Of a DNA stretch of 56,590 nt, positions 1 through 56,590 are shown in pieces. Under the pieces are notes generated by a model. It worked only from the letters and a program-made list of their open reading frames with translations, had not been told where the DNA came from and did no database searches. Made by a program: the position numbers and the translations under genes. Source of the DNA: an uncultured Eubacteriales bacterium. Lineage in GTDB: Bacteria > Bacillota > Clostridia > Oscillospirales > Oscillospiraceae. The stretch's first letter is position 1; each line of letters opens with the position of its first letter. The stretch is from assembly GCA_900321275.1 (NCBI GenBank), contig ONVI01000011.1, positions 1 through 56,590 on the forward strand, read 5' to 3'.

Positions 1-149
1 ACATGCTTGGTGTGCTTTCTGCAGAAGGGGCAATATTTGCTGCGCTCCAAACGGTCGGAAGTATTCTTCTTGTTCTTGACCGTGTTGTAGTTCCTCTGCT
101 TGCATTCTTCGCATCTGAGTGTAATTTTAACTCTTGCGCCTGCAGCCAT
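1..149 (-). CDS. rpmG: 50S ribosomal protein L33 (cut by left edge)
   Basis: Small zinc-ribbon protein of the large ribosomal subunit. The minus strand translates from an ATG at 147-149 to [20 protein letters not shown] and onward, with the two Cys pairs CEEC and CPFC that mark the zinc-binding form of L33. About 49 residues are visible, so only the last few are missing beyond position 1. A good AGGAGG ribosome site lies upstream (near 157-162), and a promoter is found at 287-315. In related Clostridia the next genes are secE and nusG, which would lie off the left edge; that order cannot be seen here. Confidence 0.95.
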
Positions 150-286
150 TCTTTCGGCACCTCCTATTTTATTTACCCACCCCACAGGGGCAGGCATTGC
201 CTCCCTGTATGAAGACGGACGGTTAATCTCTGCCGCTCATAAAAAAGCGCACAAAAAGAAAACCTCTCATCTGACAGGTAATGCAT

Positions 287-315
287 ACTATAACACAGTG
301 CCTTTCCAAGGTCAA
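287..315 (-). promoter_or_regulatory. Sigma-A-like promoter for rpmG
   Basis: On the minus strand TTGACC (310-315) and TATAGT (287-292) are separated by exactly 17 bp. The start of transcription would fall near 280, leaving a leader of about 130 nt before rpmG. The 150-485 interval holds this promoter, the opposite promoter at 411-439 and no gene; I see no recognisable riboswitch in it. Confidence 0.7.
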
Positions 316-410
316 GCATTATTTTCACGGGTTTTACGCTTTTTTCCGGGGAAACGCGCGAATCAAACAAAAATGAAGGATGCACTTGCGGCGCACAGCA
401 AAGGGTCCCC

Positions 411-439
411 TTGCAATACATGCGCGGATAGACTATAAT
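411..439 (+). promoter_or_regulatory. Sigma-A-like promoter for the ECF S component operon
   Basis: TTGCAA (411-416), a 17-bp spacer and a perfect TATAAT (434-439). The predicted leader is only about 40 nt, too short for a large riboswitch, and is followed by an AGAGG ribosome site at 473-477. Confidence 0.8.
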
Positions 440-485
440 CAGTACATACTGAAGAGACTTTTCTGCCTGTAAAGAGGATGATTTC

Positions 486-995
486 ATGCGCCATAGTACA
501 AAAAAACTCGCTGTCTCCGCGCTGCTGATCGCGCTGGATGTGATCCTGACGCGCCTGCTTGCCATCAATACGCCCGTTATGAAAATCGGGCTCGGCTTTG
601 CCGCGGTCGCCCTGTGCGCGCTGCTCTACGGCCCCTGGTGGGCGGCCGTCGTTGCGGCGCTGGCGGATATTCTCGGCTCTACGCTCTTCCCGACGGGGGC
701 CTACTTCCCCGGATTTACACTGACAGCGGCCTGCACCGGCGCGATTTTCGGCCTGTGTCTTTACCAAAAGCCTCCGCGCTGGTTTTGGCCCGCGCTGGCA
801 GCCGGGCTCAACGTGGTGCTTGTCTCCTACCTTGCCAATACCGCGATGATCTGCTATATCTCCGGCGCCCCGTTTCCCGCCATGCTGGCGGCGCGTGCGG
901 TGCAGCTTGCGGTCATGCTGCCGGTACAGTTCCTCGTGCTGAGCTGGCTCCATCGCTCGCCGACCGTCAGGCGGCTTATGCTGCGGGCGGTTTAA
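486..995 (+). CDS. ECF transporter S component (FolT-like family)
   Basis: A 169-residue, very hydrophobic protein with five to six predicted membrane helices and a short basic start (MRHSTKKLAVSALLIALDV), the layout of substrate-binding S components of energy-coupling factor importers. S components bind a vitamin or small molecule and use a shared EcfA-EcfA'-EcfT module, which is not in this window. The sequence is closest in feel to those labelled folate-family (FolT), but no folate-specific residue can be confirmed by eye. It has its own promoter (411-439) and an AGAGG ribosome site. It lies 22 bp ahead of a NahK-like sugar kinase, so both are probably co-transcribed and the true substrate may be related to that kinase rather than folate. 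Confidence 0.75.
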   Translation: MRHSTKKLAVSALLIALDVILTRLLAINTPVMKIGLGFAAVALCALLYGPWWAAVVAALADILGSTLFPTGAYFPGFTLTAACTGAIFGLCLYQKPPRWFWPALAAGLNVVLVSYLANTAMICYISGAPFPAMLAARAVQLAVMLPVQFLVLSWLHRSPTVRRLMLRAV

Positions 996-1017
996 TCTCA
1001 CAGCAAGGAGAACAGAT

Positions 1018-2079
1018 ATGGAAAAGGTTTTATCGCGTTTTCAGTTTGAAGGGCAGCCGCTGTCCTGTGAGCGGTTCGGGGAAGGGCATATCAACCGGAC
1101 TTATCTCATCGTGACCGACAGCCGGAGACGCTACATTCTGCAGTGTATCAGCCGCGCCGCGTTTCACAATATCCCCGCGCTGATGCAAAATATTGAGGCT
1201 GTAACGGCCTATCTCGCCCAACGCAGCGAAGACCCGCGCGCAAGCCTGCGCCTGATTCCCGATGCGGAGGGCGGCTTCTGGGTTCGGGACGAAGCGGGAG
1301 AATACTGGCGGGTCTATGATTTTATTGAAGACAGCATCTGCCTCCAGACCCCGGAGACGCCCGAGGACTTCTATCAGAGCGGCGTCGCCTTCGGCAGCTT
1401 CCAGCGTATGCTGCACGATTTCCCTGCCGAGACGCTCTCTGAGACGATCCCGAACTTTCACAACACGCCGAATCGCTACCGCATTTTCCACGAGACGCTG
1501 CGCGCCGACAGGCTCAACCGCGCCGAGAGCGTTCGCAGGGAGATCGACTTCGTCCTCGCGCGGGAGGCAGAGGCGGGCATTCTGCTCGACATGTGCGCAA
1601 AGGGCGAGCTTCCGCTGCGTGTGACGCACAACGACACCAAGCTTAACAATGTCATGCTCGACAGCAAAACCCGCAAAGCCCTGTGCGTGATTGACCTCGA
1701 CACGGTCATGCCCGGCCTGGTCGCCTACGACTTCGGTGATTCGATCCGCTTCGGGGCCTCGACCGCCAAGGAGGACGAGCGGGATCTGGATAAAGTCGGG
1801 CTGGATCTCAGCCTGTATCGCCGCTTCTGTGAGGGCTTTATCCCCGCCTGCGGAGCGCTTGCCGAAAAGGAGATCGAGACGCTGCCCCTCGGCGCGAAGC
1901 TCATGACGCTCGAGTGCGGCCTGCGCTTTCTCACCGATTATCTGGACGGGGATCGCTATTTCTCCGTCGCCCGGCCGGGGCACAATCTTGACCGCGCCCG
2001 CACGCAGTTCAAACTGGTCGCGGAGACCGAGCGGCGATGGGACGAAATTCAGAGGATCGTGCGGGAGTTTATGACGTAA
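1018..2079 (+). CDS. NahK-like aminoglycoside-phosphotransferase-fold sugar kinase
   Basis: A 353-residue kinase of the APH/choline-kinase fold. The catalytic loop THNDTKLNN (around residues 203-211) has the Brenner-type HxDxxxxN pattern, and the metal-binding VIDLDTVMPG follows near 223-232, then YDFGDSIRFG. This local sequence is very like N-acetylhexosamine 1-kinase (NahK), whose known members are about 360 residues and make HexNAc-1-phosphate from GlcNAc or GalNAc. The exact substrate is inferred, not shown. The gene follows an ECF S component by 22 bp and has AAGGAG before the ATG. It ends 8 bp from the convergent SpoIIE-type gene with no clear terminator between them. Confidence 0.8.
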   Translation: MEKVLSRFQFEGQPLSCERFGEGHINRTYLIVTDSRRRYILQCISRAAFHNIPALMQNIEAVTAYLAQRSEDPRASLRLIPDAEGGFWVRDEAGEYWRVYDFIEDSICLQTPETPEDFYQSGVAFGSFQRMLHDFPAETLSETIPNFHNTPNRYRIFHETLRADRLNRAESVRREIDFVLAREAEAGILLDMCAKGELPLRVTHNDTKLNNVMLDSKTRKALCVIDLDTVMPGLVAYDFGDSIRFGASTAKEDERDLDKVGLDLSLYRRFCEGFIPACGALAEKEIETLPLGAKLMTLECGLRFLTDYLDGDRYFSVARPGHNLDRARTQFKLVAETERRWDEIQRIVREFMT

Positions 2080-2087
2080 TCTGGCGG

Positions 2088-3599
2088 TTACAGGGTCCAG
2101 CGATGGATCTGCGTCCCCTCTTTCATGCCCTTGTACTGTACGCACAGCATGGTCAGATCGTCGAACTGCTGCGCGCCGCCCACAAAGGCGTTCACATCCT
2201 TCTCGATGGACTCGAGCAGCGCGCGCGGATCCGCCCCCGGCGAGCGGTTGAGCGCTTCAAGCATCCGCTTCGTCCCGTAGAGCTCGTCTGCCGCGTTGGT
2301 GGCCTCCGGCAAACCGTCCGTATACAGGAAGAGCACATCGTCCGGCGCAAGCTGAAGCTCGTAATTTTTATAGCGGCTGCCATCGAGTCCCCCGAGTACA
2401 AAGCCGTGCGTATCCTTGAGAAGGTGAAAGCTGCCGTCCGCTTTTTTGAGGACGGGATATTCGTGTCCCGCGTTGGCGGCGACGAGATTGCCGGTTCTGA
2501 GATCGAGGATGCCCAGCCAGACCGTAACGAACATCTCCTCCCGGTTGTTGGAACAGATCTGCTCGTTGGCGGCCTCCAGAACCTCTCCGGGGCTTTTGCC
2601 CGTCATGGCGATGTTCTTGATGAGAATCTTGGCGGCCATCATGAACAGCGCGGCGGGCACGCCCTTGCCGGAGACGTCCGCCACGACGATGCCCAGGTGC
2701 GAATCGTCGATCAGGAAGAAATCATAGAAATCGCCGCCGACCTCCTTGGCCGGATCCATCGCGGCATAGATGTCGAACTCCGAGCGATCCGGGAAAGCGG
2801 GGAAGGTATTCGGCAGCATGTCCGCCTGGATGCGGTTGGCGAGACTCAGCTCGTATTCGATGCGGGCGGTGTTCATATCCTTTTCGTGCTGCTCGACCAC
2901 CATCTCGCGGCCGCGCTTGGCAATGTTGCAGCTGATGATCGCCGCAATGGAGAACATGAACCACTTGGGCAGATAGTCATACAGAAGTGTGTTGCGGACG
3001 AGCATTTCCGGACTGACGCCGGCGTTCTCCACCGCCTCGCCGAGAAATCCGCCCGTGGTGATGATCTCGACCCCGGCGGGCATGGTGACGATGTTCAGGT
3101 TAATAAAACCATGGGTTGCGCCCCAGGCCGAAGAGAGCGCAAAGACAAGGCCGGTCAGGAGGGAGACGGTAACCGTCAGCTTCCGCGAGAAATACCGGCT
3201 GCTGAAGACGACGGGCAGCACCATCAAAATCGCCGCCTTGTGCGTCAGAAGACTGTCCAGGCGGGCGTATACAAGTACCATCCCCAGCATCAGCAGATTC
3301 TTGAGCCACCAGGCGTCATACTTGACCAGACGGCAGATCAGCAGCAGGATCAGCGACTCGGCGATCCCCTGCAGGGTGGGCTGATACATGCTCTCCAGCG
3401 AAAGCGGAAACACGCCCGTCACCGTAAGTGTGAGGATCAGCGCCAGGATGAGACCGTTGCAAAGCATAATCAGTGCGCCGAGACGGTTGGCCTGCACCTC
3501 CGTTTCGTGGAAAAGCGCGTCCCCGTGAAACGCAGCCTTGAGGCGTTCGCGGAGCGATTCTTTTTTTACGGCTTCCGAGCCTGAACTGGCGTTAGACAT
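2088..3599 (-). CDS. Membrane-bound PP2C-type Ser/Thr phosphatase (SpoIIE/RsbU family)
   Basis: A 503-residue protein. The first 230 residues carry about six hydrophobic helices (around 41-62, 81-110, 121-150 and 213-226), then a short coiled linker, then a SpoIIE/PP2C catalytic domain from about 250 to the end. The metal-binding signatures are visible: EVGGDFYDFF (Asp290 and Asp293), VADVSGKGVPAALFM (around 306-320), YTDGLPEATN and QFDDLTMLCVQY. Family members such as RsbU and SpoIIE dephosphorylate anti-anti-sigma factors. No STAS or RsbW gene is adjacent, although a MATE protein with an RsbW-like tail is encoded at 32563-34317. It has its own promoter at 3643-3671. No good ribosome site is seen before the ATG, so the start is the least certain part. 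Confidence 0.85.
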   Translation of the reverse strand: MSNASSGSEAVKKESLRERLKAAFHGDALFHETEVQANRLGALIMLCNGLILALILTLTVTGVFPLSLESMYQPTLQGIAESLILLLICRLVKYDAWWLKNLLMLGMVLVYARLDSLLTHKAAILMVLPVVFSSRYFSRKLTVTVSLLTGLVFALSSAWGATHGFINLNIVTMPAGVEIITTGGFLGEAVENAGVSPEMLVRNTLLYDYLPKWFMFSIAAIISCNIAKRGREMVVEQHEKDMNTARIEYELSLANRIQADMLPNTFPAFPDRSEFDIYAAMDPAKEVGGDFYDFFLIDDSHLGIVVADVSGKGVPAALFMMAAKILIKNIAMTGKSPGEVLEAANEQICSNNREEMFVTVWLGILDLRTGNLVAANAGHEYPVLKKADGSFHLLKDTHGFVLGGLDGSRYKNYELQLAPDDVLFLYTDGLPEATNAADELYGTKRMLEALNRSPGADPRALLESIEKDVNAFVGGAQQFDDLTMLCVQYKGMKEGTQIHRWTL

Positions 3600-3642
3600 G
3601 GCAGAGCGCTCGCTTTCAAAAAAATTTATGTTAACCGAACGT

Positions 3643-3671
3643 ATTATAGCGAAAGTCGGCGGCGTTTACAA
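3643..3671 (-). promoter_or_regulatory. Promoter for the SpoIIE-type phosphatase
   Basis: Minus-strand TTGTAA (3666-3671), 17-bp spacer, TATAAT (3643-3648), about 40 bp before the ATG. Confidence 0.7.
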
Positions 3672-3729
3672 GCCTTTCTTTTCGACGTGGAAGCGGGCGG
3701 CCCGGCGTTCTGTTACATGCACATTGTCC

Positions 3730-3758
3730 TTGCTTTCCGGGATGGAAAGCGATAAAAT
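3730..3758 (+). promoter_or_regulatory. Probable promoter for the K+ channel
   Basis: TTGCTT (3730-3735), 17-bp spacer, TAAAAT (3753-3758), about 30 bp before the ATG. The -35 box is weak. Confidence 0.5.
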
Positions 3759-3793
3759 ATCGGCAAAGCCCAGCTGAACGGAGGTGACAGCGT

Positions 3794-4999
3794 ATGAACG
3801 ATGAGAAGCAGGACAGCTTCTCCCGGTTTCGTCAGCGGGTGTTCCGGATGGTGTCGGTCGGCGTGGTAGACGACCCGATCAACGCTGCCTACGACGTGAT
3901 CAGTACCCTGGCGCTGCTCGTCAATCTGACGGCGGCGATCCTCAGCACCTTTGAAAACATTCATGCGGCCCACGGACCGCTGCTGAACAAGATTGAGGCC
4001 GTTACGGTCACTTTCTTTGCGGTGGATTATGCGCTGCGCCTGTTCACGGCGAAGTATCTCTACCCCGACCTGTCGGAGGGAAAGGCGCTTGTGCGCTATA
4101 TGACCTCCTTTTCGGGAATCATCGACTTGCTGTCCTTCCTTCCCTATTATCTGCCGGTTTTCTTCCCGACGGGGGCGGCGGTGTTCCGGCTGTTCCGCAT
4201 TGCGAGGATCTTCCGGCTGTTCCGCATCAATGCCTATTACGATTCCCTGAACGTCATTACCGAGGTTCTGTACAGCAAAAAGCAGCAGCTCTTGTCCTCG
4301 GTGTTCATCATTGCCGTGCTGATGCTGGCCTCCAGCCTGTGCATGTACTCCCTGGAGCATGACGCCCAGCCGGACGTTTTCAAAAACGCCTTTTCCGGAA
4401 TCTGGTGGTCGGTCTCCACCCTGCTGACCGTAGGCTACGGTGACATCTACCCCATCACACCGCTGGGCAAGGCGGTGAGCATCGTCATCACCTTTCTGGG
4501 CGTTTTGATGGTGGCGATCCCCACAGGTATTATTTCCGCCGGCTTTGTGGAGCAGTACTCCCGTTTTAAACGCCTAGGCGACTACGCGCAGGAACAGGAT
4601 CTGGATTTTGTCGTGGTGGAGCTGGGCGCGAAGGATCCCTGGGCGGGAAAGTGCATCAAGGATCTGCAGCTGCCGCGGGCTGTGCTCATCGCCGCTGTCC
4701 GGCGCGGGGACGATTTCATTGTGCCGCGGGGCGACGTCATGCTCAGGCCGGGCGACCGGGTGGTCATCTGCGCCGAGGCGCTGAAGAACGAAGAGCCCAT
4801 CAATCTGCGCGAGGTGGTGCTGGGCCGCGACCATGAGTGGAACGGCTGCGCCATCAAGGATCTGGATATCTCCCGGCAGACCCATATCGTCATGATCCGC
4901 CGCCGCGGCACCATGCTGGTTCCGCACGGTTCGACGAAGCTGATGGAGGGCGACACGGTCATCCTCTACGGCAAGGAAAAACGGGAACCAAGATTGTGA
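3794..4999 (+). CDS. Voltage-gated-type K+ channel with C-terminal RCK_C (TrkA-C) domains
   Basis: A 401-residue ion channel. Six membrane helices occupy residues about 32-250. The S4 segment AVFRLFRIARIFRLFRI (129-145) has Arg at every third place, as in voltage sensors, and the pore loop carries the K+ selectivity filter TVGYGD (212-217). After the S6 helix two copies of the RCK_C/TrkA-C fold follow (about 253-330 and 332-398), seen as the repeated pattern of CIKDLQLPR...RPGDRVVIC and AIKDLDISR...MEGDTVILYG. These domains gate related channels by ligand binding; the ligand here is unknown. A GGAGGTGA ribosome site supports the ATG. The gene stands alone and faces away from the phosphatase gene. 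Confidence 0.9.
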   Translation: MNDEKQDSFSRFRQRVFRMVSVGVVDDPINAAYDVISTLALLVNLTAAILSTFENIHAAHGPLLNKIEAVTVTFFAVDYALRLFTAKYLYPDLSEGKALVRYMTSFSGIIDLLSFLPYYLPVFFPTGAAVFRLFRIARIFRLFRINAYYDSLNVITEVLYSKKQQLLSSVFIIAVLMLASSLCMYSLEHDAQPDVFKNAFSGIWWSVSTLLTVGYGDIYPITPLGKAVSIVITFLGVLMVAIPTGIISAGFVEQYSRFKRLGDYAQEQDLDFVVVELGAKDPWAGKCIKDLQLPRAVLIAAVRRGDDFIVPRGDVMLRPGDRVVICAEALKNEEPINLREVVLGRDHEWNGCAIKDLDISRQTHIVMIRRRGTMLVPHGSTKLMEGDTVILYGKEKREPRL

Positions 5000-5062
5000 T
5001 CTTTGTCACCGTCGCTTTCGGTTTTCGTGTGCCTGTTTGAAAAACCATATTATACTTGGGGG

Positions 5063-5481
5063 TATTACTACGGCGTTGCCGCCGGCGTAGGCCGCAACAG
5101 CGCGAACATCGGCTGCGGCGGCTACTACGGCCACCGCATGGCGGATGATAATGTGATCGGCATTGTCATGAGCAACACCTATCCCTGTCAGGCTCCTTTC
5201 GGCGGCGCCGACCGTCTCATCGGCACGAACCCCATCATCATGGGCTGCCCCACGACGAATCCGAACCGCCCGATCGTCATAGACATTTCCACCAGCGGCG
5301 TCGCCATCGGCAAGGTTCAGGCCTACCCTTCATGCCCGGCGAGATTGAGGCCCGCCTGATTGAGGAACGGAAGATCACCGGCCTCGATTTCTCCGACGCG
5401 CTCGAGGCGGAGCTGCAGGATCTTGCGAAGCAGTCCGGCGCGCTCAGCTCCGACGGCGCGCTTTCCGATCTGCTCGCATAG
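5063..5481 (+). pseudogene. Remnant of an Ldh_2-family malate/L-lactate/ureidoglycolate dehydrogenase
   Basis: Two pieces of one NAD(P)-dependent dehydrogenase family (Ldh_2, as in YlbC/AllD) remain. Piece one (5063-5325, one frame) reads GVAAGVGRNSANIGCGGYYG, then MSNTYPCQAPFGGADRLIGTNPI and ISTSGVAIGKVQ, the conserved middle of the family. Piece two (5326-5481, next frame) reads LPFMPGEIEARLIEERK and ends at TAG 5479-5481, the normal C-terminus. About 100 residues between them and the whole N-terminal third are gone, with a frame change at the join near 5325. No start codon or ribosome site belongs to it. The enzyme cannot work; it is a decaying copy. Confidence 0.8.
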
Positions 5482-5780
5482 GGCGGAGGGGATCGAACCC
5501 CTGCCGGTTTTAATGGGCGGATTTCCGCCGATACGGCGTCAAACACCTTGAAAATACAGACGTATTCCCTGCGACGTTTTCCTTGTCTCGTCAAAAATCC
5601 GCTCCGTTAAAACTGCGAAGCACCTGTGAGCTGGCAATTTTCGAGCGATTTTTGCGCCCAACGAGCGCCGCTGGGCTGACGCCCAGCAAGTGAGGCGGAA
5701 CAAAAAGCGCCGAAAAGGGACGCTCACAGGCGGTAGGTGTTCGATCTCCTTCGCCCTAAGCGAAAAAGCAGTATACACGA
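5482..5780. repeat. Intergenic repeat-like segment between pseudogene and nucleotidyltransferase
   Basis: No convincing gene is present between 5482 and 5892. At 5481-5506 a segment reads, on the minus strand, like a tRNA T-arm plus acceptor end (GGGGTTCGATCCCCTCCGCC), but no matching 5' half was found. The block at about 5545-5600 shares CGCAGG-AATAC-TGTATTT-CAAG with the palindromic element at 55434-55594, seen in opposite orientation, so both belong to one dispersed family. A 79-residue minus-strand reading frame across it (5539-5778) has no ribosome site or domain and is probably only the translated repeat. Positions 5781-5892 show nothing. Confidence 0.5.
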
Positions 5781-5892
5781 GGGCGGGAGCCGCGGCTCCC
5801 GCCCTCGTGTTTGGTTATCGGATTATTGAAAAATGTGTGTGCTGTCAGCAGTCGATGAGGATTCTGCGATCGCTGTATTGGGGAGAATATGC

Positions 5893-6522
5893 TTATTTTC
5901 TTTTGCCCTTCTTTTCAAATCGGCTTCGGATATGCTCTATCCACGCGGCAAGGGAGCTGTAATCGTTTTCGCACAGCGCTTTTTCGTAGAGCGCGTAGGC
6001 CCCTTTATCTTTCTTTTCCATCTGCCGCAGGGCTTTTTTGGGGCCGAGATAATGCCAGCCGCGCACCTCGGTATAGATCTCCAGGCTGTCTGTCAGCAGC
6101 CAGTGACGGCGGTAGCTGCCCTCCGCATCGGCGCGCTCCGCCCGGCGCAGCATCTTCTCGCACCAGCTCACGTTCAGCGCAAGCTCCTCCCGCGTTTTTC
6201 CCGCCCGCTCGTCCAGGTATCGCGCGACCTTTTCCAGCAGCGTCGCCGCGACATTGTCCCGATCCAGCAGGATCTGCCCGTCATAGACCTGTACATATTC
6301 CGCCGGGTCATAGTCCCCCTGGAAGTCAGACACGGGATGAACAAACACGTCCAGCTGCGTGCAGTCTACAAAGCTGTCGTCATGCTTTCTCTCCCCGCCG
6401 GCCGTGATGAGCAGGGCGTCAAAATCGCTGAAAAGATTGCTGCTGCCGTCGGCGAAGGAGCCGTAGACGATAATGGCGGCAGGATCGTACTTGGCCGCCA
6501 GATAGGTCAGAATATCATTCAT
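5893..6522 (-). CDS. Nucleotidyltransferase-fold protein (MNT/kanamycin-nucleotidyltransferase-like)
   Basis: A 209-residue protein whose N-terminus carries the nucleotidyltransferase signature IVYGSFADGSSNLFSDFD (around residues 18-35), the GS(x)nDxD pattern of polymerase-beta-like enzymes, with a possible third Asp in CTQLDVFVHP. The rest is mostly helical. Members adenylylate proteins, antibiotics or RNA; the target here is not known. It overlaps the end of dapF by 4 bases (ATGA), so it is translationally coupled and is the last gene of the ppaC-dapF operon. No HEPN partner is next to it, which speaks against a MNT-HEPN toxin-antitoxin pair. Confidence 0.75.
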   Translation of the reverse strand: MNDILTYLAAKYDPAAIIVYGSFADGSSNLFSDFDALLITAGGERKHDDSFVDCTQLDVFVHPVSDFQGDYDPAEYVQVYDGQILLDRDNVAATLLEKVARYLDERAGKTREELALNVSWCEKMLRRAERADAEGSYRRHWLLTDSLEIYTEVRGWHYLGPKKALRQMEKKDKGAYALYEKALCENDYSSLAAWIEHIRSRFEKKGKRK

Positions 6523-7358
6523 GCTTCCTCCAGAAGTTCTTCTGAAACCTCGCCCTCGAAAACGAGGCAGGTCGGCCCGGTGAGGAAAATGTCGCGGATG
6601 CCGACGTCGTTTGAGAGTGTAACGGAAAGCAGTCCGCCCGGCATGGAGACCGAGACCTCCCGCCCGGGAACCAGTCCCAAAAGCGTCAGCGCCGCGGCAA
6701 TGCTGCCGCAGCCGGTTCCGCAGGCGAGGGTAAAATCCTCCACCCCGCGCTCATAGGTCACAGCTTTTACCGCATCCGTGCCGCTTGCTTTGACAAAGCT
6801 GACATTTGCGCCCCGCGGGAAAACCGGCGCATAGCGCAGTTTCCGCCCAAGCGCGCGGAGCCTGTCCGTGTCCCATGTATCCCATTCGGGAAGCTGTATG
6901 ACCGCATGGGGGATGCCGGGATCGCCCAGCTCCACATAGGCGCAGTCATAGTCCTCCCCGTCGATCTGCAGCCTGCGGTGCAGGTCGATGACCGAGGGAT
7001 CGTTGAGCCGTACGCGGTAGCGACGGGCGTCGACACGCTCCCCGACGACGAGGCCCGCTGTGGTCTCTACGCGCTGCGTCTCCCCTGCCAGCCCGTTTTC
7101 AAAACCGTAGCGGCAGATGCAGCGCGCGCCGTTGCCGCACATCTCGCCGAGACTGCCGTCCTTGTTGTAAAAGCGCATCCCGAAGTCCCCGTCTTTTTCC
7201 GCGGGGACAACGACCATCATGCCGTCCGCCCCGACGCCGGTGTGAGGGGCGCAGAGCTTTTTCGACAGCAGCGGAAATCTCTCCGGCGGGATCTGCGCTG
7301 TCAGGTTGTTTACGATCACGAAGTCGTTTCCGGCCCCGTGCATTTTGGTGATACGCAT
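6519..7358 (-). CDS. dapF: Diaminopimelate epimerase
   Basis: Converts LL- to meso-diaminopimelate for lysine and peptidoglycan synthesis. The 279-residue length and all hallmarks fit: MRITKMHGAGNDFVIVNN at the start, GADGMMVV, the first catalytic Cys in MCGNGARC (Cys74) and the second in TLACGTGCGS (Cys213). It starts 4 bp after the stop of ppaC and overlaps the nucleotidyltransferase by 4 bases, so all three share one transcript. The stop-proximal GGGGTTAAGG serves as its ribosome site. Confidence 0.95.
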   Translation of the reverse strand: MRITKMHGAGNDFVIVNNLTAQIPPERFPLLSKKLCAPHTGVGADGMMVVVPAEKDGDFGMRFYNKDGSLGEMCGNGARCICRYGFENGLAGETQRVETTAGLVVGERVDARRYRVRLNDPSVIDLHRRLQIDGEDYDCAYVELGDPGIPHAVIQLPEWDTWDTDRLRALGRKLRYAPVFPRGANVSFVKASGTDAVKAVTYERGVEDFTLACGTGCGSIAAALTLLGLVPGREVSVSMPGGLLSVTLSNDVGIRDIFLTGPTCLVFEGEVSEELLEEA

Positions 7359-7362
7359 AGCC

Positions 7363-8976
7363 TTAACCCCATAGCGCCGTGAGCGTCGGGATGAGCTGCT
7401 TTTTCCTGGACATCATGCCGGGAATGAAGAGATCGTTGTCCTTCGGCTCCTGGTTGAAGGCCTGGCGCATAATGTCGTCGCTGCCCACATAGAGAAGATG
7501 CGAGCCCTCGGACAGCACGTCTGTGAGCATGAGGATGACGATATCGAATTCGCTGTTTTTGCGGATCTTCTCCATGACGTCCAGAAATTCTTTCTTGCGG
7601 GCGAGGTAGGCGTCCGCGCCCACGCAGGTGATCTGGCTGACGCCGAGATTCTTTTCCGCGATGTGGAACTGTTTGTAGTCGGTGCGGAAAAGCTCCTCCG
7701 CGCTCTTGTCGGTGACACCGGCGGAGGTAAAGAGCGCCTTGCCCAGATCCTCGACGGACACGCGGGCGATGCGCGCCAGACGCTCGGCCATGGCGATGTC
7801 CTTCTTGGTGCAGGTGGGAGATTTGAACATGACCGTGTCCGAAAGAATGGCGGCGCACATGAGCCCCGCCATGGCGGGGGACGGCATGACGCCGTGCTCC
7901 TGATACATGGAGGTCAGAATGGTGTTGGTGGAGCCGACCGGCTCGTTGCGCACGGCGACGGGCATTTTGGTCTGGATATCCGCGAGGCGGTGATGGTCGA
8001 TGATGGCCATGATCTCCACCTGCTCAAGGCCGGGGACAGACTGCGCCGCCTCGTTATGATCCACCAGCACGACGCGCTTGCTCCGCGGGCGCAGCATGTG
8101 ATAGCGCGAGAGCGTGCCGACCACATGCTCCTGCTCGTCCAGCACGGGGTAATAATGGAAGCGGCTTTTGATCAGCGTCTCGCGCACATCGTCCACATAG
8201 TCCGCAAGGTGGAAAGAGATCAGATTCTCCGTCTGGCAGAAACGGGAGACAGGGATGCCCTGGAAAATCAGGCGCGCGACCTGCCGCGCGTTGAGCGGTG
8301 TGGAAATAATGCAGGTGGCCGCGGTGCTGTCCGCAAGCTCCTGCGGCACCTCCGTCTGGCAGAGGATCAGGCAGCCTACCCCGGCCTCCAGTGCCTTGCC
8401 GATGATCTCCGGCTGATCACCGCAGATGAGGATGCTGTCCTTGTCGGTGAAGCTTGCGTCCTCAAAGGCCTTTGGCAGCGCGATCGTCACCTTGCCGGAG
8501 ATCGTCTCCGTAATATTGGAATACTCGTTGACAAGCCGCCCCTCCAGAACGCTGATAAGATTAAACAGCGGCAGGGCGTCCACATGGCAGTCAAAGACAT
8601 TGCTCAGCTCATAGGCGGCGATATCGCCGGTAGAGAGCATGCCGTAGAGCGTGCCGTCATCGTTGAGGATCGGAATGGCCGAAACGCCGGAATCCTGCAT
8701 GGTGCGCCAGGCCAGATCCAGCGGGACGGACTTGTTCAGCTCCGTAGGGTGGTCAAAGTCCAGATCGGAGACCTGCGCCCGCATATTCTGGATATACATG
8801 GGCGGCTCAAAGCCGAAGCGGTCGAGCATGCGCTGGGTCTCGTCGTTGATCGCGCCGATGCGCACGGCTTTATATTCACGGTCGCCCAGCGCGTTGCGCA
8901 GGTTGGCATAGGCCATGGAGGCGACGATGGAGTCGGTGTCCGGATTGCGGTGCCCGCAGACATATATATCGTTCAT
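7363..8976 (-). CDS. ppaC: Mn-dependent family II inorganic pyrophosphatase with CBS and DRTGG domains
   Basis: Hydrolyses pyrophosphate and keeps biosynthesis running forward. The N-terminus MNDIYVCGHRNPDTDS holds metal ligands His9, Asp13 and Asp15 of the DHH superfamily; DHNE and IDHHRLADI supply the later DHH motif, and a DHHA2 domain closes the protein. Between the two catalytic halves an insert of about 230 residues contains CBS repeats (GVSAIPILNDDGTLYGMLSTGD and a second near HYYPVLDEQEHVVGTLSRY) flanking a DRTGG-like domain; in known CBS-PPases this insert binds adenine nucleotides and controls activity. The start was moved to 8976, where AGGAGG precedes ATG; the longer frame to 9033 runs into the promoter. 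First gene of the ppaC-dapF-nucleotidyltransferase operon. Confidence 0.93.
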   Translation of the reverse strand: MNDIYVCGHRNPDTDSIVASMAYANLRNALGDREYKAVRIGAINDETQRMLDRFGFEPPMYIQNMRAQVSDLDFDHPTELNKSVPLDLAWRTMQDSGVSAIPILNDDGTLYGMLSTGDIAAYELSNVFDCHVDALPLFNLISVLEGRLVNEYSNITETISGKVTIALPKAFEDASFTDKDSILICGDQPEIIGKALEAGVGCLILCQTEVPQELADSTAATCIISTPLNARQVARLIFQGIPVSRFCQTENLISFHLADYVDDVRETLIKSRFHYYPVLDEQEHVVGTLSRYHMLRPRSKRVVLVDHNEAAQSVPGLEQVEIMAIIDHHRLADIQTKMPVAVRNEPVGSTNTILTSMYQEHGVMPSPAMAGLMCAAILSDTVMFKSPTCTKKDIAMAERLARIARVSVEDLGKALFTSAGVTDKSAEELFRTDYKQFHIAEKNLGVSQITCVGADAYLARKKEFLDVMEKIRKNSEFDIVILMLTDVLSEGSHLLYVGSDDIMRQAFNQEPKDNDLFIPGMMSRKKQLIPTLTALWG

Positions 8977-9004
8977 AAAGCTCCTCCTGAGAACATGTAC
9001 GTGT

Positions 9005-9033
9005 ATTATACATAACACGGCAGAATCTTGCAA
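9005..9033 (-). promoter_or_regulatory. Promoter of the ppaC-dapF operon
   Basis: Minus-strand TTGCAA (9028-9033), 17-bp spacer, TATAAT (9005-9010), about 30 bp before the ppaC start. Confidence 0.8.
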
Positions 9034-9063
9034 GGCTTGGCGTTTGGATTGGCGAAGCTGCCG

Positions 9064-9109
9064 ACGCGCGGCAGACCCGGTATTGTTCCGAATCTGCCGC
9101 GCGTTTTTT
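9064..9109 (+). terminator. Strong hairpin between exopolysaccharide operon and ppaC
   Basis: Perfect 12-bp stem ACGCGCGGCAGA (9064-9075) with its complement at 9093-9104. The T-run (9104-9109) is on the plus side, whereas the operon arriving from the right is on the minus strand, so it is a canonical terminator only in the plus sense. It may still block the minus-strand transcript or act as a processing site. Confidence 0.5.
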
Positions 9110-9126
9110 CGGGAATAGTATTACTC

Positions 9127-10836
9127 TTACAGCACCTTGTTAAGGCCGACGAATTGATAGCCGCTGCCGTTTTCTTCGTACTCCGTGAGAAGCATATCGA
9201 CCGCCTCGGCCGTGTACTGCGCATTGTCGGAGAAGTGCATGACCAGAACGGCGCCGGGCTTGATATTCTTCTTTACCTCTTCGGCAAGCGCTTCGGCGCT
9301 TTCTGCCTTGTAGTCTGTGGTCGTGTAGTTACCGGCGATTGCGTGCGTGTAGCCGCAGTCGAAAACCGTCTCAAGTCCGTTTCTGCCGACGGCAAGCGTC
9401 GGCTGACGGAAGAGTAGACTCAGGGAGGGCTTGCCGTCTGCGTCGGTAAGATCGCCGATAATATACTGCATAGTATCGTAGCAGATGACGATATCTTCCT
9501 CCAGCTCCTTGCGCTGCTGCTCATCCAGTTCGACGAAATAGGTGGGCTGGACTTCATTGGACAGCGCAATATGCTTGTGCGTATGCGCTCCGACGGTGTG
9601 GCCCGCCCGGGCGATGGCACGCAGAAGATTGGGGTTATACGGAACATACTGGGTTTTGACGAAGAAGGTTGCGGTCGCGTTATGCTTTTCAAGAACGCTG
9701 AGCAGCCTGTCGACGGTGCCGTCGGTCCCCCAGTCGTCAAACGTCAGAAAGACATAGTTTCCGTTGTTTTCGATGATGCCGGTCTGATCCAGCTGACGCG
9801 CCTGTTCATCGGTGAAGCCGGGCAGGAAGTAGCGGGAGACAATCCACGGGATGCCGATGTAGCCTTCGCGGATGACTTCAAAAATCTCCTCCGGCGTTTT
9901 TCCTTCGAGGTGGCCCGGATAAATCTTATTTCTCACCTCGCGGAGGATCTGGTCCTTGGGCAGCGGGTACTGATACAGATTTTCGATATCTTCGGCGACC
10001 GCGTTTGCAGGAACCACCGGGTAACTGCATTTCTCTGCAGCGATCCGTTCAACAAGATCGCCGAGCACGGTATCGCCGTACTGGAAGAGACCCATCTGAA
10101 AATGGACAATCTCCCCGCGCTGGAGCATACCGTCATTCTCATTGAATATTTCGGAAATGATCTCCCTTGCGTCGGTCATGCGGCTGACCTTTTCAGGCAC
10201 GGCTTCCTTCAGCTCCGTCAGCACATGGAAGCCTCCCGCGGCAGCGGCCTGCTGCAGCGCGGCGTTGCCGGAGCCGAAGGTGGGCCGAACGAAGAGCTCA
10301 TAATAAGCCCGATAATCGCTGCGGAGCTTCTCCGCTTCCGATTGCATGGCGCCCAAAAGCTGGTTTACACCGGCGTTCTCGCCAAGCGCCACGCCGATGC
10401 CGAGGCTGTGGCCCGCGCGGGTGATCTGCTCCACCTGATCGGCGCGTGTTTCCAGATCCTCCGGCGTGACAAAGAAGGTCGCGCGGCTGCCGCTTTTTTT
10501 CAGCGCGTCCAGAACGGACTGAAGCTCCTGCTCATTTCCAAGGCCGGAAAAGGTAAACACGGCCGCTCGCGCGGTGGTATAGAAGCGGGATATGGGCGTG
10601 CCGTCGTTCGGCAGGGCAAGCGCCGCAGGAGCCGCGGCCGGATCTGCATCGTAATAGACGGCAGGCTCATAGGGCGCGTAGGTGGCCTCGGGCGCAGGAG
10701 GCTGATTCCCGCGCCGCAGTCCCTGCTCGGTAAAGAGCGGATTTTTGCGGAACCAGAGACCAAGGCCCGTAAAGATACAGATCAGGACGATGAAGGTCAC
10801 CGTCAGTCTCAGCTGTTTTCTCTTTTCAACCCCCAT
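9127..10836 (-). CDS. Membrane-anchored protein with two NodB-like polysaccharide deacetylase domains
   Basis: A 569-residue protein with one N-terminal membrane helix (about residues 9-27) that would hold it outside the cell. A first deacetylase-like domain (about 80-290) keeps the fold pattern (AAVFTFSGLG, ATFFVTPEDL) but has lost the catalytic TFDD and HxxxH residues. A second domain (about 360-565) is canonical: FLTFDDWG (Asp367-Asp368), ATFFVKTQYV, HTVGAHTHKH (about 412-422) and a C-terminal VLVMHFSD. It should remove N-acetyl groups from a polymer; the dead first domain may bind the chain. Start chosen at ATG 10836 with AAAGGTG upstream; a GTG four codons earlier lacks spacing. Last gene of the exopolysaccharide operon, 30 bp after the GH18-like gene. 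Confidence 0.83.
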   Translation of the reverse strand: MGVEKRKQLRLTVTFIVLICIFTGLGLWFRKNPLFTEQGLRRGNQPPAPEATYAPYEPAVYYDADPAAAPAALALPNDGTPISRFYTTARAAVFTFSGLGNEQELQSVLDALKKSGSRATFFVTPEDLETRADQVEQITRAGHSLGIGVALGENAGVNQLLGAMQSEAEKLRSDYRAYYELFVRPTFGSGNAALQQAAAAGGFHVLTELKEAVPEKVSRMTDAREIISEIFNENDGMLQRGEIVHFQMGLFQYGDTVLGDLVERIAAEKCSYPVVPANAVAEDIENLYQYPLPKDQILREVRNKIYPGHLEGKTPEEIFEVIREGYIGIPWIVSRYFLPGFTDEQARQLDQTGIIENNGNYVFLTFDDWGTDGTVDRLLSVLEKHNATATFFVKTQYVPYNPNLLRAIARAGHTVGAHTHKHIALSNEVQPTYFVELDEQQRKELEEDIVICYDTMQYIIGDLTDADGKPSLSLLFRQPTLAVGRNGLETVFDCGYTHAIAGNYTTTDYKAESAEALAEEVKKNIKPGAVLVMHFSDNAQYTAEAVDMLLTEYEENGSGYQFVGLNKVL

Positions 10837-10866
10837 GATAATGTTCACCTTTCTTGAGAGACGGCT

Positions 10867-11865
10867 TCAGCGCGCCCCCGAAAATGCCGCAAGGCTTTCG
10901 ATTCCGTTGCCGCCGAGACGGAACAGGTCAAAATGCGTATAGCCCATCGACCGAAGCGTGTCACGCCAGATTTCCAGCGTCTCGCCGTCCGCGTACCAGA
11001 CGGTATATTTTTTATCGCCGAAGACGACGGCCTTGAGAGCGCCGCTGTCGCTGTCGCGCTCCGGCTTCATGTCCTGCCGATCCAGCCACTCCTGCGCTTC
11101 CAGCTCGGTGAAAGCTCTTTCCACCGTTTTGCCCTCCCAGAGAAAGCCGCCGGTTGCGAAAGCCATATGCACCTCGCCCGGAACGGATTTCCAGCTCTCG
11201 CCGAGTTCCCTGAGGAAGGCAATATCCGCCTTTGGCCCCGGCCCGCTGTGGTAGCCGTACAGGTTATAGCACATGCAGCTGTATATCGGTCCCGCCGGGA
11301 ATTCCGCGTACTCCGGCGCGCCGCATTCCATCACCACGCGCAGGCTGATGCCGTTGTGGCTGAGGATCGGATAGAGCTGCTTGATAAACGCCGTGAAGGC
11401 CGCCCAGAGCTCCTTGTCTTTTTTGATGTTTTCGTAGTCGATTTCCAAGCCCTTAACGCCCTGCGAACGGATCAGCTGCATGATTTTCACAATGTGCGCG
11501 CTGCGCGCCGCGGGCGTCGAAAGCTGCTGCACGAGGAAGTCCTTTGACTTCTGCTTGAAGCTGCCGTCCTCCTGCTGCACGTCGTTGACCAGGGAGAGAT
11601 AGACGGGCACATCGAGCGCTTTCATCTCCTCCAGAAGCTGCTTCGATTCCGGCGGAAGGATCCAGTTTCCGTCCAGATCAAAGTAGGCTTCGAAGCAGAT
11701 CAGCGACTCAAAGGAATCGGGCAGTTCCCTGACTTCCCGCAGTGCCGAATCCACGTCCCAGTACGCCAGCCAGGCAGAGCTGCCGAATTCCTCATCCGCA
11801 AAGGCGGCAGGCGCGATCTGCAAAAGACCGAGGGCTGCCAGAAGCATGGTCAAGACTTTTTTCAC
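10867..11865 (-). CDS. Secreted GH18-like (YaaH/SleL-type) TIM-barrel glycosidase
   Basis: A 332-residue protein with a signal peptide ending AFA (residue 23). The barrel signature VKGLEIDYENI (about 138-147) matches the GH18 catalytic strand, with Asp143 and Glu145 in the positions of the catalytic pair, though the first Asp of DxxDxDxE is replaced. The C-terminal part KYTVWYADGETLEIWRDTL...LFRLGGN is like YaaH-type GH18 proteins that act on GlcNAc-containing polymers. It probably trims or remodels the polymer made by the neighbouring synthase. GTG start with CGGAGG upstream. It lies 19 bp after the deacetylase gene at 11885-13807. Confidence 0.7.
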   Translation of the reverse strand: MKKVLTMLLAALGLLQIAPAAFADEEFGSSAWLAYWDVDSALREVRELPDSFESLICFEAYFDLDGNWILPPESKQLLEEMKALDVPVYLSLVNDVQQEDGSFKQKSKDFLVQQLSTPAARSAHIVKIMQLIRSQGVKGLEIDYENIKKDKELWAAFTAFIKQLYPILSHNGISLRVVMECGAPEYAEFPAGPIYSCMCYNLYGYHSGPGPKADIAFLRELGESWKSVPGEVHMAFATGGFLWEGKTVERAFTELEAQEWLDRQDMKPERDSDSGALKAVVFGDKKYTVWYADGETLEIWRDTLRSMGYTHFDLFRLGGNGIESLAAFSGAR

Positions 11866-11884
11866 AGTGCTTCCTCCGAGATCT

Positions 11885-13807
11885 TCACGCCACCGTGGAC
11901 GACCAGTGGAACAGATTGCTCACCTTGTCGAAGAAGCGCCCGACGGGGCCTTCTTCCTCCACAACAACCGGCATAGGAGGGGCGTAGGCATAAATCGTGC
12001 TGCCGTCCAAACCGGTGATGGTCAGGTCGGAGAAGATGCCGTCATAGACGTCGTCGCTGAGGTTTGTCTGGCTGAAGCGCTCGGTGCCGCGGGTCACAGC
12101 GGATTCAAGACAGAATTCGCCTCCGGAGCCGGCGGAGACAGCCAGCTTGTCTGCCACGAGCTTACCGTCCAGCCAGACGGAAATCTGGCCGCCCTCAAGC
12201 CGGACGCGGAGGGTACGGTCGCCCTCTTCGTCAATGTCGAGTTCGGGGATAAAGGGCTCCGCGCCGTCGGCGATGGTAGGCGCGCGCATGGCGGTCAGTC
12301 TCTCCAGCTCCTGGCGGGCTTCGCTGATGCGCTCTTCATCCTGATCGTTTACGATGATGGTCGAGGCCAGCGCGATTTTTCCGTTGAGCTCTTCCTCCGG
12401 CTCGGAGACAAAGGGGCCGCCGTCAAAGCGGAGCAGATCCAGACGGAAGAGCTCCTCTTTCCCCTCGCCGTCCTCGACGATCAGATTGTTGTCATAAAGA
12501 CAGACGGTAACGCCGCCCAGTCCGGTCTCGTCCGTGCGGAACTTCAGCGCCTGCTGTCCGACAACGTTGCCCTGCAGGCGGACGGAGAGCTCGAGATCCT
12601 GCGGGAGATTTCGCGCAAGGCAGATCTCACCCTCGCCGTAGGGAAGTGTGGTCAGAATGATTTTTCGGTTCTTGTACTCCGCCACGCCGATTTTGCGCAC
12701 CCAGTCGATCGCCTTTGTCTCATCACCGAGACGAAAAACGACATTGTGGCCGGTATCGTCCCAGATACGCATCATCAGATGGTTCGGGGAGAAATACTGG
12801 CGGGACTGGAGGCGGCTGAGATCGTAGATGGAGGAATCGCGGGTGTTCAGGCAGGTCCCCTGCCGGTTGAAGTTCATGGCGAAGACCTTTTCCATCATCT
12901 CAGCATTCTTCCTGCTGACCAGAGGATCGTTGCCGAAAGCGCCGGTGTTGGAGTGCATCAGGATATAGAGGCCTGGTACATAGCCCAGATCTTCCTTGTA
13001 AAGCTCCTCCATTTTTTTGTAGTCCCATTCGATGCGCTCTTCCATCTCTTCGACGCTCTCCGTGCGCAGACGGTCCTCATCGCGCAGGAAATCCATCAGA
13101 TAGTGGTTGTAGTCGCGCCGGAGGAATGTATGGACATCCAGAAATTCCGGCAGGTTCAGATGGCCGAAGTAGTTTTCAAAACGGTCGAAAACATTGATAT
13201 AACTCAGGCGGTAGCCGTTGGAGCCCGCCTCCCAGAAGGTGGTGCGCTTGAGCTCGTTCATCTCGCTTGCGGTGATATAGTGCCCTGATTCATCGGAGAT
13301 GTTCTCTGCGAAGGTACAGGCCGTCGCGATGTAGTTATTCTTTCGCATCGCGGGGTAAGCCAGATGTGTTGTGTTCATAATGCCGTCCTCAAAAATGAGG
13401 ATCAGGGCTTTTTCCGGCAGCGAGGCGCCTTTTGTGTAGTAATCAATAACGTCCTGCTGTGTGATCGTCTGATAGCCGGAATCCTTGATGGTCTGCATCT
13501 GCTCGTCATAGGAGGCTTTGGTCACGATCTTGCCGTCAGGGCGCACGATATCCGTCAGACCGTTGTAGGAGATGGCGATGAAGTGCGGCCCTGTGGCCTT
13601 GCCCGCGGAGCTCAGCCCGCCGACGATCTCATCGCTCGGGATCATGGTGCATTCCATCTCGGCGTCTGCGCGGAGCACATGCTGCTTGGACCGGTAGCTG
13701 ACAAGCGACCAGACAGCCCAGACGATGACGGCCGCAATGATCATGACTTCAAGAATCGTGCGCACAATCTTGAAGATGTTTTTTCTGTGGAGTTTCCGTT
13801 CATCCAT
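11885..13807 (-). CDS. Membrane-anchored deacetylase-like protein with a C-terminal lectin-like region
   Basis: A 640-residue protein: a basic cytoplasmic start, one membrane helix (about 20-40), then a NodB-related region (about 70-390; HFIAISYNGLTDIV, ALILIFEDGIMNT, YILMHSNTGAFGN) and a beta-rich tail (about 400-610) that resembles a concanavalin-like sugar-binding domain (VRLEGGQISVWLDGKLVAD). The usual TFDD has become IFEDG, so hydrolysis is uncertain. The ATG at 13807 overlaps the end of the glycosyltransferase gene by 8 bp with AAGGAGG upstream, a strong sign of coupled translation with the synthase. A role in binding or modifying the polymer as it leaves the synthase is inferred. Confidence 0.65.
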   Translation of the reverse strand: MDERKLHRKNIFKIVRTILEVMIIAAVIVWAVWSLVSYRSKQHVLRADAEMECTMIPSDEIVGGLSSAGKATGPHFIAISYNGLTDIVRPDGKIVTKASYDEQMQTIKDSGYQTITQQDVIDYYTKGASLPEKALILIFEDGIMNTTHLAYPAMRKNNYIATACTFAENISDESGHYITASEMNELKRTTFWEAGSNGYRLSYINVFDRFENYFGHLNLPEFLDVHTFLRRDYNHYLMDFLRDEDRLRTESVEEMEERIEWDYKKMEELYKEDLGYVPGLYILMHSNTGAFGNDPLVSRKNAEMMEKVFAMNFNRQGTCLNTRDSSIYDLSRLQSRQYFSPNHLMMRIWDDTGHNVVFRLGDETKAIDWVRKIGVAEYKNRKIILTTLPYGEGEICLARNLPQDLELSVRLQGNVVGQQALKFRTDETGLGGVTVCLYDNNLIVEDGEGKEELFRLDLLRFDGGPFVSEPEEELNGKIALASTIIVNDQDEERISEARQELERLTAMRAPTIADGAEPFIPELDIDEEGDRTLRVRLEGGQISVWLDGKLVADKLAVSAGSGGEFCLESAVTRGTERFSQTNLSDDVYDGIFSDLTITGLDGSTIYAYAPPMPVVVEEEGPVGRFFDKVSNLFHWSSTVA

Positions 13808-15605
13808 GTTCGGCCGCCTCCTTCTGTCCGGCATTTGCCGCCATATCCGAACGCTTCTTGCCCTTGCCGCGCGTACCCCAGTCGTTCACCCAGAAGGTCA
13901 GCCACGCCCAGATCATCTGCCAGAGGAGAATGACCTCATAGTACAGGCAGAAGAAGAAGCCGTAGATCCACAGGCTGCTCTTCTTCAGAATCAGCTGGGC
14001 AAAGCACATCATCAGGGACATCATCAGCAGGCCGATCAGGAAGGCCGCAGGGAAGACATGCTTCACGAACGGGACATAAACCAGGTTGTAAAGGACGATG
14101 ATCGGCGCGATCAGCGGAACCAGCACACCGAGATAGAAGGACAGCGCCATAAAGGGCTGCTTTTTCCACATGAAGGTGCAGGCGCGCAGCGACTCGCGCA
14201 GCCAGGAGCGTTTCCAGCGCATCTGCTGGCGCAGGAACTGGCGGTTCTGATTCGGCACGATGGTTGAGCAGATCGCGTGATCCTGATAGCCGGTGCGGTA
14301 GTGCTCGACCACATAGTTTGTGAGGCTTCGGTCGTCGCCGAAGGTGGCCTTCTGCCCCATGAAGCGCTGGTTGATCCACTTGTCGAAAACCTCCTGTACC
14401 ACCTCAAGGCGGTAGCAGGACAGCGGGCCGCTCAGGCACATGACGGAATCAAAATAGGCTTCGGCGGCTTTCATGATACGGAAGGAGATGTAATAGCGCA
14501 CCGCCTGCATTTTGGTCAGCCAGTTGGTGTAGACGTTCGCAACGTCCGTCCTGCCGGCCACGCCGCCCATCTGCGGATCCTTCATCGGCTGGACGAGGGT
14601 GCGGATCGCGTTCGGATACAGGAAGCTGTCGGAGTCCACGAACACGATCAGCTCGGTCCGGGCGTTGCGGATGCCGATACCCATGGCCTCGCGCTTGCCC
14701 TGGTTGTAATTCTGGAAAAAGACGCGGACACGGTTCTCAATATTATACTGCGGACCTTCAGCGCACATGTCTCTGACGGTCTGCTTGATGACCTCGACGG
14801 ATTTGTCCGAGGAGCCGTCGTCCACGATGATCAGATCCAGCTTGTCGACCGGGTAGTCCTGGTCGGCGCATCGCAGGATCGTCTCCCGTATCCACTTCTC
14901 TTCATTGAAGCAGGGAATGACGATCGTCACGCTCGGCGTATATTCCGGGTCGACGGGCGTCGGTTTGTAGAAGGAGCCGAAGAGATAGCGCGACAGAAGG
15001 AAAATCGCCGTCATGATGCTGTAGCCGTACAGCCAGGGATTCGTGGCAAAATAGCGGATACTCTCCACGCGCATCGCCATAATGACCGAAGTGCACAGCG
15101 CGAGGAACAGGGTGGAAAGCAAAAACAGAATACGATCCGTTCTTTTGCGTGCTTCATAGAGCGGCTGATTAAACTGGATGGCGACGCAGTGTTTGGCCTC
15201 CAGAACGCGCACGATTTTGGCCTTCAGGCGCCGATAACGCATCTCGGTTCCTTCCTGAAGGTCTCCTTCATGGAGGCGGAAGTCCAGGGTGACGTTTTTC
15301 CCCTCAAGGTCGGTAATATCCACAGGCGCCGGCATTTTCAGGAGCATGCCGGTCTGGGAGAGGTTTTCCGTTTTCCCGCGGACAACCCTTCGCCCGATCG
15401 AGACGGCGACGTCTACCTCGACCTCATAGCGCTGCCCGGCAAATTCCGCGTACTCAGGGCGCGGCTCTCCCTCGTGATTGTTGCGGCGGCTGGTGTTGCT
15501 GCGCTTGCCGCTCGGGTCGGGCACGTTAGGGAAGAGTCGGCGATCCTTGGTCTCGTGAAGCAGAAGATCCGCCTCTGTTCTCTTCTTTTTTTCTTTCTTT
15601 TTCAT
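13800..15605 (-). CDS. Processive family-2 glycosyltransferase with N-terminal PilZ domain (exopolysaccharide synthase)
   Basis: A 601-residue membrane enzyme, the core of the operon. Residues about 51-150 form a PilZ-like domain with NLSQTG (81-86) in the place of the [DN]xSxxG cyclic-di-GMP motif; of the RxxxR motif only Arg59 is clear, with Phe at the first position. Two membrane helices (about 159-178 and 190-211) precede a GT-A catalytic domain: VIPCFNEEKW, VDDGSS (261-266), DxD in VDSDS (323-327), GDDR (423-426) and QQMRW (460-464), the QxxRW of cellulose, hyaluronan and poly-GlcNAc synthases. Three or four further helices follow. Known relatives polymerise and extrude a beta-linked sugar chain in one step. 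Start ATG overlaps the previous stop by 4 bases. PilZ at the N-terminus differs from BcsA, where it is C-terminal. Confidence 0.88.
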   Translation of the reverse strand: MKKKEKKKRTEADLLLHETKDRRLFPNVPDPSGKRSNTSRRNNHEGEPRPEYAEFAGQRYEVEVDVAVSIGRRVVRGKTENLSQTGMLLKMPAPVDITDLEGKNVTLDFRLHEGDLQEGTEMRYRRLKAKIVRVLEAKHCVAIQFNQPLYEARKRTDRILFLLSTLFLALCTSVIMAMRVESIRYFATNPWLYGYSIMTAIFLLSRYLFGSFYKPTPVDPEYTPSVTIVIPCFNEEKWIRETILRCADQDYPVDKLDLIIVDDGSSDKSVEVIKQTVRDMCAEGPQYNIENRVRVFFQNYNQGKREAMGIGIRNARTELIVFVDSDSFLYPNAIRTLVQPMKDPQMGGVAGRTDVANVYTNWLTKMQAVRYYISFRIMKAAEAYFDSVMCLSGPLSCYRLEVVQEVFDKWINQRFMGQKATFGDDRSLTNYVVEHYRTGYQDHAICSTIVPNQNRQFLRQQMRWKRSWLRESLRACTFMWKKQPFMALSFYLGVLVPLIAPIIVLYNLVYVPFVKHVFPAAFLIGLLMMSLMMCFAQLILKKSSLWIYGFFFCLYYEVILLWQMIWAWLTFWVNDWGTRGKGKKRSDMAANAGQKEAAEHG

Positions 15606-17161
15606 ACAGGATAATTCTCCCTGATATAGTCCACAACAGCGGCACAGCCTGCATCATTCAAATGGCAGCCGCGGGATGACAGATCCAGGCAGTAGTCCTC
15701 GCGGAGCTGGCCTGTTTCGTCACGCACCGCGCTGGCAATATCCACAAAGGGGATATCATACTCCCGGCACATGCCGCACAGTCTCAGATCCAGCTCAAAC
15801 CGGCTTTCATTCGAGACGCCCGCGTAGCCGTTCATCTTCGGGAGCACCGGCAGAATGACGATGCGGATATTCGGATTCTGATCCCGGATCTCCTTGATCA
15901 GCAGCCGGTATTTCGCGAGATAGGCCTCCCGGTGATAAGCGCCCGGATTTGCGTAGCCGAGGCAAAGCCATACGGACTTTGCGTTCATGTTCTTCAGGCG
16001 CCTGGCAAGATCGCCGATCTCACTCTCCCCCTCGAGCAGTTTTTCGACGGAGAGCTGGTTTTCGGTCAGAAACTGCGCGTCGTCCAGATAATCCCGCTCC
16101 ACCTCGCGCAGCCAGTCCACATAGGCGCCCAGCCCTTCGATCACCGCGTCGCCCACAAAGACCGCGCCTCTGAAATCGCCGGGGACTGCTTTGCGGGTCT
16201 CGCCCGTGCGCAGCGGCTCTCCGGTCACGGGAATCTCATAGCGCTCCGGATTTAGCAGCTTTTCTTCCTCGGGATCAAGCTCACGTATCTTGGACAGGAT
16301 CGTGCGCTTTTCGGACTGGAGTTTCATGGGATCCGTGAAGCTGTAGCCGTTTGCCTTGAGCGCATCCACCAGCCACATCACGATGTCCGGCAGAAGCGCA
16401 AAGCGCTCATCCTCGGTGCTCCACTCCCAGCGGATGCCGGGGCTCGGATCGATCGCCGGACGTTCGTCCAGCTTTCTGCCGGGGTCGTCATATTCGTTCT
16501 CGTCAAGCTCCTGTCCGAGCTTGACCGTGATAATGCTGCCGCGCAGAACATTCAGGACATAGGTCTCGGCGTCCTCCTGCGCGCGGAAGCTCTTGTGGTT
16601 CAGAAAAGCGGTCGGCTCGACCGCAGCCCGCAGTCCGGCGGCGGCAACCGCGCGCAGGACGCCGTCAGTATGGATCGTGCCGTTGCAGCGGGCCAGTTCC
16701 GGCTCTCTGCCGCAGGCGGCCGCGATCTCCTTCTGCGCCATCTTGAAGCGGCGCATGTTCTTATACGCGGAGAGCGTCTCCAGATGCTTTCCCCCGCTCA
16801 TGCCGTAATTGCCGATCGCAAAGCCCTGCGCGGCAAGCTTCTGCAAGACCTGCGGGTTTTCATTCGCGGTAATGCCGGAGATGAAGAACGTGGAAGGTAC
16901 GTCTCTGTCCTTCAAGACCTGGGCAATTGCCTCCATTGTCGCCGCATCCGTATAGCCCTCAAAAATCAGGCTGACAACCTTGCGGTCTGTCTCAACGCCG
17001 GTCAGAAGCTGCGCGGGCTGCGCCGTAACTGCCGGTTCGGGCGATGGTGTTACGGTCGGCGTCTGCGGCTGAGTCGCCGGGGTCTCGGCCTTTTTGCAGC
17101 CGGTCATGGACAGCAGAAGCGACAAGAGCAGCATCAGAACAATAATTCTCTTCAAGGCCAT
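15602..17161 (-). CDS. Lipoprotein with polysaccharide-deacetylase-like and SGNH-hydrolase domains
   Basis: A 519-residue protein with a lipoprotein signal peptide (lipobox LSMTGC, Cys22), so it should be lipid-anchored outside. After a Thr/Pro-rich linker a NodB-like fold (about 55-270) shows VSLIFEGYTDAATMEAIAQVL and VPSTFFISG but lacks the two catalytic Asp. From about 325 a GDSL/SGNH hydrolase domain follows: GAVFVGDAVIEGL (block I with Ala instead of Ser), LCLGYANPGAY and GCHLNDAGC (His block). AlgX/AlgJ and PatB-type relatives move acetyl groups on polysaccharides. Loss of the usual nucleophile Ser makes its chemistry uncertain. The ATG overlaps the upstream stop (TGATG), so translation is coupled. 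Confidence 0.75.
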   Translation of the reverse strand: MALKRIIVLMLLLSLLLSMTGCKKAETPATQPQTPTVTPSPEPAVTAQPAQLLTGVETDRKVVSLIFEGYTDAATMEAIAQVLKDRDVPSTFFISGITANENPQVLQKLAAQGFAIGNYGMSGGKHLETLSAYKNMRRFKMAQKEIAAACGREPELARCNGTIHTDGVLRAVAAAGLRAAVEPTAFLNHKSFRAQEDAETYVLNVLRGSIITVKLGQELDENEYDDPGRKLDERPAIDPSPGIRWEWSTEDERFALLPDIVMWLVDALKANGYSFTDPMKLQSEKRTILSKIRELDPEEEKLLNPERYEIPVTGEPLRTGETRKAVPGDFRGAVFVGDAVIEGLGAYVDWLREVERDYLDDAQFLTENQLSVEKLLEGESEIGDLARRLKNMNAKSVWLCLGYANPGAYHREAYLAKYRLLIKEIRDQNPNIRIVILPVLPKMNGYAGVSNESRFELDLRLCGMCREYDIPFVDIASAVRDETGQLREDYCLDLSSRGCHLNDAGCAAVVDYIRENYPV

Positions 17162-17871
17162 CACCACTTTTCCACGGCATTGTCGGGATCCTGTAAATCC
17201 CCTTCCGCCTCGATTCCGCGGAGCGTACGCAGGGACTGATCCAGATCGTTCTGCAGATTGAAATAGCGGTTTTCCAGCTCCTGACGGAAGCCCATCGCGT
17301 TGAAGTACGATGCGCGGACGGACGCAAGCGCGCGAGAGCGCATACTTTCGGCGTCGTCGATCATTTTCTGGCTCATGGCCGTCGCGCTCTCAATGATCTG
17401 CTGGGCGCGTTTGTTCGCTTCCCCGACGGGATCCGCCAAAAGAAGCTGATCTTTCTCCTCAAGCTCCCGCCGCTGGCGGGCGACACGGCTGCCGAGAACT
17501 GCAGCCTGAGATTTTGCGAGATCCAGCTCTGTCTGGAACTCACCCATTTTCACGTTTAAATCATCCAGCTCCATGCGGAGGCTGTACACCTCTTTTTCGC
17601 GCGTCCTGCATTCCTCGCTGAGCATCCGGTTTCGCTCCGTCAGGCGCTCATTTTCTTCCCGCAGGCGCGCGGCGTCCAGCTGAAGCTCCTTCAGCTCGGC
17701 GGCAATCCTCCGGGAATCCGCAAGCTCCTTCTTGACGCGCTCTTCGGCGGCGGCCTGTTCCTCATCCTTCTGCCGCAGAAGCTGCTCCGCCGTGTCGAGA
17801 AGGCGGTCGACATCCTCGGTCGGGTAACTGCCGAAGAGGTTCTTTTTTAACTGGTCTCTTTTCAGTTCCAT
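17161..17871 (-). CDS. DivIVA-like coiled-coil protein
   Basis: A 236-residue soluble protein. The first 30 residues (MELKRDQLKKNLFGSYPTED, then VDRLL) resemble the membrane-curvature-sensing N-terminus of DivIVA/GpsB, including the FxGY-like LFGSY. Residues about 30-150 are a long heptad-rich coiled coil full of Glu, Arg and Leu; a second helical stretch (about 150-225) with EANKRAQQIIESA is typical of DivIVA tails. DivIVA proteins gather at poles and septa and recruit other proteins. Inside this operon it may place the polymer synthase in the cell, which is inference. It follows the Pro/Ala-rich membrane protein by 12 bp. Confidence 0.65.
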   Translation of the reverse strand: MELKRDQLKKNLFGSYPTEDVDRLLDTAEQLLRQKDEEQAAAEERVKKELADSRRIAAELKELQLDAARLREENERLTERNRMLSEECRTREKEVYSLRMELDDLNVKMGEFQTELDLAKSQAAVLGSRVARQRRELEEKDQLLLADPVGEANKRAQQIIESATAMSQKMIDDAESMRSRALASVRASYFNAMGFRQELENRYFNLQNDLDQSLRTLRGIEAEGDLQDPDNAVEKW

Positions 17872-17883
17872 CTTTCCGTCCCC

Positions 17884-18672
17884 TCACTGCAGCAGATATT
17901 GTAAGAGCCCTGACTCATAGACGCAGAAGGCAAAAGAACCTGCCGTGAGCAAAAAGAGAATCATATTGATAAAGGATAGGACAACCGAGCGATCCTCTTC
18001 CTCTTCGTCAGGGATTTCGATCTCCTGAACGACATGCTCACTGCGCTCACTGTCGGGAGTCCAGTATGTCGTGCGCACCGGATCCAGAAAGGTGTCCGGC
18101 TTCCTGTCCGCCGGCTTTTCCGGTGTGTGAGCCGGAGCTGCGGGCTTTATCGGAGGTTCAGATACAGGCTGCTCCGCCGCAGGGGCGGGCGCGGGCTGCT
18201 CCGCCGCGTGGACAGGCGCGGGCTGTTCCGCCGCAGGAGCGGGTGCGGGCTGCTCTGCCGCTGATACTGCAGGCTTCCCGGCAGACTCGTCCGTCGACGG
18301 GGGCGCCGGCTCCGGTCTCGATTCGGGCTCGGACATTTCTCTGCGGAACGCGGCATGCACCGGTTCCGTCTGCGTTTCCTCCGAATCTTCCGGAATGGAA
18401 TTCTCCGCAATATAACTTGCCAGCTTATACGAGTTTTGCCCTGTTATGCTGTATACAAGGCAGGCCTGCGCCCTGATATAAAAATTCAAATCCTCAGGCG
18501 GATTGGTATACGCATATTTCTTTCTGAAATCCGTGAGAACAGCGTCTGCAAGAAGTTCTCTTGCCTCTTTGTCGGTGCACCATTTTTCCGCTTCCGTCAG
18601 TGCTGTATCCCGCCACTGACGCGTGAACGCCTCATAACGCGCGCGGTCAGCGAGACCTGCCATATTGCTCAT
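17884..18672 (-). CDS. Unrecognised Pro/Ala-repeat protein with a C-terminal membrane helix
   Basis: A 262-residue protein with no family I recognise. Residues 1-95 are helical and charged (RARYEAFTRQWRDTALTEAE). Residues about 100-200 are low-complexity and built from AAEQPAPAP-type repeats, at least four near-copies. Near 201-230 are TTYWTPDSERSEHVVQEIEI and an acidic run DEEEEDRS. A single hydrophobic helix (about 233-255) lies next to the C-terminus, as in tail-anchored proteins. The Pro/Ala linker would reach from the membrane into the cytoplasm. AAGGGG precedes ATG 18672. It sits between the sugar dehydrogenase (18 bp) and the DivIVA-like gene (12 bp), so a scaffolding role is possible. 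Confidence 0.6.
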   Translation of the reverse strand: MSNMAGLADRARYEAFTRQWRDTALTEAEKWCTDKEARELLADAVLTDFRKKYAYTNPPEDLNFYIRAQACLVYSITGQNSYKLASYIAENSIPEDSEETQTEPVHAAFRREMSEPESRPEPAPPSTDESAGKPAVSAAEQPAPAPAAEQPAPVHAAEQPAPAPAAEQPVSEPPIKPAAPAHTPEKPADRKPDTFLDPVRTTYWTPDSERSEHVVQEIEIPDEEEEDRSVVLSFINMILFLLTAGSFAFCVYESGLLQYLLQ

Positions 18673-18690
18673 TTGAAGTACCCCTTCGTT

Positions 18691-20025
18691 TTACAGTCTC
18701 CACCAGATGATGTCGCTCTTCTTAAGTTCGTTGATATCAAATATACCTTTAATATCAATCAGGATCTTCACGTCATTTCTGCCGAAAAGACGCAGCAGGC
18801 CTTCGACGCCGAGCTCGCAGAACTCTCTGTGCGCCACTGCCACGACCACACAGTCCGCATCGCGGATCTCGTCCATCGGCGTCAGCGTCAGGCCGTAAAC
18901 CTTTTTTGCGGCGTCAGGGTCAGCCCAGGGATCGACGATCGCCGTTTCAATTCCGTATTTGCCCAGTTCAGAAACAATGTCGGCCACGCGGCTGTTGCGC
19001 ACATCCGGGCAGTTTTCCTTGAAGGTGAGGCCAAGCATGACGACCCTGCTCTTCTTCGGCGCAAGGCCCGCCTGGACCATTTTTTTCACGGTCTTATGCG
19101 CCACGAACTCCGCCATGCCGTCGTTTACGATGCGGCCGTTCAGAATGATCTGGCTGTGATAGCCCAACTTCTCCGCCTCATAGGTAAAATAGTACGGGTC
19201 CACGCCGATGCAGTGACCGCCGACCAGGCCGGGCTTAAAGCCGAGAGCGTTCCACTTTGTATTCATGCCGTCGATGACCTCATTGGTGTCGATGCCCATG
19301 CGGTCAAAAACCATGGCCAGTTCGTTCATGAAGGCGATGTTGATGTCCCGCTGGCTGTTTTCGACGACCTTTACCGCCTCCGCGGTCTTGATGCTGCTGA
19401 CCGGGAAAGTGCCGGCCGCGATTATGATATCATAGACCTGTTTGATGATACGACAGGTCTCGTCATCCATACCGGAGACAATCTTCCGGATCGTTGTCAG
19501 CGTATGTACCGTATCGCCCGGATTGATGCGCTCCGGACTGTAGCCGATCTTGAAGTCCACCCCGCAGGTGAGGCCGGATTCCTCCTCCAGAATCGGAACG
19601 CAGATATCCTCCGTCACGCCGGGATAGACAGTGGATTCATAAACCACGACAGAGCCCGGCGTCAGGTTGCGCCCCAGAATGCGTGAGGCGTTCTGCACCG
19701 GAAACAGATCAGGGGTATGGTCGGTATTGATGGGCGTAGGCACAGCGATGATATGAAACTTCGCCTCGCGCAGCTTCGTCTCGTCGGAGGTAAAATCCAC
19801 CGTCGTGCTGCGGATCGCTTCATTGCCGACCTCCATGGTCGGGTCTATCCCACATTTATACTGCTGAATTCTCGCCTCGTGATGGTTAAAGCCGATCACA
19901 CGCACGTGCTTTGCATATTCCACCGCCAGCGGCATGCCGACATAGCCCAGGCCGATCACGGAAAGGCACGTCTCTCCGCTGCGAAGCCGCTCATACAGTG
20001 TCCCGTAATCACATTCTGTTTTCAT
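18691..20025 (-). CDS. UDP-N-acetylhexosamine 6-dehydrogenase (WbpO/TviB/WbpA-type nucleotide-sugar dehydrogenase)
   Basis: A 444-residue NAD-dependent enzyme that oxidises the C6 of a UDP-sugar to the uronic acid. The Rossmann motif is GLGYVG (25-30), the central EAVKVVENSQRDINIAFMNE is typical, and the catalytic Cys272 lies in GGHCIGVDPYYFTYEAEKLG, the form found in UDP-GlcNAc/GalNAc dehydrogenases (WbpA, TviB) rather than UDP-glucose dehydrogenase. The C-terminal domain VVMLGLTFKENCPDVRNSR is intact. It is the first gene of the eight-gene operon and would supply its uronic-acid precursor. Two promoters precede it (20097-20126 and 20224-20252). Substrate choice is inferred from family resemblance. 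Confidence 0.9.
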   Translation of the reverse strand: MKTECDYGTLYERLRSGETCLSVIGLGYVGMPLAVEYAKHVRVIGFNHHEARIQQYKCGIDPTMEVGNEAIRSTTVDFTSDETKLREAKFHIIAVPTPINTDHTPDLFPVQNASRILGRNLTPGSVVVYESTVYPGVTEDICVPILEEESGLTCGVDFKIGYSPERINPGDTVHTLTTIRKIVSGMDDETCRIIKQVYDIIIAAGTFPVSSIKTAEAVKVVENSQRDINIAFMNELAMVFDRMGIDTNEVIDGMNTKWNALGFKPGLVGGHCIGVDPYYFTYEAEKLGYHSQIILNGRIVNDGMAEFVAHKTVKKMVQAGLAPKKSRVVMLGLTFKENCPDVRNSRVADIVSELGKYGIETAIVDPWADPDAAKKVYGLTLTPMDEIRDADCVVVAVAHREFCELGVEGLLRLFGRNDVKILIDIKGIFDINELKKSDIIWWRL

Positions 20026-20096
20026 ACCTTACCTCTTTTGCCGAAGCCGCCCAAACCATGCGGCATTCCGCATTATGAAAATGACAAATTTGTAAT

Positions 20097-20126
20097 ATTT
20101 TATCTCTATCTCCATGCCGCTGTCAA
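20097..20126 (-). promoter_or_regulatory. Proximal promoter of the exopolysaccharide operon
   Basis: Minus-strand TTGACA (20121-20126), 18-bp spacer, TAAAAT (20097-20102). The palindrome ACAAATTTGT lies just downstream (about 20083-20092) and could be an operator. Confidence 0.6.
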
Positions 20127-20179
20127 GTCTATTATTCCTACCATGCAAAAAAGGCGCTTTTTTGTCAGCAGCGCAGATA

Positions 20180-20220
20180 TACGCTTCAATATGGGACATG
20201 CCGTCCCGCATTGAAGCGTA
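20180..20220 (-). promoter_or_regulatory. Long hairpin at the 5' end of the exopolysaccharide transcript
   Basis: Arms 20180-20197 and 20203-20220 pair over 18 bp with one mismatch and one wobble, around a 5-nt loop. The start of transcription from the promoter at 20224-20252 is expected near 20217, so the RNA would begin within this hairpin. It could protect the message or respond to a regulator. A weak AAAAAAGG/CGCTTTTTT palindrome follows in the leader. Confidence 0.55.
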
Positions 20221-20223
20221 AAT

Positions 20224-20252
20224 ATTATACCCTATTATCAAGGCAAATTCAA
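20224..20252 (-). promoter_or_regulatory. Distal promoter of the exopolysaccharide operon
   Basis: Minus-strand TTGAAT (20247-20252), 17-bp spacer and perfect TATAAT (20224-20229). Leader of about 190 nt to the dehydrogenase gene. A 10-bp inverted repeat GGGCTTTTTT/AAAAAAGCCC (20261-20293) lies directly upstream. Confidence 0.7.
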
Positions 20253-20328
20253 GATATCGTGGGCTTTTTTGCCGCAAAGCCTCAAAAAAGCCCTCTCCTT
20301 ATGCGTGCAAAAGGCGCTTCATATTAAG

Positions 20329-20372
20329 AAACGCACGGCATACCGGCAGTTTTGCGGTGATGCTGTGCGTTT
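20329..20372 (-). terminator. Probable terminator of the TetR gene
   Basis: AACGCACGGCAT and TGATGCTGTGCGTT pair around 20329-20372 with a few mismatches; on the minus strand the stem is followed by TTTCTT. It separates the regulator from the exopolysaccharide operon. Confidence 0.55.
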
Positions 20373-20382
20373 TCGCTGCGTT

Positions 20383-21051
20383 TTACGGCGTTTTCGGAAG
20401 CGTTGGCGCTGTGGTGAACTCCCGCAGGATCGCGTTTTTCAGCAGCAGAAGCTCCCCTTCCGGTTCACCGGCCCCTTCAGCCAGGTAAACAAGACCCACC
20501 GCATAGCGCGTCACTGCGGCCAGCATGATGTGAAACACTGAGGAGATCATCTCCGTCTCGGAAATGTCCGTGCGCACCGTGCCATCCTTCTTTGCCTTGT
20601 CGTAGACGCTGTGGAAGTTGGCCATGATTCTTCCGATCATGTCCAGATATGGACTCATTTGCTCCCGGGAGGGCTGTTCGCTTCTTATATAGATATTGAA
20701 AAATTGATTGAACCGCAGGATATCCCGCTCATTGCGGTACAGCTCCAGAAACAGCTCCAAATAGCGGTCAAGATGCTCGGCGGCGGTCAGATTCGTCAGC
20801 TCCGCCGCCGGGTTGGCGGCCTGCTGCGTCCGGATGTATTCTTCCCATTTCCAGGTGCTGACGGCGACAACCAGATCGGACTTGGCGGAGAAATAACGAT
20901 AGAGCGAAGAGCGCCCTACCCCGGCAGCTTCAGCGATCTCGGGCATTGTAACGGTCTCGATCCCGCGCTGCGAAAAAAGGCGGAAGCCCTCCTCCAGAAT
21001 GCGCCTGCGCTTCTGCGCCATCTGTGCGGCATCCTTCGCTTTATCCCTCAC
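20383..21051 (-). CDS. TetR/AcrR-family transcriptional regulator
   Basis: A 222-residue regulator. The N-terminal helix-turn-helix is clear: RRRILEEGFRLFSQRGIETV, then EIAEAAGVGRSSLYRYFSAK (about 17-62). The C-terminal ligand-binding part is a variable helical bundle whose effector cannot be read. It is divergent from the carbohydrate ABC operon (start-to-start about 270 bp), and an inverted repeat TGCGTAT/ATACGCA (21163-21187) lies between, so control of itself and perhaps of the transporter is likely. It is separated from the exopolysaccharide operon by a terminator-like hairpin. Confidence 0.88.
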   Translation of the reverse strand: MRDKAKDAAQMAQKRRRILEEGFRLFSQRGIETVTMPEIAEAAGVGRSSLYRYFSAKSDLVVAVSTWKWEEYIRTQQAANPAAELTNLTAAEHLDRYLELFLELYRNERDILRFNQFFNIYIRSEQPSREQMSPYLDMIGRIMANFHSVYDKAKKDGTVRTDISETEMISSVFHIMLAAVTRYAVGLVYLAEGAGEPEGELLLLKNAILREFTTAPTLPKTP

Positions 21052-21162
21052 ACAATCAACTCCTTTGCCGCGAAGCCGTTCGGGCCGCTGCGCGCCCGTC
21101 CGGTGGAATTATACCCATCGGAGCAGAATAATGCAAGCGGCTTTGTATGGAGCCGCCGTTTT

Positions 21163-21187
21163 TGCGTATTGTAGAAAAACATACGCA
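21163..21187. promoter_or_regulatory. Inverted repeat, candidate operator of the TetR regulator
   Basis: Perfect 7-bp arms TGCGTAT (21163-21169) and ATACGCA (21181-21187) with an 11-bp spacer, in the divergent region between the TetR gene and the ABC operon. Total span of 25 bp suits a TetR dimer. Confidence 0.4.
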
Positions 21188-21246
21188 TTTTTTGTATATA
21201 TTGTATAAAAACAGCTTTGAAAACTTTGAGAATATGGGTTAATCTA

Positions 21247-21275
21247 TTGACAAACAGACGGCGCAAAAGTAAAAT
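21247..21275 (+). promoter_or_regulatory. Promoter of the carbohydrate ABC operon
   Basis: Consensus TTGACA (21247-21252), 17-bp spacer, TAAAAT (21270-21275), about 40 bp before the AAGGAG ribosome site of the binding protein. Confidence 0.85.
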
Positions 21276-21322
21276 AAGCTTGTCGCTTCGGTGACATATC
21301 TTATGATAAGGAGATAAGGAAA

Positions 21323-22585
21323 ATGAAAAAGACGCTTGCCCTTCTGCTTGCGCTGACCATGGTGTTCGCGCTGCTTGTCTCGCCTGCCGCTTTTGCGGAC
21401 GAGCCGATCACTCTTGACGTCATCATTTGCCAGTACGGCCCCAATACCAACGATTGGTTCCTCGGCAAAGGCATGAACGGTACGAACTTTGTTGAGAAGT
21501 TTGAGGCCGAGAACCCCGGCATCAAGCTGAATCTTGACGTCGTTTCCTGGAACGATGTGTACACCGAGGTCGATACCCGCATTGCCAACAACAATGCGCC
21601 CGACATTCTGAATATCGACGTGTTTGCAAACTACGCAAACGAAGGTCTGCTCCTGCCCGTCAAGGACTACTGCCCCGACGATCTGTTTGCCGACTTCTTC
21701 CCCCAGTTCATCGCGCAGTCCGTGATTGACGACACCGTGTGGGCCGTTCCCGACCTGGCCTCCGCCCGCGCCCTGTTCTACAATGTCGACATGCTCAAGG
21801 AAGTCGGCGTTGAGGTTCCGACCACCTGGGCAGAGCTGGAAGACGCCTCCCAGGCCATCATCGACTACTACAACGGCGAGGTCTACCCCTGGGGCATTGA
21901 CCTGACCACCGACGAAGGCCAGGCCGCCTTCGCTTACTACACCTGGGGCAACGGCGGCGGCTTTGTCGATGCCGACGGCAATTGGGCTGTCAACTCCCCG
22001 GAGAACGTCGAGGGCATCAACTTCGCGCTCGGCCTTATCAAGAAGGGCTACACCAACCCCAATCCCGCCACCCAGACCCGCTATGACCTGCAGGATATGT
22101 TCGCTGCCGGCAAGATGGCCATGGTCATCGCCCCGAACCAGCTGCCCACATACGTCTCCGATAAGGGCGGCAACATCACCATGGCAACCGCCGGCATCCC
22201 CGCCAACGAAGGCAAGACCGGCTCCTCCGTCGGCGTTATGGACCGTGTGATGGCTTTCAAGGACGACGCCGCCCCCGATCAGGCCGCCCGCAACGAGGCC
22301 ATCGGCAAGTTCCTCAAGTTCTTTTACGATCCCGAGAACTATGTCGGCTGGGTCAGCATGGAAGGCTTCCTGCCCGCCGTCAACTCCGCCGTTGAAGCGC
22401 TCGTCGCCTCCGATCCCAGCTTCGCCGCGTGGCTCGACGTTCTCGGCACCTGCCAGTTCTATCCCGCCGCCAAGGCCGAGTGGGATCAGGTCAAGCAGGG
22501 CGTTATCGCTGCCGAGCAGGCCGCGCTGACCGGCGCCGATATCCAGACCGAGCTTGACGCTCTCCAGGCCGCTCTCGTCGGCTGA
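21323..22585 (+). CDS. Extracellular carbohydrate-binding protein of an ABC importer
   Basis: A 420-residue solute-binding protein of the MalE-like class. Signal peptide with cleavage after AFA (about residue 26); mature protein starts DEPITLDVIICQYGPNTNDW. Family landmarks include NAPDILNIDVF, LLPVKDY, VWAVPDLASARALFYNVDML and MAMVIAPNQLPTYV. There is no lipobox Cys, so unlike most Gram-positive binding proteins it is not obviously lipid-anchored. The codon choice is strongly biased to C-ending codons, suggesting high expression. It is followed by a hairpin (22597-22630) that would leave less message for the permeases. The sugar is unknown. Confidence 0.88.
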   Translation: MKKTLALLLALTMVFALLVSPAAFADEPITLDVIICQYGPNTNDWFLGKGMNGTNFVEKFEAENPGIKLNLDVVSWNDVYTEVDTRIANNNAPDILNIDVFANYANEGLLLPVKDYCPDDLFADFFPQFIAQSVIDDTVWAVPDLASARALFYNVDMLKEVGVEVPTTWAELEDASQAIIDYYNGEVYPWGIDLTTDEGQAAFAYYTWGNGGGFVDADGNWAVNSPENVEGINFALGLIKKGYTNPNPATQTRYDLQDMFAAGKMAMVIAPNQLPTYVSDKGGNITMATAGIPANEGKTGSSVGVMDRVMAFKDDAAPDQAARNEAIGKFLKFFYDPENYVGWVSMEGFLPAVNSAVEALVASDPSFAAWLDVLGTCQFYPAAKAEWDQVKQGVIAAEQAALTGADIQTELDALQAALVG

Positions 22586-22596
22586 ATCAGCTTTTT

Positions 22597-22630
22597 ACGG
22601 AGCCGGCTGAAACCAGCCGGCTCCGTTTCG
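22597..22630 (+). terminator. Hairpin after the binding-protein gene (partial terminator)
   Basis: Perfect 13-bp GC-rich stem (22597-22609 with 22614-22626), loop AAAC, followed by TTCGT. Only a short T tract, so probably a leaky terminator or stabilising stem that raises binding-protein mRNA over permease mRNA. Confidence 0.7.
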
Positions 22631-22655
22631 TATTCCTACAAAGGAGGCGTGATCC

Positions 22656-23543
22656 TTGAATTCACCTCTGAACCGGCATAAGTGGGAGCCCTATCTCTGG
22701 CTGCTGCCCAGCATCATTCTGATCGCGGTCTTTGTGGTTTTCCCCATCATCATCGTCTTCAAGCTCTCCTTCAGTGAAATCTCGAAGGCCGGCGTCATCG
22801 GCGGCTACATCGGCTTTCAGAACTATAGGGACGCGGTGCATCTGCCCGCGTTCAGGACCGTCATGCTCAACACCTTCTGGTGGGTCATCTCGGTCGTCGG
22901 CATTTCCACCATTCTCGGCTTTGTCGTCGCCATGGTGTTCAACCAGAAATTTCGCGGCCGCAAGATCGCCCGCGCGATTCTGGTCTTCCCCTGGGCGACC
23001 TCCCTGGTCATTCAGGCCTCGGTGTGGAACTACATCATCAAGTACGAGTACGGCAGCCTCAACAGCGTGCTGCTGAATCTCGGCATCATCAAACAGGCCA
23101 TCAACTGGCGCTCCAGCTATCAGATCGAGTTCATCTGGGAGTGCGGCGTCGGCATTTTCGTGACCGTCCCCTTCGTCGCGTTCTGTGTGCTCTCGGGTCT
23201 CCAGTCCATCGACGACTCCTATTATGAGGCCGCTACCGTGGACGGCGCTGGCTTCTGGGACAAGCTCTTCAAGATCACGCTGCCGATGGTACGCCCCTCG
23301 CTGACGGTGAGCACCGTTTTGAATATCATCTACGTCTTCAACTCTTTCCCCATCGTGTTCACGATGACCAAGGGCGCGCCCGCCAACAAGACGGACACCA
23401 TGATCACCTATCTCTATATGCTGTCGTTCTATGAGCGCAAGAAGGGCCCGGCGACGGCGCTTTCCGTCATCGGCTTCCTGATCCTGTGCGCCTGCGCCGG
23501 AATCTATATGATGACGGTCATGCGGAAGGAGGATGAACAGTGA
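22656..23543 (+). CDS. Sugar ABC transporter permease (MalF/UgpA-type)
   Basis: A 295-residue inner-membrane permease with six predicted helices. The cytoplasmic coupling loop EAA motif is clear: EAATVDGAGFWDKLFKITLP (around residue 195), followed by MVRPSL. The start is TTG at 22656 with AAAGGAGG 8 bp upstream; no ATG fits better. Its end overlaps the next permease gene by 4 bases. It should pair with that permease and an ATPase of the MsmK type encoded elsewhere. Confidence 0.9.
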   Translation: MNSPLNRHKWEPYLWLLPSIILIAVFVVFPIIIVFKLSFSEISKAGVIGGYIGFQNYRDAVHLPAFRTVMLNTFWWVISVVGISTILGFVVAMVFNQKFRGRKIARAILVFPWATSLVIQASVWNYIIKYEYGSLNSVLLNLGIIKQAINWRSSYQIEFIWECGVGIFVTVPFVAFCVLSGLQSIDDSYYEAATVDGAGFWDKLFKITLPMVRPSLTVSTVLNIIYVFNSFPIVFTMTKGAPANKTDTMITYLYMLSFYERKKGPATALSVIGFLILCACAGIYMMTVMRKEDEQ

Positions 23544-25132
23544 GAAATCCCGATCTGATCGGCTCCAACCGCCGCGCGCTGGGTCTTGTGATTCTGGGAA
23601 TTGTGCTGAGCCTGATTCTTTTCAGCATGCCGCTCTACAGCTTCAACGCCTGCGTCTATACAAAAAAATCCCCCAACACCTTCGTGGGGGATGAGAAGTA
23701 CCGGACCGTCCGCGCAGAGGTTGAGCAGGTCGCCGACGACTACCGCGCCCAAGGCTTTGCGGCGGAGATCGGCGAGGATGTGCTGGAGCGCGTCAATTCC
23801 AAGGGAGAGACCACCTCGCTCATCACCTTCACGGTCAATCAAAGCCTCAGCAAGAGTCCGCTGTCGATGCTCGGCTGCGGCTTCCCCGCATCGTATGTGC
23901 TGGCGGCGATGCTCTTCCTGATGGGGCTGGCGCTTGTCTGCGCGATTCTCGGCAGCGTCGGCACCATGGATCTTGTGCATTTTCACCTTGACAGGCGAAC
24001 GGCTTCGCTGCGAAATCTGGCCGCTGTCGCGCTGCTGCTGGCGCTGCTGCTGGTGCCGGTGTTTATCCTGATGAACAACGTCGCCTTCTCCCGCCGGATC
24101 GCGCTTTATAACGCCGGGCTTTTGGAGGAGGGGAAGGACGCGCTGTTTGCCAAAATGGACAGGCTGCTCTTTGACGGGCGCATGGGCGCCGATATCGGCA
24201 AGGCTTTGAGCGGCCTCACGATGGAGCATTCCGGGCTGATCTGGATGCTGCTGCCCGCGATCCTCATGTCGCTGCTGGCCGCGGTGCAGCTTCGTTACGG
24301 CAGCATCAAGAGCAGCGCCCTGAGAGCCTGCCTGTATTTCTTCGTGGTCATCGTCTGCGTCGTGACGCTCTATCCCTACTATGTCATGACCATCACGGCC
24401 TTCCGCTCCAACGCGGAGACGCTGGACATGTACTTCCTGCACCTCTTCCCGACGAAGTGGATCTGGAGCAACCTGTCCGATATCATCCACCGCGGTGTGC
24501 CGCGCTATCTGCTCAACTCCCTGTTGGTCGCGGGCGGAGCGACGGGGCTTGCCATGCTCTGCGGCATCCCGGCGGCCTACGCCATGGCGCGCATGAACTT
24601 CAAGGGCAAGAAGGCCTTTCTGGGCTTTGTCATCATGAGCCAGATGTTCTCCCCGGTCGTGCTGCTGATCGGCATTTCCCAGCTCATGAACACCCTGCAT
24701 CTCAACGACAGCGTGCTCGGCCTGATGCTCATTAACGCCGCCTTCAACCAGGCCTTCGCGATCTGGCTTCTGCGCGGCACCTTCGTTTCCATCTCCTCGG
24801 AGATGGAACAGGCCGCGCTCATCGACGGTTGCGGCACCTTCGGCGCGCTCACAAAGGTGCTGCTCCCGATGGCCATGCCCGGTATCGTGACGGCGCTGAT
24901 CTTCGTGTTTATCAATGCCTGGAACGAGTACACCATTGCGACGGTGCTGATCTCCACGGCCTCCAACCGGCCCATCACCGTCGGCATCACGCAGTTCTCG
25001 TCCTTCAACATGATCGAGTGGCAGTACCTCTTTGCCGCGTCCCTGGTGGCGACGCTCCCGGTTGTGGTACTCTTCATGAGCATTGAAAAGCATCTGACCT
25101 CCGGCCTCACCTCCGGCGGCGTCAAGGGCTGA
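23540..25132 (+). CDS. Sugar ABC transporter permease (MalG-type) with extra N-terminal membrane-linked domain
   Basis: A 530-residue permease, nearly twice the usual 280. The C-terminal 280 residues are a standard MalG-like permease (TLYPYYVMTITAFRSN, then EQAALIDGCGTFGALTKVLL as the EAA loop). The first 250 add a membrane helix, an outside segment (about 35-105: VRAEVEQVADDYRAQGFAAE), and three or four more helices. Such long MalG forms are seen in some Clostridia; what the addition does is not known. GTG start overlapping the previous gene by 4 bases. No ATPase gene follows, so an MsmK-like shared ATPase is expected elsewhere. Confidence 0.88.
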   Translation: MRNPDLIGSNRRALGLVILGIVLSLILFSMPLYSFNACVYTKKSPNTFVGDEKYRTVRAEVEQVADDYRAQGFAAEIGEDVLERVNSKGETTSLITFTVNQSLSKSPLSMLGCGFPASYVLAAMLFLMGLALVCAILGSVGTMDLVHFHLDRRTASLRNLAAVALLLALLLVPVFILMNNVAFSRRIALYNAGLLEEGKDALFAKMDRLLFDGRMGADIGKALSGLTMEHSGLIWMLLPAILMSLLAAVQLRYGSIKSSALRACLYFFVVIVCVVTLYPYYVMTITAFRSNAETLDMYFLHLFPTKWIWSNLSDIIHRGVPRYLLNSLLVAGGATGLAMLCGIPAAYAMARMNFKGKKAFLGFVIMSQMFSPVVLLIGISQLMNTLHLNDSVLGLMLINAAFNQAFAIWLLRGTFVSISSEMEQAALIDGCGTFGALTKVLLPMAMPGIVTALIFVFINAWNEYTIATVLISTASNRPITVGITQFSSFNMIEWQYLFAASLVATLPVVVLFMSIEKHLTSGLTSGGVKG

Positions 25133-25326
25133 TTTCTCCATACTTCTTTTGGGAGCTGCCGCGCATCGTCCGATGAAAAGATTATTGCGAACGGTGTATG
25201 GCTCGAATACAGGCGGGAAATATGCCGTCAGGCCGTACCCGGGGATTGATTCAGCGTTTCCTCAGCTGCATTGCCCAAACCTTTTCCTTCTGCCCACCTT
25301 CCCGCACAGCGCGAGTAAATCTCCCC

Positions 25327-25355
25327 TTGCCAAACAGGTTTTCATTCGGTATACT
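25327..25355 (+). promoter_or_regulatory. Promoter for the small membrane protein
   Basis: TTGCCA (25327-25332), 17-bp spacer, TATACT (25350-25355), followed by AAGGAG and ATG at 25407. The rest of 25133-25326 shows no gene. Confidence 0.65.
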
Positions 25356-25406
25356 GTAACCAAGCACGAGCTCTGCGCTCAGAAAATAATAAAAGGAGCG
25401 AAATTT

Positions 25407-25670
25407 ATGTTCAAAAAACTGTTACAGGCAATCGCCAAAGTCTTCGTGGCCCGGAAAGTAGAGGAAGGCGCAAAAGCCGCGGCTGGCGCCATCATCAAAA
25501 AGAAGTTGAAGTCCGCTCTGGTTTTTGGCCTGTGCACACTTCTCTTTGCTGGCATCAGCTTCTTCCTCGGGAAGTACTATGACGACGTAAAGGCATACAC
25601 CTACGGTGAGCCCGTTCCGGAGAAGTACGAGGGAACGATCATCGGCAAGCTGTGGGCAGCAAAGCCCTGA
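25407..25670 (+). CDS. Small hypothetical membrane protein
   Basis: An 87-residue protein with its own promoter and AAGGAG ribosome site. Residues 1-38 form an amphipathic, Lys/Ala-rich helix (MFKKLLQAIAKVFVARKVEE), followed by a single membrane helix (about 39-56, ALVFGLCTLLFAGISFFL) and a polar tail. I do not recognise the family. The basic start and short length would also fit a membrane-active peptide, but nothing next to it supports a toxin role. The longer frame from 25149 includes the promoter and is not used. Confidence 0.6.
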   Translation: MFKKLLQAIAKVFVARKVEEGAKAAAGAIIKKKLKSALVFGLCTLLFAGISFFLGKYYDDVKAYTYGEPVPEKYEGTIIGKLWAAKP

Positions 25671-25679
25671 ACGGCGACA

Positions 25680-25922
25680 AAGGGGCTGTCTCAAAACGAA
25701 TTTATATACGCAGAGACTGAATTTATACCGCAAGGGGGAGGGTCTTGACCCTCCGCGTGAAAAAACGAATCAGCGCAGAAACGTGGGGCAAATCCGTAGA
25801 AATGTTCGGATTCGCCCCGCGTTTTTTCAAGATTTATGCGTTTAACTGCCGGGAGGGGCAAGCCCCTCCCCTACGGTGATATATCATTGTTTTCAGACTT
25901 ATTCACGTTTTGAGACAACGTT
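25680..25922. repeat. MITE-like inverted-repeat element, copy 1
   Basis: About 243 bp whose ends are imperfect inverted repeats: GGGGCTGTCTCAAAACG at the left and its complement CGTTTTGAGACAACG at the right. It contains no open frame for a transposase, but does contain a GGGAGGGGCAAGCCCCTCCC hairpin. A second copy, about 90% alike by eye, lies at 34347-34591. Together these marks suit a non-autonomous transposon (MITE). Together with flanking bases it fills 25671-26012. Confidence 0.75.
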
Positions 25923-26012
25923 TTTTATTTTACAAAAGCGCAGACGGTGCGAATTGAAAGGTTAATATGATTCTTCAACGAAACGATCTGACCGTTTTAT
26001 CGAGGATCAGTA

Positions 26013-26756
26013 TTATCCCTTCATCTGATATGTCACGGTGACATTGGCGCTGATTTCCGACTCGCCCGGCATGAGAGCAGGGCCTTTCGCCATGGAATCC
26101 ATCGTCATTTCCATGTAATAATTTCCCGCGCGGCCGTACCTGGCGGATGTATCCTCCCAGCCCTCTGTGATGGAGACGGCCTCCCCCAGCGTCTTTCCGG
26201 CAGCCTTGGCCAGCGTTTCCGCTTTCACGCGCGCGTTTCCGACCGCCTCCGTCAGAGCCTCCTGATATGCCTCGTCGTAGCCGCTGCAAAGGAAGGAAAT
26301 ATTGTCAATATTGTTGACGCCCGCCGCCACGCAGTCGGCCAGCAGCTTTCCGACATTCTCCAAATCCTGATCCTGTACGCTCATGGATGTACTGACACTG
26401 TAGCCGACGATGCGCTGTCCCCCCGCCTCGGAGTAGTCGTACTGCGGATACATGCTGTAATAGGTGGTGCGGATGCTCTTCTCCTCGACGCCGCGCCCGG
26501 TCAGGACGTCTATGACCTTCTGCACCGCTTCGCTGTTTTTGCTCTGGGCAAGCTCGGCGGTCTCTTCCTGCGTGGTGACGCCGAAGGAAACCGTCGCCTT
26601 ATCCGGCGTGAGCAGGACAGCGCCGGACGCAGAGACCGTGATCTCGCCCGCCGCATCTGCCGGGGCACTCTCCTGCGCGAAGGATGTTGCGCCGAAGCTC
26701 ATGACCAGCGCCGCTCCAAGGATCAGGCAAAGTACAGCTTTCCAGGTTCTCTTCAT
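26013..26756 (-). CDS. Secreted SIMPL (DUF541) domain protein
   Basis: A 247-residue protein with a signal peptide (cleavage after SFA, about residue 27) and then the SIMPL/DUF541 fold: EITVSASGAVLLTPDKATVSF, IRTTYYSMYPQYDY, GYSVSTSMSVQDQDLENVGK and ARVKAETLAKAAGK. Relatives include the E. coli oxidative-stress protein YggE; the biochemical role is not settled. Its upstream region (26757-26910) holds a GTACGGC/GCCGTAC hairpin at 26802-26822. It ends at TAA 26013 next to the MITE. Confidence 0.85.
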   Translation of the reverse strand: MKRTWKAVLCLILGAALVMSFGATSFAQESAPADAAGEITVSASGAVLLTPDKATVSFGVTTQEETAELAQSKNSEAVQKVIDVLTGRGVEEKSIRTTYYSMYPQYDYSEAGGQRIVGYSVSTSMSVQDQDLENVGKLLADCVAAGVNNIDNISFLCSGYDEAYQEALTEAVGNARVKAETLAKAAGKTLGEAVSITEGWEDTSARYGRAGNYYMEMTMDSMAKGPALMPGESEISANVTVTYQMKG

Positions 26757-26910
26757 GTTTCCAGTCCTCCTGTTTCATTTTTTCAATTGCTTTTCAAGCT
26801 TGTACGGCAAAAACCGCCGTACTGTCTCATATGACGACGCGATCAGTCAAAAGTTCCGCAGGCTTTGCTTTATCGCCATACATTTTCGGGTTGCCGCGGC
26901 CTGAAAATCC

Positions 26911-26939
26911 TTGTATTGCAGGCATTTGTAGGATATAAT
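26911..26939 (+). promoter_or_regulatory. Promoter of the HD-GYP gene
   Basis: TTGTAT (26911-26916), 17-bp spacer, TATAAT (26934-26939), closely followed by GGGGGTGAT as ribosome site. Confidence 0.7.
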
Positions 26940-26960
26940 ACTATCGTGGGGGGTGATATT

Positions 26961-28265
26961 GTGGCGTTCATCATTTCGCATCAGTTCAGCATCATGATTT
27001 TCATGAGCGGTATCTGCGGCATTCTCGCCTTCCTCACCCTGATTACGGATTCTCTGTCTCCCCAAAAAAAGAGCATCCTGGCACTGATGGGCCTGTCGGC
27101 CATGCTGCTGCTCATCTTTGATCGCCTCTCCTACTACTACCGGGGGAATACAAGCGATCTCGGCTCCGTTATGGTCAGACTCTGCAACGGGCTGGTGTTT
27201 TTCCTGACGATCTTCATCCTGCATCTGGTAACGCAGTACATGAAGGATCTGCTGCGGCACGAGGGGAAGCTCCCGGTTACGCCGCTGCCCCTGCGGATAT
27301 GCGAAGGCCTGTTTGCGGCGGGCACAGTGCTGATCATCGTCTCGCAGTTCACGGGGCTGTACTACACCTTTGACGCGCAGAATATCTATCACAGAGCGCC
27401 GGGTTATCCCATTTCCTATATCATCCCGCTTTTGATCGTGCTGCTGCAGGAATACACGCTGCTGCGCTATCGGAACCGGCTGAACAAAACGCTTGTCATC
27501 TCTCTGATGCTGAGCCTTGCCTTGCCGACGGTCATGTCCACTGTGCAGATATTTTACTACGGCGCGTCGCTGACCAGCATTACCATGGGCTTTGTCGTCA
27601 TCGTGTTCTATATCTACGCGCTGAACGATCTTGGAAAGGCCGTACACAGGGCGCGGCAGAACGAGCTTGAATTCTACAAGGCGTCCGAGAAAAAAGAGGC
27701 CGCCATGTTTGCGGAAACCGCCGAGGCGCTGGCAAACGCCATCGACGCCAAAGACAAATATACCCACGGCCATTCCACGCGGGTCGCCGCCCTTTCCCGA
27801 CAGATCGCAAAAGAGGCCGGCATGACGGACAGGGACTGCGATCAGGTGTACTTTGCGGCGCTTTTGCACGATATCGGCAAAATCGGCATCCGGGACGATA
27901 TCATCAACAAAGAGGGCAAGCTCACTGACGAGGAATTTGAACAGATCAAGCTCCACCCCATTCTGGGCTATCAGATTCTTTCCAGCATCAAGCAATCCCC
28001 CACGCTGAGCATCGGCGCCCACTATCATCACGAGCGGTATGACGGCACGGGCTATCCGGACGGGCTGTGCGGCGAGGAGATCCCGGAGATCGCCCGCATT
28101 ATCGCCGTGGCCGACGCCTATGACGCCATGTCCTCTTCCAGAAGCTACCGCGCATATCTCCCGCAGGAGGCCATAAAAAGAGAGCTGAAGCGAGGCATGG
28201 GAAAACAATTTGATCCGAAATACGCCGAAATCATGCTGCGTATGATGGAAAACGGCGAGACATAA
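26961..28265 (+). CDS. Membrane HD-GYP protein, probable cyclic-di-GMP phosphodiesterase
   Basis: A 434-residue protein. The first 220 residues hold about seven membrane helices; then a short linker and an HD-GYP domain. The metal site is LLHDIGKIGI (His303-Asp304), followed by HPILGYQIL, and the GYP part is YHHERYDGTGYPDG (GYP at 364-366), all intact. HD-GYP enzymes cut cyclic-di-GMP. Start chosen at GTG 26961, preceded by GGGGGTGAT; the longer frame from 26865 crosses the promoter. With the PilZ synthase at 13800-15605 it suggests working cyclic-di-GMP signalling in this organism. A strong terminator follows. Confidence 0.88.
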   Translation: MAFIISHQFSIMIFMSGICGILAFLTLITDSLSPQKKSILALMGLSAMLLLIFDRLSYYYRGNTSDLGSVMVRLCNGLVFFLTIFILHLVTQYMKDLLRHEGKLPVTPLPLRICEGLFAAGTVLIIVSQFTGLYYTFDAQNIYHRAPGYPISYIIPLLIVLLQEYTLLRYRNRLNKTLVISLMLSLALPTVMSTVQIFYYGASLTSITMGFVVIVFYIYALNDLGKAVHRARQNELEFYKASEKKEAAMFAETAEALANAIDAKDKYTHGHSTRVAALSRQIAKEAGMTDRDCDQVYFAALLHDIGKIGIRDDIINKEGKLTDEEFEQIKLHPILGYQILSSIKQSPTLSIGAHYHHERYDGTGYPDGLCGEEIPEIARIIAVADAYDAMSSSRSYRAYLPQEAIKRELKRGMGKQFDPKYAEIMLRMMENGET

Positions 28266-28293
28266 ACGATCTCGTCATCCATCCCCCGCAGCA

Positions 28294-28349
28294 GCGCGGC
28301 CCGCGGCAGAGAGCACCGGCCTTTCTGCCCGGGCCGCGCTTCATTTCTT
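28294..28349 (+). terminator. Terminator after the HD-GYP gene
   Basis: Stem GCGCGGCCC (28294-28302) with GGGCCGCGC (28331-28339), inner pairing as well, then a T-rich TTCATTTCTTT. Confidence 0.7.
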
Positions 28350-28427
28350 TATGATAAGGCTTGTTTTTTCAGGTATAAAGTGCTATAACGTGTCGGTATA
28401 GTTTGAAAGAAATGAGGCGCAGAAACC

Positions 28428-28958
28428 ATGGGCTTTGTCAGGAAGCTTGACACGCGGTATGGGGATAACGCGATCTGGCAGTTTGTCAAATTCAATCTCG
28501 TCAGCACCAGTGTCACGGCGGTACAGCTCGCGCTGGCAAATCTGCTCCCCTTCCTGTTTGACGGCGTGACGAAACCGCTGCCCGTTTTCCTGCAGAAGAT
28601 TTTCGACCCCGCGGTGCTCTTCGACGGGCCGTCTCCCTATGTGGTGAACGGCGCGGTCACATGGGGCTATGTGCTGCCGTTCTTTCTTTCCAATTTTCTG
28701 GCCAATGTGTACGGCTACTATATGAACATGAAGACCACCTTCCGCGGCAGCGGAAGCCGCGCGGGTCTCACGGCCTATCTCGTCATCCTGACGGCGCTGA
28801 TTCTCTTTTCCACCTGGCTGCAGGGCTATCTCAACGCGAAGCTCGCCGTAACCCCGCTTGCGCTGTGGGGGCGCACCATTGCGGCCATGGCGGCAGGACT
28901 GGTGCAGGTTGCCGTTCTGTTCCCTCTGGAAAAATTTGTATTGTTTCGCAAGAAATAA
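28428..28958 (+). CDS. GtrA-like membrane protein
   Basis: A 176-residue protein with four hydrophobic helices and the GtrA-type start FVKFNLVSTSVTAVQLALAN, plus NFLANVYGYYMNMKTTFRG before helix three, matching the conserved N-x-Y-x-x-N region of this family. GtrA proteins are thought to move polyprenyl-linked sugars across the membrane. It has a longer loop (about 45-75) than most. A likely promoter with TATAGT-like -10 lies near 28393-28400. The glycosyltransferase gene starts 11 bp later, a common pairing. Confidence 0.75.
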   Translation: MGFVRKLDTRYGDNAIWQFVKFNLVSTSVTAVQLALANLLPFLFDGVTKPLPVFLQKIFDPAVLFDGPSPYVVNGAVTWGYVLPFFLSNFLANVYGYYMNMKTTFRGSGSRAGLTAYLVILTALILFSTWLQGYLNAKLAVTPLALWGRTIAAMAAGLVQVAVLFPLEKFVLFRKK

Positions 28959-28969
28959 GGAGAACTATC

Positions 28970-30274
28970 ATGGAAAAGGTCAGTATTATCGTCCCTGTTT
29001 ATAACGGTGAAGCCCATTTGCTGCGCTGCGCGGAGAGCATCCTTGCGCAGGATTATCCCGAGCTGGAGCTGATTCTGGTGGACGACGGAAGCCGCGACGC
29101 ATCCTTTGAGCTGATGCGCGAGCTCGCCGCCCGGGACACGCGCGTGAAAGCGATCCACAAGGAAAACGGCGGCGTTTCCTCTGCCCGCAATCGCGGCCTT
29201 GACGAGGCGTCCGGACGTTATATCCAATTTTCGGATGTGGACGACTGGCTCCCCATCGACGCGACAAAGCTCCTTATGCGCGAGATCGAGGCGAGCGACG
29301 CTGACCTTGTGATCGGCGATTTCTACCGGGTGGTGGGCAACAACGTCTCACGCAAGGGCTCCATCGACGAAGGCGGCCTGCTGAACCGTCAGGAATACGC
29401 GGATGAGATGCTGCGCAGTCCCGCGGATCTGTACTACGGCGCTCTGTGGAACAAGCTCTATCGGCGCGATCTGATCGAGCGCTATGGCGTCCGTATGGAT
29501 GAGACGATCTCCTACAGCGAGGACATGATTTTCAATCTGGAATACCTTCTTCATGCGGACAAAATCGCCGTCTTAAAGGCGCCGGTCTATTATTACGAGT
29601 ACACCAAGGGCTCGCTTGTCGACCAGAATCTGAATCTGAGCGCCACCGTCAAGATGAAGCAGGCCGTGATCGGGTACTACAACGAGTTTTATAAAAAGAC
29701 CTTCTCCCCCGCCGATTATCAGGACCGGCTGCCGATTGTATACAGCTATCTGCTGGCTGTCAGCCGCGACAGCTTATCTCTGCCGTTTATGCCGGGGACA
29801 AAAAAACTCTCCTCGGAAACGGGAGGCAGCCTCCTGCGCTCGCCCTTCGGCGGAGAGCTGGAGACTGCCTATCTGGAGGGCCGCATGCTGATGCGCTATT
29901 TGGACACGGTTGCCAAAAAGCATGACCTCAAGCGCGATGAAATGACCGTTCTCTATCTCCTGTGGAAGCTGGATCGCCCCTGCCGTGCGGCGGAGCTGAG
30001 CGTTTTTCCCGGGCTCACAAAAAGCGACATTACCTTCGCGCTTGCAAAGCTGCTGTACGCCGGTCTGGTCACGCGTGAGACGGACGGCGGCACGGCGTAT
30101 CGCTTCCACGCGCCGGAGCTTGAGCCGGAGCTGCGGCAGATGGTCGGCGATTTTCAGGCTGTCAGCTTCGAGGGCCTGTCCGAGGAGGAGCTTTCCGTCT
30201 ATCGCCGCTGTACCGAGACGATCCGCGACAACATTCGCCGCCGCCTGCTGGTGGAGAAAAGCGGAGAGTTCTGA
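28970..30274 (+). CDS. Family-2 glycosyltransferase fused to a C-terminal MarR-like winged helix
   Basis: A 434-residue protein. Residues 1-215 are a GT2 (GT-A) domain: VSIIVPVYNGEAHLLRCAES, VDDGS (37-41), GVSSARNRGLDEASG, and the DxD-like SDVDDW (88-93). About 215-310 is helical and of unknown role. Residues about 320-380 read as a winged helix-turn-helix: DEMTVLYLLWKLDRPCRAAE, then LTKSDITFALAKLLYAGLVT and a DGGTAYRF wing, typical of MarR-type DNA-binding domains. I know no common GT2 with such a tail; it may be a protein-interaction module rather than a DNA binder. GGAGAA ribosome site. Downstream of gtrA-like gene by 11 bp, probably one operon. Confidence 0.8.
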   Translation: MEKVSIIVPVYNGEAHLLRCAESILAQDYPELELILVDDGSRDASFELMRELAARDTRVKAIHKENGGVSSARNRGLDEASGRYIQFSDVDDWLPIDATKLLMREIEASDADLVIGDFYRVVGNNVSRKGSIDEGGLLNRQEYADEMLRSPADLYYGALWNKLYRRDLIERYGVRMDETISYSEDMIFNLEYLLHADKIAVLKAPVYYYEYTKGSLVDQNLNLSATVKMKQAVIGYYNEFYKKTFSPADYQDRLPIVYSYLLAVSRDSLSLPFMPGTKKLSSETGGSLLRSPFGGELETAYLEGRMLMRYLDTVAKKHDLKRDEMTVLYLLWKLDRPCRAAELSVFPGLTKSDITFALAKLLYAGLVTRETDGGTAYRFHAPELEPELRQMVGDFQAVSFEGLSEEELSVYRRCTETIRDNIRRRLLVEKSGEF

Positions 30275-30331
30275 GCCGCAGCCTCACCGTGACTTTGCAT
30301 CAGGTTTGGTCAATAAGCATACCGTCTCGAC

Positions 30332-30472
30332 GTGGCTCGATGGAACGCAATCAGCACGACGGTCAGTACGGTCTGGACTGCGATCAAGGATACTATCAGC
30401 GGCATTGTGCAGGGCATCTGGGACAAGATCACCGGTGTCTGGCAGAGCATCTACGATACAATCGCTCCCTTT
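30332..30472 (+). pseudogene. Fragment of a phage tail tape-measure protein
   Basis: About 47 codons read WNAISTTVSTVWTAIKDTIS and IVQGIWDKITGVWQSIYDTI, the repeated Trp-rich helices found in tape-measure proteins of Siphovirus-like phages of Firmicutes. The frame has no ribosome site and runs out at the junction with the AT-rich kinase gene (about 30472). A scar left by a prophage or by recombination. Confidence 0.65.
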
Positions 30473-30473
30473 G

Positions 30474-30995
30474 TTAATCCAAAATTTCTCTTATCGAATC
30501 ATCAAAGTTTTCTGTAATCAGAGTAATCTGTTCTCCATTCGATTGGTACCCTTCTATGATCTGGTGATTATCTTGTTTCAGTTGTTCAGCTGTACAATCA
30601 GAATCATCAAGCCTTGTTTCGATATCAGAACCATGTGATTTTATCTCTTCAAAATGCGAATCTATATATTCATCTGACATAGCAAGACAAATGAATCTTA
30701 TAGACTGAAGGTACCGCTCATCAAAGCTTTTTTTCCAATCAAAAGGAATATAACAACCCTCAACAATAAGATTCTGCTCATTCTCAATAGCAGTCTTTAT
30801 GATCTCTCGAACGACTGGCCAAAGATAATCGGTAAGTTCATCATCATCTTCTGGTGTGAGAACAGTATTGCCGCTGCGAATAAGGCCCATCTTCAAATGG
30901 TCAATGGAATAATAAGGATATTTGATTTTCTCAAGCATCCGTTGTGCCAGAACCGTTTTCCCGACATGGGATGCTCCTGTTATTATGATTACCAT
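30474..30995 (-). CDS. P-loop nucleotide-kinase-like protein, probably acquired
   Basis: A 173-residue protein with a Walker A motif GASHVGKT near the N-terminus (residues 7-14) and an adenylate-kinase/zeta-toxin-like layout: YYSIDHLKMGLIRSG, then NLIVEGCYIPFDWKKSF and an Asp/Glu-rich C-terminus. Substrate unknown. The start was set at 30995, where GAGGTAAAG stands before ATG; the frame upstream runs into repeats. The gene is plainly AT-richer than its neighbours and uses A/T-ending codons, and it lies between a phage fragment and four spaced repeats, so lateral transfer is likely. Confidence 0.7.
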   Translation of the reverse strand: MVIIITGASHVGKTVLAQRMLEKIKYPYYSIDHLKMGLIRSGNTVLTPEDDDELTDYLWPVVREIIKTAIENEQNLIVEGCYIPFDWKKSFDERYLQSIRFICLAMSDEYIDSHFEEIKSHGSDIETRLDDSDCTAEQLKQDNHQIIEGYQSNGEQITLITENFDDSIREILD

Positions 30996-31030
30996 CTTTA
31001 CCTCGTCAAATCCTGAGTTGTCGCGCTGAC

Positions 31031-31143
31031 ATCCAAACCACAGCCACAACCCGCTGTTATCCAAATCACTAACTCAACCCTACCGCAAAAACATCCAAAA
31101 CGGCCACTCAACCCTATGACATCTAAATGGCCTACTCAACCTT
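31031..31143. repeat. Four spaced repeats resembling a transposon end
   Basis: Degenerate units of about 23 bp start at 31031, 31059, 31093 and 31121 (spacings 28, 34, 28 bp). Consensus ATCYAAA-NGGCC-ACTCAACCCT. Multiple short repeats near the tip are known in IS21-family ends, and a transposase would bind them, but no transposase gene is present. The rest of the 30996-31256 gap shows a GTGCCG-type hairpin near the RlmD stop and no gene. Confidence 0.5.
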
Positions 31144-31256
31144 CCCGCCGGAGCGGTTGATATGTTCTGACAGAGCGATTTTTACAGTCAAATCAGCTCA
31201 ATACCGCTTACGGCAAAGTGCCCGAAAAGCCCGGAAATACGGCACTTTTTCGGCGG

Positions 31257-32414
31257 TCAGTCCTTAACCCGTGACATCAATACTACCGTCTCCACGTGCT
31301 CCGTAAACGGGAACATGTCCACCGGCTGGATGCGCTGCACCTTATATCCTCCGGCGGTCAGGATCTCCAGATCGCGGGCGAGGGTCTCGGGATCGCAGGA
31401 GACGTAGACCGCGCGGGAAGGCGCGGTTTTGATCAGCGCGCGGAGAAACGCCTCGCTGCTGCCCGTGCGCGGCGGGTCGAGGAAAACCACGTCCGGCTTA
31501 TATCCCTCGCGCGCCATGCCCTGCATGTACTCCCCCGCGTCCCCGGCGGTGAACCAGCAGTTTTTAAGACCGTTCAGCTTCGCGTTGGCGATGGCGTCCT
31601 TCACCGCGTCGCGGTTTAATTCCACGCCGATGACCTGCTTTGCCCCGCCGCTCGCGGTGATGCCGATGGTGCCCACGCCGCAGTAGGCGTCCAGCACCGT
31701 CTCCGTCCCGGTGAGGGCGGCGTATTCCACAGCCTTGCCGTACAAGACCTCCGTCTGAACGGGGTTGACCTGATAGAACGAGCGCGGCGAGATGCGGAAA
31801 CGGTGAGCGCACAGTGTATCCTCGATCACGCCGGGGCCGTACAGGATTTTCTCCCGCTCCCCCAGCACGACGGGGGTGAAGCGGTCGTTGATATTCAGCA
31901 CCACGGTGGTGATCTCCGGGTGCAGCTCCAGAAGCTTTTTCACAAAGGGCTTCTGCGTCGGGAAGATAGGCGAGGCCGCGACGAGCACCACCATCACTTC
32001 CCCGCTCCGAAAGCCTCGGCGCACCAGCACATGGCGCAGGAAGCCGCGGCCGCTGCGCTCGTCAAAGACCTGGATTTTGAAATCCCGCAGCATGTTTCGG
32101 ATATCCACGATGATCCGGTCGGCAATCTCATCCTCGATCAGGCAGTCGTCCACGGGGACGATGCGATGGCTCCCCGGCTGGTAGACGCCGGAGACGATAT
32201 GCTTCTTCGCGTCCAGACCGAAGGCGGCGCAGACCTTGTTGCGGTAATGCGCGGGGTTTTCCATGCCGATGATCGGCTCCACATGGCCGAACTTCCCCAG
32301 CAGGGCAATTTCGCGCCCCTGCTTGCGCCTGAGCTGCTCGTCATAGGGCAGGCTCTGAAGCTGGCAGCCGCCGCATTTTTTATACAGCGGGCACGACGCA
32401 ATTGTCTGTTCCAC
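31257..32414 (-). CDS. rlmD: 23S rRNA (uracil-C5)-methyltransferase, RlmD/RumA type
   Basis: SAM-dependent enzyme that makes 5-methyluridine in 23S rRNA (or tRNA). Cys8, Cys14, Cys17 and Cys91 form the expected 4Fe-4S set. The SAM site is DAYCGVGTIGI, then PDVVFLDPPRTGSSEAFL, and the catalytic nucleophile lies in YVSCDPETLARDL; the general base Glu is in FTEHVETVVLM at the end. At 385 residues it lacks the N-terminal TRAM domain of many relatives, so assignment to RlmD versus another RumA paralogue is open. GTG start with AGAGGG upstream. It is divergent from the MATE fusion, with overlapping promoters. Confidence 0.88.
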   Translation of the reverse strand: MEQTIASCPLYKKCGGCQLQSLPYDEQLRRKQGREIALLGKFGHVEPIIGMENPAHYRNKVCAAFGLDAKKHIVSGVYQPGSHRIVPVDDCLIEDEIADRIIVDIRNMLRDFKIQVFDERSGRGFLRHVLVRRGFRSGEVMVVLVAASPIFPTQKPFVKKLLELHPEITTVVLNINDRFTPVVLGEREKILYGPGVIEDTLCAHRFRISPRSFYQVNPVQTEVLYGKAVEYAALTGTETVLDAYCGVGTIGITASGGAKQVIGVELNRDAVKDAIANAKLNGLKNCWFTAGDAGEYMQGMAREGYKPDVVFLDPPRTGSSEAFLRALIKTAPSRAVYVSCDPETLARDLEILTAGGYKVQRIQPVDMFPFTEHVETVVLMSRVKD

Positions 32415-32452
32415 AGTTGATCGCCCTCTCTTTCACTTGCTGCTGTGAATGA

Positions 32453-32481
32453 ATGATAGCATATTTTTCGGGGATTGCCAA
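32453..32481 (-). promoter_or_regulatory. Promoter of rlmD
   Basis: Minus-strand TTGGCA (32476-32481), 17-bp spacer, TATCAT (32453-32458). Its -35 box overlaps that of the opposite promoter by five bases. Confidence 0.6.
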
Positions 32482-32503
32482 CAAAAAGCGTTTCTGATAA
32501 AAT
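32475..32503 (+). promoter_or_regulatory. Promoter of the MATE-HATPase gene
   Basis: TTGCCA (32475-32480), 17-bp spacer, TAAAAT (32498-32503). Shares its -35 with the rlmD promoter on the other strand. Confidence 0.65.
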
Positions 32504-32562
32504 ATAGTTTCCAGAGAAATCCCGCTTCCTTTTTCGGATTCGCGCTCCCGGAGGCTTTCTAT

Positions 32563-34317
32563 ATGATTCGCAGATTGTTCAGACAAATGATGGTGACGCA
32601 GATCGTCTCCTCCATGACCGTTACGCTGTGCATGCTCATCGACAGCATCATGATCGGCCGCTTTTTGGGTACGGACGCCATGGCTGCCTACGGCTTCTGC
32701 ACGCCGGTGCTGCTGGCCTTTGCCGCGCCGGGCGCGATGATCTCCGCCGGTATCCAGGTAGTATGCAGCAAGACGCTCGGCAGCGGCGACCACGCAGGCA
32801 GCGACGCCTGCTTTACCGTGTCGGCGGCGCTGACGGCTTTCATCTCCGCGCTTGGCCTCCTGCTGGTGCTGTGCTTTGCCTCGCCGCTGTCCACCCTGTT
32901 GGGTGCCGGGGAGCCGGGGCCCGACAATCCCGTGTTCTATCTCACGCGGGATTATCTGCGCGGCTTTATACTGGGCGTTCCGGCCTTTCTCGCAGCGCAG
33001 GTCATGGTACCCTATATGCAGCTTTCCGGCAGCCGGAAACGGCTTGTGATCGCGGTGCTGCTCATGACGGCAGCCGATGTGGTTTTTGACCTGCTCAACG
33101 TCCTCGTCTTCAAAGGCGGCACCTTCGGCATGGGGCTCGCCTCCAGCCTGAGCTACTATGTCGCAATGCTCGTCGGTCTCGGCTACTTCTTCAAGAAAAG
33201 CTGTCTGTTCCATCTCCGCCGCGACGGGCTGCGCCCCGATATACTGCGCGCGATTCTGTCCGAAGGCGTACCCACCGTGATCAATCAGCTGAGCCTTGTG
33301 CTGCTGGTGCTTCTCTTCAACCACATCCTGCGTATTGTCGGCAGCAATATCGCTGTTGCCGCCTATTCGGTCATCTCCACGGTCGGCAACCTCTGTTACG
33401 CTTTCAGCGGCGGGATCTCCTCCGTGACACTCATGCTGGCCGCCATCTTCATGGTGGATGAGGATCGTTCCTCTCTTTATGCGCTGTTGGGTGCCATGCG
33501 TCATTACGCCATAACCGTGCTTTCGGTCGTGACGCTCCTCGTCCTGATCGCGGCAAAGCCGCTGGTCGGCCTGTTTCTGGAGGATGACCCGGAGGCCATG
33601 GCGCTTGCGGTGAAGGGGCTTCGGCTCTTCTCCCTGTGTCTGGTGCCGTGCGCGCTCAATACGGGCTACAAGTTTTACTGTCAGGGCATCGGCCGGGTCA
33701 GGCTGATGGAGATCATCTCCGTGGGACAGAACTTCCTGCTGCCCGCGCTGGCGGCGCTGCTGTTGAGCGCTTTTCTCGGCACGACGGGCGTGTGGCTCTC
33801 CTTCCTTTGCGGAGAGAGCGCTGCCCTGCTGCTGATCTGTCTCTATGTACGGCGTGCCAGCGGCGACGGGAACTTGAACGTGGAGGCTTTTTCCCTGCTT
33901 CCGGCTGATTTCGGTGCGGCGCCCGAAGACTGCTTCGAGTATTCGGTACACAGTATGACAGACGCTGTGGCAGCCTCCGACGGCGCGGAGCGTTTTTGCC
34001 TCGGTCACGGGCGGAGCGAGCGCATGAGCGTACTGGTTTCCCTGTGCATTGAGGAGATGACCGGCAATATTGTCCGCTACGGCTTCGTGCCGGGCAAGGA
34101 TAAGTACAGCGTGGACGTGCGTCTGGTTTTCCGGGACGAAGACAGTATCCTCCGCATCCGCGACAACTGCGCGCATTTCGACCCCGTCTATTATCTTAAG
34201 CTGCACCGCAGGGACAATCCCGCGGCCCACATGGGCATCCGGCTGGTCATCAGCATGGCTAAGGACGTGAGGTACCTCAACTCCTTCGGCCTGAACAATC
34301 TCTCGATCCGGCTGTAA
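32563..34317 (+). CDS. MATE-family transporter fused to an RsbW-like HATPase domain
   Basis: A 584-residue protein. Residues 1 to about 435 form a MATE transporter with twelve helices (MVTQIVSSMTVTLCMLIDSI, then IMIGRFLG; second half begins EGVPTVINQLSLVLLVLLF). After about 450 a cytoplasmic GHKL domain of the anti-sigma-kinase type (HATPase_c_2) follows: N box LCIEEMTGNIVRYGF, G1-like IRDNCAHFDP, and G2-like AHMGIRLV. MATE proteins export drugs or metabolites using ion gradients; RsbW-like domains bind ATP and phosphorylate STAS proteins. Start moved to 32563, with GGAGGC before ATG. A TetR gene lies on the other side of MITE copy 2. Fusion suggests transport linked to partner-switch signalling. 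Confidence 0.85.
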   Translation: MIRRLFRQMMVTQIVSSMTVTLCMLIDSIMIGRFLGTDAMAAYGFCTPVLLAFAAPGAMISAGIQVVCSKTLGSGDHAGSDACFTVSAALTAFISALGLLLVLCFASPLSTLLGAGEPGPDNPVFYLTRDYLRGFILGVPAFLAAQVMVPYMQLSGSRKRLVIAVLLMTAADVVFDLLNVLVFKGGTFGMGLASSLSYYVAMLVGLGYFFKKSCLFHLRRDGLRPDILRAILSEGVPTVINQLSLVLLVLLFNHILRIVGSNIAVAAYSVISTVGNLCYAFSGGISSVTLMLAAIFMVDEDRSSLYALLGAMRHYAITVLSVVTLLVLIAAKPLVGLFLEDDPEAMALAVKGLRLFSLCLVPCALNTGYKFYCQGIGRVRLMEIISVGQNFLLPALAALLLSAFLGTTGVWLSFLCGESAALLLICLYVRRASGDGNLNVEAFSLLPADFGAAPEDCFEYSVHSMTDAVAASDGAERFCLGHGRSERMSVLVSLCIEEMTGNIVRYGFVPGKDKYSVDVRLVFRDEDSILRIRDNCAHFDPVYYLKLHRRDNPAAHMGIRLVISMAKDVRYLNSFGLNNLSIRL

Positions 34318-34346
34318 AGGGCACTGCGCATCATAAATTGGCAGCA

Positions 34347-34591
34347 AAGGAGCTGTCTCAAAACGAATTTATATGCGCAGAGGCTGAATTCATACCGTAA
34401 GGGAGGGTCTTGACTCTCCCGCGCGGAAAAGCCGAATCAGCGCAGAAACGTGGGGCAAATCCGCAGAAATGTTCGGATTCACCCCACGTTTTTTCAAGAT
34501 TTATGCGTTTAACTTCCGGGAGGGGCAAGCCCCTCCCCTACGGTGATATACCATCGTTTTCAGACTTATTCACCTTTTGAGACAGTCCCTT
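34347..34591. repeat. MITE-like inverted-repeat element, copy 2
   Basis: About 245 bp with ends AAGGAGCTGTCTCAAAA and TTTTGAGACAGTCCCTT, which are inverted repeats of each other apart from one base or two. Same internal order as copy 1 (25680-25922), including the GGGAGGGGCAAGCCCCTCCC hairpin. It sits between the ends of the MATE fusion and the TetR gene, and its hairpins may serve as their terminator. Confidence 0.75.
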
Positions 34592-34600
34592 CCAATATGT

Positions 34601-35149
34601 TCACTCCAGCAGGTAGGGTTTGAGCTTCTCCGGCATACCCTGTTCCAAATAGTTGGCAAGGCGTTCCTCCGGCAGCTCCCAGCCCCTGAGCGACCAGTCG
34701 GCGAAAATATGCAGGCAGGAATAGACATACATGCGCAGATAAAAGGCCAGCTCCTCCGGAAGCTCCGTATACTGCCGCCGCCAGCAGATAAAGGCGCTCA
34801 GGAAATCATAAGCGCTTTCGGCGCTGATCTCCGCATAAGCGTTTACCATGCCGCCGCCCATACTGACGCGCAGGTAATTGGCGTTCTGTGAGAAGAAGCG
34901 GATGCTCTCGTTTGTGAGATCGTGAAAGGTGCAGCGCTTCCCTTCCAGTCTGGCAAGGGCGCGTTCTCCGCCCCGGCGGTGGATCCAGAGCACCAGATCC
35001 TCCTTATCGTGAAAATGATTGTAGAAGGTCTGCAGGGACAGGCCGCTTGCTTCCACAATCTGCTTGACCGTGATGCGATCCGCCTGCTCTGTCCGGGCAA
35101 GGGTGAGCAGCGCTTCTGCGAAGAGTTCTTTCGATTTCCGTTTTCTCAC
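34601..35149 (-). CDS. TetR-family transcriptional regulator
   Basis: A 182-residue regulator with a TetR helix-turn-helix: FAEALLTLARTEQADRITVK, then QIVEASGLSLQTFYNHFHDK (about 10-50). The C-terminal domain has TetR_C-like features (RRQYTELPEELAFYLRMYVY). The start was set at GTG 35149, which has GGGGGAG 8 bp upstream; a TTG 20 codons earlier has none. It is convergent with the MATE fusion across MITE copy 2 and divergent from the guanylate-kinase-like gene, so its target may be either or itself. Confidence 0.85.
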   Translation of the reverse strand: MRKRKSKELFAEALLTLARTEQADRITVKQIVEASGLSLQTFYNHFHDKEDLVLWIHRRGGERALARLEGKRCTFHDLTNESIRFFSQNANYLRVSMGGGMVNAYAEISAESAYDFLSAFICWRRQYTELPEELAFYLRMYVYSCLHIFADWSLRGWELPEERLANYLEQGMPEKLKPYLLE

Positions 35150-35287
35150 CGGTTTTTCTCCCCCGCTTTCCAACGGACTTGCGCCCTTTTGCAAAAGCGA
35201 TTTTTTCAAAAATCAGTCGCGTTATTATACCAAACTACTATACAGGACGCAAGAAAAAAGTCATCCCAGTTTGCGATTGCTCCGCGC

Positions 35288-35316
35288 TTGCAATGCGGGC
35301 GGGAATCTATTATAAT
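35288..35316 (+). promoter_or_regulatory. Promoter of the guanylate-kinase-like gene
   Basis: TTGCAA (35288-35293), 17-bp spacer, TATAAT (35311-35316); AGGAGG at about 35338-35343 is the ribosome site. Confidence 0.8.
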
Positions 35317-35350
35317 ATTGACAGTGAAAACAGCGCGAGGAGGACAACAA

Positions 35351-35896
35351 ATGGGCAAGCTGTTCGTAATTTGCGGCCCCAGCGGCGCCGGGCTGCGTGA
35401 AATCATCGGCGCGGTGCTGGACAGCCGGGACGACATCGGAAACGTGGTGCCGGTCACGGCGCGGAAGATGAAAGCCGGAGAAAAGGACGGCGTCGGCTTC
35501 TGGTTTTACGACCTGGAAGGCTGGAACGCCATGAAGGAATCCGGTGAGCTGCTGGAAACCACCGAATTTGCGGGCAACGATTACGGCACCTCGCGCCGCC
35601 TCGTGCAGGAGCAGCTTGACGCGGGAAAAAATGTGGTGCTGAATCTCGAGGTCGAGCGCGCAGCGCAGCTCAAGGCGAATATGCCCGAGGCTGTCTGCGT
35701 GTACATGGAGCCGTCGGATGCGCGCATTCTCCGCGCCCGGTATGAGGCGACGGCGCGCAGCCCCTTCGAGGTCACGGCGCGCATGGATCGCGCGGTCCGG
35801 GAGAAAGCTGCGGCGGACTTCTGCGACACGGTGATCTGCACCGACGATGCGGAGAAGGCCGCGATGGAGCTCAACGCGCTGATTGATAAAGCCTGA
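35351..35896 (+). CDS. Guanylate-kinase-like protein with altered P-loop
   Basis: A 181-residue protein laid out like guanylate kinase: a P-loop-like start MGKLFVICGPSGAGLREI, VPVTARKMKAGEKDGVGFWF in the place of the GMP-binding TTRxxRxGExdGxdYxF motif, then ETTEFAGNDYGT, VVLNLEVERAAQL and a lid region. The Walker A reads GPSGAGLR where family members have GxGKS/T, so the phosphate-binding Lys is Leu15 and the next Ser/Thr is Arg16; TTR has become TAR. Normal kinase activity is doubtful. It may be a sensor, a binding protein, or a divergent kinase. It has a good promoter and ribosome site, so it is expressed. Confidence 0.8.
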   Translation: MGKLFVICGPSGAGLREIIGAVLDSRDDIGNVVPVTARKMKAGEKDGVGFWFYDLEGWNAMKESGELLETTEFAGNDYGTSRRLVQEQLDAGKNVVLNLEVERAAQLKANMPEAVCVYMEPSDARILRARYEATARSPFEVTARMDRAVREKAAADFCDTVICTDDAEKAAMELNALIDKA

Positions 35897-35910
35897 GGAT
35901 TTTCCCTTAT

Positions 35911-35988
35911 GCCATTCTCAGCGAAGCAAAGGATCTTTCCCCCGGGTTGTGCGAGAGCAAAAGATTCTCCGCTGCGCTCAGAATGACA
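35911..35988. repeat. Palindromic intergenic repeat
   Basis: Arms GCCATTCTCAGCGAAGCAAA and the complement ending GCGCTCAGAATGAC pair over about 28 bp with a few mismatches around CCCCGGG. This AGCGAAGC/GCGCTCAGAATGAC type is widely scattered in gut Clostridia. It may act as terminator for the gene before. Confidence 0.65.
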
Positions 35989-36020
35989 CCATAATTTGAT
36001 ACCCAAAGAGGAGACGCCGC

Positions 36021-37331
36021 ATGGATTGGAAAGAGAGGTATAAAGACAAGCTCGTCGGGATGGAAGAGGCCGTGGCCCTGATCCGCTCCGGCGACATCGT
36101 CACATCCAATTTCGGCGGCAGCATTCCCTATGCGTTTCTGGACGCGCTGGCCGATTACGCAGCCCGTCATCTGGAAAACGTCACGCTCTGTCTCGCGGGC
36201 TTTTACAAGCAGACGCGCATCGCGGACAAGCGTCTGAACGGACACATCGCAATCAAAAGCAGCTTTCTCGGACCCTGCGAGCGCGCGGCCATCGCGGCGG
36301 GCGCGGATATTTCCTATCAGTCCATGCATCTTGCAAACATCAATGATGACCGCCTCGGCAAGCATCGGGCGCGGGTGCTTGTCGCGGCCGGGAGCGTGCC
36401 GGACGAAAACGGCCGGATCAGTCTCGGCGTGGCGCCCTTTGACCCCATTCTGCTGGACGTGTGCGAGACGGTGATCATCCAGGTCAACCGGAACATGCCC
36501 TTTGTCCTGGGAGAAAACTGTATCGTTCCGGTTGCGCGCGTGAGTCGTCTCGTCGCCTGCGACGAGGCGCTGCCCGAAATGCGGCTGCCGCCTCCGACAG
36601 AAGAACAGCGCCGCATCGCCGGACATATCGCGGAGCGCGTCCCGGACGGGGCCTGCGTGCAGTTCGGCATCGGGGGCGTCTCCGCCGCGATCGGCGAGGC
36701 ACTGATGTGCAGAAAGGATCTCGGCTGCCATTCGGAGATGTTTACCGATCCGCTGATGGCGCTCATGAAGGCAGGGGTCATCAACAACAGCCGCAAGAGC
36801 TTCTGCCCCGGGAAAACGGTTTTCACCAACGCTCTCGGCAGTTCGGAGCTCTATGCCTTTATGGATCGAAACCCGGCGCTTGAAGCGCATCCCTGCGCCT
36901 GGCTGAACGATCCGCGCAACATCGCGAAAAACGATGATATGATCTCTGTCAACGGTGCGCTGTGTGTCGACCTCACCGGCCAGGTCTGCGCGGAGTCCAT
37001 CGGCTTTCGCCAATTCTCCGGCACAGGCGGGCAGCTCGATTATGTCCGCGGCGCAAGGTGGAGCAATGGCGGCAAGAGCTTCCTGACGCTCCCCTCCGTC
37101 TTCACCGACAAGACGGGCGAGCGCTGTTCCACCATTGGTCTGACGCTTCCCACGGGCAGTATCGTTACCACCCCGCGCGCGGATGTGCACTACATCGTCA
37201 CCGAATACGGCGCGGCCGATCTGCAGGACGAGCCGGTCGATGTACGGGCAAAGCGCCTGATTGAGATCGCCCACCCCGATTATCGCGATCAGCTTCTGTT
37301 TGAAGCGAAAAGCGCGGGATATATCATATAA
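36021..37331 (+). CDS. Acetyl-CoA hydrolase/transferase family CoA-transferase (4-hydroxybutyrate/butyryl-CoA type)
   Basis: A 436-residue enzyme that swaps CoA between short-chain acyl-CoA and a free acid. Family marks: N-terminal SGDIVTSNFGGSIP, FGIGGVSAAIGEAL, the catalytic Glu in GCHSEMFTD, FTNALGSSELYAFMDRNP and the acceptor-loop GFRQFSGTGGQLDYVRGA near the end, then YIVTEYGAADLQ. It matches class I transferases such as Cat2/AbfT or butyryl-CoA:acetate CoA-transferase; the preferred acid cannot be read. GAGGAG ribosome site at 36009-36014. It stands alone. Confidence 0.85.
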   Translation: MDWKERYKDKLVGMEEAVALIRSGDIVTSNFGGSIPYAFLDALADYAARHLENVTLCLAGFYKQTRIADKRLNGHIAIKSSFLGPCERAAIAAGADISYQSMHLANINDDRLGKHRARVLVAAGSVPDENGRISLGVAPFDPILLDVCETVIIQVNRNMPFVLGENCIVPVARVSRLVACDEALPEMRLPPPTEEQRRIAGHIAERVPDGACVQFGIGGVSAAIGEALMCRKDLGCHSEMFTDPLMALMKAGVINNSRKSFCPGKTVFTNALGSSELYAFMDRNPALEAHPCAWLNDPRNIAKNDDMISVNGALCVDLTGQVCAESIGFRQFSGTGGQLDYVRGARWSNGGKSFLTLPSVFTDKTGERCSTIGLTLPTGSIVTTPRADVHYIVTEYGAADLQDEPVDVRAKRLIEIAHPDYRDQLLFEAKSAGYII

Positions 37332-37386
37332 TGATTGAATTGCCGTTCCGCTCGCCCCTGGCGGGGCAACCGCGAAACATGGCAAA

Positions 37387-37426
37387 ATTGCTCCCCAACA
37401 AATTCAAGAATTTGTTGGGGAGCAAT
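37387..37426. terminator. Perfect 19-bp palindrome after the CoA-transferase gene
   Basis: Arms 37387-37405 and 37408-37426 are exact complements around a 2-nt loop (core TTGCTCCCCAACAAATTC). No T-run follows, so a terminator is likely but not canonical. It is next to another repeat at 37443-37524. Confidence 0.5.
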
Positions 37427-37442
37427 ATATGATAACAAGACC

Positions 37443-37524
37443 GTAGGGGTCGATCCCCGGATCGACCCGCCAACCAACGCCATGGTGCGTTAACGGCGGG
37501 CCGATGAGGGTATCGGCCCCTATG
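37443..37524. repeat. GTAGGGG-type intergenic repeat, copy A
   Basis: GTAGGGGTCGATCCCCGGAT...CGACCCG then GCGGGCCGATGAGGGTATCG...GCCCCTA. It can fold on itself, since its two ends are complementary (GTAGGGG/CCCCTA). Copy B is at 39555-39631. Such elements are common between genes of gut Clostridia. At 37543-37560 TTTCGAGACAGGTTC looks like a worn MITE end. Confidence 0.6.
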
Positions 37525-37562
37525 GATTCGTATGGCTACGCATTTCGAGACAGGTTCTTATA

Positions 37563-38204
37563 CTATTCATCCAGCTTATAGGTAATATCCTCTTTGAGAC
37601 TCAGGCGAGGCTCTTCGCGGCGGACAAGGCGGATCATCGCCGGAATGTGCCGCAGCAGAACGAGGCCGACCGTAAACAGCGCAAGCCGCAGCACCAGCGA
37701 GTCATCCACTGCCAGCACCGAGACCGTGGCATACACCACCGCCCCGGCGATTGCGCCGAGGGAGAGATAGCGCGTGACCGCAATCACGCCGAGCGCGACG
37801 ACCATGGCCGCGGCGCCGACGGAGGTATCGGCGGTGAAGGCGGCGGCAATCATCGCAAAGACGGCGTTGCTGCCGCGAAAGCCGTAGAGCGCCGGCCAGA
37901 GTCTCCCCAGCACCAGCACGAAGCCCGCAAAGGCAGCGCCGACGTCCGCGTGACCGCGAATCCCCAGCAGCAGCGCGCCGGTCGCTATGGGAATCGCGTT
38001 CTTGACGACCTCCACCGCAAAAAGCTTAAAGAAGCCGGAGATTCCGAACAGGCGGCGAAAGTTGGAGATCCAGCGGCTCTGGTCGCCAAGACGCAGGAGA
38101 TTGCGATGGAAGACGAAATTGGACGCCAGCACCAGCGAATCCAGGCTGCCGAAGAGATACGCCAACAGCGCCGTGACCCCGAGCAGGAGCCAATAGATGC
38201 TCAT
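37563..38204 (-). CDS. PlsY-like glycerol-3-phosphate acyltransferase with divergent motifs
   Basis: A 213-residue membrane protein with about six helices in the PlsY pattern. PlsY transfers an acyl group from acyl-phosphate to glycerol-3-phosphate. The expected motifs are altered: GSIP is GSLDS, the GNxGATN region is WISNFRRLFG, and the GGKG motif region reads ALYGFRGSNAVF. Activity is therefore uncertain. It overlaps the end of der by 4 bases; der-plsY is a usual order in this group, which supports the identity. A true plsY may exist elsewhere. It lies next to repeat copy A. Confidence 0.65.
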   Translation of the reverse strand: MSIYWLLLGVTALLAYLFGSLDSLVLASNFVFHRNLLRLGDQSRWISNFRRLFGISGFFKLFAVEVVKNAIPIATGALLLGIRGHADVGAAFAGFVLVLGRLWPALYGFRGSNAVFAMIAAAFTADTSVGAAAMVVALGVIAVTRYLSLGAIAGAVVYATVSVLAVDDSLVLRLALFTVGLVLLRHIPAMIRLVRREEPRLSLKEDITYKLDE

Positions 38205-39526
38205 TCCGTGTCCCCCTTCTGCCGGATCACAATGCGGATGGGCGTGCCCTCAAGACCGAACACGGCGCGGATCTGGTTTTCCAGATAGCGCTGATAGGAG
38301 AAATGGAAGAGCTCCCTTGAATTGCAGAAGATGACGAAGCAGGGAGGCTTGACGCCGGTCTGCGTCATGTAGTAGATCTTCAGACGGCGGCCCTTGTCCG
38401 TGGGCGGCTGTACGCGCGCCTGCGCGTCGGCGAGGACGTTGTTGAGCATGCCGGTGGAAATGCGCATATTGCTCTGGTCATTGACGTAGTTGATGAGCTC
38501 GAAGATGCGGTCGGTGCGCTGGCCGGTCAGGGCGGAGATGAACAGAACGGGCGCGTAGCTCATGAAGCTCAGATCGCGCATGATGTCCTTGCGCATCTTC
38601 TCCATGGTGCCGGTTTCCTTCTCTACCAGATCCCATTTGTTGACGACGATGATGCTGGCCTTGCCCGCTTCATGCGCAAGCCCCGCGATCTTGGTGTCCT
38701 GATCGGTCACGCCGTCGCGGGCGTCGATCAGGATGAGGCAGACGTCCGCGCGCTCTATGGCAAGCTGGGCGCGCATGACGGAGAACTTCTCCACGCGCTC
38801 CTCCACCTTGGACTTGCGGCGGATGCCGGCGGTGTCGATGAACATATACCGGCCCTTGTCGTTTTCAAAAAGCGTGTCCACCGCGTCGCGGGTGGTACCG
38901 GCCATATCGCTGACGATCAAACGCTTTTCGCCGAGGATGTGGTTGATGAGCGAGGACTTGCCCACGTTGGGCTTGCCTATGACGGCGACCTTGATAAAGT
39001 CGTCCTCCGCCTCGTTCTCCTCCGCCTCGGGGAAATATTTCAGGCACTCGTCCAGCAGGTCCCCGGTGCCGTGGCCATGCACGGCGGAGACGGCGATGGG
39101 ATCGCCCAGACCCAGCTCGTAAAACTCATAGAGCGTCGGGTCCTCCGCGCCGGTGGAGTCGGCCTTGTTGGCAGCCAGCACCACGGGCTTGTGAGAGCGC
39201 TTGAGCATGTTTGCCACGTCCTTGTCCGCGGCGGTGACGCCGGTGCGGATATCGGTGACGAGGATGATGACGGTGGCCGTGTCGATGGCAATCTGCGCCT
39301 GCTCGCGCATGAAGAGCAATATTTCACTGTCGGTGGACGGCTCGATGCCGCCGGTATCCACCATATCGAAGGTGCGCCCGCACCACTCGCAGGGCGCGTA
39401 TAATCTGTCGCGGGTGACGCCGGGGGTGTCCTCCACAATGCTCAGCCGCTGGCCTACCAGACGGTTGAAGAGCATGGACTTGCCCACGTTCGGGCGGCCC
39501 ACGATGGCCACAAGAGGTCTTGACAT
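38201..39526 (-). CDS. der: Ribosome-assembly GTPase Der (EngA)
   Basis: A 441-residue GTPase with two G domains and a KH-like tail. First G1 GRPNVGKS (10-17), switch TPGVTRDR, G3 DTGG and NKAD; second G1 GKPNVGKS (about 183), AGTTRDAVD, DTAGIRRKSK and NKWD. The tail (about 350-440) includes the RVQPPTDKGRRLKIYYMTQT pattern. Der helps mature the 50S subunit. ATG with GGAGGGAC upstream; a TATAAT-like -10 stands at about 39543-39548. Confidence 0.96.
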   Translation of the reverse strand: MSRPLVAIVGRPNVGKSMLFNRLVGQRLSIVEDTPGVTRDRLYAPCEWCGRTFDMVDTGGIEPSTDSEILLFMREQAQIAIDTATVIILVTDIRTGVTAADKDVANMLKRSHKPVVLAANKADSTGAEDPTLYEFYELGLGDPIAVSAVHGHGTGDLLDECLKYFPEAEENEAEDDFIKVAVIGKPNVGKSSLINHILGEKRLIVSDMAGTTRDAVDTLFENDKGRYMFIDTAGIRRKSKVEERVEKFSVMRAQLAIERADVCLILIDARDGVTDQDTKIAGLAHEAGKASIIVVNKWDLVEKETGTMEKMRKDIMRDLSFMSYAPVLFISALTGQRTDRIFELINYVNDQSNMRISTGMLNNVLADAQARVQPPTDKGRRLKIYYMTQTGVKPPCFVIFCNSRELFHFSYQRYLENQIRAVFGLEGTPIRIVIRQKGDTE

Positions 39527-39554
39527 TTCAGGTCCCTCCTTTATTATAGAAAGC

Positions 39555-39631
39555 TGTAGGGAGCGCTCCCCTGATCGACCCGAAAAAGGCAGGTAACGGG
39601 TCGCGGGCCGATGAGGGCATCAGCCGCTACA
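39555..39631. repeat. GTAGGGG-type intergenic repeat, copy B
   Basis: GTAGGGAGCGCTCCCCTGAT...CGACCCG then CGGGCCGATGAGGGCATCAG...CCGCTACA. Same order as copy A (37443-37524) but more worn. It fills the der/DUF512 gap, and ends inside the last codons of the DUF512 gene. Confidence 0.55.
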
Positions 39632-41000
39632 AATTGTTTGTATTGTATCTGTAAAACTTCTCGTTTGTCTCTTCCCGTTCGGGGATACAGACCTCCGGCA
39701 GGATGCCGAACATCGCGTCGCATAGGGCGAAGCCGTCGGATTCTACCGGATAGATCGGAACATGGAGAGCGGCGCTTGCTTCCTCTATCTTCACGTCGTC
39801 GAGAAAATCCAGCTCCGCGCGGCGCAGCATGTTCTGTGAGAGCAGCAGCCGTTTGCCCAGCTCTTTTCCCTTGAGCTGGCGGATCAGATCGCCGCCTGTG
39901 ACAAGGCCGGTGACGTTGATGCTGCGGCCGAAGAAATCGTTCTCAATCGCATAGACATGCCCCTTCAATTCGGGGAAAACCTCGCGGGCGTATTGCAGCA
40001 GCTTTTCAAGGTAAGGCGCGGCAGAGACCCCGGTGGCGATGGAAAAGTCAATCCCGTCCGGCTCGTCTGCAAGCTTCACGGCGCTTTTGAACTCCGTCTC
40101 CAAAAGCCGCAGCGTCCCCACGCCGTTTTCAAGCTGGGTGTATTCCTCGTAGTATTCGTCCGGCGGCAGCTCTCGCCCGGCCTTGATGTACAGCTCATCC
40201 CCGCAGAAAAAGACGCGGCTGCCGTGCTTTTTTCGGCATTCCTCCGAAAAGCCCTCCACAAGGTCGAGGGTTTCCCCCGCGTGCTCTTTGGTAAAGGGCG
40301 TGAGGGGGTAAAGGCGTTCACGGAACCGGGTGAGGCCCACCGGGACGATGGAAACGCTGTGTACCGCAGGCCAGAGGGCTTCGAGCTCCCGCATGGTGTG
40401 CAGCAGCTCTTCCCCGTCGTTGAGACCGGGGCAGCAGACGATCTGGCAGTTCATGACGATGCCGGCCTTCGCAAAGCGGCGCATGACGTCAATGCTCTCC
40501 CCGGCCTTCGGATTTCTGAGCATTTTGCAGCGCAGCTCCGGGTTCATGGTGTGTACCGAGACGTTGATGGGGCTCACATGCAGGGCGATGATGCGCTCCA
40601 CCTCACGCGGCGAGAGATTCGTGAGCGTGATGTAGTTGCCGAGCAGGAAGCTCAGGCGCGCGTCGTCGTCTTTAAAATATATGGTTTTGCGCATGCCGCG
40701 GGGGAGCTGGTCGATGAAGCAGAAGACGCAGGCATTGGAGCAGGCGCGCGGCGCGTCCATCAGGTAGCTCTCAAAATCGAGCCCCAGGTCGCCGCCCTCC
40801 GGCTTTTTGACATGCAGCGCATACTGCGTGCCGTCCGGCCTTTGCAGCGTCACGTCCAAAACCCGGTCATAGGCGAAGAATTTGTAGTCGAGCACGTCGA
40901 GGATTTCGTTGCCGTTGATGGACACAATGGTGTCCCCGACGCAGACGCGCCCGGACAGAGGACTCGTCGGGTCGACAGACTTTATATAGTTGTCTTCCAT
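39627..41000 (-). CDS. DUF512 radical-SAM protein with N-terminal PDZ-like domain
   Basis: A 457-residue protein. Residues 1-65 form a PDZ-like fold (SPLSGRVCVGDTIVSINGNE). The radical-SAM cluster motif is CSNACVFC (Cys87, Cys91, Cys94). The C-terminal third is DUF512 (VYAIENDFFGRSINVTGLVT, GGDLIRQL). This family is widespread in Clostridia and often lies next to der, as here; its reaction is not known. Its upstream side is an inverted repeat element, so its promoter lies within or near 41001-41040. Confidence 0.9.
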   Translation of the reverse strand: MEDNYIKSVDPTSPLSGRVCVGDTIVSINGNEILDVLDYKFFAYDRVLDVTLQRPDGTQYALHVKKPEGGDLGLDFESYLMDAPRACSNACVFCFIDQLPRGMRKTIYFKDDDARLSFLLGNYITLTNLSPREVERIIALHVSPINVSVHTMNPELRCKMLRNPKAGESIDVMRRFAKAGIVMNCQIVCCPGLNDGEELLHTMRELEALWPAVHSVSIVPVGLTRFRERLYPLTPFTKEHAGETLDLVEGFSEECRKKHGSRVFFCGDELYIKAGRELPPDEYYEEYTQLENGVGTLRLLETEFKSAVKLADEPDGIDFSIATGVSAAPYLEKLLQYAREVFPELKGHVYAIENDFFGRSINVTGLVTGGDLIRQLKGKELGKRLLLSQNMLRRAELDFLDDVKIEEASAALHVPIYPVESDGFALCDAMFGILPEVCIPEREETNEKFYRYNTNNL

Positions 41001-41029
41001 CCGGGGTCCCTCCTATCTCACGTGATCGC

Positions 41030-41245
41030 AGGACGTTAGCTGCTTTATGCGCCCCCCCATTCTTTCTTTTCGGCTCTTGCCCGAAAAGAAAGAACGCGCC
41101 GCGCCCGGTGTAAGAAAGAAAAGGGCCGCTCAGACGCGGGTTCTCTTTCCTTTGTCCAAACTTTTCTCTCGCGGATAACGCACGGGGTACATCTCCGGTC
41201 AAAAGGACGATGCCTTTGATGCGCAGCCGCCCGCGCTCGGCGCTG
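41030..41245. repeat. Left arm of a long inverted repeat around a membrane ORF
   Basis: About 215 bp that match, in opposite orientation, the segment 41720-41935. The shared parts include GACCGGAGAT, ATCCGCGAGAGAAA, GCGTCTGAGCGGCCCTTTTC and GCAGCTAACG. Inside is a perfect 14-bp hairpin, TTCTTTCTTTTCGG with CCGAAAAGAAAGAA (about 41063-41097). Confidence 0.7.
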
Positions 41246-41251
41246 CATGGT

Positions 41252-41632
41252 TCATTTCTTTTTGCTTTGCGGGTGTCTTGTAAAAGCAAGAACAGCCATA
41301 CACAATAATACTTCACAAATGCAAACGAGAAGCCACCATGATGAAACGACAACTGACAATCCGGCACAGAGCGCAGCATACAAAATGCAAGTCAAAACAA
41401 CCGCCGGCGTGCCCCGGTTTTCCTGTCTTTTGTCTCTTGTGCTTATGAATGACATAAGCACAAAGACGATTCCAATGAGGATATCTTTAATTATCACACG
41501 ATCTGCCGCATTCAGCAGCCCGCACGCGATAAGGTTCAGCCCGGAGAAAAAATACGCCATCCCCAGAATGATCGTCTTTTCTCTCAAATGAGGTGTATTA
41601 CTATCATTCACAAAGAAAGTGTATTTCTCCAT
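41252..41632 (-). CDS. Hypothetical membrane protein between inverted repeats
   Basis: A 126-residue protein, no family recognised. Four hydrophobic helices: IILGMAYFFSGLNLIACGLL, IIKDILIGIVFVLMSFI, VLTCILYAALCAGLSVVVSS and WLLVCICEVLLCMAVLAF, with a Lys-rich tail QSKKK. Start set at ATG 41632 where AGAGG is well spaced; a longer frame begins at 41671 without a site. It looks AT-richer than its neighbours. Long inverted repeats on both sides suggest it entered as, or is carried by, a small element. Confidence 0.55.
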   Translation of the reverse strand: MEKYTFFVNDSNTPHLREKTIILGMAYFFSGLNLIACGLLNAADRVIIKDILIGIVFVLMSFISTRDKRQENRGTPAVVLTCILYAALCAGLSVVVSSWWLLVCICEVLLCMAVLAFTRHPQSKKK

Positions 41633-41719
41633 CTTGCCTCTTACTCGACGCGCGAATAATCGTCTCCACAATAATAAAATGTCAACTCACGAACCGGCCA
41701 GCGGCGCGAGCGTAAGCGA

Positions 41720-41935
41720 AGCCTTCCGCGGACGGATGCGCGATCAAACTATTCTTCCTATGACCGGAGATATGCCATGTTCATCATCCGCGAGAGAAAG
41801 GTTAAGACATTGCAAATGTCACCTGCGTCTGAGCGGCCCTTTTCTCTTTGGAGTCCAAGAACCGTTTCTCTTTTCGGGCAAGAGCCGAAAAGAGAAATGG
41901 GTCTTGATCTTCGCAGCTAACGATTTCTGAGCAGT
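41720..41935. repeat. Right arm of the long inverted repeat
   Basis: Matches the left arm (41030-41245) in opposite orientation, with about 70-75% identity by eye. It carries its own hairpin TTTCTCTTTTCGG/CCGAAAAGAGAAA (about 41868-41900). The arms differ by compensating base changes in the hairpin stems, suggesting that the folded form is kept. Confidence 0.65.
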
Positions 41936-41937
41936 AA

Positions 41938-41977
41938 GGAAAAAGCAAAAGGAGGAAAGGTGCGAAGCCTCTCCTCC
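41938..41977 (-). terminator. Terminator of yceD-rpmF
   Basis: On the minus strand GGAGGAGAGG (41968-41977) pairs with CCTTTCCTCC (41951-41960), followed by TTTTGCTTTTT. Confidence 0.75.
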
Positions 41978-41987
41978 TCAAGCAGCT

Positions 41988-42176
41988 TTACTTGCTCTCT
42001 TCAACAGCGATGACTGTCCGGCCCTTGTACTGACCGCAAGCCTTGCAGACACGATGGGGCATGCAGAAAGCACCGCAGTTGGGGCACTTGACGACATTGG
42101 GAGCGGTGAGCTTCCAAACGGAAGAACGCCTCTTGTCACGTCTCTGTCTCGATACTTTTCCTTTTGGGACTGCCAT
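41988..42176 (-). CDS. rpmF: 50S ribosomal protein L32
   Basis: A 62-residue ribosomal protein: MAVPKGKVSRQRRDKRRS at the start and the zinc-ribbon CPNCGAFCMPHRVCKACG with four Cys. Follows yceD by 49 bp, with AGGAGG upstream of ATG (about 42183-42188). The yceD-rpmF order is conserved across bacteria. Confidence 0.97.
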   Translation of the reverse strand: MAVPKGKVSRQRRDKRRSSVWKLTAPNVVKCPNCGAFCMPHRVCKACGQYKGRTVIAVEESK

Positions 42177-42225
42177 GTTGACACCTCCTGTTGACAGCTG
42201 TTCTGAGCAGCTTCATCATTATAAA

Positions 42226-42720
42226 TTACGATTTATCCAAAAGCTGCTCAAGCACAGCAAATCTTGGATCAAGGGATTTTCGGCACCCGCAGGGGCCGAG
42301 GTTGAGGTTTTTGCCGCATTTCGGACACAGACCCTTGCAATCCTCTTTGCAGAGGAACTTGGTCTCCATGTCCAGAATCAGGCAGGTGGAGAGGATTTCG
42401 CTGAGGTCGATCTCGTTGCCCTCCAGCGTGAAGAGCGAGGGATCGTCGTCAGGGTTTTCCTCCACGATTATGACGTTGAGCGCCATCTCCTTGGTGCTTT
42501 CAAACTCCTCGCCGCAGCGGTCGCAGATACAGAGCATCTCCGCCGTCAGCGTACCCACCAGATGGAGAATGCCGGCCTCGTTGAAAACGCGCCCTTCGGC
42601 GTGTGGCTTTGTCGGATACGCCTTCACAGAGGGAAAGCCCAGCTTGTCCGTCTCCAGATTACAAGCAAACGGAACGGAGCCGCCCGGCACTTCGATTATC
42701 GAACTCAGATTCAGACGCAT
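42226..42720 (-). CDS. yceD: YceD family (DUF177) protein
   Basis: A 164-residue protein upstream of rpmF. It has the central CDRCGEEFE motif and a C-terminal zinc-like cluster CKEDCKGLCPKCGKNLN, the usual DUF177 signature. In plants and bacteria relatives are linked to 23S rRNA build-up. Start moved to 42720, where GAGGTG stands 6 bp before ATG. Promoter at 42750-42778. Confidence 0.9.
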   Translation of the reverse strand: MRLNLSSIIEVPGGSVPFACNLETDKLGFPSVKAYPTKPHAEGRVFNEAGILHLVGTLTAEMLCICDRCGEEFESTKEMALNVIIVEENPDDDPSLFTLEGNEIDLSEILSTCLILDMETKFLCKEDCKGLCPKCGKNLNLGPCGCRKSLDPRFAVLEQLLDKS

Positions 42721-42749
42721 AACAAGCACCTCGTCACAGTCGCTCAAGT

Positions 42750-42778
42750 ATTATAGAATACTTGTCAGGACTTGTCAA
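42750..42778 (-). promoter_or_regulatory. Promoter of yceD-rpmF
   Basis: Minus-strand consensus TTGACA (42773-42778), 17-bp spacer, TATAAT (42750-42755). Its -35 overlaps the -35 of the opposite promoter. Confidence 0.85.
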
Positions 42779-42800
42779 CACTATTTTTGTATAGTATAAT
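42772..42800 (+). promoter_or_regulatory. Promoter of the RluA-type synthase gene
   Basis: TTGTCA (42772-42777), 17-bp spacer, TATAAT (42795-42800). The two -35 boxes share TGTCA (42773-42777). Confidence 0.8.
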
Positions 42801-42839
42801 GCAAAAAAATTGAGGATTTGAAGGGGATTTTTTGTTGAA

Positions 42840-43817
42840 ATGAAGGAGTTTACCATCCGGGACAACGACGCGGGCCAGCGTCTCGACCGTTTTGTGGGCA
42901 AAGCCGTGCCGCTTCTGCCGGAATCTCTGCTGCAAAAATACATCCGCCTCAAGCGCATCAAGCTCAACGGCAAGGGCGCCAAACGCGACACGCGGCTGAA
43001 CGCGGGCGATACCGTCCAGCTCTATATCAACGACGAGTTTTTTGAAAAACCGCGCGAGGAAAACTCTTACCTCAAGGTCGGCACGCCCCGGCTGAACATC
43101 GTCTACGAGGACGAAAACATCCTCCTGCTGGATAAAAAGCCCGGCGTTTTGTGCCACAGCGCGGGGGTCTGGGATTACAATACGCTCATCGCCAATGTCC
43201 AGGCCTACATGGCACAGAAGGGCGAGTGGCGGCCGAAAGAGGAGAACGCCTTCGCCCCGGCCTTGTGCAACCGTATCGACCGCAACACCGGCGGCATCGT
43301 CATCGCTGCCAAAAACGCGGAAGCCCTGCGCATCCTCAACGACAAGATCCGCGACCGGGAGATCGAAAAGTACTATCTCTGCGCCGTACAGGGCAAGCCG
43401 CGCCCCGCATCGGGGAGACTCGAGAACTACTTATTTAAAGATGCGAAGAAGAATCAAGTGTTCGTCAAGGAGAAGCCGGAGCCGGGGGCAAAGACCGCCG
43501 TGACGGAATACCGCGTGCTGGCGAGCAAGGGGCCGCTCTCACTGGTGGAGTGCAGACTGCTGACCGGCCGCACGCACCAGATCCGCGTCCAGATGGCGCA
43601 CGCAGGCTGGCCGCTGCTGGGCGACGGCAAATATGGGAGCGAGCGCTTCAATAAGGGCTTTGACGAAAAGGGACAGGCGCTCTATTCCTACCGCCTGCGC
43701 TTCGATTTTCCCACAGACGCGGGCATCCTTGAATACCTGCGGGGAAAAGAGTTCCGCGTCCGGCGCGTAGACTTCGCGGAGAAGTACTTCGACGTGACGG
43801 AAACGGATTTTTCCTAA
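42840..43817 (+). CDS. RluA-family 23S rRNA pseudouridine synthase
   Basis: A 325-residue enzyme with an N-terminal S4 domain (about 12-75: RLDRFVGKAVPLLPESLLQK) and the catalytic RluA domain. The active-site Asp lies in CNRIDRNTGGIVIAAKN, an RluC-type variant in which HRLD is NRID. Later come SLVECRLLTGRTHQIRVQMA and LLGDGKYG. It converts uridines of rRNA to pseudouridine; the target position is not clear. Weak AAGGGG ribosome site about 12 bp from ATG. A repeat starts directly after its stop. Confidence 0.9.
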   Translation: MKEFTIRDNDAGQRLDRFVGKAVPLLPESLLQKYIRLKRIKLNGKGAKRDTRLNAGDTVQLYINDEFFEKPREENSYLKVGTPRLNIVYEDENILLLDKKPGVLCHSAGVWDYNTLIANVQAYMAQKGEWRPKEENAFAPALCNRIDRNTGGIVIAAKNAEALRILNDKIRDREIEKYYLCAVQGKPRPASGRLENYLFKDAKKNQVFVKEKPEPGAKTAVTEYRVLASKGPLSLVECRLLTGRTHQIRVQMAHAGWPLLGDGKYGSERFNKGFDEKGQALYSYRLRFDFPTDAGILEYLRGKEFRVRRVDFAEKYFDVTETDFS

Positions 43818-43835
43818 GGAAACGCTGAATAAATC
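43818..43835 (+). repeat. End fragment of the GGAAACGCTGAATAAATC repeat family
   Basis: Exact match over 18 bp to the left end of the element at 55434-55594. It begins at the base after the stop of the RluA-type gene. The other end is missing. Confidence 0.6.
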
Positions 43836-43909
43836 AGTGCTTCCCTGAAGGCCGAATGACGCGAGGAATGATTTTATGTAAACTTTTCCAAAATCGCAGA
43901 GGGGAATAC

Positions 43910-43938
43910 TTGCGAAAACCATAGAATATTGATATAAT
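43910..43938 (+). promoter_or_regulatory. Promoter of the Thr-Pro-repeat lipoprotein
   Basis: TTGCGA (43910-43915), 17-bp spacer, TATAAT (43933-43938), 64 bp before the ATG. Confidence 0.7.
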
Positions 43939-44002
43939 CATAGTGTTAATCTTCTGCAAATCAAACAGCACCCCGTCCGGTGCCAGCTCTCGAGGAAATA
44001 AT

Positions 44003-44896
44003 ATGAAAAATCGAATGCTCAAAACAGGCGGTTTGATCCTCAAGCTTGCAATTTTGCTTGTGCTTGCCTCTTTTCTGATGAGCGGCTGTGCCAACAGGAA
44101 GCCCGCACCGACGCCGACGCCCACGACGCTTGCAACGTCGACGCCCACGCCCACGCCGACACCTGCTCCAACGCCGACGCCGATGCCCACGCCGACACCC
44201 ACGCCGCTCCTTACGCCGAAACCGAAACCTAAACCGACGCCGGCCCCGACCCCAACGCCCGCGCCGACGCCGGAGCGCACGCCTGTGCCTGTGCTGACAC
44301 CTGCGCCAACGCCCGTTCCGACGCCGATGATTACACCGGCGCCGATCACGTCGCCGTCCGCGACCCCCAGACCGACCATCCGTACTTCTCCGACGCCGAC
44401 TGTCCGGCCGGCTGTCGGTACGAACCCTCCCACAGGAGGCTCTTCAAATGCTGAGGACGATGCAATCCTTTGGGATATGTGGGTGTTTTACAAAGACTTG
44501 ATCAAGTGGCTCTGGTCGCTGAGACCGGCCCCGCTGCCGCCGCCACCGCCGCCGCGGCCATCTCCGCCGACACCCACGCCGACGCCGACACCAACACCGA
44601 CTCCAACACCGACTCCAACACCGACGCCGACACCGACACCTACGCCGACGCCCACGCCGACGCCGACGCCGACACCCACGCCGACACCGACACCGACACC
44701 GACACCTACGCCGACGCCGACGCCCACGCCGACGCCGACACCCACGCCGACACCGACACCGACACCGACGCCAACACCGAACCCAACGCCGGCGATGGTT
44801 TCGGACACCGTACCCATACCGGTGGGGGGTGGTTCTGAGCTGACGACAGTCCCCGTCGGGCAGATCGAACTGCCGCCTGCCGCAATATCGAATTGA
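44003..44896 (+). CDS. Thr-Pro-repeat lipoprotein
   Basis: A 297-residue protein with a lipoprotein signal peptide (lipobox LMSGC, Cys about 29) and GAGG before ATG 44003. Two Thr-Pro-rich stretches, about residues 35-145 and 190-275, are split by a short ordered-looking part ([20 protein letters not shown]). The second stretch is an almost pure run of the dipeptide Thr-Pro. The tail is [15 protein letters not shown] and polar. Such extended, stiff tails can span the cell wall. No enzyme domain is visible. The DNA repeat may change length by slippage. The end reads [24 protein letters not shown] without an LPXTG motif. Confidence 0.75.
44560..44790. repeat. Low-complexity Thr-Pro coding repeat
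   Basis: Runs of ACNCCN triplet pairs (ACACCGACGCC-type units) encode Thr-Pro. It produces long false open frames on the other strand (Gly-Val repeats). An earlier, less regular stretch is at 44105-44420. Confidence 0.9.
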
Positions 44897-45064
44897 TCCG
44901 AATACAAGCCGCCGGGACTGTCTGGGAACGCATAGACAGTCCCGGCGGTTTTCGTGGCCGGAATCGTCGTATTCAATGCGCTGCGCCTTGCGCTTTCGGC
45001 GGCGGCGTGATAAAATATACAATCATTATCTGCCTGACGGCGGGGCGGATGGGAGGAACGCGCA

Positions 45065-45643
45065 ATGCCTGCTTTTGAAGTGGAGATGCGGCATGACCGG
45101 CAGACGCTGGTCGCGCTGGCCCATATGCAGTATGATCTCTTCTGCGGCCGCAATCGCACGGTGCGCGGCTTCCTGAGCGCGACACTGATCCTGATCGCGG
45201 TCCTTTACGGCGGCGGAAGCTGGTGGAGCCTGCTGCTCATCGCCTACGCCTGCTATCTGACGACAAGCACCTACGCGGCCTCAAACCGCACGGCGCACAA
45301 AATTGCCGACCAGCTTGAACAGGCAGGACAGCCGCTGCCCGCCTCGCGCTACTCCTTTGAAAAAAGCAGTATGCACATTACGGATCTCAACAGCGGGGAG
45401 GCGCTTGATCCCCTGCCTTACGGAGAGGTCGTCGGTCTGGGGGAGGATCGGGACGCCTTCTATCTCTTCCGCAGTCAATACGGCGGCTACCGCATTCCCA
45501 AAGAAGCGCTGGGCGAGCGCGAAGGAGAATTCCGCAGCTTCGTGGAGAACAAGACGGGGAAGCTCTTTGTCCGCCGCCTGACCCCGCTCAACCGTCTGCG
45601 CGCATGGCTGCATGAGAGAGAGCGGGAGCCGATGCATCTGTAA
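45065..45643 (+). CDS. YcxB-like membrane protein
   Basis: A 192-residue protein with two close membrane helices (about 33-68: GFLSATLILIAVLYGGGSWW) and a C-terminal YcxB-like beta domain (about 95-170: RYSFEKSSMHITDLNSGEAL, YGEVVGLGEDRDAFYLF, RIPKEAL). Function of the family is not known. GGGAGG stands before ATG. It ends 53 bp before alr. Confidence 0.75.
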   Translation: MPAFEVEMRHDRQTLVALAHMQYDLFCGRNRTVRGFLSATLILIAVLYGGGSWWSLLLIAYACYLTTSTYAASNRTAHKIADQLEQAGQPLPASRYSFEKSSMHITDLNSGEALDPLPYGEVVGLGEDRDAFYLFRSQYGGYRIPKEALGEREGEFRSFVENKTGKLFVRRLTPLNRLRAWLHEREREPMHL

Positions 45644-45696
45644 TAATCTGCATCCATACGCCTTTTGGCACATATACATTTAAAAAGGTGATTCAA

Positions 45697-46830
45697 ATGA
45701 GAGTTCCTGATAAACGCTGCTGGGCCGAAATCAGCATGAAAAACATTCTGCATAATTACCGGGCGATCCGCGCGGCGCTCCCTGCGTCCTGCCGCTTCCT
45801 CGGCGTGGTGAAGGCCGACGCCTACGGTCACGGCGCGATTCAGACGGCGCTGCTGCTGGAAGAGGCGGGTGCGGATTACCTGGCAGTCGCCTGCCTGGAC
45901 GAAGCGCTGGAGCTGCGCGGGGCGGGCGTGAAAATGCCGGTCCTCATCCTCGGCCACACGGAGGCCGCCTATACGCGGGAACTGATCGAAAACAGCATCA
46001 CCCAGGCCGTTACGGGACTTGAAGAAGCGAAAGCCTTCTCCGCCGCCGCGCAGGAGGTCGGAGGTACGCTGCAGGTACATATGGCGGTGGACACCGGGAT
46101 GTCCCGCCTGGGCTTTCTCTGCACCGGCGACGATCTGGAGCAGGGGGTGTCGGAGCTTGTAATCGCCTGCGGGCTGCCCGGCCTGGACGCAGAGGGGATC
46201 TTTACCCACTTCGCCGTTTCCGACATGGAGGGTGAAGAGAACGAGCGCTATACAAGAGAGCAGTTTCGTACCTTCATGGCAGTCATCGCGGCGGCGGAAG
46301 CGGTGGGCATAACGTTCAGGCTCCGCCACTGCGCGAACACCGGCGCGGTGCTGCACAATATGCCGGAGTACGCGCTGGATATGGCGCGCCCCGGCCTGCT
46401 GCTCTACGGCTACGGCGACGAGGAGGGAAGGCTGGGTCTCAAGCCGTGCATGCGATTGATGACGCGCGTGCTCACCGTCAAGCGCTATATCCCCGGCACC
46501 ACGGTCAGCTACGGGCGGCGCTTTACCTGTGAACGGGAGACCCGCATGGGCGTGCTCGGCATCGGCTACGCGGACGGACTTCCGCGGCTGTGCTCGAACC
46601 GCTTTGAAGTCGCGGTGGGCGGAGGGCTTGCGCCCCAGCGCGGCAGCGTCTGCATGGATATGTGCATGGTCGATCTCACAGACCTGCCGAACGTACAGTC
46701 CGGGGACGAGGCGGAGATCTTCGGCGAAGCGGCCGATCTCAATACCCTTGCCCGCACGGCGCAGACCATCCCCTATGAGCTGCTGTGCGCCGTCTCCAAG
46801 CGCGTTCCGCGCGTGATGAAAAACTTCTGA
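45697..46830 (+). CDS. alr: Alanine racemase
   Basis: PLP enzyme that makes D-alanine for peptidoglycan. The PLP Lys is in VVKADAYGHGA (Lys39), with the catalytic Tyr in GIGYADGLPR and the R-G-S-VCMDMCMVD motif near the C-terminus. 377 residues, normal length. Start at ATG 45697 with AAAGGTG 8 bp upstream. It is followed by ddl (18 bp gap), a logical pair: racemase then D-Ala-D-Ala ligase. Confidence 0.96.
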   Translation: MRVPDKRCWAEISMKNILHNYRAIRAALPASCRFLGVVKADAYGHGAIQTALLLEEAGADYLAVACLDEALELRGAGVKMPVLILGHTEAAYTRELIENSITQAVTGLEEAKAFSAAAQEVGGTLQVHMAVDTGMSRLGFLCTGDDLEQGVSELVIACGLPGLDAEGIFTHFAVSDMEGEENERYTREQFRTFMAVIAAAEAVGITFRLRHCANTGAVLHNMPEYALDMARPGLLLYGYGDEEGRLGLKPCMRLMTRVLTVKRYIPGTTVSYGRRFTCERETRMGVLGIGYADGLPRLCSNRFEVAVGGGLAPQRGSVCMDMCMVDLTDLPNVQSGDEAEIFGEAADLNTLARTAQTIPYELLCAVSKRVPRVMKNF

Positions 46831-46848
46831 AAGGGAACAGAAACCCGT

Positions 46849-47916
46849 ATGAAAATTGTTGTATTGGGCGGCGGCGTCAGTACCGAACGCCAAGTCTCTC
46901 TGGTCACCGGCACATCCGTCTGCAAGGCGCTTCGGTCTCTCGGCCACAAGGCAATCTTCGTGGATCTCTTTATGGGCTTTGAGGGGTACGACGGAAAGCT
47001 TGAAGACGCCTTCGATGTGCCCGACGGCTTTGTCGGCCAGGTCTGCATCGAAAAAAAGGCGCCGGATCTTGCCGCGGTGAAAGCCGCCCGCAAGCTGCAG
47101 AGTCCCAGCCGCATCGGGAAAAATGTGCTGGAGCTATGCCGTCTTGCCGACTGCGTGTTCCTCGGCCTGCACGGGGCTGACGGAGAGGACGGCAAGATCC
47201 AGGCGGCGCTCGATCTGCTGGGCGTGCCGTACACCGGGTCCGACCCCCTCGCCAGCGCGATGGCCATGGACAAAGCGGTCGCCAAGCACGCCATGGAGAT
47301 CGCCGGGATCCGCACCCCTTCCTGGCAGGTGCTGGACTATACCGCGGAGGACATTCCGCGCCTGCGCGACGAGCTGCCCGTGCCATGTGCGGTGAAGGTC
47401 GTCAACGGCGGCTCCTCCATCGGCGTTGCCCTGCCGGATACGCGTGACGAGCTGGAAAAGGCGCTGTGGGATCTTCTGAGCTTCCACAGCCGCGTCATCG
47501 TGGAAGAAAAAATCCTGGGCCGGGAGATCACCCAGCCCATCCTGGATGACCGCTATCTCCCGGCCATCGAGATCGTCCCGCCCGAGGGGACCTATTTTGA
47601 TTACGTCGCCAAGTATCAAAACGGCGCGGAGGGCGCCCGGGAGATCTGCCCCGCCCCCATCACGGAGGAGGAGCAGCGCGCCCTCGGCGAGGCGGCGCTG
47701 ACCTTCCATAAGACGCTGGGGCTGTCGGTCTACTCGCGCGTCGATTTCATTCTGGACAAAGAAGGGCAGGCCTGGTGCCTGGAGGTCAACACCCTGCCGG
47801 GGATGACGCCGAACTCCCTCATCCCCAAGTCCGCCGCGGTCGATGGTATCAGCTACGCGGAGCTGTGCGAGAAAATCGTGCGGCTGTCGATGGAGGAAAG
47901 AAAGAAGGAGCGCTGA
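46849..47916 (+). CDS. ddl: D-alanine--D-alanine ligase
   Basis: ATP-grasp enzyme joining two D-alanines for cell-wall precursors. 355 residues with GGGVSTERQVSLVTG at the start, LHGADGEDGKIQAALDLLGV and PYTGSDPLASAMAMDK, VKVVNGGSSIGV in the ATP site, and WCLEVNTLPGMTPNSLIPKS near the end. It resembles the common D-Ala-D-Ala form (Tyr of the omega loop not confirmed as Tyr/Phe from sight). Forms an operon with alr and yvcK (8 bp gap). Confidence 0.95.
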   Translation: MKIVVLGGGVSTERQVSLVTGTSVCKALRSLGHKAIFVDLFMGFEGYDGKLEDAFDVPDGFVGQVCIEKKAPDLAAVKAARKLQSPSRIGKNVLELCRLADCVFLGLHGADGEDGKIQAALDLLGVPYTGSDPLASAMAMDKAVAKHAMEIAGIRTPSWQVLDYTAEDIPRLRDELPVPCAVKVVNGGSSIGVALPDTRDELEKALWDLLSFHSRVIVEEKILGREITQPILDDRYLPAIEIVPPEGTYFDYVAKYQNGAEGAREICPAPITEEEQRALGEAALTFHKTLGLSVYSRVDFILDKEGQAWCLEVNTLPGMTPNSLIPKSAAVDGISYAELCEKIVRLSMEERKKER

Positions 47917-47924
47917 GTCTGCCT

Positions 47925-48875
47925 ATGAAAAAGATCGTCGTCTTCGGCGGCGGCACGGGGCTGAGCTGCCTGCTGTCCGGCCTGAAGCTGTTTCCGGTGG
48001 ATGTGACCACCGTCATCGCCGTCAGCGACAACGGCAGCAGCACCGGCGTCCTGAAAAGAGAGCTGGATATTCCCGCGGTGGGGGATGTGGGCAAGGTGCT
48101 CATCTCCATGGCGAACGTGGATGAGGACTTTACGCGCCTGCTGCGCTACCGCTTTTCGAGAGACGGCAGCCTCTATAACCATCCGGTGCGCAACATCATG
48201 CTCGCGGCGCTCATCGACCTCAAGGGCAGCCTCACCGAGGCCACGCGCTGCATGTGCAGACTCCTCAACATAAAGGGGACAGTCTTACCGCTGACGGAGG
48301 AAAAAGTAGAACTTGTGGGGGAAAATGAGCTTCATGAGCGCGAATATTTCGGCCAGGTGGAGGTAAGCCACAATATCCGCAACATCGCGCGGCTGAACTA
48401 TGACCACGATGTACATGTCAGCCAGGAGGTGGTATCCCACATTCTGGACTGCGATCTCATCGTCTTCAGCCCCGGAAGTCTCTATACCAGCATTCTCCCG
48501 CATCTGATCGCGGACGAGGTGGTGGAGGCGATCGCCCGCTCGAACGCGCCTGTCATGTACGTCTGCAACATGGTCACACAGCCGGGAGAGACGGATCACT
48601 ACAGCGTCAGCGACCACCTGCGGGTGCTCAACCAGTATCTGCGCAAACGGAAAGTGGATATTGTACTGGTCAACAGCGGAGAGATCGACCCGGCGGTGGA
48701 GGCAATCTATCTTGCCAGGGAAAACAAAACCGTCGTTCCCCTTGACCGGGAACATGTCGAGCCTTTGGGCGCGCGTGTCATTGAAGACGATATGGTCTGC
48801 ATCGAGGACGGATGGGTGCGCCATGACTCCCTGAAAACCGCGTTCCTGATCTTTTCATATCTGATGGGGAAATAA
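47925..48875 (+). CDS. yvcK: YvcK/CofD-like protein (gluconeogenesis factor)
   Basis: A 316-residue protein with the GGGTGLSCLLSGLK start, AVSDNGSSTGVLKRELDIPA, VGDVGKVLISM, FSPGSLYTSILPHLIADEVV and YVCNMVTQPGETDHYSVSDH, all typical of YvcK. Relatives bind UDP-sugars and help place cell-wall enzymes. It has AAGGAGCG upstream of ATG. Unlike Bacillus, no rapZ or whiA is adjacent; instead it ends the alr-ddl operon. A hairpin-rich non-coding region (48876-49030) follows. Confidence 0.93.
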   Translation: MKKIVVFGGGTGLSCLLSGLKLFPVDVTTVIAVSDNGSSTGVLKRELDIPAVGDVGKVLISMANVDEDFTRLLRYRFSRDGSLYNHPVRNIMLAALIDLKGSLTEATRCMCRLLNIKGTVLPLTEEKVELVGENELHEREYFGQVEVSHNIRNIARLNYDHDVHVSQEVVSHILDCDLIVFSPGSLYTSILPHLIADEVVEAIARSNAPVMYVCNMVTQPGETDHYSVSDHLRVLNQYLRKRKVDIVLVNSGEIDPAVEAIYLARENKTVVPLDREHVEPLGARVIEDDMVCIEDGWVRHDSLKTAFLIFSYLMGK

Positions 48876-48979
48876 GAAACGCCGGCAGTAAGCCCCGCAA
48901 ACCGGGGAGGGGCGTCTCTGTCACGGCGCCTGCGGGAGATGCGCCGCGACTGCTCCCCCAAAGGGGGAGCCAGAAAAAT

Positions 48980-49029
48980 GGGCAGAAAAATGACAGACCC
49001 CCGGGCCATAAGGTCCGGGGGTCTGTCAT
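48980..49029 (-). terminator. Terminator of carD
   Basis: Perfect 15-bp stem ATGACAGACCCCCGG (48990-49004) with its complement at 49015-49029; on the minus strand it is followed by TTTTTCTG. It probably also stops readthrough from yvcK. Confidence 0.85.
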
Positions 49030-49043
49030 CCTGCCTGCGGCGC

Positions 49044-49544
49044 TTATTCGGCTGCCTCGCCGGTACCGATGCGCTCACGGATGTAATCCTCCACCTCGCA
49101 AACCTCCATACCGAGGGCGATGGAGAGCTCGCCGTGCAGGATGTCCTTTGCGCGCTTCATGGTGCTTTCCGCCCGGCTGCTCTTGGTTTTCTTTTCATTC
49201 ATGCGCAGGTGCAGCCCCTTGACGATGGACACCAGCGCTTCGCAGCTGTGCTGGCGGAAAAGCTCCTTATAAAACGCGTCTACGTGATTGAAGCGGTTGT
49301 CCCGGCATACGGCCGGTTCAATGGAGGGAATGGAATCGATCAGGGCCTCCGCCTCTTCGCGGCTCATGACAGGCCGCATATAGGCCCCGGAATCGACCGG
49401 TGCAAAATAGATGCCGCTGCCGATCAGGGGTTCCAGGTGGTAAAACAGCTTGTCCGAACCGCCGGACGCATCCAGCGGCGCGACCTTGGAAACGGTACAA
49501 ACGCCGTTTTCCCCATAGATAATCTTCTCGCCGATAGCATACAT
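49044..49544 (-). CDS. CarD-family transcriptional regulator
   Basis: A 166-residue protein with the CarD/CdnL RNA-polymerase-interaction fold: YAIGEKIIYGENGVCTVSKV, then LFYHLEPLIGSGIYFAPVDS (about 1-65), and a helical C-terminus (LRMNEKKTKSSRAESTMKRA) that in CarD binds promoter DNA. It tunes promoter opening, often at rRNA promoters. Start at ATG 49544 with GAGG upstream. It has a strong terminator and is divergent from hemZ across an AT-rich gap. Confidence 0.9.
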   Translation of the reverse strand: MYAIGEKIIYGENGVCTVSKVAPLDASGGSDKLFYHLEPLIGSGIYFAPVDSGAYMRPVMSREEAEALIDSIPSIEPAVCRDNRFNHVDAFYKELFRQHSCEALVSIVKGLHLRMNEKKTKSSRAESTMKRAKDILHGELSIALGMEVCEVEDYIRERIGTGEAAE

Positions 49545-49720
49545 AACAAAACCCTCACGCACATTTCAAATAACAAACATCCCCGCAAAAATATAATACA
49601 ACAAAACGGAGAAAAATTCCAGTCTTTTTTTACTAAAATTTTTTCAATTATTGGCCTGTTATGCGGGTTTTGGGGATTTAATACTAATTTTTGTATGGTC
49701 TGTAATTACCGGATTGATGA

Positions 49721-49749
49721 TTGTCACAAACGCATAAATCTGTTATAAT
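49721..49749 (+). promoter_or_regulatory. Promoter of hemZ
   Basis: TTGTCA (49721-49726), 17-bp spacer, TATAAT (49744-49749), within the AT-rich 49545-49799 gap. Confidence 0.8.
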
Positions 49750-49799
49750 ATAAAAAATAGTTTTAATCCCCTGACAGCGCGTGGAGGTGGGATCAGACC

Positions 49800-51284
49800 G
49801 TGAAGCTGTACCTGTACGGACACGACTATAAATACGCGGTGGAGCAGATGCTGCTCACCCTCTTCCCGAACGAACGGCCCGAGTATGCCATCGAAGCGCC
49901 AGAGGGCGAGCGAATGGAAATCCGGCTCAGCCGCGGAGAACAGATGACCAGCGCAGGCTGCGCGCTGTACCGTGGGAAAAACATCTGGCGCGGCTCTGCC
50001 CGCGCACAGAACACGGCGCTGGACGATCCCCTGCAGCGGGATCGGATCTGCCAGCGGCTTATCAAAAACGCGATGTACCGGGCGGCGCTGAAATCGGGCG
50101 TACAGAAACCGGTCTGGGGCGCGCTCACCGGCGTGCGCCCGGGCAAGCTGATGGCAGGGCTGATCGCCTCGGAACCCGACGGGAAGGCGGCGCTGCGCCG
50201 TTTTATTGCGGAATATGATGTGAGCCCGGCGCGGGCCGCGCTCTGCCTTGCCACGTCGCGGGAGACGCTGAAGGCCGACGCTTCGCTGGGGCCGAGAGAC
50301 GTGTGCCTCTATGTGGGCATTCCGTTCTGCCCTACTCGCTGCGCCTATTGCAGTTTCGTCAGCCAATCGGTGGAAAAGAGCATGCAGCTGGTGGAGCCCT
50401 TCCTGCAGGCGCTGGAGCGGGAGATCGCCGCCACGGCGGAGCAGGCAAGGGCGCTTGGGCTGCGCCCTGTGTCCGTATACATGGGCGGCGGCACGCCGAC
50501 GACGCTCACGGCAGCCCAGCTTGACCGCCTGTGCGCCGTGATGGAGGAAAACTTCGACCTCTCCGCCCTGCGGGAGTATACGGTGGAGGCGGGCAGACCC
50601 GACACCATCACGGAGGAAAAGCTCCGGGTGCTGCGCGCGCACGGCGTGGATCGCGTCAGCGTCAATCCCCAGACCATGCGCGATCACGTGCTGGAGCTCA
50701 TCGGACGGCGGCACACGGCAGCGGACATTGTGACGGCACTGGATAAGGTGCGCAGGGTGGGCGGCTTTGACGTAAACATGGATCTGATCGCGGGACTTCC
50801 CGGCGACAGCGTCCCCGGCTTTCGGGAGACGCTGGAAAAGGTGCTGACGCTCGGCGCGGAGAACATCACGGTGCACACGCTGTCCCTCAAGAAAGGCGCG
50901 CGCATTACCCTGGAAGAGACGCCGATTCCCGGCGCAAAGGAGGTCGCCGCCATGCTGGACTACGCGGGACGGCGGCTGACGGCCTCGGGTTACGCGCCCT
51001 ATTATCTCTACCGGCAGAAGTTCATGTCCGGCGGCTTTGAAAACGTGGGCTGGGCAAGAAACGGGCGCGTCAATCTCTACAACATCTGCATCATGGAGGA
51101 GCTGCGCAGCATCCTCGCCATGGGCGGCGGCGGTTCCACCAAGCTGATATGTACGGACGGCGGACGCAACATCCGCCTGATGGCGCCCAAGTACCCCCTG
51201 GAATACATTGAGAATATCGAAAAGACCTGCGCGGAAAAAACGCGCATTGCGGAGTTTTATCAGAACATGGAGGGAGAAACTTAA
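49800..51284 (+). CDS. hemZ: HemZ-type radical-SAM coproporphyrinogen dehydrogenase-like protein
   Basis: A 494-residue radical-SAM protein. Residues 1-150 are the HemZ-specific N-terminal part; the cluster motif is CPTRCAYC (Cys177, Cys181, Cys184), followed by YMGGGTPTTLTAAQLDRL and VEAGRPDTIT, as in HemN/HemZ. The C-terminal HemN-like domain has PYYLYRQKFMSGGFENVGWA. HemZ is a coproporphyrinogen oxidase relative named in Bacillus; other haem genes are not seen here, so a different substrate is possible. GTG start with GGAGGTG. The next gene follows without a base between. Confidence 0.88.
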   Translation: MKLYLYGHDYKYAVEQMLLTLFPNERPEYAIEAPEGERMEIRLSRGEQMTSAGCALYRGKNIWRGSARAQNTALDDPLQRDRICQRLIKNAMYRAALKSGVQKPVWGALTGVRPGKLMAGLIASEPDGKAALRRFIAEYDVSPARAALCLATSRETLKADASLGPRDVCLYVGIPFCPTRCAYCSFVSQSVEKSMQLVEPFLQALEREIAATAEQARALGLRPVSVYMGGGTPTTLTAAQLDRLCAVMEENFDLSALREYTVEAGRPDTITEEKLRVLRAHGVDRVSVNPQTMRDHVLELIGRRHTAADIVTALDKVRRVGGFDVNMDLIAGLPGDSVPGFRETLEKVLTLGAENITVHTLSLKKGARITLEETPIPGAKEVAAMLDYAGRRLTASGYAPYYLYRQKFMSGGFENVGWARNGRVNLYNICIMEELRSILAMGGGGSTKLICTDGGRNIRLMAPKYPLEYIENIEKTCAEKTRIAEFYQNMEGET

Positions 51285-52214
51285 ATGGCCTATAAACTCG
51301 ATGAAATCAATCTGAGAACCGTCCGCGATCCGAAGGAGTTCATGGAGGAGTGCGACGCGGTCTATATGCAGCGCTTGGAGGAAGCGGTGCGCCGCATTCT
51401 CGACAACAAAAAGCGAAGCCCCATTATCCTGCTCTCCGGGCCTTCCGGCTCCGGCAAAACCACGACCTCGATGAAAATCGCGGAAGCCATGGAAAAGCAC
51501 GGCATATGCGCGCACTATGTTGCCATGGACGACTATTTCAAAACTGTCGACCACAGCACGCCCCGCACGCCCGAGGGAGAGCTGGATCTTGAATCGCCGC
51601 TCTGCCTGGACATGGAGCTGCTGAACCGGCATTTCAGCCAGCTTGCCAACGGCGAGCGCATCTATGTCCCAAAATATGAATTCTCCCGCCGCATGCGTGT
51701 TCAGGCACCGTCGAAGTCCATCAAACTGGGCTCCGATGAAATGGTGATCTTCGAGGGAATCCACGCCCTGAACACCATGATTACCGATGTGCACCCCGAG
51801 GCCTTCAAGCTCTACATCTCCGCCCGCAGCGATGTGGAGTTCCAGGGCAGCATCGTTTTTAAGCGCACCTGGTTCCGCCTTGTGCGCCGCATGGTGCGCG
51901 ACTACAAGTTCCGCGGCTCCGACCCGCTGGAGACCATGTCCATGTGGGGCAATGTCCGCCGGGGCGAGCTCCATTACATATCTCCCTACAAGGATCAGGC
52001 CGATTTCCGTTTCGACACCTCCTTTGCCTATGAGCCGGCAGTCTTCAATGTCACGGCAACCAAGCTCTTCCAGGCCGTGCCCGAAGGGATCGACCGCTTT
52101 GACGAACTGAGAAAGGTCCTGCCCGCGCTCCAGCTCTTCGGCGTCATTGACGAGGATCTGGTGGCCGACGACGCGCTCATCCGCGAATTCATCGGCGGCG
52201 GCATCTACGGCTGA
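51285..52214 (+). CDS. Uridine-kinase/phosphoribulokinase-family nucleoside kinase
   Basis: A 309-residue kinase with Walker A GPSGSGKTT (52-60), AMDDYFKTVDHSTPRTPEGE as the substrate loop, ESPLCLDMELLNRHFSQLAN, and VIFEGIHALN (Walker B-like). It is the short form of the Clostridia nucleoside kinase, without the N-terminal TGS-like extension of about 250 residues. It begins immediately after the hemZ stop (TAA ATG), with its ribosome site (GGAGG) inside hemZ. Substrate probably uridine/cytidine, not proven. A strong hairpin follows. Confidence 0.87.
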   Translation: MAYKLDEINLRTVRDPKEFMEECDAVYMQRLEEAVRRILDNKKRSPIILLSGPSGSGKTTTSMKIAEAMEKHGICAHYVAMDDYFKTVDHSTPRTPEGELDLESPLCLDMELLNRHFSQLANGERIYVPKYEFSRRMRVQAPSKSIKLGSDEMVIFEGIHALNTMITDVHPEAFKLYISARSDVEFQGSIVFKRTWFRLVRRMVRDYKFRGSDPLETMSMWGNVRRGELHYISPYKDQADFRFDTSFAYEPAVFNVTATKLFQAVPEGIDRFDELRKVLPALQLFGVIDEDLVADDALIREFIGGGIYG

Positions 52215-52215
52215 A

Positions 52216-52258
52216 TGACGCAGAAACACCGCCCGATTCGGGCGGTGTTTCTGCGTCA
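52216..52258. terminator. Bidirectional terminator between the kinase and the flavoprotein
   Basis: Perfect 20-bp stem (52216-52235 with 52239-52258), 3-nt loop ATT. Serves the two convergent genes; the T-runs are short. Confidence 0.8.
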
Positions 52259-52269
52259 GGGATGAATTT

Positions 52270-54201
52270 TTACTTGATATACTCGACAGCCTCGTTGGCG
52301 GCGATGTAGCCGGAATCGACGCACAGGCCGTAGCAGAAGCCGGGCACATCATAGTACGGGCTGTAGTACAGGGAGCCGTTGTCGGTGCCGACGACGTACA
52401 GACCCTCCATCGGGGTGTTGTCGGCCTTCAGGGCGCGCAGCTTGTCGTCTGTGCGGATGCCGCCGAAGGTGCTCCATGCGGAAGGCTCGCACTGGACGGC
52501 GTAGAAGGGACCCTTCTCGATCTTGCTGAGATACCACGGATTGGTGCCAAACTCCTCATCCACACCCTTGTCGCAGTACTCGTTGTACTTGGCGACAGTC
52601 GCGGGCAGATCGGTCAGACCGAACTTCTCGGCCAGCTCTTCCAGCGTGTCGGCCTTGGCAAGCCAGCCCTCGCGGATGCCTTCCTCAATATCCTCGGGCA
52701 GCTTGTCGAGGATGCGGCCCTTGAAGTAGTTGCCGATGAACCACTTGCCCTCAACCGGCTCGGCGCCCTTGGCGATGGTGTAGTCATAGAGGCCGATGGT
52801 GCTCATCGCGTCGACGTAAGCCTGGTCGACAATGCCGTACCACGGGGCGTTGAGAATGATCTGCTCGGAGCCGTAGCTCATCGGGTAGTCGCACAGCAGG
52901 CCCTCGTTGATGAAGCGCTTGCCCTCCTGATCGACCAGCAGGTTGCCGTAGAGGCCGAACTTGAAGGCGTAGTTCTGATCATATTTATCCTGCTTGGCCG
53001 GGCGGGAGGCCTTGGAGTTGGTTCCGCCGTACTCGCAGGGGCAGTAGCCGAAGGTCTTGCACAGAACGGCGCCCGCGTCCTCTGCCATCATGATGCCGTC
53101 GCCGGTGCAGAGGCTGTTGCCGCCCGCCGCCGCGTTGAGCTTGCGGGTCTTGAGGAACTTCTCCTGCAGGTCACGGTTGCCGAGATAGCCGCCGGAGGCG
53201 ATGATGACCGCCTTGGCGTTGACCGTGACGGAGGTGCCGTCGGCCTTCTTCGCCGTGACGCCGACTGCCTTGTCGCCATCCATGAGCAGGCCGGTCGCGG
53301 TGGTGTTGAAGAGAACCTCGACGCCCGCTTCCTCCAGCGCCTTGTTCCACAGCTCGACACGATCCTCCAGCGCGTTCTTGATGAGATGGAAGCCGCCCTT
53401 CTCCCCGATAAACGGAGTCTCGAAGCGGAAGTTGGCCTCCTGCATATCGTAGCCGATACCGACCAGATTTTCGACCGCGTTCTTGGACTCATCCAGGCAG
53501 CGGTGCATCAGAGCGGGGTTCGGCGTCCAGTGCGTGTAGTTCATGACATGGTTGAACACGTCCTCAACCTCGAGGGTGGTGCCGCCCTCTTTCGCTTCCA
53601 GCACGCTGGTGCGCACGGCGAACGGGCCGGAGACCTTGATGCCGTTGACGCCCGCGACGGAGTTGGCCTTCTCAATGGTCAGCACCTTGGCGCCGAGCTT
53701 GCCCGCCGTGATGGAGGCCATGAAGCCCGAGCCGCCGCAGCCGATGACGCAGACGTCCACATCATAGGTTTCATCGGCGCCCGCGACAGCCTCGACCGTC
53801 TTTGCGAGCCATGCTTCGGGATCGCCGCCCGCCTGCTTGACACAGTCGGCAATGGCTTCCTTGACCGCGCGGGAGGAGTTGGTCGCGCCGGTGACGCCGT
53901 CCAGACCCAGCGCCTGGTTCTCGACGATGGAGGGAATCAGCTTTTCCTGAACCTGGGAGAAGAGGACCGGCGTCTCGTTCTGAGAGATGATTTCCACATT
54001 CTCAAGGGCGGTCTCGGAGAAGGTGCACTCTACGGTAACATTGCTCAGGTTGCCGTAGGCGGTCGCCTGATACTTGCCGGGCTTGTAGGTCGCGTCGGCA
54101 AAGGCGGAGACGCCGCCGAGAAGCTGGGACGCGGCAAGGCCGAGACCGGCAGCGGCGGTGCCCTTCAAAAATTCACGCCGGGAAATCTTCTTGTTTTCCA
54201 T
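52270..54201 (-). CDS. Tat-exported flavoprotein, fumarate-reductase/urocanate-reductase-like
   Basis: A 643-residue protein. Twin-arginine signal SRREFLKG (7-14) and hydrophobic core to AFA; then an FMN_bind domain (about 38-115) with DGVTGATNSS, where Thr107 would carry FMN added by ApbE; then an FAD domain (DVCVIGCGGSGFMASITAG, about 146) and a fumarate-reductase-type catalytic domain (IIASGGYLGNRDL, VVGTDNGSLYYSP near the end). Relatives reduce fumarate, urocanate or other enoates outside the cell as an electron sink. The electron donor is not adjacent. Start set at 54201 with AAAGGA upstream; the frame to 54303 crosses the promoter. Confidence 0.88.
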   Translation of the reverse strand: MENKKISRREFLKGTAAAGLGLAASQLLGGVSAFADATYKPGKYQATAYGNLSNVTVECTFSETALENVEIISQNETPVLFSQVQEKLIPSIVENQALGLDGVTGATNSSRAVKEAIADCVKQAGGDPEAWLAKTVEAVAGADETYDVDVCVIGCGGSGFMASITAGKLGAKVLTIEKANSVAGVNGIKVSGPFAVRTSVLEAKEGGTTLEVEDVFNHVMNYTHWTPNPALMHRCLDESKNAVENLVGIGYDMQEANFRFETPFIGEKGGFHLIKNALEDRVELWNKALEEAGVEVLFNTTATGLLMDGDKAVGVTAKKADGTSVTVNAKAVIIASGGYLGNRDLQEKFLKTRKLNAAAGGNSLCTGDGIMMAEDAGAVLCKTFGYCPCEYGGTNSKASRPAKQDKYDQNYAFKFGLYGNLLVDQEGKRFINEGLLCDYPMSYGSEQIILNAPWYGIVDQAYVDAMSTIGLYDYTIAKGAEPVEGKWFIGNYFKGRILDKLPEDIEEGIREGWLAKADTLEELAEKFGLTDLPATVAKYNEYCDKGVDEEFGTNPWYLSKIEKGPFYAVQCEPSAWSTFGGIRTDDKLRALKADNTPMEGLYVVGTDNGSLYYSPYYDVPGFCYGLCVDSGYIAANEAVEYIK

Positions 54202-54265
54202 ATTAACCATTCCTTTCTGATATATAAATCCGGCCGCACGCTTTCGCTGTGCAGTACTTGACAAT

Positions 54266-54294
54266 AATATAACACCTCTTTGGGGAAAATTCAA
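54266..54294 (-). promoter_or_regulatory. Promoter of the flavoprotein gene
   Basis: Minus-strand TTGAAT (54289-54294), 17-bp spacer, TATATT (54266-54271). The leader is about 60 nt. Confidence 0.7.
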
Positions 54295-54348
54295 TCTTTT
54301 CAAGGAACCGGTTGTGAAAAAATCAGTATTATGCTGCGCCGAAAACGT

Positions 54349-55407
54349 TTATCTGTCCGGCATGTCAAAGGCCTCGGGCGGGAGGCAGCAGGCGAGACCG
54401 GTGAGGATCGTGTTGTAGTCCCTGTTGTATTCCGGGGCTGCGGCCTTCACCGGGTTCAGCGCCCTTGGTGAGCGGTGCAGCGAGACGCGTACCGCCGTGC
54501 CGATCCCTTCACGGCTCTCCAGAAGCAGCGTGCCGCCGTGCAGACGCGCGATCTCCCGCACCGCCGTGAGCCCGAGCCCCGGCCCGTGCTCGACGTCCGT
54601 GAGGTTTCCGTCGAAGCGGTAACGCTCCAGTACCGTGTGCAGCTTATCGGCCGGGATGCCGCAGCCGTCGTCATTGACGGAGAGGATGACCTGTTCTCCC
54701 GACCCGTGCAGTGAGACGCGAATCCTGGTACAGCCCGCGGCGTGGCTCAGACAGTTTGACAGCAGGTTCAGCACCAGCATCTCCAGCAGCGCCGGGTCGC
54801 CGCGGATCGGCAGATCGTCCGGCGCGCTGAAAAGGATCTCCGGCTGCGGAAGATTCAGGCGCACGGAGTCGATCAGATCCTGCAGAAGCCGGCACAGCTC
54901 GAGCGGCTGCGGCCGGAAGGAAAGGGTTTCCATCTCTGCCCCGCGGATGACGGAGAGGTTCTGCAGTGTGCGGTTGATCCGGTACAGGCATTGCGAAATG
55001 CCGCGCAGCGCGGAATTGACGCCCTCATCCGCCCCTCCGCTTCGGGCGCGGATCAGCGAGACGCCGGTTCCGAGCTGCATCAGCTCGGCGCGCAGGGCGT
55101 AGAGAAAGGAATCGCCGACCAGGGCCTCCACAGTGGTGCGAGGCGTGATGAAGATAACGCGCGTACCCCCGTCCAGACTCTTGATGCGCAGAAGCACGCG
55201 CTGCCCACCGGCCTCCGCCTCCCCGACAAAGGAGGGCGCCTGCATCCCGGCGATCTCCCGGCCCAGCAGGGCGGCCAGGCTTTTCTCACGGCATGTCGGC
55301 CCCAGCAGGGAGCAGGCGGCGTCATTGGCAAACAGGATCTTTCCGCCCTTCGCCAGCAGGGCGGCCTCACCGGTAAGAGAAAGAAGCGCGGCGGATAACT
55401 GAACCAT
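54349..55407 (-). CDS. PAS/HATPase histidine-kinase-like protein, phospho-acceptor His not seen
   Basis: A 352-residue soluble protein. About 1-95 is PAS-like (GEAALLAKGGKILFANDAAC). The middle helices (about 95-185) are where a HisKA domain should be, but the sequence SALRGISQCLYRINRTLQNL has no His in the usual place. The ATP-binding domain is complete: N box LNLLSNCLSHA, G1 VNDDGCGIP, G2 GPGLGLTAVREIA and SREGIGTAVRVSL. No membrane helix or response regulator is nearby. Either it is an atypical kinase or a sensor that only binds ATP. Start set at ATG 55407 with GGGAG; the longer frame is translated repeat. C-terminal 40 residues are unique. Confidence 0.8.
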   Translation of the reverse strand: MVQLSAALLSLTGEAALLAKGGKILFANDAACSLLGPTCREKSLAALLGREIAGMQAPSFVGEAEAGGQRVLLRIKSLDGGTRVIFITPRTTVEALVGDSFLYALRAELMQLGTGVSLIRARSGGADEGVNSALRGISQCLYRINRTLQNLSVIRGAEMETLSFRPQPLELCRLLQDLIDSVRLNLPQPEILFSAPDDLPIRGDPALLEMLVLNLLSNCLSHAAGCTRIRVSLHGSGEQVILSVNDDGCGIPADKLHTVLERYRFDGNLTDVEHGPGLGLTAVREIARLHGGTLLLESREGIGTAVRVSLHRSPRALNPVKAAAPEYNRDYNTILTGLACCLPPEAFDMPDR

Positions 55408-55433
55408 ATTGCATCTCCCAAATTGATTGTAGT

Positions 55434-55594
55434 GGAAACGCTGAATAAATCGCCGCGCACGTCTTGACGGCATCTTTTCCACCTGACTTTGCATGAAAAA
55501 CTTGAAATACATAAAGTATTCCTGCGCTTTTCAGGCTTCGTCAGCCGAAAAATCTGCTCGCCAATCCGCGCACTCCGATTTAATCAGCATTTCC
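55434..55594. repeat. Palindromic-ended intergenic repeat
   Basis: 161 bp with ends GGAAACGCTGAATAAATC (55434-55451) and GATTTAATCAGCATTTCC (55577-55594), inverted with two mismatches. The left end recurs exactly at 43818-43835, and its middle is related to the 5545-5600 segment. No gene is seen in the 55408-55850 gap apart from this element and the gapA control region. Confidence 0.7.
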
Positions 55595-55740
55595 TTTTGT
55601 TTTATCCGCGCCGAAAAAAGCGCGGCTGCCGGAATATTATAGCAAATCTGGACAAAATGAACAATACCGGGACGAAAAAAAGCAGGTTTTCCGGCGAAAA
55701 TTTGGCACGCTCCGAGGCAAATTCCTTATCGGTATAACTT

Positions 55741-55828
55741 GATTTTTGAGAATAGTATATGTTATTATGAGTAAGCTATGACAGCGGCTCGTCCGAAGGG
55801 CGATTCGTTCTCAAAAAATAGTACTATT
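55741..55828 (+). promoter_or_regulatory. gapA upstream control region
   Basis: A possible promoter is TTGATT (about 55739-55744) with TTATTA 17 bp later; the boxes are weak. A perfect 12-bp palindrome AATAGTACTATT at 55817-55828 lies 20 bp before the ribosome site GGAGG, where an operator would block transcription or translation. The regulator is not in the window. Confidence 0.45.
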
Positions 55829-55832
55829 ATAA

Positions 55833-56590
<758 letters not shown>

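Follow-up and report, generated by a model that had tools for sequence, protein, structure and literature searches.

One clade's form of a conserved PilZ-GT2 operon in Bacillota, predicted to make a polymer containing N-acetylhexosamine uronate

Results

An eight-gene operon with a widely conserved core

The window, by which we mean the whole 56,590-nt stretch analysed, carries at positions 9127..20025 eight open reading frames that all lie on the minus strand, as a preliminary description had stated, and its claim that the genes overlap or are spaced by less than 30 bp agrees with the measured junctions, which in transcription order are 18, 12, -7, -4, -35, 19 and 18 nt (range -35 to +19 nt). 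In this order, the genes encode a UDP-N-acetylhexosamine 6-dehydrogenase, a Pro/Ala-rich protein, a DivIVA-like protein, a NodB-SGNH protein, a PilZ-GT2 synthase, a PgaB-like protein, a GH18-like protein and a protein with two NodB domains; these earlier assignments are backed by Pfam and NCBIfam profiles, with several matches below the model cut-off. A sigma-70-like promoter match, TTGACA-18-TAAAAT (11/12), lies upstream of the first gene (20097..20126, minus strand) and comes from a consensus scan that gave 10 promoter-like sites in 12.3 kb against 4.5 expected.

The same eight-gene order was sought in relatives, with the best 80 of 335 genome loci as the comparative set. All eight families, each on the correct side of the synthase gene, were present in 7 of these 80 loci (L015, L016, L018, L019, L021, L023 and L026). 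Within the same best 80 of 335, the PgaB-like gene followed the synthase in 78/78 loci, the NodB-fold gene preceded it in 75/78 and the GH18-like gene lay downstream of it in 65/69, and the dehydrogenase gene was found upstream in 45 of the 60 loci with more than 4.8 kb of upstream sequence. This conservation of neighbouring genes across the 80 loci rules out a chance or one-off arrangement and supports the earlier reading of a conserved exopolysaccharide-type operon. The proposal that the set and order were unique holds for the exact eight-gene set, which is one clade's version, but not for the core, which is widespread in Bacillota. The eight genes are one clade's form of a wider bacterial sugar-polymer system.

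Two of the eight families were found only in the window's clade. The Pro/Ala-rich protein (262 aa; 17884..18672, minus strand) has a single hydrophobic stretch near its C-terminus (229-253) and homologues in 18/80 loci, all inside the 21-row window clade; the coiled-coil DivIVA-like protein (236 aa; 17161..17871, minus strand), which weakly matches DivIVA_Wag31 under the cut-off (E 7e-4), has homologues in 15/80 loci, again all inside this clade. The pair would be a clade-specific addition, perhaps positioning the synthase in the cell.

A hyaluronan-synthase-like core in the synthase

The synthase (601 aa; 13800..15605, minus strand; Pfam PilZ and GT2) is composed of an N-terminal extension with DRR motifs, a PilZ barrel at about 57-150, two TM helices, a GT2 domain like that of hyaluronan synthase (HAS), C-terminal TM helices and a WGTR motif. 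The structure prediction suggested in the preliminary description was run and gave a model (pLDDT 83.2) with a HAS-like core. HAS was the nearest PDB entry in a profile search (1.9e-46) and occupied the first 13 Foldseek rows for the model, in a fold search that hardly covers the PilZ part; the mannosyltransferase 6yv7 ties with it (VIA Z 30.5, 331 aligned). The GT2 motif residues and WGTR, which we take to be a HAS motif and which is also present in the HAS profile alignment, are invariant in 80/80 loci. A relationship of the synthase core to HAS is directly supported.

The synthase scored under the cut-off of the PgaC/IcaA equivalog (119.6 bits, cut-off 422.3) and of the CelA/BcsA equivalog (CelA 35.7 bits, cut-off 699.1), and its PilZ domain is N-terminal. 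Because NodC (202.7 bits, cut-off 550) is its top-scoring NCBIfam equivalog, a chitin- or chitosan-like GlcNAc homopolymer, trimmed and deacetylated, has to be weighed, with the dehydrogenase serving another glycan or an optional decoration. Pfam Chitin_synth_2 also matches the synthase, and the NodB and GH18 folds suit a GlcNAc polymer. An adjacent dehydrogenase gene is missing in 15 of 60 loci; four of these 15 genomes, which are MAGs and may be incomplete, gave no homologue at E 1e-60, and three more had relatives at 35-37% only. We regard the homopolymer as unlikely.

A TviB-type dehydrogenase as the predicted precursor enzyme

The first gene (444 aa; 18691..20025, minus strand) encodes a predicted precursor enzyme, a TviB-type UDP-N-acetylhexosamine 6-dehydrogenase. 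It matches the N-terminal, central and C-terminal UDPG_MGDP_dh domains of Pfam, its top NCBIfam equivalog is the TviB UDP-GlcNAc C6-dehydrogenase (457.9 bits, below the cut-off of 592), and its closest solved structures are 4r16 and Cap5O 3ojl. Scores against UDP-ManNAc dehydrogenase models were 212.8 and 203.4 bits, and those against UDP-Glc dehydrogenase models 143.5 and 125 bits. Across six dehydrogenases, from the window and five relatives, the TviB model gave 375-458 bits versus 121-165 bits for the UDP-Glc dehydrogenase models, in keeping with the earlier proposal of an enzyme supplying a HexNAc-uronate precursor. HAS operons pair the synthase with a UDP-Glc dehydrogenase, and this pairing, like the HAS-like core, would favour an enzyme that makes UDP-GlcA and a hyaluronan- or heparosan-like product; the scores of the six dehydrogenases argue against such a product, which we consider quite improbable. 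ManNAc-uronate is less likely, given that in a 93%-complete genome the sole match to PF02350 fell below the cut-off.

Partner proteins with altered and canonical sites

The lipoprotein-like product of the gene ahead of the synthase (521 aa; 15602..17167, minus strand) carries what we take to be a lipobox-like signal, followed by NodB-fold and SGNH-fold domains (Pfam Polysacc_deac_1 4.5e-15, Lipase_GDSL_2 9.6e-11). Both active sites are altered: in 42/42 aligned relatives Gly takes the place of the metal Asp and Asn or Ser that of the motif-2 His, and the window sequence reads GDA instead of the expected GDS, the SGNH Ser being replaced by Ala as in 8/27 aligned relatives.

The membrane-anchored PgaB-like protein (649 aa; 11885..13834, minus strand; PgaB model 1e-11; AlphaFold2 model pLDDT 87.5) matches PgaB over residues 79-361 and CBM66 over residues 370-611, the latter being a CBM66/lectin-like domain. 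The metal-dependent deacetylase motifs of PgaB/IcaB were not found in it, and the site FEDG / G[ST]NGYR / MHxNT is conserved in 75 relatives. A normal deacetylase is rejected on these motifs, as the metal-His motif is replaced by a conserved N-G-Y-R in the whole family, the equivalence of motif 2 to the PgaB histidines being drawn from order and spacing and from the motifs of PgaB.

The last gene encodes a membrane-anchored protein with two NodB domains (573 aa; 9127..10848, minus strand; Pfam Polysacc_deac_1 3.6e-27). Its N-terminal domain is altered (FTFSG) and its C-terminal domain is canonical, with TFDDW at 368 and HTHKH at 422 in the numbering of a longer ORF call; FDDW occurs in 66/68 homologues, and FDDW together with H[ST]xxH in 63/68. 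This domain, the sole one of the operon's four NodB domains with canonical motif residues, is predicted from its motifs to be a polymer N-deacetylase. Of the two deacetylase-like proteins proposed earlier, the last gene's product keeps the name through this domain, but the PgaB-like protein, without the motif-2 histidines, does not.

The secreted GH18-like protein (332 aa; 10867..11865, minus strand) matches Pfam Glyco_hydro_18 at 2.7e-4, with 21.2 bits under the cut-off of 29.6, and keeps a catalytic-looking [ED]xD[YF]E motif whose D and final E are invariant in 69/69 sequences. Its family profile is closest to YdhD (3cz8, 6.5e-19), with YaaH also near, and resembles spore and cortex enzymes; the highest-scoring model for the canonical NodB domain is likewise a sporulation one, PdaB (125.4 bits, under the cut-off of 237.4). 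These matches would fit a role in cell-wall or spore-cortex modification instead of the synthesis of a secreted polymer. However, cortex processing has no use for a processive HAS-like synthase that comes with a nucleotide-sugar dehydrogenase, an outer-membrane-type protein is encoded at the Negativicutes loci, and the hosts include Lactobacillus and Faecalibacterium, which are non-sporulating. We therefore hold a wall or cortex role to be very improbable.

The PilZ domain and c-di-GMP

The PilZ domain matches PF07238 at 1.8e-7 (31.9 bits, above the cut-off of 22.5). The RxxxR motif before the barrel is not found in the window synthase, and its first Arg, four residues before R59, is missing in 78/79 relatives and present in L058 only. 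The [DN]xSxxG motif is kept (D in 64 and N in 15, S in 79/79, G in 80/80; one row is without its N-terminus). Because R59 and the upstream DRR...DRR motifs are invariant in 79/79 and DxSxxG is kept, a rewired Arg supply is possible. The earlier wording, possibly c-di-GMP-controlled, stands as far as the PilZ domain and DxSxxG go, but not for the first Arg or a riboswitch; since that Arg is gone in 78/79 relatives, we grade c-di-GMP control of the synthase, as judged from its motifs, as plausible.

The missing Arg would also suit a structural PilZ domain that does not bind c-di-GMP, the operon being under transcriptional control, for example by the upstream TetR gene, which has homologues preceding the operon in L026, L027, L030 and L051. 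An Rfam gathering scan of the window and six loci found no c-di-GMP riboswitch, which fits a structural domain and speaks against riboswitch control in these sequences. Against a structural role, DxSxxG is kept, R59 and DRR...DRR are invariant, operon-bearing Lactobacillus are GGDEF-rich, and the operon's PilZ is the sole PilZ in the window's genome, which has 41 GGDEF matches. We see a non-binding domain as a real possibility, though the less probable one.

All 37 host genomes examined have a GGDEF match, but this says little alone because 371/398 genomes in a phylum sample match too, at a stricter E-value, and it was set aside as proof of control. GGDEF-type genes lie near 9/80 loci (family checked by Pfam in two members) with no clear enrichment, and a local GGDEF partner was dropped because roughly this many could arise where a genome has tens of GGDEF genes. 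In a Lactobacillus genome with no synthase match (G777), 10 GGDEF matches were found, of which three contain an internal stop. The two operon-bearing Lactobacillus may represent one event, because they are sisters in the synthase tree.

Distribution

The system occurs in rumen and gut Clostridia, Negativicutes, Faecalibacterium, some Lactobacillus and a Paenibacillus; Pelosinus fermentans and Selenomonas ruminantium are examples of cultured bacteria that carry it. A gene for a barrel-like outer-membrane protein is present in 26/27 diderm Negativicutes loci versus 0/53 others, and this addition suggests polymer export. Within the window's own family the distribution is patchy: although loci 84-96% identical to that of the window exist, only 4/300 genomes have a synthase match at 1e-30 with the top few candidates per genome scored (three full length, the window genome included), and none was found in five listed same-genus genomes. 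The synthase-operon family is widespread and apparently undescribed; a search of the open-licence PMC literature, preprints and subscription papers aside, returned no description of it.

Discussion

We consider it probable that the operon encodes a synthase-dependent exopolysaccharide system that makes a HexNAc-uronate polymer, is gated by c-di-GMP and edits its product outside the cell. The dehydrogenase would oxidize UDP-GlcNAc (UDP-GalNAc being less likely) to the uronate, which the membrane synthase would polymerize, probably with UDP-GlcNAc, as in the two-sugar HAS, and extrude. Gating by c-di-GMP would act through the N-terminal PilZ domain, with the upstream Arg-rich extension substituting for the first Arg of RxxxR. 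Once the chain has crossed the membrane, the last gene's canonical C-terminal NodB domain would strip some of its N-acetyl groups and the GH18-like enzyme would trim it, and the altered NodB and PgaB-like domains and the CBM66-like domain may bind it or steer its path. The product is likely a partly N-deacetylated polymer containing HexNAc-uronate; the TviB-type dehydrogenase and the one canonical NodB domain agree with this earlier proposal, and the composition is what we infer from them. A bolder version, which we hold to be rather doubtful, is an alternating HexNAc-uronate/HexN(Ac) polymer from a large unrecognized class of c-di-GMP-gated, HAS-like machines in monoderm and diderm Bacillota, with a rewired PilZ Arg set and a PgaB-like protein of new NodB-fold activity (for example, a uronate epimerase or lyase, or a chain chaperone) at the E-D / N-G-Y-R / H-x-N-T site.

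Many gut and rumen bacteria probably carry this surface polymer, possibly under the control of an intracellular signal molecule. The c-di-GMP-controlled exopolysaccharides treated in one review are cellulose, alginate, Pel and PNAG (PMC8461298), to which a further conserved system would add a predicted HexNAc-uronate polymer. The operon would give the 41-GGDEF network of the window's genome a candidate output, and it would provide a natural contrast between hosts of this machinery that have an outer membrane and hosts that lack one. The NodB sites that are altered yet conserved make candidates for a new activity or for polymer-guiding pseudoenzymes.

Among known systems, E. coli NfrBA, the N4 glycan receptor, is similar in its GT2 with a fused c-di-GMP domain, its HexNAc polymer and its TPR/barrel outer-membrane partner (PMC8669469), but has MshEN in place of PilZ, a proposed UDP-ManNAc substrate and no dehydrogenase or NodB set. 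Cellulose BcsA and clostridial Ccs share the fusion of GT2 to PilZ. The alginate operon begins with a dehydrogenase gene for the uronate precursor, ties PilZ to polymerization and includes editing enzymes, as does the present operon, in which, however, PilZ is fused to the synthase, the dehydrogenase is of the UDP-HexNAc type and NodB genes replace acetylation genes. The PNAG systems (PgaABCD/IcaADBC) share the membrane GT2, the PgaB-fold and GH-fold partners and, in diderms, the outer-membrane protein; the present operon differs in a PgaB-like protein that has a CBM66-like domain and no motif-2 histidines, in a synthase nearer HAS/NodC than PgaC (202.7 versus 119.6 bits) and in its extra dehydrogenase. 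In contrast to HAS, the operon synthase has an N-terminal PilZ domain and an Arg-rich extension, its dehydrogenase is HexNAc-type and not Glc-type by model scores, and NodB, PgaB-like and GH18-like partners are added; the two nevertheless share the GT2 core, the Q-Q-x-R-W and W-G-T-R motifs, the C-terminal TM helices and a paired dehydrogenase gene.

Results

The eight genes that fill 9127-20025 (-) form an operon with a conserved core built round a hyaluronan synthase-like PilZ-GT2 synthase (13800..15605), with gaps at successive junctions of 18, 12, -7, -4, -35, 19 and 18 nt and a sigma-70-like promoter match (11/12; such matches are weak evidence) 5' of the first gene. Pfam/NCBIfam domain scans concurred with the gene assignments in the preliminary description, the DivIVA-like and GH18-like proteins scoring under curated cut-offs. 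The source genome spans 2.74 Mb in 101 contigs and is 93% complete. The operon is followed directly, also on the minus strand, by a gene for a Family II-type DHH/DHHA2 pyrophosphatase with CBS and DRTGG domains (7363-9033 (-)); the sole downstream homologue among the loci searched was at locus L026. On the 5' side, a TetR-family gene of the same orientation (20383-21051 (-)) may be a linked regulator, because close homologues precede the operon in L026, L027, L030 and L051.

A protein search with the synthase returned 4201 proteins at E <= 0.001 out of 7995 scored candidates, and most of the best 120 carry glycosyltransferase annotation only. A one-genome-per-species scan found 335 stretches encoding synthase relatives, which may take in other GT2 families; the best 80 were kept, and their neighbours were counted with crude six-frame ORF calls and profiles made from the window's proteins. 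Among these best 80 of 335, a PgaB-like gene lay immediately 3' of the synthase in all 78 loci with enough sequence, with a GH18-like gene (65/69) and a second NodB gene (30/62) 3' of the synthase, and a NodB-fold gene (75/78) and a dehydrogenase gene (45/60) 5' of it. Locus titles include Pelosinus, Sporomusa, Selenomonas, Mitsuokella, Pectinatus, Dialister, Clostridium, Butyrivibrio, Faecalibacterium prausnitzii and two Lactobacillus species. On a Paenibacillus plasmid, the NodB, synthase, PgaB-like and GH18-like genes keep this order and have been annotated only piecewise. Full-length synthase matches occurred in 8 of 398 genomes of an even phylum sample (the window's own counted), and three further genomes held a shorter relative in which the PilZ part is missing. 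Within the window's own family the synthase is patchy (4/300 genomes, three full length).

In the synthase tree, one clade united 21 loci of the same type as the window's and another took in every one of the 27 Negativicutes loci (SH-aLRT 100 for each). Among the 80 loci, the Pro/Ala protein (present at 18) and the DivIVA-like protein (present at 15) were found only in the window's clade, where the loci without one or the other include contig-end cases; all eight families occurred together at 7. At Pelosinus-type loci a single protein of ~887 aa replaces the NodB genes, and because it bears both an LTFDGL-type stretch and a canonical TFDDW plus HSDxH stretch, motifs and lengths suggest that the pair of NodB genes in the window is its split form. 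Two loci with Chloroflexi in the title, L051 and L072, have synthases falling among Bacillota sequences, which may reflect either transfer or a naming or binning problem.

In 25 loci, neighbour clustering revealed a protein of ~370-1110 aa adjacent to the dehydrogenase. Its profile matched 26 loci, all Negativicutes by title (26/27), and 0/53 non-Negativicutes loci; the remaining Negativicutes locus, L065, has just 1.9 kb 5' of the synthase. These proteins have a C-terminal aromatic-rich stretch typical of barrels, and one matches Porin_4 (2.1e-4, under cut-off). Since most members had no Pfam match, we describe the family as a putative beta-barrel. The Sporomusa member (L078:2587-5916 (+)) has an N-terminal TPR region. 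Negativicutes are diderm, and this candidate barrel is the strongest pointer to polymer export.

All six dehydrogenases scored, the window's and those of five relatives, had TviB (UDP-GlcNAc C6-dehydrogenase) as their best equivalog (375-458 bits), followed by ManNAc dehydrogenase models (200-237 bits) and, among the larger hits, UDP-Glc dehydrogenase models (121-165 bits); none of the six reached the equivalog cut-off for any of these. The window's genome (93% complete) contained no UDP-GlcNAc 2-epimerase over cut-off and no second close dehydrogenase, the other relative having 29% identity and a stop. Of the 15 host genomes whose loci have no dehydrogenase next to them, eight hold a 57-68% identical copy elsewhere, three have 35-37% relatives only, and four had no homologue at E 1e-60.

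The synthase PilZ domain keeps [DN]xSxxG, an Arg four residues before R59 occurs in only 1/79 relatives, and R59, R35 and two DRR-type pairs (R22-R23 and R40-R41) are invariant in 79/79. PilZ receptors described in PMC8461298 and PMC12564702 use RxxxR and DxSxxG; we hypothesize that the conserved arginines could stand in for the missing RxxxR arginine. The window's genome has one PilZ match, the synthase itself, versus 41 GGDEF matches. GGDEF matches were found in all 37 host genomes examined from the 80 loci (E <= 1e-3) but likewise in 371 of the 398 genomes sampled from the phylum (E <= 1e-10); the genus Lactobacillus is a better contrast. Of 61 Lactobacillus genomes, only that of L. equicursoris has the synthase, with 18 GGDEF matches; among the other 60, there was no match in 52, a single one in seven, and ten in G777, of which three contain internal stops. 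L. nasalidis, from outside this sample, has the operon and 17 matches. In GGDEF matches, both species (L037/G313 and L044/G316) far exceed 59 of the 60 other sampled genomes. In the tree, the two synthases cluster with one from Lachnospiraceae, which suggests transfer. For L. acidophilus, PMC6123363 describes a single diguanylate cyclase gene and another c-di-GMP-linked operon, gts, distinct from this one. In two loci, GGDEF response-regulator-like and EAL-GGDEF genes adjoin the operon (L054:2283-3995 (+) and L085:16994-19042 (+)).

Discussion

Synthesis and export of a partly N-deacetylated polymer that contains HexNAc-uronate is the most likely function of the system; we infer this polymer identity, as well as gating by c-di-GMP and what the altered domains do. 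In membership tests, the system agreed in full with none of hyaluronan synthase, PNAG, alginate or NfrBA: its core is like that of hyaluronan synthase, its partner proteins recall PNAG systems, its logic that of alginate, and its wiring that of NfrBA as described in PMC8669469.
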